Position numbers and translations under genes: made by a program
Virus record (IMG/VR): IMGVR_UViG_3300024348_000217
Location: 1 to 25,490 of that record
Reading direction: 5' to 3' (one strand)
Length of the DNA: 25,490 nucleotides
From: a virus
Shown here: positions 1 through 25,490 of the stretch, piece by piece
How positions within the stretch are numbered: position 1 is the first letter of the stretch
Layout: each line of letters starts with the position of its first letter
Notes under the pieces: generated by a model
What the model saw: only the letters and a program-made list of their open reading frames with translations
Database searches by the model: none
What the model was told of the DNA's origin: nothing

Positions 1-184
1 CCACGGCTTCGCCGTCACTAATAGGATCATCAATCACGGAATGTGCGGGGGTAAAAGAAAAGAACTTACCCATAATAGGAACATGCTTAGTGATAGATAC
101 AAAACCATTCCACATAGAGTCTGAGAATGCCTGATATCCTTTCGGATCTCTTTTAGCATACTCTGCAAAATGTCTTGGACTCAT
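1..184 (-). CDS. Hypothetical protein, N-terminal part (runs off the left edge)
   Basis: About 61 codons are open from an ATG at 184 to the window edge, beginning MSPRHFAEYAKRDPKGYQ. I do not recognise the family. The start fits a leaderless mRNA: an extended -10 (TGTTATACT; hexamer at 191-196) ends exactly 6 nt before the ATG, and no Shine-Dalgarno sequence fits between them. The rest of the gene lies outside the window, so length and function cannot be judged. Confidence 0.6.
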   Translation of the reverse strand, partial: MSPRHFAEYAKRDPKGYQAFSDSMWNGFVSITKHVPIMGKFFSFTPAHSVIDDPISDGEAV

Positions 185-190
185 ATCATA

Positions 191-219
191 AGTATAACAT
201 GGTTTTAGGATATAAAGGT
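191..219 (-). promoter_or_regulatory. Extended -10 promoter of the leftmost gene
   Basis: On the minus strand, TGTTATACT carries the TG extension and a TATACT hexamer (191-196). The candidate -35 (ACCTTT, 214-219) is weak. Transcription should begin at or next to the ATG at 184. Confidence 0.4.
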
Positions 220-247
220 TTGGCATGAATCTGGAAAAATTTCAAAC

Positions 248-351
248 CTTCGTAATCTTTATTTGACAAAATTGAGGTTTGATGGTATAACCGATGAATG
301 GGGAAAAGAAATTGCCCTTCGTAATCTTATTCTACAAAAATTAAGGTTTGA
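248..351. repeat. Imperfect direct repeat in a 200-nt gene-free gap
   Basis: Two copies of CTTCGTAATCTTxxT followed by xACAAAAxTxAGGTTTGA lie about 67 nt apart. A partial third copy (CCTTCGTAATCAAAAA) is near 3451. The gap 185-384 holds no convincing gene; a plus-strand TTGACA-17-TATAAC promoter-like pair lies in the first copy. One plus frame reads through both copies as a leucine-rich pattern but has no start codon. Confidence 0.45.
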
Positions 352-380
352 GGTTTGACAAAGAAAAATCCTCGGCCAGC

Positions 381-399
381 AACCCTATACTTCAGGGTT
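381..399 (-). terminator. Hairpin at the end of the 385-693 gene
   Basis: The arms AACCCT and AGGGTT (6 bp) enclose a 7-nt loop that contains the stop codon. On the minus strand a GGCCGAGGATTTTTC segment follows about 10 nt later. The T-run is detached from the stem, so this is a possible rather than a canonical intrinsic terminator. Confidence 0.35.
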
Positions 400-693
400 A
401 GACTGGTTCTTCTTTGACTCTGACAAATCCATAACAGCATCAAGATTGATATCTATCAAACCATCAGCCTCATCCTCAGTTACATCAATGAGTGCTAAGA
501 ACATATCACATGTCTCAATAATATATTGCTCGCCTAGTGGGGAGAGTTCTGTGATCAAACCCTCAGCCAAATAATATGAGATTGGCAAACCAATATCGTT
601 GTATCCAAAAAAGTCAGAGAAGTTCTTGTCATCTCTGTAGTTCATCCATAGTTCAGCCATTAGTCCTGACTTATCCGCTAAATTTAACGCCAT
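385..693 (-). CDS. Hypothetical acidic phage protein
   Basis: 102 residues, acidic, with no cysteine cluster and no membrane segment. I do not recognise the family. The ATG at 693 has a strong Shine-Dalgarno (AGGAGGT) about 7 nt upstream. The start overlaps the end of the upstream gene by 10 nt, so the two are probably translated from one mRNA made from the promoter at 942-970. The C-terminus is rich in Asp, Glu and Ser. Confidence 0.7.
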   Translation of the reverse strand: MALNLADKSGLMAELWMNYRDDKNFSDFFGYNDIGLPISYYLAEGLITELSPLGEQYIIETCDMFLALIDVTEDEADGLIDINLDAVMDLSESKKNQSNPEV

Positions 694-920
694 GGTGGTT
701 TACCTCCTGTTTTCATCTCTTCCATAAGTTTATCATACTCTTCCTGTGCCGTCAAGGCAAGGACATCTAATCTGTGAAATACAATCGTGGGCAAATTCCT
801 AACTAAATAATAACCAACTCGTTCTAGGTCAATAGAAAAATCTTCAGTTAGAAGTTTTGCCAACTGCTCTGCTTTGCGTGTTTCTTTATTGCTCTGTGCT
901 TTTCTAACGCTATAAGCCAT
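684..920 (-). CDS. Hypothetical small basic phage protein
   Basis: 78 residues with a basic N-terminal helix (RKAQSNKETRKAEQLAKLL) and a mixed helical remainder; family unknown. The ATG at 920 follows an AGAGAGGAG Shine-Dalgarno. It is the first gene of a two-gene unit with the 385-693 gene, which it overlaps. A TTGCGC-17-TACAAT promoter lies about 20 nt upstream. Confidence 0.7.
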   Translation of the reverse strand: MAYSVRKAQSNKETRKAEQLAKLLTEDFSIDLERVGYYLVRNLPTIVFHRLDVLALTAQEEYDKLMEEMKTGGKPPWR

Positions 921-941
921 TGGGCAAACTCCTCTCTATTC

Positions 942-970
942 ATTGTACCAAAAAGTAAGGGGGAGCGCAA
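942..970 (-). promoter_or_regulatory. Promoter for the 684-920 / 385-693 genes
   Basis: TTGCGC (965-970), a 17-nt spacer and TACAAT (942-947) on the minus strand. The -35 lies inside one arm of a GGAGCG/CGCTCC inverted repeat (962-989). That repeat could be an operator or the remains of a terminator for the genes to the right. Confidence 0.6.
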
Positions 971-1018
971 GACTCAGAACTCACGCTCCACCCTATATGC
1001 CAAAAGGGGACCCATTCC

Positions 1019-1378
1019 CTATTGGTGCCCAGCCAAAACCTCATCAAGGTGATAAGAAATAAATTTATCAATTGGCTTAGTCAAGTCTCCAACAGTAACA
1101 GTATTGTTAATCAAGTCGACTTCCTTGTACTCATACTGTTCCTCATGATTGACTTCACCTACGTATATACCATAGCCAGTCTCACTGTCATGGTCTTCCT
1201 GCAGCGCATTGATAAGAATACGAACAAAATACGATGTGTCACCCATCCGTGGCATGGCCTTCTTTAAAGCAAGCGCTAGGTCCATAACTCCGCTGTCCCC
1301 GCCCCAGTGTGAATATAGATTAATATTCTGATTTGGGTCTTCAGTTGTTACAATAGTAAAGTTAGTACGTGCTCCCAT
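1019..1378 (-). CDS. Conserved actinophage-type hypothetical protein
   Basis: 119 residues from an ATG at 1378, one base after the upstream stop. A GAGGAA Shine-Dalgarno inside the end of the upstream gene supports this start; a longer reading frame is possible but would overlap that gene. It begins MGARTNFTIVTTEDPNQNIN and contains HWGGDSG. The overall character resembles small conserved actinophage proteins of unknown role. There is no cysteine motif and no membrane segment. Confidence 0.7.
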   Translation of the reverse strand: MGARTNFTIVTTEDPNQNINLYSHWGGDSGVMDLALALKKAMPRMGDTSYFVRILINALQEDHDSETGYGIYVGEVNHEEQYEYKEVDLINNTVTVGDLTKPIDKFISYHLDEVLAGHQ

Positions 1379-1379
1379 T

Positions 1380-1565
1380 TTATTCCTCTTCCTCTTCTTC
1401 TTCAACGGATTCTACTTCTAAAGGATACCAGTCATAGGCATATGTTTCAATGTCCCCTTCGAGTTCTAACTGTCTTACTTGATCTTCCGCTGCTAATTCA
1501 TCCGCTGCTTCAATCTCAAACTCGTAGTAGGTCTCTCGTGTGGCTGTTACGGTGTACTTAGGCAT
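1380..1565 (-). CDS. Small acidic protein with poly-Glu tail
   Basis: 61 residues beginning MPKYTVTATRETYYEFEIEA and ending in a run of seven Glu. The N-terminal half looks like a beta-rich domain of the type 'Y-V-x-A-x-x-x-x-Y-E-F-E-V-E-A-x-D-x-x-x-A'. A similar pattern occurs near the end of the 5022-5438 product, so both may carry the same small fold. The start overlaps the upstream zinc-ribbon gene by 8 nt. Function unknown. Confidence 0.65.
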   Translation of the reverse strand: MPKYTVTATRETYYEFEIEAADELAAEDQVRQLELEGDIETYAYDWYPLEVESVEEEEEEE

Positions 1566-1689
1566 TGTCTACTTCCTTTCCACAGTCAGGGCAGACTGTT
1601 GGTATTGTTAGGGATTTGTGTCCACACTCCTCGCAAGTGTAAACAGTAATTACATCATCGTTTTTCCAACTATCACTTAGTTCAGGCAT
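1558..1689 (-). CDS. 43-residue zinc-ribbon microprotein
   Basis: A short ORF overlaps both neighbours by 8 nt (1558-1565 and 1682-1689), as the other genes of this operon do. It encodes MPELSDSWKN followed by two cysteine pairs, TCEECGHKS and CPDCGKE. CxxC-x14-CxxC is a classic rubredoxin-like zinc ribbon. Such ribbons often bind nucleic acid or protein partners, but nothing here shows the target. Confidence 0.65.
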   Translation of the reverse strand: MPELSDSWKNDDVITVYTCEECGHKSLTIPTVCPDCGKEVDNA

Positions 1690-2134
1690 TTTGGGTTTCC
1701 AGTCCTACTAGGGTCATTTCTTCAAGTGTAGCACATTCTGGACATTTTTCCAAATCGTGCTCTTGGAAAGAATCTCTAATAATATTATCAGGGTCTTCCA
1801 TCTCCGTGCTGCAGTTCTCACAGTAATACCAGTTATGGCTTACTTGAATCTGTATGGTTGTATCAGGTGGGCAAGGCACTTCTGTAATGAAGTATCCTAA
1901 TCTATTTACAAATCCCCAGCCACTCCAGATATAAGAGCCACCATCGTCGCCATCCCCATACATCCAGATGTTTGCGGGGGATTGAGACTTAACAAACTCT
2001 ACCTCATCACCATAGGTTTCAAACATAATGCCACCATCACCATTGTCGAATGAGGCATTAATGTCTATATGATTAACGATTGGCTTGTAGGTATCACACC
2101 ACTCATCAAAGTCCATTTCGATAAAGTTACTCAC
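1682..2134 (-). CDS. Hypothetical protein with C-terminal zinc-ribbon-like cysteines
   Basis: 150 residues. The start is GTG at 2134, preceded by AAGGAG at 7-8 nt; an ATG seven codons in is the alternative. The N-terminal two thirds are acidic, glycine- and aromatic-rich (MYGDGDDGGSYIWSGWG). The C-terminal third has YYCENCS about 25 residues before KCPECA, a CxxC...CxxC pair. Family not recognised. It overlaps the next gene downstream and the one upstream by 8 nt each. Confidence 0.65.
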   Translation of the reverse strand: MSNFIEMDFDEWCDTYKPIVNHIDINASFDNGDGGIMFETYGDEVEFVKSQSPANIWMYGDGDDGGSYIWSGWGFVNRLGYFITEVPCPPDTTIQIQVSHNWYYCENCSTEMEDPDNIIRDSFQEHDLEKCPECATLEEMTLVGLETQNA

Positions 2135-2417
2135 CTAGAATCTCCTTGCGGTTCTTGATATCTTCCTTGGCAAAAGCAATAGCATATGTTAAAGCATATA
2201 CATGAGAGAGGGCGTCTAGATAACCAGTAGCCTCTGTGCGTTCCATAGATTCCATAGCGTCTGAATAGTCATTCTCTTCCTCAACCTCAATACAGGCATT
2301 GAGAATCTGCTCAGCCTCATACATAAGGGTCTTTAGATGTCCGTGCAGGATGTCTGCTCCGTCCATACCCATTTCTACTTGTTTCATTAGGTATGGGTCT
2401 AATGTCATACTATTCAC
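2127..2417 (-). CDS. Hypothetical helical protein
   Basis: 96 residues, predicted mostly alpha-helical and acidic. Two starts are possible. GTG at 2417 has GGAGG at 6 nt and overlaps the upstream gene by 8 nt. ATG at 2408 has AGGTG at a similar distance. The GTG is preferred because of the overlap style used throughout this operon. No known domain is visible. Confidence 0.6.
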   Translation of the reverse strand: MNSMTLDPYLMKQVEMGMDGADILHGHLKTLMYEAEQILNACIEVEEENDYSDAMESMERTEATGYLDALSHVYALTYAIAFAKEDIKNRKEILGE

Positions 2418-2562
2418 CTGCTACCTCCAAATAGTGCTTAGACACATGAATGGCTCCTTCTAGGTAAGGAACAATGCTATCAGCACCGTCCTCATTCTCC
2501 AAATCCTGTTCAAGGGATATGGCATGCAGTCGTATATATTCTTTGAATGTATTTAGGTCCAT
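2410..2562 (-). CDS. 50-residue hypothetical protein, leaderless
   Basis: The short ORF MDLNTFKEYIRLHAISLEQD... ends in an 8-nt overlap with the next gene. The ATG lies exactly 6 nt after a TACAAT -10 that is paired with TTGATA at 17 nt. Translation should therefore start at the 5' end of the mRNA. It is the first gene of the operon 2562-1019. It is helical and acidic with no known domain. Confidence 0.65.
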   Translation of the reverse strand: MDLNTFKEYIRLHAISLEQDLENEDGADSIVPYLEGAIHVSKHYLEVAGE

Positions 2563-2568
2563 GTATTA

Positions 2569-2597
2569 ATTGTAGCCTTTCTAGGTTTAAATATCAA
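2569..2597 (-). promoter_or_regulatory. Promoter of the 2562-1019 operon (leaderless)
   Basis: TTGATA (2592-2597), a 17-nt spacer and TACAAT (2569-2574) on the minus strand, then TAATAC and the ATG. The promoter at 3421-3449 has the same 6-nt TAATAC before its ATG. A perfect TGTGA-N6-TCACA palindrome lies just upstream. Confidence 0.7.
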
Positions 2598-2607
2598 GTT
2601 CTGAGGG

Positions 2608-2623
2608 TGTGAGTTACATCACA
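2608..2623. promoter_or_regulatory. GlxR/CRP-like palindrome
   Basis: TGTGAGTTACATCACA matches TGTGANNTANNTCACA at every fixed position. It ends one base before the stop codon of the 2624-2899 gene and 11 nt upstream of the -35 at 2592-2597, so it could act as an activator site. Confidence 0.6.
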
Positions 2624-2899
2624 TCAGATCTGTGAGCAACCACAGTTACAACAGTAATTACATACAGTAAGGTAGTGGTCGCAGTGCTCTGACTCTCTAT
2701 CTAATGTTTCATTACAACGAGAACATAGGAATGTATCAGATTGTGAGATCTCTTCACAGTTAATATAGTTCATCATTCTGCCACATGGGCACTTCATCTC
2801 AACTACCCCATTGGGGAAGCCAAAGCCATCCCTGACGGTAAACTCAAGTAGAGCATCACACTCATCAGGATCACAGGTAAATGTATACTTAGTCCACAT
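2624..2899 (-). CDS. Cysteine-rich multi-zinc-site protein
   Basis: 91 residues with 13 cysteines, in order: TCDPDEC, KCPCG, NC, LCSRC, HC, VCNYCCNCGC. CxxC pairs and nearby His suggest at least two structural zinc sites. Aromatic and hydrophobic residues between the pairs fit zinc ribbons rather than a ferredoxin. It is the last gene of the operon from the promoter at 3421-3449. The role is unknown; nucleic-acid or protein binding is the usual use of such modules. Confidence 0.65.
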   Translation of the reverse strand: MWTKYTFTCDPDECDALLEFTVRDGFGFPNGVVEMKCPCGRMMNYINCEEISQSDTFLCSRCNETLDRESEHCDHYLTVCNYCCNCGCSQI

Positions 2900-2900
2900 A

Positions 2901-3107
2901 TTAGTCCTCTATGTATTCTACTGATACTTGGTGGATTACTTCATCATACTTAACAAGGGTATCAATGTCCTCAACAAAACGAGCAATAAGATAATCAACC
3001 TTATCCTCAGTGCTCATATCAGGTGGACCATAGAGTTCAAACCCTATATCATTAGACATTGCTTCATCAATATCTACAATCTGTTCAATAGCAATCTTAA
3101 CTTTCAT
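2901..3107 (-). CDS. Hypothetical acidic protein
   Basis: 68 residues beginning MKVKIAIEQIVDIDEAMSND, acidic, probably alpha/beta. The start codon shares one base with the upstream stop (TAATG), which implies translational coupling. It ends 1 nt before the start of the cysteine-rich gene. No known domain is recognised. Confidence 0.65.
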   Translation of the reverse strand: MKVKIAIEQIVDIDEAMSNDIGFELYGPPDMSTEDKVDYLIARFVEDIDTLVKYDEVIHQVSVEYIED

Positions 3108-3256
3108 TAGTCAAAGTACCCTTCTGCCCATAGTCCTTGTAAGAAACTAGATACTTCATCTAGACCTTTGGCAATACCTGAATTGCTTAATTGTTTAGAA
3201 GCAATATTTACACTAGCAATCATCATATTTAAATCAGATAGTTCATAGCCTAGCAT
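3107..3256 (-). CDS. 49-residue hypothetical protein
   Basis: The short ORF MLGYELSDLNMMIASVNIAS... ending LWAEGYFD is coupled to both neighbours by TAATG junctions. The sequence looks like one long helix followed by a short aromatic tail. Its reality rests on the unbroken coupling chain 3414-2901; the function is unknown. Confidence 0.55.
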   Translation of the reverse strand: MLGYELSDLNMMIASVNIASKQLSNSGIAKGLDEVSSFLQGLWAEGYFD

Positions 3257-3414
3257 TATTCTCCCCAATACTTTATAATTAGTTCAAGGGCGCAACAGAT
3301 GTTGCAATCGCAGTCTCCACCATTCATGTTATCCATGAAGTCAAGGTGTGAGTAGTTATCTTCATATATTTGTTCTACCAGTTTGGCTACCGTTTTATTA
3401 TTTGTTTGGGTCAT
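3256..3414 (-). CDS. 52-residue protein with CDCNICC motif, leaderless
   Basis: MTQTNNKTVAKLVEQIYEDN is followed by GGDCDCNICCALELIIKYWGE. The tight Cys cluster (CxCxxCC) suggests metal binding. The ATG at 3414 lies exactly 6 nt after the -10 hexamer GACAAT, so the mRNA is probably leaderless. It is the first gene of the 3414-2624 operon and is coupled to the next gene through TAATG. Confidence 0.6.
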   Translation of the reverse strand: MTQTNNKTVAKLVEQIYEDNYSHLDFMDNMNGGDCDCNICCALELIIKYWGE

Positions 3415-3420
3415 GTATTA

Positions 3421-3449
3421 ATTGTCGCATGGTTTGGGGAAAATGTCAA
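3421..3449 (-). promoter_or_regulatory. Promoter of the 3414-2624 operon
   Basis: Consensus TTGACA (3444-3449), a 17-nt spacer and GACAAT (3421-3426) on the minus strand, followed by TAATAC and the ATG. The GlxR-like palindrome at 3482-3497 lies upstream. Confidence 0.7.
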
Positions 3450-3481
3450 GCCTTCGTAATCAAAAAATATAGGAAATGTCA

Positions 3482-3497
3482 TGTGATATACATCACT
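3482..3497. promoter_or_regulatory. GlxR/CRP-like palindrome
   Basis: TGTGATATACATCACT matches TGTGANNTANNTCACA at all but the last base. It lies 33 nt upstream of the -35 of the leaderless operon promoter at 3421-3449. Confidence 0.5.
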
Positions 3498-3513
3498 AGT
3501 CCCGAGCCAAATT

Positions 3514-3552
3514 TTTATGCATTGTGCTACATATTTATACATTGTGCTACAT
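3514..3552. repeat. 20-bp tandem duplication next to tRNA-Asp
   Basis: TTTATGCATTGTGCTACAT (3514-3532) and TTTATACATTGTGCTACAT (3534-3552) differ at one base. They lie directly 3' of the tRNA on its own strand, so they would be in the tRNA precursor trailer. They form no obvious hairpin. Confidence 0.7.
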
Positions 3553-3555
3553 TTG

Positions 3556-3629
3556 CGATCTGTACGGGACTTGAACCCGTGATCTCTACCGTGACAGGGT
3601 AGCGAATTAACCAACTATTCTAACAGACC
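3556..3629 (-). tRNA. tRNA-Asp (anticodon GTC)
   Basis: A full cloverleaf can be drawn. Acceptor GGTCTGT pairs with ACAGATC (one G-T). The D stem is GAAT/ATTC, the anticodon stem CTACC/GGTAG with loop CTGTCAC (anticodon GTC), and the T arm ACGGG-TTCAAGT-CCCGT. The discriminator base is G, as expected for tRNA-Asp. CCA is not encoded. It lies downstream of the DUF932 gene on the same strand, separated by a repeated hairpin element, so it is probably cut from that transcript. It may compensate codon use in the AT-rich phage genome. Confidence 0.93.
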
Positions 3630-3634
3630 ATGTG

Positions 3635-3658
3635 GAGCAGTTTTAATTCATGCTCAGG
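3635..3658. repeat. Repeated hairpin element, copy 1
   Basis: GAGCA and TGCTC (5 bp) flank the loop GTTTTAATTCA, followed by AGG and an AT run. Similar elements with compensating stem changes are at 4979-4999, 5512-5532 and 9352-9372. Here it lies between the DUF932 stop codon and the tRNA, so it may terminate or process that transcript. Confidence 0.6.
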
Positions 3659-3666
3659 AAATTTTA

Positions 3667-4689
3667 TTATGCGAGAGACATTACATTCTGCACAACTTTT
3701 AGCAAACGATTTTTTTCTGCGTTAATTGCAGGGTCAAAACCAGATGCAGATGCAAGGATAGATTCGTTATTACCACCACGAGCAGAACGATACCAGTCAA
3801 GGCGCTCAGTAAGTGCATTAAACGCACCCCACGCATTACCCGCAATCATTCCGTTAAATTCACCTGTGTAGATGTCGTTAATGGTATCAACTTTATTTTC
3901 CCATTTCTTGAATGCACCCTTAGCGTCCTTTTCAGGCTTAGCGTATGCAGCAAGAATGATGTCGTTAAATTGCTTAGCAGAAACTTCCTTCTCAATCATA
4001 GCCTTAGCCATTTTATCAAATTCGTCCATGTAAGAATTAGCAAGACCTAAAGTTTCACGAGCAATCTGTACCTTGCCGTTAGCAGTTTGTGTGTGGCGAA
4101 TCTTGAAAGATTGCTTGATGCCCTTATTCTTCTTACGACCTACGCCACCAAGAGCAAGGTTAAGAGTATTAGCGCACACAACACGAACAGGTGTAATGCT
4201 TGCTTGAATTGCGATTGAGCCATCGTGTGATGTGTTGATGAGCAAATAAGTTTTTACCTTATCTGCAACACCGCTAGGGTCAAGAACTGTTTCACGTTCA
4301 AGAGCAAGAGCGCCAAATACTACACGCCCACCCTTGATTGAACCAGCAGTCTCCCAACGACCACCACCATCTAGAATGTTATCACCAAATGAAAATAAAT
4401 CTTCATTCTGTAATACATGGTAACGTTCGCCAACGACACCTAAAATGTCTGTTTGTGTTTTGTCTGTGGGATTGGTACGCAAAACATATTGGTATGCCTT
4501 GTCGCTTGTTAGGTGTGAGGGGGTTTCCAAATCTTCAAGACGAACATTCCAACCATTTAGATTTGCTGCTTCTAGCATTTCTACTGTTGTTTTTTCTTCT
4601 GTGAAGACAGTACCCAATCCATGCCATGCAGGCTCACGGAAAGATGCAAAAGATGCAACTCCGTTTTGTGTTTCTAGGTCATGTGCCAT
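3667..4689 (-). CDS. DUF932-family phage/plasmid-like protein
   Basis: 340 residues from the ATG at 4689 (MAHDLETQNGVASFASFREP), which has GAAGGA at about 6 nt. A longer frame extends upstream through the promoter and is not believed. Diagnostic features of the family (DUF932, 'phage/plasmid-like protein') are the early PAWHGLGT, then FGDNILDGGGRWETAGSIKGG, and later RVVCANTLNLAL. The family is common in actinophages and plasmids. Its biochemical role is not settled; a DNA-transaction role is often assumed. It is transcribed from the promoter at 4721-4749 and followed by tRNA-Asp. Confidence 0.9.
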   Translation of the reverse strand: MAHDLETQNGVASFASFREPAWHGLGTVFTEEKTTVEMLEAANLNGWNVRLEDLETPSHLTSDKAYQYVLRTNPTDKTQTDILGVVGERYHVLQNEDLFSFGDNILDGGGRWETAGSIKGGRVVFGALALERETVLDPSGVADKVKTYLLINTSHDGSIAIQASITPVRVVCANTLNLALGGVGRKKNKGIKQSFKIRHTQTANGKVQIARETLGLANSYMDEFDKMAKAMIEKEVSAKQFNDIILAAYAKPEKDAKGAFKKWENKVDTINDIYTGEFNGMIAGNAWGAFNALTERLDWYRSARGGNNESILASASGFDPAINAEKNRLLKVVQNVMSLA

Positions 4690-4720
4690 GAGTTTCCTTC
4701 TTTCTGTTGTTGTTATTTTA

Positions 4721-4749
4721 AGTATAACAGGGTGGGCTGACATATGCAA
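4721..4749 (-). promoter_or_regulatory. Promoter of the DUF932 gene, with ATGTCAG box
   Basis: TTGCAT (4744-4749), a 17-nt spacer and extended -10 TGTTATACT (hexamer 4721-4726) on the minus strand. The spacer starts with ATGTCAG (4737-4743), directly next to the -35. Four other promoter-like sites in this window share that box. Confidence 0.65.
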
Positions 4750-4774
4750 ATCCAAATAGTTAAACATGGGATAA

Positions 4775-4857
4775 TTCGGACATTTCATAAACGTGTCGTA
4801 AATCACACGGCGTGTCGCTTGACAAGATCAAGAAAATGGGGCCGAGGAAATTTTCGA
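4775..4857. promoter_or_regulatory. Cluster of repeated control motifs
   Basis: This part of the 333-nt gap 4690-5021 holds TTCGGACATT (a relative of the CAAAACGGACATT box), GGCGTGTCG (4809-4817) followed by TTGACA, and GGGGCCGAGGAAATTTT. All three recur in the other operon gaps. No gene is visible on either strand. Confidence 0.5.
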
Positions 4858-4970
4858 GTGATGATGTGCCCTGTTGCTTATAGATACACCTTCTGTGTAA
4901 CTCCAGGTATTCTTATTCTTACGAGATAAGCACCCACTTACTCTAACACATCACCACTCTAATAAGTGGG
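4858..4970. other. Possible structured RNA region with nested and crossing stems
   Basis: Inverted repeats pack densely. TGCTTAT (4875-4881) pairs with ATAAGCA (4926-4932). TACAC/GTGTA (4885-4899) forms a 5-nt-loop hairpin inside it. CCCACTTA (4933-4940) pairs with TAAGTGGG (4963-4970). GTGATGATGTG (4858-4868) can pair with CACATCAC (4947-4954), which lies in the loop of the last hairpin, giving a pseudoknot. It is too short and lacks a T arm for a tRNA. The strand is undecided. Confidence 0.35.
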
Positions 4971-4978
4971 AATAATAA

Positions 4979-4999
4979 AAGCAGTTTTAAAACATGCTT
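4979..4999. repeat. Repeated hairpin element, copy 2 (likely terminator)
   Basis: AAGCA and TGCTT flank GTTTTAAAACA. The stem differs from copies 1 and 4 by a G-C to A-T change on both sides. On the minus strand it follows the stop of the 5022-5438 gene by about 22 nt and is followed by TTTATTATT, so it could end that transcript. On the plus strand AGGTTTTATT follows. Confidence 0.6.
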
Positions 5000-5021
5000 A
5001 GGTTTTATTAGTAGCCCCCTA

Positions 5022-5438
5022 CTAAATATCTACCCTGTCGACTGAGGATGACAAGTAACTAATTGATTCGTCATTGTATGAGACCGTGTCAAAATCAATA
5101 TCATAGATTGCATTTTGTGCTGCTTCTTCATTACGTGCATTGACCGTAACTGAATACATTACTGTAACTTCAACTTCGAATTCTTTTGTTAATTCAAAGC
5201 CCATAATTTCAGCAATTTCTTCTGCCTGCGATTCTGTAATAGAACCGTCTTCAACTGCTTCCAAGGTCCACTCTTGCATTCCTTCAACCATACGGTTACG
5301 GTCCGCTGAATCTGCATATGAGCGCTGAGTTACTTTCTGAATGTGCTCTTCAAGTTCTGTAACCCGCAACGTTGCCTTGGTTAGTGAATCACGAAGAAAC
5401 TCTTCTGTTGCATTTACTACTACTGTTGTTTGGTCCAT
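5022..5438 (-). CDS. Conserved hypothetical actinophage-type protein
   Basis: 138 residues. The N-terminal half is a long charged helix with heptad character (SLTKATLRVTELEEHIQKV). The C-terminal half is a small beta-rich module (EVEVTVMYSVTVNARNEEAA) that recalls the 1380-1565 product. The ATG at 5438 is preceded by AGAGG. It is a single-gene transcript from a near-consensus promoter at 5469-5498. Function unknown. Confidence 0.75.
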   Translation of the reverse strand: MDQTTVVVNATEEFLRDSLTKATLRVTELEEHIQKVTQRSYADSADRNRMVEGMQEWTLEAVEDGSITESQAEEIAEIMGFELTKEFEVEVTVMYSVTVNARNEEAAQNAIYDIDFDTVSYNDESISYLSSSVDRVDI

Positions 5439-5468
5439 GGGGGCCTCTTTCTTTTGTTGGTTATATTA

Positions 5469-5498
5469 ATTGTACTCGTGGCCACTGACAATTGTCAA
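5469..5498 (-). promoter_or_regulatory. Promoter of the 5022-5438 gene
   Basis: TTGACA (5493-5498), an 18-nt spacer and TACAAT (5469-5474) on the minus strand. The spacer begins ATTGTCAG, a one-base-longer form of the ATGTCAG box. The palindrome TTGACAATTGTCA overlaps the -35 and could be an operator. Confidence 0.7.
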
Positions 5499-5511
5499 GG
5501 ACCCTTGCGGG

Positions 5512-5532
5512 GGGCAGTTTTGGATCATACCC
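5512..5532. repeat. Repeated hairpin element, copy 3 (degenerate)
   Basis: GGGCA...TACCC around GTTTTGGATCA. The stem keeps four of five pairs through matched G-C changes. It lies in the 5439-5671 gap, upstream of the promoter at 5469-5498. Confidence 0.45.
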
Positions 5533-5596
5533 AGGATGTGCACTTCTTGCAGGCCGTGCAACCTGTTTCGCAATTTAAGTATATGCGAGATACGCT
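5525..5596 (-). pseudogene. Cys-cluster remnant, possible gene fragment
   Basis: An open stretch on the minus strand ends NCETGCTACKKCTSWV and a stop. The CxxxCxxCxxC pattern looks like the zinc-binding end of a small phage protein. No ATG, GTG or TTG precedes it within the open frame. It may be a decayed gene tail, and chance cannot be excluded. The rest of the 5439-5671 gap shows no gene. Confidence 0.25.
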
Positions 5597-5640
5597 CTAT
5601 AGTATTTCTATGATCGCCCTAATCAGCCTGGCGAAAGTTA

Positions 5641-5662
5641 GGTGGGGCTTTTACACCCCACC
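5641..5662 (-). terminator. GC-rich hairpin after the 5672-6094 gene
   Basis: GGTGGGG and CCCCACC form a 7-bp stem with an 8-nt loop. It starts about 10 nt after the stop codon of the minus-strand gene. No clear T-run follows, so termination may be partial or factor-dependent. Confidence 0.5.
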
Positions 5663-5671
5663 CAATTTCAT

Positions 5672-6094
5672 TTAGAGATAACGAGCAACTGCGTTGTATG
5701 TTGAAGTATTAACTACTTCCTCATCTGTCATCTTTAGGATACGGATTGCATTTTCCATTTCCTCTTTCATTTCACGATAAGAGTGAATTGAGATTTGCTC
5801 AAACTCACGCTCAGGTGCTTGTGGAAGTTCTGACTCTGCAACTGTTAGGTCGAAGTCAATGTTTAACTGATTGTTCCAAGAACGATAGTTAGTGCGTAGG
5901 TTTTCTGCCTTCTTGATGTTAGCAACTGCGTAAGCAGTAAGTTCCTTTTTCCACTTTTCGTGAGCCTTTTGGAACTTTGCTTCGTTTGCTTCTTGGCTAG
6001 AATAGTTAGTGTTAAGTTCTGCTAACTTAGTTTCTAGTGCCTTGATTACTCGCTGAGTAGGGATTTTTACTGAGATTGCTTTGCCTCTTGCCAT
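5672..6094 (-). CDS. Conserved hypothetical coiled-coil actinophage-type protein
   Basis: 140 residues, largely helical and charged (VIKALETKLAELNTNYSSQE; FQKAHEKWKKELTAYAVANI). It has the character of small conserved proteins common in actinophage early regions. The ATG at 6094 has AAAGAGAAA upstream, a weak Shine-Dalgarno. It is transcribed from the promoter at 6150-6179 and followed by a GC hairpin. No enzyme motif is seen; an oligomeric or DNA-associated role is possible but not shown. Confidence 0.75.
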   Translation of the reverse strand: MARGKAISVKIPTQRVIKALETKLAELNTNYSSQEANEAKFQKAHEKWKKELTAYAVANIKKAENLRTNYRSWNNQLNIDFDLTVAESELPQAPEREFEQISIHSYREMKEEMENAIRILKMTDEEVVNTSTYNAVARYL

Positions 6095-6149
6095 TTGTTT
6101 TTCTCTTTTCTTTTTGGGTTGTTGTTAGGGGGTGGTTGAGCCTTTTATT

Positions 6150-6179
6150 ATTATCTCATGCTCAGGAGATACTTGTCAA
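6150..6179 (-). promoter_or_regulatory. Promoter of the 5672-6094 gene
   Basis: TTGACA (6174-6179), an 18-nt spacer and GATAAT (6150-6155) on the minus strand. The spacer contains TCATGCTCAGGA in plus orientation, half of the repeated hairpin element. Confidence 0.7.
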
Positions 6180-6180
6180 T

Positions 6181-6348
6181 TTACTTGGCTGTCCAAGTTG
6201 TGTAGCGAACTTTTCCATCTACATCTAACTTGATACGAACACTCTGTCCGTCTTTGTTAGGTGTGATTTCTTGAATTGTTCCTGTAACCTTTGACTTCTG
6301 TGAAGTGTATAGGTCGCCTACCTTGTATGTGTTTGTATTTACTGACAT
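6181..6348 (-). CDS. Small beta-rich protein, paralogue A
   Basis: 55 residues from the ATG at 6348 (MSVNTNTYKVGDLYTSQKSK), with AAAGGAA upstream. A longer frame would run through the promoter and is rejected. The pattern YKVGDLYTSQKSKVTGTIQEI matches the next gene (YQIGDLFTTSKTGITGRIAD), so the two are tandem paralogues. The Y-x-V/I-G-D-L opening and a predicted five-strand barrel suggest a KOW/SH3-like small barrel, but this is inference. Confidence 0.75.
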   Translation of the reverse strand: MSVNTNTYKVGDLYTSQKSKVTGTIQEITPNKDGQSVRIKLDVDGKVRYTTWTAK

Positions 6349-6389
6349 TGTATTTCCTTTTCTGTTAGGGGTTTCTTGCTTGTTATCTA

Positions 6390-6419
6390 AGTATAACATT
6401 TTGCAGTTAAAAATGTCAA
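6390..6419 (-). promoter_or_regulatory. Promoter of paralogue A
   Basis: TTGACA (6414-6419), an 18-nt spacer and TGTTATACT extended -10 (hexamer 6390-6395) on the minus strand. This is one of the strongest promoters in the window by consensus. Confidence 0.75.
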
Positions 6420-6450
6420 ATACATTTCTGACATTTCTCACATTTTGAGA

Positions 6451-6621
6451 TTACTTTGAGGTTTTAACCATAGCCAAACGGCGTGAGCCATTTGCCAAGA
6501 CTAGAGAAACTCTGGTAACCTTATTAGACATTGGTGTAAAGTCTGCGATACGACCTGTGATACCTGTCTTGCTTGTTGTGAATAGGTCACCAATTTGGTA
6601 AGTGTATCCTGAGATTGTCAT
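6451..6621 (-). CDS. Small beta-rich protein, paralogue B
   Basis: 56 residues beginning MTISGYTYQIGDLFTTSKTG. It aligns along its length with the 6181-6348 product and more loosely with the N-terminal half of the 8900-9103 product (IKDLLVGTNYYSRTLQGEII). The ATG at 6621 lies about 35 nt after a TAGAAT -10. The C-terminus is basic (RRLAMVKTSK), which could fit nucleic-acid contact. It has its own promoter and lies just upstream of paralogue A. Confidence 0.7.
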   Translation of the reverse strand: MTISGYTYQIGDLFTTSKTGITGRIADFTPMSNKVTRVSLVLANGSRRLAMVKTSK

Positions 6622-6655
6622 AGGGGTCTTGCCTTTCTGTTTGGGTTATAGTTTA

Positions 6656-6685
6656 ATTCTACACGAAAAATGTCATAAATACCAA
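6656..6685 (-). promoter_or_regulatory. Promoter of paralogue B
   Basis: TTGGTA (6680-6685), an 18-nt spacer and TAGAAT (6656-6661) on the minus strand. The spacer contains TGACATTTTT. The GlxR-like palindrome at 6705-6720 lies 19 nt upstream of the -35. Confidence 0.6.
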
Positions 6686-6704
6686 TCCAAACGACATTTT
6701 TGGG

Positions 6705-6720
6705 TGTGATAAACCCCACA
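6705..6720. promoter_or_regulatory. Imperfect GlxR/CRP-like palindrome
   Basis: TGTGATAAACCCCACA keeps nine of ten half-site bases of TGTGA-N6-TCACA but lacks the central TA. It is followed by GCGTGTCG (6729-6736) and TTGACA, as in the gap near 4809. Confidence 0.4.
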
Positions 6721-6759
6721 TCTTAAGAGCGTGTCGTAACTTGACAAATCAAAGTTTTG

Positions 6760-6782
6760 CCCCCGAGCCCTTTCTGCGGGGG
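6760..6782. terminator. Strong GC hairpin without T-run
   Basis: CCCCCG and CGGGGG form a 6-bp GC stem around an 11-nt loop. On the minus strand it lies just after the 6789-6848 mini-gene and could stop transcription coming from the Gp88 gene. The segment includes the recurring CCCCGAGCC motif. Confidence 0.45.
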
Positions 6783-6788
6783 ATCCAG

Positions 6789-6848
6789 TTAATTAAAAAG
6801 TGAATAACAAACAATAAATGTTATTAGTATCCAGAACCATGCAGGCAT
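6789..6848 (-). CDS. 19-residue hydrophobic peptide (possible)
   Basis: An ORF starts 6 nt after the Gp88 stop codon and encodes MPAWFWILITFIVCYSLFN, almost entirely a single membrane-spanning stretch. No clear Shine-Dalgarno is present, so translation would depend on coupling to Gp88. Two other tiny membrane proteins occur in the left arm (9385-9546, 10288-10389). Its reality is uncertain because of its size. Confidence 0.3.
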   Translation of the reverse strand: MPAWFWILITFIVCYSLFN

Positions 6849-6854
6849 GTTAAC

Positions 6855-7595
6855 TCATTTCTTACTCGCAGAGAATACAATATCTGCTTTAGAGTATACA
6901 CAAAGTGAGCATGAAACGCAAGCGCTACCATTATTTGAAATTAAAGGTATCTGTTTATTATTTTCAGGACACTTAGCACCAGGCTTACCTATCATTTCTT
7001 TCATGTCTGCTTGGCCTATTGCAAAATTCTTAGCAAGGTATGCAAGGCGTACACCGTTTTTAATTTTAAGGTCCACTCCTACTTTTACATTCTCACTATC
7101 AGTGCTAAAGTAAAGAGACAGGTTAGTAATATCCTTAAGGATAAGCGCTGCAGACTTAACACGTGTATATACCCAGAATTGAATGTCAGTATTATTATTG
7201 ATTACAGTCTTCCATGCTTGAGTGTATATATCGTTAAAGAAATCTCCGTCCCAATGAATGCGAAATAGCATAGGAGCGTCTTTCTTAGTACAGTCTGCAC
7301 GGAAATCATTAATCATATCAGTTAGCAATGATTCCATAGTATCCTGATCAGCGTCTTTGACTAAATCCCAATTGTGTAATAGGTTAGCCTTTACACCTTT
7401 AAATAGTTTTTCGAGTTTTCCTGCGTAGCATACGCTTTCACATACACTAGTGGCACCAGGGCACGAGAAATTCTTTCCAGCAGGGAGGCCGAAAGTATTA
7501 GCGATTGCTGCTTGCTTTCCATTTTTTGTGACAAGGTTAGCCACCTTTCTATCATTAGAGCGTTTTAGTTTAAGTGTATTAGTAGTCAAGGCCAA
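6855..7595 (-). CDS. Gp88-family phage protein
   Basis: 246 residues. The start is TTG at 7595 (MALTTNTLKLKRSNDRKVAN), overlapping the upstream gene by 17 nt; another TTG lies two codons in. Family signature: FGLPAGKNFSCPGATSVCES with CYAGKLEKLF, then FRIHWDGDFFN and YTRVKSA. It carries an early CX6CX3C cluster and a late CX2CX2C cluster (ACVSCSLC), which could hold metal or an iron-sulfur centre. The family (gene product 88) is widespread in actinophages; its activity is unknown. Conserved Asp, His and Arg in RIHWDGDF suggest an enzyme. Confidence 0.85.
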   Translation of the reverse strand: MALTTNTLKLKRSNDRKVANLVTKNGKQAAIANTFGLPAGKNFSCPGATSVCESVCYAGKLEKLFKGVKANLLHNWDLVKDADQDTMESLLTDMINDFRADCTKKDAPMLFRIHWDGDFFNDIYTQAWKTVINNNTDIQFWVYTRVKSAALILKDITNLSLYFSTDSENVKVGVDLKIKNGVRLAYLAKNFAIGQADMKEMIGKPGAKCPENNKQIPLISNNGSACVSCSLCVYSKADIVFSASKK

Positions 7596-7755
7596 GACTC
7601 ATTTCTAGAGCGATGTCTTCATTATAAGTAGCGGACATTTCTTCTAGTAAGCAATGAGTGCACATTTCTTCCAAATCATCCACTGAGTTTTCATGGCATG
7701 AAGGACAGACTGTTGCGTAGTATTCGTCTAGCATTTCATCGTTGTCATATTTCAT
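7579..7755 (-). CDS. 58-residue acidic zinc-ribbon protein
   Basis: MKYDNDEMLDEYYATVCPSC is followed by HENSVDDLEEMCTHCLLEEM: two CxxC pairs 13 residues apart in an acidic background. It starts inside the stop of the upstream gene (ATGA overlap) and ends overlapping Gp88. The acidic charge argues for a protein partner rather than DNA binding. An internal promoter-like site (about 7777-7805) may add transcription. Confidence 0.65.
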   Translation of the reverse strand: MKYDNDEMLDEYYATVCPSCHENSVDDLEEMCTHCLLEEMSATYNEDIALEMSLGLDY

Positions 7756-7901
7756 AGGGGGTCTCCTTTGTATTTCTTTAATTGTAGCATTTCAGACTGA
7801 CATTTCTTTCTATTGTAAGACTTCTTTGAAGGCACGGAAGAGGCAGCATTAGAACGGCGAAGTTCCATTAGCCTACGTAATTCTTCAGATGTCTTTTTCA
7901 T
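7752..7901 (-). CDS. 49-residue basic protein, leaderless
   Basis: MKKTSEELRRLMELRRSNAA...SYNRKKCQ...KYKGDPL, strongly basic with an N-terminal helix. The ATG lies exactly 6 nt after a TAAGAT -10 with TTGACA at 17 nt. It overlaps the next gene by ATGA. A role in nucleic-acid binding is possible from charge alone. Confidence 0.6.
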   Translation of the reverse strand: MKKTSEELRRLMELRRSNAASSVPSKKSYNRKKCQSEMLQLKKYKGDPL

Positions 7902-7907
7902 AACTTA

Positions 7908-7936
7908 ATCTTAGCAAACTTGGAGAAAAATGTCAA
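7908..7936 (-). promoter_or_regulatory. Promoter of the 7901-6855 operon
   Basis: TTGACA (7931-7936), a 17-nt spacer starting TTTTTCTCC, and TAAGAT (7908-7913) on the minus strand. The ATG follows after 6 nt. CAAAACGGACATT (7961-7973) lies 25 nt upstream of the -35. Confidence 0.75.
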
Positions 7937-7960
7937 CTCTCTTAATCAGGAGATTCTGGG

Positions 7961-7973
7961 CAAAACGGACATT
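7961..7973. repeat. CAAAACGGACATT box, copy 1
   Basis: A 13-bp motif found identically at 10232-10244, 10968-10980 and 14726-14738, always in intergenic DNA. Here it lies 25 nt upstream of the -35 of a leftward promoter. Candidate regulator-binding site. Confidence 0.55.
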
Positions 7974-7988
7974 TCGCCTCGGGCGTTT

Positions 7989-8231
7989 TTATTCGTCGTG
8001 TTCTATAAAAACAAAAAGTTTTATTCGTGAATCAAAATTAAATTCAACTGTTTCTATTTCACCAAATTCATTTTGGCAATCAATAAAATACTTATCGCCT
8101 GTTGCATCTGAAGCAATAACTTTAACTTCTACAATGCCGTCATCAGTTTCAATTAAATCATTAATCATTAATTGATCTGGTGTTAAGTCGTCAGCATATA
8201 CAAGTTCCATAGCATTTATTGTAGCAGGCAT
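7989..8231 (-). CDS. Hypothetical acidic protein
   Basis: 80 residues from the ATG at 8231 (MPATINAMELVYADDLTPDQ), one base after the upstream stop, with GAGGAA inside the upstream gene as Shine-Dalgarno. A longer frame is rejected because it overlaps that gene. The sequence DQLMINDLIETDDGIVEVKV suggests a small beta-barrel. Function unknown. It is the last gene of the 9103-7989 series. Confidence 0.7.
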   Translation of the reverse strand: MPATINAMELVYADDLTPDQLMINDLIETDDGIVEVKVIASDATGDKYFIDCQNEFGEIETVEFNFDSRIKLFVFIEHDE

Positions 8232-8232
8232 T

Positions 8233-8532
8233 TTATTCCTCATCTTCATATTCATCTACTGGGTCAATGAACCATGATAGGTGGTGTTGTTCAATGATAG
8301 CCCATGCAGGTGCGTGAGTCATTCCTTTATACAAAATCTGAAAGTCACCAACCATAGGCATGGCAATCATTCGGTCATAGTCCTCGTCATAGGCTGCGTC
8401 AATGGCTTCAATACAAGGGGCTACCATTTCTGCGGGGACTGGAGGATAGTGATTACCTTTAAGGTGATAAAGTAATTGTGTTTCTAAATCTAGCGTTGTA
8501 TCTGCCAACCCTATTGCTGTAACTGATCCCAT
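8233..8532 (-). CDS. Conserved actinophage-type hypothetical protein
   Basis: 99 residues. The stretch LLYHLKGNHYPPVPAEMVAP is characteristic of a small protein family I associate with actinophages, followed by CIEAIDAAYDED and AIIEQHHLSWFID. The C-terminus is very acidic. The ATG at 8532 directly abuts the upstream TAA. Role unknown. Confidence 0.75.
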   Translation of the reverse strand: MGSVTAIGLADTTLDLETQLLYHLKGNHYPPVPAEMVAPCIEAIDAAYDEDYDRMIAMPMVGDFQILYKGMTHAPAWAIIEQHHLSWFIDPVDEYEDEE

Positions 8533-8748
8533 TTACTTACCTCCTACATTTCCGTCACGATAAAATATCTTAGTGTGCATTTTGCCACTAGGCTCTGAAA
8601 GATTAACTGTTGAGTATTCGTTAGCCAATCCCCAATCAACAAACTTATTATAAGTATCAACTGCATCTAGTGCATTATTAAATCGCCCTGTCCAATGAGG
8701 GGACTTATCTCCGTCATAGGTACAAGTTACTGAGTATAGGTATTCCAT
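8533..8748 (-). CDS. Conserved actinophage-type hypothetical protein
   Basis: 71 residues from the ATG at 8748 (MEYLYSVTCTYDGDKSPHWT), joined to the upstream gene by TAATG. A longer frame extends into that gene and is not believed. Alternating strands and an amphipathic helix (NALDAVDTYNKFVDWG) suggest a compact alpha/beta fold. The family is recalled from actinophages, without known function. Confidence 0.7.
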   Translation of the reverse strand: MEYLYSVTCTYDGDKSPHWTGRFNNALDAVDTYNKFVDWGLANEYSTVNLSEPSGKMHTKIFYRDGNVGGK

Positions 8749-8900
8749 TAGTCTGCCTCTTTCGTTGTGAATAATTGGTGGGGGTTGCAATCGCAACTTT
8801 CTGTATCATAGTCTATACCATTTCCAAAGAATAACCAACCTGAGCCATAGCATAGGTCACAAGTAGTTATCTCTGCAAGCATTTCTTTAACTTTTCCCAT
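8748..8900 (-). CDS. 50-residue zinc-binding protein (CxxC-GxGW type)
   Basis: MGKVKEMLAEITTCDLCYGS is followed by GWLFFGNGIDYDTESCDCNPH. The two pairs CDLC and CDC with a glycine-aromatic turn between them resemble a DnaJ-like zinc knuckle and recur in small actinophage proteins. TAATG junctions on both sides make it part of the 9103-8533 chain. Confidence 0.7.
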   Translation of the reverse strand: MGKVKEMLAEITTCDLCYGSGWLFFGNGIDYDTESCDCNPHQLFTTKEAD

Positions 8901-9103
8901 TATGCACCAACCTTTACTGCAACTGTGCGATAGGTTGTCTTATAGCCACTATTAGGCGCAACCTCTACAAGATAGGTTTCGCAACCTTGATACCAAACTG
9001 CATGAGGGTGTTCCTCTGCTGAGATAATTTCACCCTGCAAGGTGCGTGAGTAGTAGTTAGTTCCTACAAGTAGGTCTTTAATTGAGTATACATTTGCTGA
9101 CAT
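8900..9103 (-). CDS. Hypothetical small beta-rich protein
   Basis: 67 residues beginning MSANVYSIKDLLVGTNYYSR. The N-terminal half resembles the two 55-56-residue paralogues at 6181-6621, suggesting the same small barrel. The ATG at 9103 has AAGGAAG upstream. It is the first gene of a five-gene chain (to 7989) and is served by two promoters in tandem, 9143-9171 and 9218-9246. Confidence 0.7.
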   Translation of the reverse strand: MSANVYSIKDLLVGTNYYSRTLQGEIISAEEHPHAVWYQGCETYLVEVAPNSGYKTTYRTVAVKVGA

Positions 9104-9142
9104 AGTGTCACTTCCTTTTTCTTTAATTAACTTGATATAAAT

Positions 9143-9171
9143 ATCTTACACTATGGGGCTGACATTTTCAA
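9143..9171 (-). promoter_or_regulatory. Proximal promoter of the 9103-7989 genes, with ATGTCAG box
   Basis: TTGAAA (9166-9171), a 17-nt spacer and TAAGAT (9143-9148) on the minus strand. ATGTCAGCCCC fills the start of the spacer. CGACACGCC (9174-9182), the complement of GGCGTGTCG, abuts it upstream. Confidence 0.6.
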
Positions 9172-9184
9172 TTCGACACGCCGT

Positions 9185-9303
9185 AAGTGTTCAATATTTA
9201 TTTTTTCTTACTATGTAAGTCTATCTGATTACTCTTAAAATATCAACTTACTAGAGAGTATTTCCAAATAGTGAGACGCTCAAAGGATGTGAGAAAAATC
9301 ACA
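9185..9303 (-). promoter_or_regulatory. Distal promoter cassette R1 (inverted copy of 11232-11343)
   Basis: On the minus strand: palindrome TGTGAGAAAAATCACA (9288-9303, written in plus orientation), GAGCGTCTCA, AATACT, TTGATA (9241-9246), a 17-nt spacer, TAGACT (9218-9223), then TTACATAGTAAGAAAAA. The same order and spacing occur on the plus strand at 11232-11343. The cassette lies in a 281-nt gene-free stretch. Confidence 0.65.
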
Positions 9304-9350
9304 TAGTACGTAAACAGATACGACACGCCCGACTGCGCCGAGGAAAATTT

Positions 9351-9373
9351 TGAGCAGTTTTAGATCATGCTCA
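9351..9373. repeat. Repeated hairpin element, copy 4
   Basis: TGAGCA and TGCTCA (6 bp) around GTTTTAGATCA, followed on the plus strand by GGATTTTTTG. It is preceded by GCCGAGGAAAATTTT, the other recurring block. On the minus strand it lies 12 nt after the stop of the 9385-9546 gene and may terminate that operon. Confidence 0.65.
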
Positions 9374-9384
9374 GGATTTTTTGT

Positions 9385-9546
9385 TTAAACTTTTCGGGAT
9401 TTTTTTCTTTCGTCCCGTAATGCAATTTGCAATCTGCGAATTTCTTTATGCTGTTCAATATTCTGTTTCCAAAATAGTAACATCATTGTTAAAGAGCCAG
9501 CAAGTGCAATTACAATTGCGATTAGTGTTCCGTTATCAAGTACCAT
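9385..9546 (-). CDS. 53-residue single-pass membrane protein
   Basis: MVLDNGTLIAIVIALAGSLT continues with MMLLFWKQ, giving one N-terminal membrane helix, then a charged basic helix (EQHKEIRRLQIALRDERKKS). Topology is probably N-out/C-in by the positive-inside rule. It is coupled to the upstream gene by TAATG. Such small proteins sit near phage immunity or host-takeover genes, but no role can be assigned. It ends the 10035-9385 operon. Confidence 0.6.
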   Translation of the reverse strand: MVLDNGTLIAIVIALAGSLTMMLLFWKQNIEQHKEIRRLQIALRDERKKSRKV

Positions 9547-9728
9547 TAGTCATTTCCTCCAATTGTTAGACACGCTTCCACAAATCTTTCATGGTTAAAG
9601 CGTGGGTTATCATTTTCAAACATATCAGCAAAATCATTTACAATATCTGCAAACATGTTTGTATCAAAATACATTGAATAGTTGCTAAGGATTTCAGCAG
9701 TAGCAACATAGTCTTTTCGTGTCATCAT
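9546..9728 (-). CDS. Conserved phage hypothetical protein (MTRKDYVATAEIL family)
   Basis: 60 residues: TRKDYVATAEILSNY, then FADIVNDFADMFENDNPRFN and HERFVEAC. I recognise this as a small conserved protein seen in many actinophages, function unknown. It is alpha-helical with a conserved FADMFxxDNPRF block. Two ATGs are adjacent at the start. TAATG junctions link it to both neighbours. Confidence 0.75.
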   Translation of the reverse strand: MMTRKDYVATAEILSNYSMYFDTNMFADIVNDFADMFENDNPRFNHERFVEACLTIGGND

Positions 9729-9850
9729 TAGATAGCACCTTCCTGAAATAAACCAATTTCAATGTCTAGTAATTCTTGAGGTGTAGCGTCAGATAAATCA
9801 ACCCAACCTGCACCTTCCTCATTTATACGAAAGATTTCAATGTATCCCAT
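9728..9850 (-). CDS. 40-residue hypothetical protein
   Basis: The short ORF MGYIEIFRINEEGAGWVDLS...GLFQEGAI is locked into the operon by TAATG at both ends (9850 and 9728). It is acidic and beta-like at the N-terminus. No known family. Confidence 0.55.
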   Translation of the reverse strand: MGYIEIFRINEEGAGWVDLSDATPQELLDIEIGLFQEGAI

Positions 9851-10035
9851 TAGAGAACCTTCTTTCCTCTAATTGTTCCACGAACGCTTAGAGCGTCGCA
9901 AGACATTTTAACCGCAACACCAACAGGCAGAGAGTCTGCGTAGTTAGTTACGAATTGAGCAACCGCACCCTTTGAGGGTAGAGCGATTTTCTTTGTAGAA
10001 CCATTAAAGGTTTCTAGTGTTATAGTGTAAGTCAT
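9850..10035 (-). CDS. 61-residue hypothetical protein, paralogue of the 11936-12124 product
   Basis: MTYTITLETFNGSTKKIALP...GAVAQFVTNYADSLPVGVAVKM. The product at 11936 on the other strand has the same layout: threonine-rich strand, G-S/T-T-K, short helix with F, then G-V/T-A-V. The similarity is modest but runs the whole length. The ATG at 10035 has GAAAGGAA upstream. It is the first gene of a four-gene chain driven by the promoters at 10069-10097 and 10190-10218. Confidence 0.7.
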   Translation of the reverse strand: MTYTITLETFNGSTKKIALPSKGAVAQFVTNYADSLPVGVAVKMSCDALSVRGTIRGKKVL

Positions 10036-10068
10036 TTATTGACTTCCTTTCTTTAAGTTGATAAGACT

Positions 10069-10097
10069 ATCCTATCATAGGGGACTGACATTTTGGC
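10069..10097 (-). promoter_or_regulatory. Possible proximal promoter with ATGTCAG box
   Basis: TAGGAT (10069-10074) on the minus strand, with ATGTCAGTCCCC in the 17-nt spacer and GCCAAA at the -35 place. The -35 is poor, so activity may need an activator. Confidence 0.4.
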
Positions 10098-10100
10098 TAC

Positions 10101-10118
10101 TTATTTGCTAAGGCTCAC
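10101..10118 (-). CDS. Leader mini-ORF, GTG start, MSLSK-type
   Basis: GTGAGCCTTAGCAAATAA reads start-Ser-Leu-Ser-Lys-stop on the minus strand. It is the second of two such units in the same leader, the first at 10136-10153. With the copies at 11182 and 11354, it shares the layout start-AGC-CTN ... AGC-AAA-TAA. It could be a leader peptide or purely an RNA or DNA motif. Confidence 0.3.
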   Translation of the reverse strand: MSLSK

Positions 10119-10134
10119 TGTGATACTAGTCACA
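10119..10134. promoter_or_regulatory. Perfect TGTGA-N6-TCACA palindrome
   Basis: TGTGATACTAGTCACA has both half-sites intact; the centre is CT rather than TA. It lies between the two leader mini-ORFs, downstream of the promoter at 10190-10218, so a bound protein there would block transcription. Confidence 0.55.
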
Positions 10135-10135
10135 T

Positions 10136-10153
10136 TTATTTGCTTAGGCTCAT
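10136..10153 (-). CDS. Leader mini-ORF, MSLSK
   Basis: ATGAGCCTAAGCAAATAA encodes MSLSK and a stop, about 30 nt after the expected transcription start of the promoter at 10190-10218. AAAGAGG precedes it and could serve as a Shine-Dalgarno. The upstream leader AATTAAATAAAGGA matches that of the plus-strand leaders at 11155-11180 and 11332-11345. See the copies at 11182 and 11354. Confidence 0.35.
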   Translation of the reverse strand: MSLSK

Positions 10154-10189
10154 TAGCCTCTTTGTCCTTTATTTAATTGTTATAGTAGA

Positions 10190-10218
10190 ATACTAGCAGA
10201 TAAATCTCAAAAAGTCAA
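10190..10218 (-). promoter_or_regulatory. Distal promoter of the 10035-9385 operon (cassette R2)
   Basis: TTGACT (10213-10218), a 17-nt spacer and TAGTAT (10190-10195) on the minus strand. CAAAACGGACATT (10232-10244) and the palindrome at 10250-10265 lie upstream. The promoter and leader resemble those at 11116-11232 in reverse. Confidence 0.65.
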
Positions 10219-10231
10219 GTTTAGACACGGA

Positions 10232-10265
10232 CAAAACGGACATTTTTTGTGTGATTTACACCACA
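10232..10265. promoter_or_regulatory. CAAAACGGACATT box (copy 2) plus GlxR-like palindrome
   Basis: The box is at 10232-10244. TGTGATTTACACCACA (10250-10265) matches TGTGANNTANNTCACA except for one base. GGGGCCCGAGGATTTTTT follows. All lie upstream of the promoter at 10190-10218. Confidence 0.55.
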
Positions 10266-10287
10266 TGGGGCCCGAGGATTTTTTAGA

Positions 10288-10389
10288 TCATTCTTTTACA
10301 AATGAAATAAAACCCCAAATTAAACAAATCATTGAAAACCAAAACAGTGCATTACCACTTACGAAAAAAGTTTGATAAAAAGAATTCAT
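10288..10389 (-). CDS. 33-residue single-pass membrane peptide
   Basis: MNSFYQTFFVSGNALFWFSM is followed by ICLIWGFISFVKE, one long aromatic hydrophobic helix. The ATG is 2 nt after the TAA of the upstream gene, so it would be translated by coupling. It ends the 10882-10288 operon. The small size keeps confidence moderate. It resembles in style the 19-residue peptide after Gp88. Confidence 0.45.
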   Translation of the reverse strand: MNSFYQTFFVSGNALFWFSMICLIWGFISFVKE

Positions 10390-10391
10390 TT

Positions 10392-10559
10392 TTATTTATT
10401 ACCTTTGTGATAAAGAAAATTCCAAGCGTTGCGACAAATTAAAATGCTTTCGCAATTATCGCAACAGATAACACCATGCTCATTTAATTCTAAGTCATAG
10501 ATATCAACAGGGGAAGATGATTTGCCACATACAGAGGCAATAGTTAAAAAAGAACTCAT
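10392..10559 (-). CDS. 55-residue cysteine-motif protein
   Basis: MSSFLTIASVCGKSSSPVDI, then GVICCDNCESILICRNAWNF. CC-xx-C-x6-C suggests one zinc site. It begins in the chain 10882-10560 with only a base or two between genes; the Shine-Dalgarno AAAGGAAAT lies inside the end of the upstream gene. No family is recognised. Confidence 0.6.
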   Translation of the reverse strand: MSSFLTIASVCGKSSSPVDIYDLELNEHGVICCDNCESILICRNAWNFLYHKGNK

Positions 10560-10700
10560 TTATTTATTTCCTTTCATTGAGCAATTTTCTTTATGTACGA
10601 AACAAGCGTATTCGCACTCTGGGCAGATACTATCTGCAAGGCGTTCACGAATTTGTGAATAACTCTCAAGAGAGTTTCTGTTTTCATAGATTGAATTCAT
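10560..10700 (-). CDS. 46-residue zinc-ribbon-like protein
   Basis: MNSIYENRNSLESYSQIRER is followed by ADSICPECEYACFVHKENCS. The spacing CxxC-x3-C-x6-C, with a histidine between the last two cysteines, fits one or two metal sites. It is coupled to the upstream gene by TAATG. It is one of at least ten cysteine-motif small proteins in the window. Confidence 0.6.
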   Translation of the reverse strand: MNSIYENRNSLESYSQIRERLADSICPECEYACFVHKENCSMKGNK

Positions 10701-10882
10701 TATTTGGAAACCTTCCAATCTGTCCACATAGGTAGACGCTCAGGGTCAGTATCGTTATACCAACGCTCAATGTTATTTTCACAAACTTCACAGAAGGTGA
10801 ATTGGTCATCTCCTACCATAGAGATAGCAGACTTATGAGGTGTATGTGTTTTACATACTTCGATTATTACATTTGAATTCAT
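10700..10882 (-). CDS. 60-residue cysteine/histidine-motif protein
   Basis: MNSNVIIEVCKTHTPHKSAI, then FTFCEVCENNIERWYNDTDP. CxTH and CEVC could form a CHCC zinc site. The ATG at 10882 follows AAAGGAATT. It is the first gene of the leftward operon next to the divergent control region, so it may be among the first made after infection. No family is recognised. Confidence 0.65.
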   Translation of the reverse strand: MNSNVIIEVCKTHTPHKSAISMVGDDQFTFCEVCENNIERWYNDTDPERLPMWTDWKVSK

Positions 10883-10933
10883 TTGAATTCCTTTCTAGTT
10901 TGAGAACCTTTCTCAACTTTCTTTATACTAGTA

Positions 10934-10962
10934 AGTATAGCAGGGGGGTCTGACATTTAGTG
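10934..10962 (-). promoter_or_regulatory. Leftward promoter of the divergent control region
   Basis: Extended -10 TGCTATACT (hexamer 10934-10939) with ATGTCAGACCCCCC in the 17-nt spacer; the -35 place reads CACTAA. The weak -35 plus the conserved box suggests activator dependence. CAAAACGGACATT (10968-10980) abuts upstream. Confidence 0.55.
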
Positions 10963-10967
10963 GGGTA

Positions 10968-10980
10968 CAAAACGGACATT
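10968..10980. repeat. CAAAACGGACATT box, copy 3
   Basis: Identical to the copies at 7961, 10232 and 14726. It lies 6 nt upstream of the -35 place of the leftward promoter. Confidence 0.55.
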
Positions 10981-10995
10981 ATGGACAAAAGGGAT

Positions 10996-11094
10996 TGTGA
11001 CTTACATCATGTGGATAACTTGAGCGTGTATTAAGGGTGTGATGTACATCATGTGGATAACCCCCGATCCTCGGGGCCTGTGATGTAAAACACA
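10996..11094. other. Candidate replication origin / control block with two DnaA boxes
   Basis: Two perfect DnaA boxes (TTATCCACA on the minus strand) are at 11010-11018 and 11052-11060, 42 nt apart, inside a repeat GTGAxxTACATCATGTGGA. Palindrome-like TGTGA sites start at 10996, 11038 and 11079. A CCCCGA/TCGGGG hairpin (11062-11076) follows. The block is intergenic, at the strand switch between leftward and rightward genes. This 553-nt stretch (10883-11435) holds no conventional gene. Confidence 0.5.
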
Positions 11095-11104
11095 TTAAAT
11101 ATAC

Positions 11105-11144
11105 GGCGTGTCCTATTGACTTTTTGGCTTATCTATGTTATTAT
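11105..11144 (+). promoter_or_regulatory. Rightward promoter F1
   Basis: GGCGTGTC (11105-11112), then TTGACT (11116-11121), a 17-nt spacer and TATTAT (11139-11144). The palindrome TGTGATGTAAAACACA (11079-11094) is upstream. The leader then carries a mini-ORF (11182) and an SOS-like box. Confidence 0.65.
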
Positions 11145-11181
11145 TCTCTTATAGAAAATTAAATAGGGTTAAAAAAGGTTA

Positions 11182-11232
11182 ATGAGCCTACCAAATAAGG
11201 CGAACAGATGTTCGCATGAGCGTAGCAAATAA
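11182..11232 (+). CDS. Leader mini-ORF, 16 codons (MSL ... SK)
   Basis: ATG-AGC-CTA ... AGC-AAA-TAA encodes MSLPNKANRCSHERSK. It begins and ends like the MSLSK mini-ORFs at 10136 and 10101 and the GTG one at 11354, with an insert carrying the GCGAACA/TGTTCGC palindrome. AAAAAAGGTTA upstream supplies a Shine-Dalgarno. It may be a regulatory leader peptide for the 11436 operon. Confidence 0.35.
   Translation: MSLPNKANRCSHERSK
11200..11215. promoter_or_regulatory. Near-consensus LexA (SOS) box
   Basis: GCGAACAGATGTTCGC is a perfect 7-bp inverted repeat with a 2-bp centre. It fits the Gram-positive/actinobacterial SOS box CGAAC-RNRY-GTT-YC except at the last base. It lies between the rightward promoters F1 and F2, where LexA binding would block F1 transcripts. 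Confidence 0.55.
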
Positions 11233-11343
11233 GTGACCTAAATCACATAGCGTGAGCGTCTCAATATCTGAGAATACTAGAAAGTAACTTGATATTTTTG
11301 ACATTATCTGCTAGACTTACATAGTAAGAAAAATTAAATAAAG
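11232..11343 (+). promoter_or_regulatory. Rightward promoter cassette F2
   Basis: Palindrome AGTGACCTAAATCACA (11232-11247), GAGCGTCTCA, AATACT, TTGATA (11289-11294), a 17-nt spacer, TAGACT (11312-11317), then TTACATAGTAAGAAAAA. It is an inverted copy of 9185-9303, with the palindrome centre 49.5 nt from the -35 in both. Confidence 0.65.
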
Positions 11344-11353
11344 GAAAATCCTA

Positions 11354-11377
11354 GTGAGCCTCCAAAAGAGCAAATAA
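11354..11377 (+). CDS. Leader mini-ORF, GTG start (MSLQKSK)
   Basis: GTG-AGC-CTC-CAA-AAG-AGC-AAA-TAA lies about 30 nt after the expected start of F2 transcripts, with AAGGA upstream. It has the same ends as the other MSL...SK units. A GTTAGC/GCTAAC hairpin (11395-11411) follows, 12 nt before the Shine-Dalgarno of the 11436 gene. Confidence 0.35.
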   Translation: MSLQKSK

Positions 11378-11435
11378 CCTAGGTCAAGGAAAAAGTTAGC
11401 ACAAGGCTAACGAATTAAAAGAAAGGTGGTCTCAA

Positions 11436-11678
11436 ATGACTACACTAAATAACTACTATAACGAAATCCGTTCTGATATTGCTAAGGACTTTGGTCTAGA
11501 GGCGGGTGGATATGCTCCACGCCCTAGTTACGAGTTACCTATTAGGGTTGCTCAACGCATTAACAATAAGTATCCTGCCACATGGGTAGAGGGTGCGTTT
11601 AGACCTACGCCTCACCCTATGGCAATTAGAATTGCTAAGCGTTATGTATCTCTCATGAAAGCAGGGGTAATTAAATAA
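11436..11678 (+). CDS. Hypothetical protein, first rightward gene
   Basis: 80 residues: MTTLNNYYNEIRSDIAKDFG, then YELPIRVAQRINNKYPATWV and a basic C-terminal helix (RIAKRYVSLMKAGVIK). The ATG has AAAGGTGG at 7 nt. It is controlled by F1 and F2 and possibly by leader peptides and LexA. It is mainly helical; a DNA-binding role is possible but no helix-turn-helix is evident. Confidence 0.7.
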   Translation: MTTLNNYYNEIRSDIAKDFGLEAGGYAPRPSYELPIRVAQRINNKYPATWVEGAFRPTPHPMAIRIAKRYVSLMKAGVIK

Positions 11679-11783
11679 ATGATTATCTATATATGCGACT
11701 CATGCGATACACTCGCTACAGTTATCCATGCGGATAACACAATAACAATTAACCCATGCAAATGTACTAAGGAGAATAACTAA
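11679..11783 (+). CDS. 34-residue zinc-ribbon microprotein
   Basis: The ATG directly follows the upstream TAA. It encodes MIIYICDSCDTLATVIHADN then TITINPCKCTKENN: CDSC and CKC pairs about 18 residues apart, a minimal zinc ribbon. The reading frame contains the palindrome GTTATCCATGCGGATAAC. It ends in TAATG shared with the next gene. Confidence 0.55.
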   Translation: MIIYICDSCDTLATVIHADNTITINPCKCTKENN

Positions 11784-11935
11784 TGAAATGTATAGTAACT
11801 GATTGTGATAGCACATCGCTAGTGTATAGTGGCACAGATGCCTTTATGCTAGGGATACCTACAGAGAAGGTGTGCTATGCACACGCCAATATATATGCAC
11901 AAGTAAGTGCGCTAGTAGAAAAGGTATATAACTAA
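11783..11935 (+). CDS. 50-residue hypothetical protein
   Basis: MKCIVTDCDSTSLVYSGTDA, then MLGIPTEKVCYAHANIYAQV. Three cysteines with a histidine (C3, C8, C36, H39 approximately) could bind metal. AAGGAG precedes the start at about 8 nt. It is joined to both neighbours without gaps. Family unknown. Confidence 0.6.
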   Translation: MKCIVTDCDSTSLVYSGTDAFMLGIPTEKVCYAHANIYAQVSALVEKVYN

Positions 11936-12124
11936 ATGATTAAAGCAACATTAACAACAACATCAGGTACTACTAAGGACATGAAGTTTAATTCTAAAGA
12001 ACATCTATTAGAGTTTATTGAATTATTTAAGTCAACATTACATCAAGGTACAGCAGTGTGTATTGATGCACCTTTGGTGGGTGTACACTCTGGATGGATA
12101 CAGGGTACTGGTACTAAAGAATAA
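11936..12124 (+). CDS. 62-residue hypothetical protein, paralogue of the 9850-10035 product
   Basis: MIKATLTTTSGTTKDMKFNS...EHLLEFIELFKSTLHQGTAVCI. It shares layout and key positions with the leftward gene at 9850-10035, pointing to a duplication that also moved promoters. It is the last gene of the 11436 operon, directly before a good terminator. Function unknown. Confidence 0.7.
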   Translation: MIKATLTTTSGTTKDMKFNSKEHLLEFIELFKSTLHQGTAVCIDAPLVGVHSGWIQGTGTKE

Positions 12125-12136
12125 ATAAGATCAATT

Positions 12137-12171
12137 AGGTAGTGCATCCATTATGGGCGCACTATCTTTTT
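12137..12171 (+). terminator. Intrinsic terminator of the 11436-12124 operon
   Basis: AGGTAGTGC (12137-12145) pairs with GCACTATCT (12159-12167) over 9 bp with one G-T, followed by TTTTT and a second T-run (12175-12180). It lies 12 nt after the last stop. Confidence 0.85.
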
Positions 12172-12229
12172 GAGTTTTTTATTTAAAATATACGTATCAT
12201 ACACTTGAACAAAATATTCAGATTTGTGG

Positions 12230-12235
12230 TAGAAT
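12230..12235 (+). promoter_or_regulatory. Leaderless extended -10 promoter
   Basis: TGGTAGAAT (hexamer TAGAAT at 12230-12235) is followed by 6 nt and the ATG of the 12242 gene. The nearest -35 candidate (TTGAAC) is 19 nt away. Confidence 0.6.
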
Positions 12236-12241
12236 GGATTT

Positions 12242-12436
12242 ATGGGAATTTTGGACAATTTGGAAAATGCCTGGGATGCGCTAGAACAGCCTAACCTGGC
12301 TACAAAAATATTTTCAGAAACGGTTTGCCAAGAGTGTAATTCTCAAAGAGAATCCATTCATATTCCAGAAACAGACGCTATGGGCAGAGAAATCTTCTGG
12401 CTAGACATAGGTCGTAAATCCGAGGGGGATCAATAA
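12242..12436 (+). CDS. 64-residue hypothetical protein with CxxC, leaderless
   Basis: MGILDNLENAWDALEQPNLA, then ETVCQECNSQRESIHIPETD. One CxxC pair plus a later His could bind metal with a partner. The ATG is exactly 6 nt from the -10. It overlaps the next gene by one base (TAATG). Short proteins like this with one CxxC are typical of phage structural-gene borders; the role is unknown. Confidence 0.65.
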   Translation: MGILDNLENAWDALEQPNLATKIFSETVCQECNSQRESIHIPETDAMGREIFWLDIGRKSEGDQ

Positions 12437-12612
12437 TGTCAGACAACGAACTAACAACAGAACAACAGGCTATTATCATTGTAGAGAAACTATCTGCTGG
12501 TTTGAGAACACAGATTGCCAATGAAGTAGAGTTAGAGTTCCATAATATCAATCACGATCTTGCTCATGCTATTGGCAAGTTTATTCGTGAAGGTAAACCT
12601 ACCATCGCTTAG
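12436..12612 (+). CDS. 58-residue helical protein
   Basis: MSDNELTTEQQAIIIVEKLS, then ANEVELEFHNINHDLAHAIG. It looks like a small all-helical protein. It is translationally coupled to the 12242 gene. Its 3' end overlaps the end of the convergent gene at 12599 by 14 nt, so the two transcripts are complementary there. Confidence 0.6.
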   Translation: MSDNELTTEQQAIIIVEKLSAGLRTQIANEVELEFHNINHDLAHAIGKFIREGKPTIA

Positions 12613-12772
12613 GGTGTTTATCGGTTTTATAAGACCTATATATCCGAAAATCATTTAACGCTTGAATAATAATTTTTCGATCAATATTACACATCTTGGC
12701 TAAATCGTCAATAGACTTATTATTATCAACATATTGTTTTTCAAGCCAATCTTTATCTTTGTGGTTTGACAT
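12599..12772 (-). CDS. 57-residue helix-turn-helix-like protein
   Basis: Start at 12772 (MSNHKDKDWLEKQYVDNNKS), sharing one base with the upstream stop. SIDDLAKMCNIDRKIIIQAL has the spacing of a helix-turn-helix (helix, N-I-D turn, recognition helix) and the C-terminus is basic (KTDKHPKRW). Such modules occur alone as small phage DNA binders or at the end of homing endonucleases. It is the last gene of the 14316-12599 operon. Confidence 0.65.
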   Translation of the reverse strand: MSNHKDKDWLEKQYVDNNKSIDDLAKMCNIDRKIIIQALNDFRIYRSYKTDKHPKRW

Positions 12773-12921
12773 TACTGGTTTTCGTGAGAAATACGGTCTC
12801 TCCAATATTTTTCAGAATTCTTACGTTCTTCTGCAAGTTTGATAATCTCTTCTTGAGTGGTATCAGACCAAGCCTCGATATCACAATTCATCAAATAAGG
12901 TCTAAAAGTTTCGGGGATCAA
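12772..12921 (-). CDS. 49-residue hypothetical protein, TTG start
   Basis: The TTG at 12921 is chosen because it overlaps the upstream stop by TTGA and has GGAG about 7 nt upstream. The internal ATG (12891) has no Shine-Dalgarno. The product reads MIPETFRPYLMNCDIEAWSD and is rich in charged residues at the C-terminus (LAEERKNSEKYWRDRI). Family unknown. Confidence 0.5.
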   Translation of the reverse strand: MIPETFRPYLMNCDIEAWSDTTQEEIIKLAEERKNSEKYWRDRISHENQ

Positions 12922-13103
12922 TTGATCACTCCATTGGCTTTGAGCGTATCATACAACATACCATTAACAAAGACCATCTGATCTCTGGCTGCAGCAATAT
13001 ACTGTTCTACTTGCTCAGGGTCGATCCCTTGTTGCTCTGCTTGGTATCTATTGAATTCATCGACTGTACTAGTCATAAGTTCTACTGCTTCGGTTCTATC
13101 CAT
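12918..13103 (-). CDS. 61-residue helical protein
   Basis: ATG at 13103 (MDRTEAVELMTSTVDEFNRY) with GGAGAG at 5 nt. A TTG four codons earlier is less likely. Acidic and helical, overlapping the upstream gene by 8 nt and the downstream gene by 4 nt. Similar small helical proteins lie near head and portal genes in other tailed phages, but the link is weak. Confidence 0.65.
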   Translation of the reverse strand: MDRTEAVELMTSTVDEFNRYQAEQQGIDPEQVEQYIAAARDQMVFVNGMLYDTLKANGVIN

Positions 13104-13350
13104 TTTGCTCTCCAATTGGTTCGTAGTGTGTTGGTTCTAAATTTGTAAATGGCCATGGATAATATGAAAAACCAAGTTGCTCTGAAGCAATTTTATTTGC
13201 CATAAGTGTAATATCTGGATCAGCAGCAGCAATCATTGGAGCCGTTGCTCCATTATTGGCCATATCTGCTTTCATACGGTTTGAAAGTTCTTGAACTTTC
13301 TCAAAGTATTGCACAACCTTTAGTTTATGCTCTTCTGGAATTCCAGCCAT
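13096..13350 (-). CDS. 84-residue hypothetical protein
   Basis: MAGIPEEHKLKVVQYFEKVQ, a long amphipathic helix up to about residue 35, then a Pro- and aromatic-rich tail (FSYYPWPFTNLEPTHYEPIG). ATG at 13350, one base after the upstream stop. No family recognised. Part of the tight 14316-12599 chain. Confidence 0.65.
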   Translation of the reverse strand: MAGIPEEHKLKVVQYFEKVQELSNRMKADMANNGATAPMIAAADPDITLMANKIASEQLGFSYYPWPFTNLEPTHYEPIGEQNG

Positions 13351-13351
13351 A

Positions 13352-13549
13352 CTACCACTTCCCCTTTGGACATTTTGCTTGTGCTAACTGAGTTTTCAAT
13401 TTCATGAAACAACCACATTCTGCACATCTCTTTGTCATGGGTCTGAAAAACTCACAACCCTTACATATATTATACCTTACTGCTGCTTCTTCATCTGAAG
13501 TCCTAGGAGATCCATCGATCATGTTCCAAGGCTTTACATCTTCGCTCAT
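13352..13549 (-). CDS. Conserved phage cysteine-motif protein
   Basis: 65 residues from the ATG at 13549 (MSEDVKPWNMIDGSPRTSDE), with GGAGGT at 9 nt. The C-terminal part ICKGCEFFRPMTKRCAECGC, then FMKLKTQLAQAKCPKGKW, is a widespread pattern in tailed phages including T4-like cyanophages: CxxC...CxxCGCfmxxKt...A.CPxxkW. It should bind zinc. The function is not known; it usually lies near structural genes. Confidence 0.8.
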   Translation of the reverse strand: MSEDVKPWNMIDGSPRTSDEEAAVRYNICKGCEFFRPMTKRCAECGCFMKLKTQLAQAKCPKGKW

Positions 13550-14316
13550 TACCAATCTACCTCCTGCTCATATGTTACTGAATATTCTCCCCCGAAAATC
13601 TCAGCATATGAAATTATATCTTTATTATACCTTATCACGGTATTTATGCCAACTTTGTCACACATATATTTCTTGCCAGTTGTAAGCAGATCAAACTCTA
13701 CCCCTTGCTCTTCAAATGCTGTATTTAGGGTTTGTATATATCGATCTTTGCCATAACGTTTAGATGTGAAGGATTGTTGAATATAGTCAAACCTTGCCTG
13801 CACATCATTTGCTTTTGCAATGTCCGAATTGTCCGTAATATACTTTACTGCAGGATGTTCCATCCGTTTTGACCAATTGATCATGTTAGCGCTGTAAGAC
13901 TCCATATTCTTAAGTGTTGAATCAGCGTATGCCATGCGGATAAGGTCAGAGTCGGAGGTTTGAACCTCTGTTGCGAACGAAATTAAAAAAGCGGTTGCAT
14001 ATGGAAATTTGTCGCTATATGTCGAAACGCCGAAGTGCACATTCGGATTGAAAGACTCAACCGACATATTGTCATTAAGCAGTCTCATGTGATTTCCGAG
14101 TGATACATAATTTTGACGATTCATATCGCAATCGACGAATAGGCAATCATCTGGATTTACATCATCTGCTAAACAAAGAATATTCTTGTCATATGTACCA
14201 ACTATTTTCGAACCGTTAAAACGATTTAATAACTGCGCCGACACCAAACCATCCATATCTGGAGATATAATTATTTGTTTTGAAAATGCCAGAGTGTCAA
14301 GTATGCTTTGTTTCAT
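13549..14316 (-). CDS. DHH-phosphoesterase-like protein (divergent)
   Basis: 255 residues. Residues 15-30 (IIISPDMDGLVSAQLL) match DHH motif I (hxDxDGxxSA; D20, D22). FVDCDMN (60-66) fits motif II. GNHMRLL (74-80) stands where DHH would be, keeping only the His, and KFPYATAFLI follows. DHH enzymes (RecJ, pAp or c-di-AMP phosphodiesterases) use these residues to bind Mn. The partial motif III makes activity uncertain. First gene of the leftward operon; AGGGGTG lies 11 nt before the ATG. Confidence 0.55.
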   Translation of the reverse strand: MKQSILDTLAFSKQIIISPDMDGLVSAQLLNRFNGSKIVGTYDKNILCLADDVNPDDCLFVDCDMNRQNYVSLGNHMRLLNDNMSVESFNPNVHFGVSTYSDKFPYATAFLISFATEVQTSDSDLIRMAYADSTLKNMESYSANMINWSKRMEHPAVKYITDNSDIAKANDVQARFDYIQQSFTSKRYGKDRYIQTLNTAFEEQGVEFDLLTTGKKYMCDKVGINTVIRYNKDIISYAEIFGGEYSVTYEQEVDW

Positions 14317-14334
14317 ATTTTTTAAAACACCCCT

Positions 14335-14340
14335 TATAAT
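14335..14340 (+). promoter_or_regulatory. -10 of the 14350 gene (near-leaderless)
   Basis: TATAAT at 14335-14340 lies 9 nt before the ATG at 14350. The -35 is weak (TTCATA at 17 nt). The site lies in the short gap (14317-14349) between divergent genes. Confidence 0.5.
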
Positions 14341-14349
14341 AATACAGTT

Positions 14350-14601
14350 ATGACAATCACAAACTGGGCAGAACTATTAGTTGCTGTAATTACAATTGTA
14401 TCATCAATTGCTTTTTCGATCAAGTGGCTTGTCAAACATTATTTAGCAGAACTTAAGCCGAATTCTGGATCAAGTTTAAAAGATCAGGTTTCAAGATTAG
14501 AACACAGAATTAACGAAGCGGATTCTACACGCAAAGATATGGATCGCAAGTTAGACCATATGTATGATATTCTTATTGAGTATATTGCAAAATCTAAGTA
14601 A
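14350..14601 (+). CDS. Membrane-anchored coiled-coil protein (holin-like or minor virion)
   Basis: 83 residues. Residues 8-31 (ELLVAVITIVSSIAFSIKWL) form one membrane helix; residues 42-80 form a charged heptad helix (VSRLEHRINEADSTRKDMDR). This topology is frequent in small tailed-phage proteins found between structural genes; some are called holins without proof. The only other lysis candidate in the window is the lysozyme-like gene at 20893, so a holin role is possible. Confidence 0.6.
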   Translation: MTITNWAELLVAVITIVSSIAFSIKWLVKHYLAELKPNSGSSLKDQVSRLEHRINEADSTRKDMDRKLDHMYDILIEYIAKSK

Positions 14602-14700
14602 CTATATATACTATATATACTATATATAAGATATCTTCTAAATATAAAACTTAAAGATAGTTCTTTTTTCTTATATATATTTAAGTATACACTATCGCAA
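14602..14700. repeat. AT-rich tandem repeat (CTATATATA x3)
   Basis: Three copies of a CTATATATA unit follow the stop of the 14350 gene (about 14601-14628). TATCTT and AAGATA (roughly 14634-14662) could form a weak hairpin before a TTCTTTTTTC run, a possible terminator. The gap 14602-14877 has no gene. Confidence 0.5.
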
Positions 14701-14725
14701 TCCTGGCATACTGTAATAAAAGTAA

Positions 14726-14738
14726 CAAAACGGACATT
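14726..14738. repeat. CAAAACGGACATT box, copy 4
   Basis: Identical to the copies in the left arm. A reverse partial copy, TTGTCCGTTTTA (14781-14792), lies directly upstream of the extended -10 at 14796. The pair could place the late operon under the same regulator as the left arm. Confidence 0.55.
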
Positions 14739-14792
14739 CTCAATTGTAACAATTTGGTAAACTTTAATATCATGTCTGTATTGTCCGTTTTA

Positions 14793-14859
14793 TGGTATAA
14801 TTTTAAAGACTAATACCTTGGTTGTCTTATACCCACCACCTTGGTATTAGTCATTTTTT
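14793..14859 (+). ncRNA. Candidate minimal hairpin RNA with its own promoter and terminator
   Basis: Extended -10 TGGTATAAT (hexamer 14796-14801) should start RNA near 14808. That is exactly where a 10-bp inverted repeat begins: GACTAATACC (14808-14817) with GGTATTAGTC (14843-14852), then ATTTTTT (14853-14859). The product would be about 50 nt with a 25-nt loop containing ACCACCTT, complementary to the AAGGTGGT Shine-Dalgarno of the 11436 gene. Alternatively it is a terminator isolating the late genes. Confidence 0.4.
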
Positions 14860-14869
14860 ATGGTATAAT
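14841..14869 (+). promoter_or_regulatory. Promoter of the tail-fibre gene cluster
   Basis: TTGGTA (14841-14846), a 17-nt spacer and TATAAT (14864-14869, preceded by TGG), 8 nt before the ATG at 14878. The -35 lies inside the terminator hairpin arm, so the two elements share DNA. Confidence 0.65.
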
Positions 14870-14877
14870 CAATTATT

Positions 14878-15291
14878 ATGAGTTCCTCTTCTTATGGCCC
14901 TGAAATTTTTGGAGCAGACCCTGTAAATATTAAATGGTCTGTGGTTCGTGGGGATACATCATCAATCACTATTAGTTTTTTAGAAGATGATGAAGTTACC
15001 CCATATAACATTTCCACCTGGGATTTTATTTCTACAGCATATGAAAAGTCAACAGACCTTATCGATATCTTGACAGTTACAAAGCCATCTCCAGGAACAG
15101 TCACAATTACAGCACCAGCGTCGATTACCAAAGACTGGGGTCAGGGAAGAACATCCAAAGTTGGAGAATTACTTTTTGATCTTCAGGTAACTATCAATGG
15201 CTCATCAGATGCCCTGGATGTTATTTGGACCCCACTCATTGGAACAATCTCAGTAATTGGCGATATAACATATCTTGGAGGATCTCTATAA
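14878..15291 (+). CDS. BppU-N-like baseplate/fibre protein 1
   Basis: 137 residues. VVRGDTSSITISFLEDDEVT, the internal hydrophobic strands and a C-terminal GTISVIGDITYL match the layout of BppU N-terminal domains (GDT..i.f...d..g...dls ... G.i.v..dit). Two more members are at 16114 and 22111. BppU-N domains attach receptor-binding proteins to the baseplate of Gram-positive phages. The ATG lies 8 nt after the -10, so this is probably leaderless. Confidence 0.65.
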   Translation: MSSSSYGPEIFGADPVNIKWSVVRGDTSSITISFLEDDEVTPYNISTWDFISTAYEKSTDLIDILTVTKPSPGTVTITAPASITKDWGQGRTSKVGELLFDLQVTINGSSDALDVIWTPLIGTISVIGDITYLGGSL

Positions 15292-15392
15292 TGCCCGTAA
15301 TTAAAGTTTCTGAAAATAAAAATAACCTACCTTCTGTTATCAAGATCTCTTACCAATCTGGAAAGTCACAAACTTTCAAGGTAAAGAAATAA
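15291..15392 (+). CDS. 33-residue basic protein
   Basis: MPVIKVSENKNNLPSVIKIS...YQSGKSQTFKVKK. TAATG at both ends and GGAGG at about 8 nt support translation. It is a basic two- or three-strand peptide, possibly a small structural connector. No family recognised. Confidence 0.6.
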   Translation: MPVIKVSENKNNLPSVIKISYQSGKSQTFKVKK

Positions 15393-16087
15393 TGGCATTA
15401 AGCAGAAGCACAGACTTTCCTGGTAGCAGAAAAACAAACTATGCAGATCAGGTTCAGCAATCGCAAGAAGTAGGATCTATAGATAGTAGCCTTTATATTC
15501 CAGTGCAAGGGCCACAAGGACCTGCAGGACCTAGGGGATTAGACGGCCAGACAGGTCCACAGGGACCCGCAGGGCCACAAGGCGAACGTGGACCAGCAGG
15601 CAAAGATGGAAAGTCTTTATTTGCCGATGGCTGGGCTAATTATGATAATCGAAACTTAATAAATTTTTCACTTGGAGCAACAAGAGGAGATGATGGGTGG
15701 GTTGACGTTTATGTCGATGCTCTTGGTAGAGGAACAAATGAAAAATATTTACCAAAAGATGGAATTAGTCTCTACAACCCAGAAACACGAAGAGTGAACC
15801 TAAAACATCTTGAAATTGGATCACAACTTAGAATTACATACAACTTTGATCTTTCCACATATGGAAATAATACTGAGGTTTGGGCTAGATCATATTTCCC
15901 AGATACTGGAAAGTCTATTACAAGTTTTGTAGCAAATCTTAAATACCAGTATGACTATGAACTGTCTACAACTCATCTTTTATATTTGGACGATACAGTA
16001 GATAAGTCAAGTGGGATAGTTCCACAATTGAGAGCAGACCTAGATTCCATGGCAGTCTTAAAATCAATCTATATTTCAACGTTCTAG
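15392..16087 (+). CDS. Collagen-like fibre protein
   Basis: 231 residues in three parts: an N-terminal segment (1-39), twelve Gly-X-Y triplets (40-75: [36 protein letters not shown]) and a C-terminal globular domain (76-231) that probably trimerises or binds receptor. Phage collagen repeats form trimeric stalks in fibres. Proline occurs only in the X place, never in Y. The two dioxygenases encoded further on would therefore not meet the usual Y-position substrate here. Confidence 0.85.
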
Positions 16088-16092
16088 CATGG

Positions 16093-16109
16093 TATAATTA
16101 ATCAGGAGG
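16093..16109 (+). promoter_or_regulatory. Internal promoter and strong RBS of BppU-like gene 2
   Basis: TGGTATAAT (hexamer 16093-16098) lies just after the collagen-like gene; AGGAGG (16104-16109) then precedes the ATG at 16114. Here the -10 to ATG distance (15 nt) leaves room for a leader with a Shine-Dalgarno, unlike the leaderless genes. Confidence 0.55.
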
Positions 16110-16113
16110 AACT

Positions 16114-16461
16114 ATGGCATTTCCAGGTACATATAATATTAACTACTATAAGGGTGACACCTATGAATTTAACATATACCCTAAAGACTCTTCTGGTGCT
16201 ATTTTTTCACTTCTAAACTATGGTGCAACTTTTACTATTAGCACATCCCGTGGAGAAAATCCATCTTTTACAGTTGCAGCAACAGCAAATATTGCTTCAA
16301 ATAATAATTATATAACATGCTCTATTCTTCCCGCTACTGGAAGAACTCTGACTGCTGGAACAGAGTACGTATACGATATTCAAATTTCTCAAAGCCCCAC
16401 AAAAATTTATACACTTTTAACTGGAACAGTAACTGTAACAGCAGATGTAACTGGAGCGTAA
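16114..16461 (+). CDS. BppU-N-like baseplate/fibre protein 2
   Basis: 115 residues: INYYKGDTYEFNIYPKDSSG, then GATFTISTSRG and a C-terminal YDIQISQSPTKIYTLLTGTV plus TVTADVTGA. The pattern GDT-x-x-F ... D-S-x-G ... Y-x-Y-D-I ... G-x-V-x-V-x-x-D-V-T is that of a beta-sandwich fibre-anchoring domain. It is close in design to the 14878 and 22111 products. Confidence 0.65.
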   Translation: MAFPGTYNINYYKGDTYEFNIYPKDSSGAIFSLLNYGATFTISTSRGENPSFTVAATANIASNNNYITCSILPATGRTLTAGTEYVYDIQISQSPTKIYTLLTGTVTVTADVTGA

Positions 16462-16462
16462 A

Positions 16463-17041
16463 ATGGCAGAACTACTTTTATCTACAGATACAGTTACCGT
16501 AATTGGTGGTCCAGATATAGTAAATCTGGATGTTGATTTTGGTCCAGAAGGGGTAAGAGGAAGCAAGATTTTTTCTTCAAATCAAAACCCAAATAACTCT
16601 GGCGCTCTAGGAAGCAAAGTTCCAAATATTGGAGACTGGGCAATAAACATATCTAAAGCAGATAGTGAATATACTTATATGTATGAGTATGTTTCAGAGC
16701 CTGGAGGCAATAAGTGGGTTTCAAGGCTCAAGGTTAATCCCGCAATTTATTCAGAAAATTTAGATGTTGTTTTTTCTGCAGGATCAAAGACAATTACTTT
16801 TAATGTTCAAAAAATTGCATCTCTTACAAGCAATCAAAACTTAACTGCTGCAAATTTTAATATACAGCATAGCATTGTTGGAAACAACCCTATTGCATCT
16901 TCTATATCTATTGGAGCAGTAACCGTAACCAACGATACCCTAACTCTTCCAATTACTATAAAGGCAGCAGAATTTTCAGGAGGGGCATGGTCTCAGATAT
17001 CCGATACCCGTAAGGTTCATATTCTGATTACTGTGGTATAA
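16463..17041 (+). CDS. Tail-fibre/minor tail protein
   Basis: 192 residues. The N-terminal VIGGPDIVNLDVDFGPEGVR plus GSKIF is a recurrent start in phage fibre proteins, with a single GPEGVRGS collagen-like touch. The C-terminal half is a beta-rich domain (VVFSAGSKTITFNVQKIASL). It begins one base after the stop of the BppU-like gene. Likely part of the host-contact apparatus. Confidence 0.65.
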   Translation: MAELLLSTDTVTVIGGPDIVNLDVDFGPEGVRGSKIFSSNQNPNNSGALGSKVPNIGDWAINISKADSEYTYMYEYVSEPGGNKWVSRLKVNPAIYSENLDVVFSAGSKTITFNVQKIASLTSNQNLTAANFNIQHSIVGNNPIASSISIGAVTVTNDTLTLPITIKAAEFSGGAWSQISDTRKVHILITVV

Positions 17042-17042
17042 T
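17037..17042 (+). promoter_or_regulatory. Internal -10 of the 17060 gene
   Basis: GTGGTATAAT (hexamer 17037-17042) overlaps the stop codon of the 16463 gene. AAAGGTG follows as a Shine-Dalgarno, and the ATG is at 17060. Confidence 0.5.
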
Positions 17043-17059
17043 CGAAAAGGTGAAAATAA

Positions 17060-17512
17060 ATGGCAAATAAAAACATAGACAACACAGATAATGGAACTGG
17101 TGTATTTAATACCAAGGTTCCTGGAATGGACGAGGCTGCCGATATTCAAGAGGCTCTTCGTATTTATCATTATGGATCAAAAACTCCTCCAGCAACAGAG
17201 GCAGATATTGTTAGGCCATCCCTTGTAGGTCATATTAAGGATATTAAGACAGATATTGCTGCAATTAACGCAAAAGGAATTGGAAGCACATATGCATCAA
17301 ATGAACCATCCTCAATTATTGATGGAATGATTTGGGTAGACTCAGATGTCACTGGAGGAACAGGAGTTCAGTTTGCAACTTCGCAGTATCAAACAACAGA
17401 GCCAACTACAGGTCTTGTCAATGGTTTGATTTGGATTAAAAAAGGAACTTCTCCACTTGAAATGTGGGTTTATGATTCTTCTACTACTTCATTCGTAAAG
17501 GTTGGTGCATAA
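17060..17512 (+). CDS. Fibre-associated structural protein
   Basis: 150 residues. PGMDEAADIQEALRIYHYGS is a helical adaptor segment. After it come two copies of a short beta motif typical of fibre shafts: NEPSSIIDGMIWVDSD and TEPTTGLVNGLIWIKK, then MWVYDSSTTSFVKVG. These 'P...G.iW.D...' units occur in many phage fibres. It is coupled to the next gene by TAATG. Confidence 0.65.
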   Translation: MANKNIDNTDNGTGVFNTKVPGMDEAADIQEALRIYHYGSKTPPATEADIVRPSLVGHIKDIKTDIAAINAKGIGSTYASNEPSSIIDGMIWVDSDVTGGTGVQFATSQYQTTEPTTGLVNGLIWIKKGTSPLEMWVYDSSTTSFVKVGA

Positions 17513-18162
17513 TGCCAAAGTCTATTGATTCACAATCTAAGGTAGCATATATTTATAGTTCAGCCACAGATAAATGGCATCCAATTGCTGGAGCAGTTAA
17601 TACTGGAGCAGCATATACTTGGTCAGCAGATCAAAATTTTTCTACAGCAGTAACTTTTGATTCTGTAGTAAAAGCAAAGGCTGGAGTTAATAATTTCTTA
17701 AATCCAGCAGCAAGAGATTTAATCTTTAATGGTATTTCATCAGAAAATAAAAAAGGCATTGTTTGTTTTGTTAGAAATGATGCAGCAGGCTTACCAATAA
17801 ATCAAATTCAGTATTTTGATGGGACCAACTGGAGATCTTATTCTGACTCGACACCTCTTCTTTCAAAAACAAATACAGCAACATATACAATTGTCTTAGA
17901 GGATGCTGGTCGTACTATTATTGCAAATTCTGATACTGCAAATACTATTGTTGTTCCAGCAAATAGCACAACGCCATTTGTTATTGGTCAAAGACTTGAT
18001 ATTATTCGTTACGGTGTTGGTATCACATCAATTTCTGGTGCTGACGGGGTAACTATTCAAAGCAAGAATTCTAATAAGAAGATTGCAGCAAGATACTCAG
18101 GAGCAACACTTATTAAATTAGAAGAGAACACCTGGATACTTGTTGGCGATTTGATAGCGTAA
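17512..18162 (+). CDS. Tail-fibre protein with C-terminal beta domain
   Basis: 216 residues. After an N-terminal segment (VAYIYSSATDKWHPIAGAVN) comes a typical fibre C-terminal domain: ATYTIVLEDAGRTIIANSDT, ANTIVVPANSTTPFVIGQRL, then YSGATLIKLEENTWILVGDL. This domain (often labelled tail-fibre or adhesin in phages) folds as a beta structure on trimeric fibres. Start shares a base with the previous stop. Confidence 0.7.
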   Translation: MPKSIDSQSKVAYIYSSATDKWHPIAGAVNTGAAYTWSADQNFSTAVTFDSVVKAKAGVNNFLNPAARDLIFNGISSENKKGIVCFVRNDAAGLPINQIQYFDGTNWRSYSDSTPLLSKTNTATYTIVLEDAGRTIIANSDTANTIVVPANSTTPFVIGQRLDIIRYGVGITSISGADGVTIQSKNSNKKIAARYSGATLIKLEENTWILVGDLIA

Positions 18163-18171
18163 GGTTTAAAA

Positions 18172-19701
18172 ATGCTGACCACACTAGGGCTATTTGGAAA
18201 AGGTATGGTATCAGTACCATCTTTAGTTGGTTTGTCAAAAACAGAAGCAGAGTTAACAATTACTGCAGCAGGGCTAGTAGTAGGAAGTTCTTCATCATCA
18301 GATACAAGTACGCAGTCAGATAACTCAAAAACATTCTCTCAGAGTCCAGTAAGTGGCACACAAGTAGACTATGAAACCTCTGTTAGTTTTTCATATTACA
18401 ACTATGTGGCTCCCGTAATTAATACAATATCTGTTATTGACACAATTGCAGTTATCAATGTGGGTACTGTTATTGATGTTATTAATACAAGCATTGCAAC
18501 AATCAACACTGGACCGCAGCCATGTTGTCAAGATGACGATGCGGGATATTGCGTAGATGTGGGTTCAGATGGATATGGAACCTGGATGCAGTATCAGTAT
18601 GATCCATGTACTGCAAGTTCTTGTCCACCAAGAAACATGGGCAGAACATTCTGTGGAGTTCCATCATTAACGTATTGTCCGTCACTTGGCTATAGTGTTG
18701 CTTCATCTGGATTCCCAGGTAACTGCCCAGGTGCAACAACTATTGCAACTATTAATACGATCAATACTGGCAATATCGGAAGTGCTTGCGTAGGTCCAGA
18801 TGGCTGTGATGGAACAATTGGTCTTAATGGACTATGCCAGTGTACAGATGTAATTAATACAATCAATACAATTAACACTATTAACACTATTAACACTATT
18901 AACACTATTAACACAATAAATGTATGTTTGTCAGATGAAATCCCATCAGGAACTGCATACCGTGCAGAGTGTTGTGGATATGCAGTTAGAGTAAAAGTAC
19001 TTAATTGTTCTGGACAGCAAACTGGAACAGCCTACTACTGTATTGATTCATGTCCAACGATTAACACTATTAATACAATTGATACTATTAATACAATTAA
19101 CACTATCAATACAATTAATACTATCAATACAATTGACACCATTAACACAATCAATACAATTGCAACAATCAACACAATTAATACAATTAACACAATCAAT
19201 ACAATTGCAACAGGTGGGGGATATGGATGTTTGGCTTATGGAACTCCTATTCTTCTTTCAGATAGAACATATAAGAATATTGAAGATCTAGTAATCGGAG
19301 ATGAACTTCTTTCTCTTAATGTGTCATCTTTGCCAGATGAAGAATACCCAACAATTCTCGATTCATGGACTTCAAATAATATAGATGATTCAGTATTTAC
19401 TACTACAACTGTCACAAATATTCAAAAACTAACAAACCCAGGATATTATGTTCTTAATAACAAGTTAAATGTTACATATGAGCATATTATGTTTATAAAA
19501 AGAGATGACGTTTGGAGATTTGCATCTATGGAAAATGTAGTTGTTGGAGATTACATTGTCGATAGCGAGGGGGATACTGTAAGAGTAGACTCTATTGACT
19601 ATGTCAGTGATTTGATTAATGTTGTTTCAATTGATACAGAAGTTAAGGATATGTATTTTGCATCAGACATCCTTGTACACAACTTCTACATGGCTAAGTA
19701 A
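18172..19701 (+). CDS. Mosaic fibre: PASTA, INT repeats, Cys-rich modules, C-terminal Hint domain
   Basis: 509 residues. Residues 14-77 resemble a PASTA domain (VPSLVGLSKTEAELTITAAG). Then Ile-Asn-Thr triplet repeats (7 at 228-248, 17 at 297-349, others degenerate) alternate with three cysteine-rich modules. Residues 353-504 are an intein-like Hint domain: Cys353 after GGGYG, T435-Y-E-H438 (block B) and H503-N504 at the end. Only FYMAK follows, and +1 is Phe, not Cys/Ser/Thr, so it looks like a bacterial intein-like (BIL) domain that cleaves or transfers rather than splices. It may release or crosslink the repeat fibre. Confidence 0.75.
   Translation: MLTTLGLFGKGMVSVPSLVGLSKTEAELTITAAGLVVGSSSSSDTSTQSDNSKTFSQSPVSGTQVDYETSVSFSYYNYVAPVINTISVIDTIAVINVGTVIDVINTSIATINTGPQPCCQDDDAGYCVDVGSDGYGTWMQYQYDPCTASSCPPRNMGRTFCGVPSLTYCPSLGYSVASSGFPGNCPGATTIATINTINTGNIGSACVGPDGCDGTIGLNGLCQCTDVINTINTINTINTINTINTINTINVCLSDEIPSGTAYRAECCGYAVRVKVLNCSGQQTGTAYYCIDSCPTINTINTIDTINTINTINTINTINTIDTINTINTIATINTINTINTINTIATGGGYGCLAYGTPILLSDRTYKNIEDLVIGDELLSLNVSSLPDEEYPTILDSWTSNNIDDSVFTTTTVTNIQKLTNPGYYVLNNKLNVTYEHIMFIKRDDVWRFASMENVVVGDYIVDSEGDTVRVDSIDYVSDLINVVSIDTEVKDMYFASDILVHNFYMAK
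18853..18915 (+). repeat. INT minisatellite array 1 (7 x 9 bp)
   Basis: Seven tandem ATT/ATC-AAY-ACW units inside the mosaic fibre gene, all encoding Ile-Asn-Thr. Bases vary mainly at third codon positions, so the peptide rather than the DNA seems to be under selection. Confidence 0.9.
19060..19212 (+). repeat. INT minisatellite array 2 (17 x 9 bp)
   Basis: Seventeen 9-bp units encoding I-N-T, with I-D-T (two) and I-A-T (two) variants. The array ends five residues before the Hint cysteine. Copy number probably varies by slippage or recombination. Confidence 0.9.
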
Positions 19702-20288
19702 TGAATAAAGTTGAATATTTCCCAGGTGTTGTAGGTTACTCTGGATTAATGCCAGAATCAATCGAGTATGTCTTAAAAATATCTGCGATTGCTGAAACTG
19801 GAAAACTTTCTTGGATGCCAATGACAACTGGAAGAGGCAATGGGCATGTTGCTTCTGTAATGCCAGAACTAAGAAGAGGTTCTGTAATTGGTTTAAATGG
19901 GGTAGGTAAAGACGTAGAGATTGCAGATGCGCTATCTACACTTAGATCTGCAGCAGACAATGCAATAGGCCTATGCTTAAGAGATTATGAAAAAAGTTAT
20001 GGCTATTTTGATTTAGAGGGAGAAGGCTGGGCTCTTTTAAAGTACGAAGTCGGTGATTTTTTCAAGGTACACACAGATGCCTCCAGGGCTTATCCAAGAC
20101 AGGTGTCTACTGTATACTATATTAACGATGACTATACTGGGGGAGAGATATTTTTCCCATATATCAATTTGGAAGTAAAGCCAAAGAAGGATGAGTTCTT
20201 AGTTTTTCCATCTACAAATCTTTTTTCTCATTATGCAAAAGAGGTTGTTTCTGGAACAAAGTATTCAATGCCAAATTGGTTTAGTTAG
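19701..20288 (+). CDS. 2-oxoglutarate/Fe(II) dioxygenase (prolyl-4-hydroxylase-like) 1
   Basis: 195 residues. FFKVHTDAS supplies H124 and D126, SHYAKEV supplies H177, and GTKYSM supplies K187, ten residues after the second His: the Fe triad and 2-oxoglutarate anchor of the 2OG-FeII_Oxy_3/P4H group. VSTVYYINDDYTGGEIFFPY is the usual core. The ATG shares a base with the stop of the INT/Hint gene, so the two are made together. Likely hydroxylates a residue in a fibre protein; the substrate is unknown. Confidence 0.85.
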   Translation: MNKVEYFPGVVGYSGLMPESIEYVLKISAIAETGKLSWMPMTTGRGNGHVASVMPELRRGSVIGLNGVGKDVEIADALSTLRSAADNAIGLCLRDYEKSYGYFDLEGEGWALLKYEVGDFFKVHTDASRAYPRQVSTVYYINDDYTGGEIFFPYINLEVKPKKDEFLVFPSTNLFSHYAKEVVSGTKYSMPNWFS

Positions 20289-20296
20289 GAGATATT

Positions 20297-20890
20297 ATGG
20301 AAAAGAAGGTGCTTGGGGACAAGATTGTTGTTTACTCTAACATATCTGAGGATCCAATGTCAATTATTAGACAAGCAGAAAGCATAACTGATAAATATCC
20401 TACGACTGGCTTTAAAAGAGCAACTATTAACAATCATCAATACGACACTAACCTTCGATCTTGCACTGTTTTTAGTCTATTCCCAGATAAATCAGATAGG
20501 TCTATTGTTGGAATAGAATCACGGGCAGAAAAGGTAAAACTTAATCAAAGAATAGTTAGCCAAACATCCCTTGCACTTATTGACTTTATAAGAGAGTATG
20601 GGTTTACAATTACTGAAAGAGAGCATTGGGAACTTTTGTCCTATGAAGAAACACAAAAGTTAACGTGGCATGCAGATAATGGAGCCCCACATCCATGCTT
20701 AGTATCAATGGTTTATTACCTAAACGATGATTATGAAGGCGGAGAGGTAGAGTTTAAAGATCATATTGGCACACCTTTTAAACCGTCTGCAGGAGATCTT
20801 TTGATCTTCCCCTCATCGGTAGATTATGTTCATAGAGTTCTTCCAATAACAAGTGGAAGAAAGTATGCTGCTATTTCCTTTTGTAAGTAA
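20297..20890 (+). CDS. 2-oxoglutarate/Fe(II) dioxygenase (prolyl-4-hydroxylase-like) 2
   Basis: 197 residues. LTWHADNGAPHP gives H125 and D127, DYVHRV gives H179, and SGRKYAA gives K189 at +10. VSMVYYLNDDYEGGEVEFKD is close to the first copy, but the N-terminal 100 residues differ, so the two probably have different substrates. AGGAG at 5-6 nt precedes the ATG, 8 nt after the first dioxygenase. The complete triads suggest both are active. Confidence 0.85.
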   Translation: MEKKVLGDKIVVYSNISEDPMSIIRQAESITDKYPTTGFKRATINNHQYDTNLRSCTVFSLFPDKSDRSIVGIESRAEKVKLNQRIVSQTSLALIDFIREYGFTITEREHWELLSYEETQKLTWHADNGAPHPCLVSMVYYLNDDYEGGEVEFKDHIGTPFKPSAGDLLIFPSSVDYVHRVLPITSGRKYAAISFCK

Positions 20891-20892
20891 GA

Positions 20893-21447
20893 CTACTTAG
20901 GGAACTTAGCCATCCATTCTTTTGTCTTAGGTGTAATACCCTTCCAAGATGACCAGTTTTCTCCGCCATTAGACATATAGTATGCAATCTCTGCATTTTT
21001 GACGGGATTGAATAATTCAGAATTAGATTCAAGATCAAACTTAGTTCTACGGTCAGGACCAAGAGAGTCAATCATATTGATCTGGAACATTCCATATGAA
21101 GAGTCCCCTGTCTTATGATTGCCATTAAATGCTAGTGGACGTCCATTGGACTCCTTCTTAGCAATAGCCCAAGCAACTACCAAATCCTTGCCAGTAAAAC
21201 CAACAAGGCTAAGAAGTTCCTTAAGTTCTAAATCTGTTAGAGATGTCTTATTCTCAAAACTCTCTAGTCTTTTTGCCTTAGAAACCAAAAAAACCTCTTT
21301 CGAGGCGTTTTGCGATGACTGAGCCTGTTCCAGGCTTAGATTATTTTTTATGTTATTAGCATTAGCAGAGTTTATAGGTGTTCCCACCAACAGACTAATG
21401 CTGAGTATGCTGATGATTTCCTTGTTTCTTTCGATCCATTTAATCAT
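20893..21447 (-). CDS. Secreted lysozyme / lytic transglycosylase-like protein
   Basis: 184 residues from the ATG at 21447, with AAGGAGG at 5-6 nt; a longer frame lacks a good RBS. Residues 1-31 form a signal peptide (basic start, hydrophobic ISILSISLLVGTP, possible cut after SANA). The catalytic domain has AWAIAKKESNGRP (Glu99 as acid), SSYGMFQIN and a C-terminal NPVKNAEIAYYM with ENWSSW, the SLT/goose-lysozyme layout. It would cut peptidoglycan outside the membrane. It is transcribed against the surrounding tail genes from its own promoter. Confidence 0.8.
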   Translation of the reverse strand: MIKWIERNKEIISILSISLLVGTPINSANANNIKNNLSLEQAQSSQNASKEVFLVSKAKRLESFENKTSLTDLELKELLSLVGFTGKDLVVAWAIAKKESNGRPLAFNGNHKTGDSSYGMFQINMIDSLGPDRRTKFDLESNSELFNPVKNAEIAYYMSNGGENWSSWKGITPKTKEWMAKFPK

Positions 21448-21470
21448 AGTTTCCTCCTTAGAAAACAATA

Positions 21471-21486
21471 ACACCTTAGTAGGTGT
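21471..21486. promoter_or_regulatory. Inverted repeat in the lysozyme 5' leader
   Basis: ACACC and GGTGT flank TTAGTA, between the promoter and the Shine-Dalgarno of the lysozyme-like gene. It could be an operator or an mRNA hairpin delaying expression. Confidence 0.4.
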
Positions 21487-21495
21487 CTACTAGTA

Positions 21496-21535
21496 AGTAT
21501 AACATAATTTTACTAGGTTTGGCACTAAAAGTCAA
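21496..21535 (-). promoter_or_regulatory. Promoter(s) of the lysozyme-like gene
   Basis: TTGACT (21530-21535), a 17-nt spacer and TAAAAT (21507-21512) on the minus strand; a second extended -10, TGTTATACT (hexamer 21496-21501), lies just downstream. The upstream edge nearly touches the divergent promoter at 21548. Confidence 0.6.
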
Positions 21536-21547
21536 GTTTAAGCGTGG

Positions 21548-21553
21548 TATAAT
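21548..21553 (+). promoter_or_regulatory. Extended -10 of the 21562 gene
   Basis: TGGTATAAT (hexamer 21548-21553), 8 nt before the ATG. No Shine-Dalgarno fits, so the mRNA is probably leaderless. Confidence 0.6.
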
Positions 21554-21561
21554 TAATTATC

Positions 21562-22092
21562 ATGGCAAAAGACTCAGTTAAATACTCAATACCTTATCCA
21601 GAGGACTCTGATCCTGTTGATATAACTAATGATATTAAAGTTATTGTTGATAGATTAGAAACAATTCTTCCACCCCTTGGTGTCTCATATTTTGAGATTC
21701 TTGTAAGAAATGAGACAGGTAATACAATTCCTGCGGGGTATCCAGTTTATGCAGTAGGATCAAATGTAGATTCAAATAGTACTGTAAGAACTAAGATTGC
21801 TCTTTCTACTCCAGTAATAACAAAGCCAATTTTAGGTTTGACAAAGACATCCTTGGGAAATAATTCTAATGGTGTTGTTGTAGTGGCTGGAGTTGTTGAA
21901 GGAGTCAACACAAGTTCATTTTTAGCAGGAGATGTTTTATATGTTGCAGATGGTGGAGGACTAACAAAAACTAGACCAGCATCAGGTGGGGCAGCAGTTG
22001 GAATTGTTGGACATGCAGCAACAACTGGTGTAGTAATAGTTCAAGCAAAAGGAAACGGTACTTGGGGCGCACTTGCTGCTGGCCTCTCGTAA
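21562..22092 (+). CDS. Phage fibre/capsid-decoration-type protein
   Basis: 176 residues. The N-terminal helix (DPVDITNDIKVIVDRLETIL) is a usual fibre-attachment segment. The rest, from FEILVRNETGNTIPAGYPVY through VVVVAGVVEGVNTSSFLAGD to GGLTKTRP, is a beta domain common in phage tail proteins (N-x-x-G-x-x-I-P-x-G-x-P-V-Y). Likely structural. Confidence 0.7.
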   Translation: MAKDSVKYSIPYPEDSDPVDITNDIKVIVDRLETILPPLGVSYFEILVRNETGNTIPAGYPVYAVGSNVDSNSTVRTKIALSTPVITKPILGLTKTSLGNNSNGVVVVAGVVEGVNTSSFLAGDVLYVADGGGLTKTRPASGGAAVGIVGHAATTGVVIVQAKGNGTWGALAAGLS

Positions 22093-22098
22093 TCGTGG

Positions 22099-22104
22099 TA
22101 TAAT
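22099..22104 (+). promoter_or_regulatory. Leaderless extended -10 of the 22111 gene
   Basis: TGGTATAAT (hexamer 22099-22104) with exactly 6 nt to the ATG at 22111. Confidence 0.65.
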
Positions 22105-22110
22105 CTAAAC

Positions 22111-22518
22111 ATGCCAACTTTAAGAACAACGACTGTTACATCATCTCAAGTAACTAACGCAAATGGCGAAATTGAAATTGGAGCAGCACCTCCGATTGTC
22201 CGATGGACTGTTGTAAAGGGCGATAGTGCATCCTTTAGAATTTATGTTGAAGATGATAGACAGATTGCAATTAATCCAGCAGACTACTCAATCAAGGCAG
22301 ACTTTAGACGTGGAGCATCTTTATTGTTTTCGGTCAATCCATCAAAAACAGCATTTGATGATGATGGAGAATTTACAGTATATTTAACACCAGGACAATG
22401 TAAACTTTTAGCAACAGGAGATATCTTTGACGTACAGTTATCAGACCCAGTAGTGGTTTGGACTGTTTGCAGAGGCGTTATGAACGTCATTGCAGAAGTA
22501 ACTGATAGAACGGTTTAA
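22111..22518 (+). CDS. BppU-N-like baseplate/fibre protein 3
   Basis: 135 residues. PPIVRWTVVKGDSASFRIYV aligns with VNIKWSVVRGDTSSITISFL of the 14878 product, and the ends match as well (GVMNVIAEVTD against GTISVIGDITY). Leaderless start from the -10 at 22099-22104. Three copies of this domain in one region suggest three separate fibre anchor points or a stacked baseplate. Confidence 0.7.
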   Translation: MPTLRTTTVTSSQVTNANGEIEIGAAPPIVRWTVVKGDSASFRIYVEDDRQIAINPADYSIKADFRRGASLLFSVNPSKTAFDDDGEFTVYLTPGQCKLLATGDIFDVQLSDPVVVWTVCRGVMNVIAEVTDRTV

Positions 22519-22775
22519 TGGCAAGCAGACTTGTTTCCACAATTATTCCAGCAGTTGCTGTTGGATTAATAAATCTTAATCCAGTTGCAGATTTAACAAT
22601 TAATCAGGCAAATAACATTGCCTTTGAAATAGCATCAGTACCAAGAAAAGTATTGGCAAATGAAAGTTTGCCTTTCAGACTGCGTATATCCAACATAGGT
22701 TTAGATGGATATACAAGGCAGAATCCAGCACCGATAGGAGTAGCAATTATTGGATACAGCAATTATATTCTGTAA
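22518..22775 (+). CDS. Small tail-associated protein
   Basis: 85 residues: MASRLVSTIIPAVAVGLINL, then NESLPFRLRISNIGLDGYTR. It shares TAATG with the BppU-like gene, so the pair is probably assembled together. Short beta-type protein; the family is not firmly recognised. Confidence 0.6.
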   Translation: MASRLVSTIIPAVAVGLINLNPVADLTINQANNIAFEIASVPRKVLANESLPFRLRISNIGLDGYTRQNPAPIGVAIIGYSNYIL

Positions 22776-22785
22776 AAAATAATGC

Positions 22786-22791
22786 TATAAT
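22786..22791 (+). promoter_or_regulatory. Leaderless -10 of the 22798 gene
   Basis: TGCTATAAT (hexamer 22786-22791), 6 nt before the ATG at 22798. Confidence 0.65.
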
Positions 22792-22797
22792 AACAAC

Positions 22798-23244
22798 ATG
22801 GCCCAAATATCACTCGCAGCACTTAAAGAAAAATTCCAGACTGGTGATCGCCCATCACAGGCAGATTACGAAGATCTAATTGACACTACAGCAGCACAAG
22901 CAACTCGTGCAGGCGTATTTGGCAATAATGACAATACCATCTACGGTATTGAAAATGCATCAGTAATTGATAACTTTGATGCAACCGAATGGAGAATGGT
23001 TAAGTACCTTATCTCTATATCTAAGAATTCTGGTGGCGTAAATAAATACTATGCTACAGAAATGACCATCTTGGTTGACGGAGTAAATGTATCTGTTAAC
23101 GAATTTGGAACTATCGACAACGATGGGAATATGGGAACCATTAGTGTCTCTCGCACTGGAAATACCGTAACTTTAACAGTTACTCCAGACCCTGCGATCA
23201 AGCCAATCACTGTACGTTATGCACGTATGGGATTAAAGGCATAA
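22798..23244 (+). CDS. Tail-fibre attachment protein (LKEKF-GDRPSQADYEDLIDT type)
   Basis: 148 residues. LKEKFQTGDRPSQADYEDLI plus DT is a well-known N-terminal signature of phage tail-fibre proteins. The rest is a beta-sandwich (YATEMTILVDGVNVSVNEFG, GTISVSRTGNTVTLTVTPDP) resembling knob domains that bind the host surface. Leaderless start. It precedes the long coiled-coil fibre by 16 nt. Confidence 0.75.
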   Translation: MAQISLAALKEKFQTGDRPSQADYEDLIDTTAAQATRAGVFGNNDNTIYGIENASVIDNFDATEWRMVKYLISISKNSGGVNKYYATEMTILVDGVNVSVNEFGTIDNDGNMGTISVSRTGNTVTLTVTPDPAIKPITVRYARMGLKA

Positions 23245-23260
23245 TAAGGAGATATAAAAA

Positions 23261-25384
23261 ATGGCATCTACAGTAAATAAAGATTTTAAGATCAAGAATG
23301 GTCTTATCGTTGAAGGTTCATCCGCAACAGTCGGTGGACAAGACGTATTAACAAAGAAGCAAGCAGACCTTGACTACATCGTATCACTTGCTGGTGGCGG
23401 AGCAGATTCTGCTAACGTTGCAAATAAGGTAGTAAAGCGTGATGGCTCAGGCAACTTTGCTGCAGGAACAATCACAGCAAACTTGACTGGTAATGCTTCA
23501 ACAGCATCTACACTTGCTACACCAAGAGCAATTGCTTTATCTGGAGATGTTTCAGGTACAGCAAACTTTGATGGTTCAGCAGGAGTTACAATTACAACAA
23601 CTCTTAATGCAAGTTTTGCAACCGATGCAGAAGTTGCTACAGCAAAGTCAGAGGCTATTGCTTCAGCAGCAACAGATGCAACTACAAAGGCTAACAACGC
23701 TAAGTCTGGCGCAGAAGCAACAGCAGCATCTGCACTTTCAGCACACGAATCAGATACAACAAATATTCATGGAATTGCAGATACTGCACTTCTTGCAACA
23801 AAGTCTTATGCTGATGGAAAGGCTTCAGATGCTCAGTCTGCAGCAATCTCTGCAGCAGCAACTGATGCTACCGATAAGGTAGCAGCCGAAGCAACTGCAA
23901 GAGCAACTGCTGTAACAGCAGCAATCTCTGCAGCAGCAACTGATGCTACCGATAAGGTAGCAGCCGAAGCAACTGCTCGTGCAACTGCAGTTACAAATGC
24001 TATTTCAACTGCTTCATCAGATGCTACATCAAAGGCTAATGCTGCTGTCACATCAGCAAATGGCTACACAGATACAGCAATTTCAACAGAGGTTACAAAT
24101 CGTAACTCTGCTATCTCTTCAGCAATTGCAACAGAAGTTACAAATCGTAACTCTGCAATTTCTACTGCAGTAGCAGCAGTTGTTGATTCAGCACCTGCTC
24201 TTCTTGACACACTCAATGAACTAGCAGCAGCACTTGGAGATAATCCAGATGTCATTACAAACTTAACTACTAGCGTTGGAAATAAACTTCCTCTTGCTGG
24301 TGGAACATTGACTGGAGCACTTGTACTTTCTGGTGCACCAACAGCAGATCTTCAAGCAGCAACTAAGGGATACGTTGATACAGCAAATACAAATCAGTCA
24401 ACAACTCTTACATCTGCAATTGCAACTGCAAAGTCAGAAGCAATTTCAACTGCTTCATCAGATGCTACTACAAAGGCTGACGCAGCACAATCTGCTGCAA
24501 CTTCAGCAGCAGCCTCAGATGCTACAACTAAGGTAGCAGCAGAAGCAGCACTTAGAGTATCAGGCGATGCAGCATCAGTGGCTACAGCAGCAACTGACGC
24601 TACTACAAAGGCTGACGCAGCAAAGGCTTTTGCTACAGCAGCAGATACAACACTTCGTACAGCAGTAACTTCTGATATTGCAACTGCAAAGTCAGAGGCT
24701 ATCTCAGCAGCAGCAACAGATGCATCAACTAAGCGTGATGCAGCAAAGAGTTATGCTGATGGACTTATCTCAACTGAGGTAACTAACCGTAACTCAGCAA
24801 TCACTACAGCAGTAGATGCGCTAACAACTTCAGATATTGAAGAAGGTACACGCAAGTACTTTACAGATGCTAGAGCAGTCGCAGCAGTATCTGGTGCAAT
24901 TACAGCAGCAGTAGATGCAATCAATACAGACGCAATTGAAGAAGGAACTTCAAACCTCTACTTCACAAATGCTCGTGCACTATCAGCAGTTGGCGGATCT
25001 GTAACAACAGCAATTGCTAATGGAGATTCAACTGCAGCACCAACATACCTAGCCGTAAAGTTGGGTACAATTGCAAAGGAGTTTGCAGCAACAGTTGCAA
25101 TTCCAACTGCAACAACAGCAACAGCATTCTCTTGGGCACATGCAGATTACAGATCTGCAAAGGTCCTTGTAAAGATCAAGAATGGAACACACACTGAAAT
25201 CTCAGAGTTGCTTCTAACACTTGATACTTCAAATAATATTGCTATCACAGAATACGCACTTGTTGGAACTAATGGCACACTTGCTACAGTTACAGCAGAC
25301 GTAGATGGTGCTAACGCAAGAATTAGAGTAACAACAATTAACGCATCATCAGATGTATTCGTTGCTGGAACTCTTATTGCTTAA
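23261..25384 (+). CDS. Long tail fibre with Ala-rich coiled-coil shaft
   Basis: 707 residues. N-terminal FKIKNGLIVEGSSATVGGQD is an attachment unit. Around 58-118 the common fibre repeat follows (VVKRDGSGNFAAGTITANLT, GDVSGTANFDGSAG). Residues about 120-580 are Ala/Thr/Ser heptads (SAAATDATDKVAAEATARAT) with EVTNRNSAI units, then LYFTNARALSAV and a C-terminal beta tip (about 600-707). AGGAG at 10 nt. It should form a long trimeric rod that reaches the host. Recent duplication shows in DNA repeats at 23840. Confidence 0.85.
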   Translation: MASTVNKDFKIKNGLIVEGSSATVGGQDVLTKKQADLDYIVSLAGGGADSANVANKVVKRDGSGNFAAGTITANLTGNASTASTLATPRAIALSGDVSGTANFDGSAGVTITTTLNASFATDAEVATAKSEAIASAATDATTKANNAKSGAEATAASALSAHESDTTNIHGIADTALLATKSYADGKASDAQSAAISAAATDATDKVAAEATARATAVTAAISAAATDATDKVAAEATARATAVTNAISTASSDATSKANAAVTSANGYTDTAISTEVTNRNSAISSAIATEVTNRNSAISTAVAAVVDSAPALLDTLNELAAALGDNPDVITNLTTSVGNKLPLAGGTLTGALVLSGAPTADLQAATKGYVDTANTNQSTTLTSAIATAKSEAISTASSDATTKADAAQSAATSAAASDATTKVAAEAALRVSGDAASVATAATDATTKADAAKAFATAADTTLRTAVTSDIATAKSEAISAAATDASTKRDAAKSYADGLISTEVTNRNSAITTAVDALTTSDIEEGTRKYFTDARAVAAVSGAITAAVDAINTDAIEEGTSNLYFTNARALSAVGGSVTTAIANGDSTAAPTYLAVKLGTIAKEFAATVAIPTATTATAFSWAHADYRSAKVLVKIKNGTHTEISELLLTLDTSNNIAITEYALVGTNGTLATVTADVDGANARIRVTTINASSDVFVAGTLIA
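23840..23976 (+). repeat. Tandem duplication in the fibre shaft
   Basis: A 59-bp segment is identical at 23840-23898 and 23918-23976, a 78-bp (26-codon) period. This points to a recent in-frame expansion of the coiled coil. Shorter similar repeats (GTTACAAATCGTAACTCTGC) lie near 24092 and 24134. Confidence 0.8.
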
Positions 25385-25415
25385 AAAATTAAAATAATAA
25401 AGGGGCGTGATCACT

Positions 25416-25490
25416 TTGGCTACAGTCAATAAAGACTTCAAAGTAAAAAATGGACTACAGGTCGCAGGAACTGCAGTTTTCGGGGGAACA
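25416..25490 (+). CDS. Second fibre paralogue, N-terminal part (runs off the right edge)
   Basis: TTG start at 25416, with AAAGGGG about 10 nt upstream; a GTG nine bases earlier is in frame but too close to the RBS. The product MATVNKDFKVKNGLQVAGTA repeats the start of the 707-residue fibre (STVNKDFKIKNGLIVEGSSA). A tandem fibre duplication is therefore likely. Confidence 0.75.
   Translation, partial: MATVNKDFKVKNGLQVAGTAVFGGT

Follow-up and report, generated by a model that had tools for sequence, protein, structure and literature searches.

A phage fibre with Ile-Asn-Thr linkers that ends in an intein-like Hint domain: a putatively self-processing virion appendage beside candidate modifying enzymes

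Why does a phage structural gene end in an intein-like domain, and what do the enzyme genes directly behind it contribute? This question is raised by a fibre gene in the IMG/VR virus record IMGVR_UViG_3300024348_000217, of which positions 1 to 25,490 were analysed as one stretch (referred to as the window). The gene is an uninterrupted open reading frame, in which a PASTA domain is followed by arrays of Ile-Asn-Thr (INT) triplets and cysteine-rich modules, a glycine-rich linker, a Hint domain and five terminal residues (Table 1). The explanation that appears fairly probable from sequence comparison is that of a virion fibre or appendage, whose Hint domain resembles type A bacterial intein-like (BIL) domains and would process itself, and whose linkers would be modified by a neighbouring dioxygenase.

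Table 1. Features of the fibre locus and GT60 genes beside related fibres. Positions refer to the window unless preceded by a locus handle (L and a number).
Feature	Position	Strand	Remarks
150-aa structural gene	17060..17512	+	relative of its first 40 aa in the L038 Hint fibre, 68% identity over 40 aa
216-aa structural gene	17512..18162	+	relative of its C-terminal domain in the L038 Hint fibre, 37% identity over 95 aa
Fibre gene, 509 aa	18172..19701	+	PASTA, INT linkers with Cys modules, G-rich linker, Hint, FYMAK
PASTA domain, residues 13-73	18208..18390	+	Pfam PF03793, E 2.5e-7, 31 bits against a cut-off of 23.2
Degenerate INT/IDT array, residues 82-113	18415..18510	+	
Cys-rich module 1, 8 Cys, residues 114-189	18511..18738	+	also in L007-L010
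Short IAT/INT array, residues 190-199	18739..18768	+	
Cys-rich module 2, 4 Cys, residues 200-226	18769..18849	+	
INT array, residues 227-250	18850..18921	+	
Cys-rich module 3, 6 Cys, residues 251-294	18922..19053	+	kept in every close relative
Main INT array, residues 295-347	19054..19212	+	17 unbroken units; abuts linker and Hint
GGGYG linker	19213..19227	+	Gly at -1 of Hint; most relatives G-rich here
Hint domain (BIL-like), Cys353 to Asn504	19228..19683	+	TYEH 19474-19485, VHN 19675-19683
C-terminal tail FYMAK	19684..19698	+	its lysine retained by nearly all relatives
2OG-Fe(II) dioxygenase 1	19701..20288	+	Pfam PF13640, E 2e-13; start overlaps the fibre stop (TAATG)
2OG-Fe(II) dioxygenase 2	20297..20890	+	predicted prolyl-hydroxylase fold; relatives of the pair come after INT Hint fibres
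GT60 genes	L020:5915-6868, L194:2429-3445, L207:3493-4518, L082:1989-2921, L038:3903-4946		PF11397, E 1e-18 to 1e-36 where scanned

The layout and key residues had been read exactly in the first-pass annotation, from the PASTA domain, the INT arrays and the modules of 8, 4 and 6 cysteines to Cys353, T435-x-x-H438, H503-N504 and the tail FYMAK. The PASTA domain scores above the cut-off of its Pfam family, and the even cysteine counts of the modules are compatible with disulfide bonding. The arrays are encoded by all common synonymous codons in mixture (ATT/ATC, AAT/AAC, ACA/ACT/ACC). Hence, the repeat is under selection and kept as protein, and its interpretation as a DNA microsatellite is rejected. 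The second triplet position is occupied by Asp or Ala in 22% of cases, so that Asn is not strictly required there.

The genes around the fibre gene match tail and virion PHROGs; among them, the 216-aa gene matches virion/minor tail PHROGs. Locus L038 encodes a single protein that combines relatives of the start of the 150-aa product and of the end of the 216-aa product with linkers and a Hint domain. Because this protein fuses their relatives, the two genes and the fibre gene are tied to one structure. A collagen-like protein with GPQ/GPA repeats is encoded further upstream (15392-16087) and is found in contigs of the clade with any linker type. A lysozyme-like SLT_3/transglycosylase gene (20893-21474, minus strand) takes the same place behind the cassette in all close relatives, and the window also carries a tRNA-Asp (GTC) at 3555-3629 on the minus strand. 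The phage of the window has no nucleotide-level match to any cultured phage. Its hosts are probably actinobacteria, since WhiB passes the cut-off in 6 of the 13 related contigs, among them L017, a sibling of 112 kb; this assignment rests on the sibling contigs rather than on the window. Among 14 control genomes, WhiB occurs in one (Corynebacterium). Searches of the related contigs with Terminase_6N and phrog_2 gave no match, which is uninformative in such fragments.

Taken alone, the window protein matches no Pfam Hint model above its cut-off. A profile built from 55 phage Hint domains finds the BUBL BIL2 structure 6tmm first among PDB entries (5.5e-16) and the Clostridium thermocellum BIL domain 2lwy second (5.3e-14), followed by inteins. 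An AlphaFold2 model of the domain (pLDDT 90.2) adopts the Hint fold, and the same BIL structures rank first by fold: Foldseek aligns BIL2 with an E value of 5e-10, with TM scores of 0.75-0.80 for the best matches, and also retrieves inteins and hedgehog (1at0, 1.3e-5). Since the profile matches solved BIL domains and the fold search agrees, the assignment is not a chance one. The domain begins with the N-terminal cysteine (C353) and contains the block B motif TxxH (T435, H438) of the Hint/intein superfamily. It ends in H503-N504, after which Phe takes the place of Cys, Ser or Thr at +1. Type A BIL domains are defined by this C-terminal HN and the lack of Cys/Ser/Thr at +1 (PMC4031507, PMC7664689), and the fibre Hint is placed with them on the basis of sequence and model. 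The claim that an intein-like Hint domain ends a structural fibre is thus borne out by a complete set of catalytic residues and by BIL matches in both profile and fold.

Other classes do not fit the domain. A class 1 intein would need a +1 Cys, Ser or Thr, which the tail FYMAK does not offer, and would interrupt a conserved host protein, which the fibre is not. A selfish intein is rejected since the 152-residue domain has neither the +1 nucleophile nor an endonuclease domain. The five residues between Hint and stop leave no room for the sterol-recognition region of a hedgehog-type Hog protein. Neither do they hold the toxin domain of a polymorphic toxin PT-HINT, and here dioxygenase genes come next.

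Type A BIL domains mainly cleave, and some splice via attack by the freed amine of the C-flank (PMC4031507, PMC7664689). For this reason the first-pass annotation goes too far in not expecting splicing, given that domains with HN and without a +1 nucleophile can splice. Cleavage through thioester chemistry is the activity expected of the family. In the mechanism envisaged, Cys353 would take over the bond of Gly352 as a thioester and Asn504 would cyclise. Herein, the fibre would be cut at the Gly352-Cys353 bond and after Asn504, and the Hint domain would depart. The terminal Gly of the fibre would either end free or be passed to an amine, for which the lysine of the tail is the best candidate.

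It is conceivable that the domain has ceased to cut and acts as a cap, either structural or for receptor binding, as a few relatives have lost HN or Cys1. Across the 55 divergent phage Hints, however, with identities as low as about 25-30%, Cys1, TxxH and HN never change while other positions vary. In a dead structural cap their loss would be expected, which makes this reading highly improbable.

The Hint ending is not confined to the window. Close homologues of the fibre are found on seven viral contigs, and a scan for DNA encoding (INT)4 returned 32 stretches, of which matches in short or apparently non-coding frames were excluded (L031, L034, L036, L046, L052-L054, L058). The long coding matches are fibre-like proteins with N-terminal parts unrelated to one another, in which an INT, IDT or VNT array leads through a Gly-rich linker to a C-terminal Hint. 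Wider Hint scans gave 352 matches from one query, and 77 distinct Hint ends entered the analysis. The linkers ahead of the Gly stretch are exchanged among the Hint fibres and include INT, VNT, QNT, PT, VSP, VGVSP, FGFTP, YVPP and PYSNPP; in L008-L010 and L020-L022, FSVFSFTP repeats and PTPT form the linker where the INT array otherwise sits. Structural proteins with a terminal Hint are common in IMG/VR and bear collagen, FN3-like, PASTA or S74 chaperone domains.

Variations on this arrangement were also observed. In a related Hint family (L263-L326, about 40 distinct members), proteins of about 580 residues continue after the Hint with HN-KGTTTQP, with Lys at +1, and a lectin-like Laminin_G_3 domain of about 247 residues. 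At least two tandem Hints are present in structural proteins of L113, L117, L128, L130, L133, L134 and L135, and at several of these loci two or three 2OG dioxygenase genes lie downstream.

Among cultured phages, the ending occurs in NCTB, in Erwinia and Dickeya jumbo phages and in Alcaligenes phage Afa-NA1. In NCTB (L011:7960-15219), three genes lying near each other in the tail region carry annotated intein domains; one of them encodes a stand-alone Hint-like protein of 153 residues ending in HN-KVD. The public annotation of NCTB already reads 'putative phage tail protein, contains intein domain'. A fibre of this kind had been thought undescribed; with NCTB and PHROG 38766 on record this no longer stands for its existence, but it does for function and linkage. 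The open-access literature yielded no paper on the function of Hint-ended phage structural proteins and none on the modification of tail fibres by dioxygenases.

The residues behind HN are short and hypervariable in sequence, and their lysine is retained. A Lys is present in 66 of 68 short tails, compared with 33 expected from length-matched C termini of the same loci and a maximum of 45 in 5000 draws; the two tails without it belong to L112 and L117. Clustering at 40% identity yields 22 groups, of which 21 keep the residue (binomial p 5e-6 at 0.5). The idea was drawn from the first set and then checked on newly scanned Hints, where all 27 tails contain Lys, including all nine with less than 50% identity to the first set (control 3.5). 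Arg is depleted (5 observed, 23 expected). Three Hints end in HN-K-stop, and in 45 Hints with a long C-flank, K stands at +1 in nearly all among the matches listed. As Arg is avoided while Lys is kept, the requirement seems to be for an amine and not for charge as such, and the retention favours, at the level of sequence, a role for the amine.

What this amine would do is a matter of competing readings. The ε-amine of the tail Lys, in cis or on a neighbouring chain, could attack the Hint thioester, so that the fibre Gly becomes isopeptide-linked before Asn cyclisation releases the Hint; the domain would then be a cross-linking or capping device and not a mere protease. The Lys statistics within and outside the first set, the avoidance of Arg and the HN-K endings speak for such a ligation, and there is precedent for a step in which an amine attacks a BIL thioester (PMC4031507). 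However, the Lys lies anywhere between +1 and +9 and is missing from two tails, Asp/Glu are likewise commoner than in the control (47 against 31), and an ordinary electrostatic or folding role might also account for a basic residue. We know of no Hint that accepts a Lys side chain, and none was found in the open-access literature; the reading is considered unlikely. Alternatively, the domain may be a self-removing module for C-terminal folding or registration in the manner of the S74 chaperones, with no acceptor chemistry involved. Its position, nearly always at the extreme C terminus of fibre-like proteins and behind a long flexible linker, suits this role, as does L094, where the Hint stands immediately ahead of an S74 chaperone. 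A flexible Gly-rich linker would pass on little register, though, Hint domains are to our knowledge monomeric, and the Lys is left unexplained, which renders this role rather unlikely.

Returning to the favoured reading of a self-processing fibre, its second half concerns the genes downstream. A model of the dioxygenase (pLDDT 90.5) has PHD2 and prolyl-4-hydroxylases as its fold matches, and alignment identifies in dioxygenase 2 the metal and 2OG site of the prolyl-4-hydroxylase (P4H) type (H125xD127, H179, K189). A 2OG-Fe(II) dioxygenase is the next gene, within 150 bp, after all 14 INT-array Hint fibres. Where at least 900 bp of downstream sequence are available, it follows 13 of 13 INT fibres, compared with 7 among the 51 remaining Hints with short tails (Fisher p 6e-9). 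Co-inheritance may account for this link, since INT arrays were gained or lost only four times along the Hint tree, and the independent pairs (three in the same direction, none opposite, one without difference) give a sign test p of 0.25. The link is strengthened by two further observations. Within the clade of the window, loci with PT/FSVF linkers lack the dioxygenase pair although the collagen-like gene is still there. In addition, the later-found L190 encodes a protein with the same order of PASTA domain, Cys modules and Hint but with Gln-Asn-Thr in place of Ile-Asn-Thr arrays, and a dioxygenase gene lies 4 bp behind it; among 27 new Hints, no other has an x-Asn-Thr array or a dioxygenase. 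What stays constant across the x-N-T arrays is hence Asn (or Asp/Ala) and Thr, not Ile. Against the favoured reading, the dioxygenase beside the fibre in L081 looks damaged.

The adjacent dioxygenase would hydroxylate the fibre, most likely in the Asn/Thr triplet linkers, a substrate suggested by gene linkage, although another protein may be the target. The dioxygenases could instead be unrelated to the fibre, travelling by linkage or acting on the upstream collagen-like protein, and this has some plausibility, though we judge it the less likely course: dioxygenases are common in aquatic phages and many occur in cyanophages, all contigs of the clade carry a separate one at a distance, and the tree test is not significant. 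Set against it are the overlap of the fibre and dioxygenase 1 genes and the out-of-sample QNT case. The collagen-like protein as substrate is disfavoured, given that the gene for it occurs in contigs of both the INT and the PT type and the pair follows INT arrays alone.

A second type of enzyme gene accompanies another linker. A GT60 GlcNAc-transferase (PF11397) lies directly 3' of VSP/VGVSP-rich fibres in L020, L194 and L207. In L038 and L082, where the arrays are of the INT type and dioxygenases are present, such a gene occurs as well, at a distance of a few hundred bases. In the most far-reaching version, a 'finishing cassette', the Hint would join the fibre Gly to the tail-Lys ε-amine of its own or a partner chain by an isopeptide bond, and an enzyme matched to the linker (2OG dioxygenase for x-Asn-Thr, GT60 for Ser-Pro-rich) would modify the stalk; this combination as a whole is very unlikely. 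The adjacent dioxygenases, the Lys tail, the recurrence of the module and the pairing of Ser-Pro linkers with GT60 go beyond the first-pass annotation.

If true, Hint-ended fibres would represent a widespread use of Hint chemistry beyond selfish inteins, hedgehog proteins and toxins. The retained Lys points to a specific, new acceptor chemistry that is open to direct test, and the pairing of linker type with a hydroxylase or glycosyltransferase predicts a dedicated post-translational modification of virion fibres. Short Lys-tailed Hints may also serve as protein-ligation tools.

Among known systems, the type A BIL domain of C. thermocellum (2lwy) shares with the phage domain the Hint fold, N-terminal Cys, TxxH, terminal HN and absence of +1 Cys/Ser/Thr; the phage Hint differs by ending fibres, by its short Lys tail, by the low-complexity linkers and by the genes for modifying enzymes alongside. 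The nearest solved structure by profile and fold, Tetrahymena BUBL BIL2 (6tmm, 6y75), belongs to a ciliate locus (BUBL1) and not to a phage fibre. The tail proteins of PHROG 38766/NCTB and of the Erwinia and Dickeya jumbo phages are likewise structural, with a C-terminal Hint and a Lys tail, whereas they have a collagen-type stalk, no INT array and no annotated adjoining dioxygenase. The PT-HINT (PF07591) of polymorphic toxins is an autopeptidase Hint near the C terminus of filamentous proteins (PMC3482391). There a toxin domain comes after the Hint, whereas in the phage fibre a few residues are followed by the stop. Peptidase_S74 of phage fibres is an intramolecular, self-removing chaperone at the C terminus. 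It is unrelated to the fibre Hint in fold and chemistry, and both co-occur in L094 (686-4819), where a long collagen protein carries them. In the Skp1 pathway, hydroxylation by a P4H precedes glycosylation by GT60. A similar combination is encoded in L082 and L038, where genes for a P4H-like oxygenase and a PF11397 protein lie close together; in these loci, however, the enzyme genes adjoin phage fibres.
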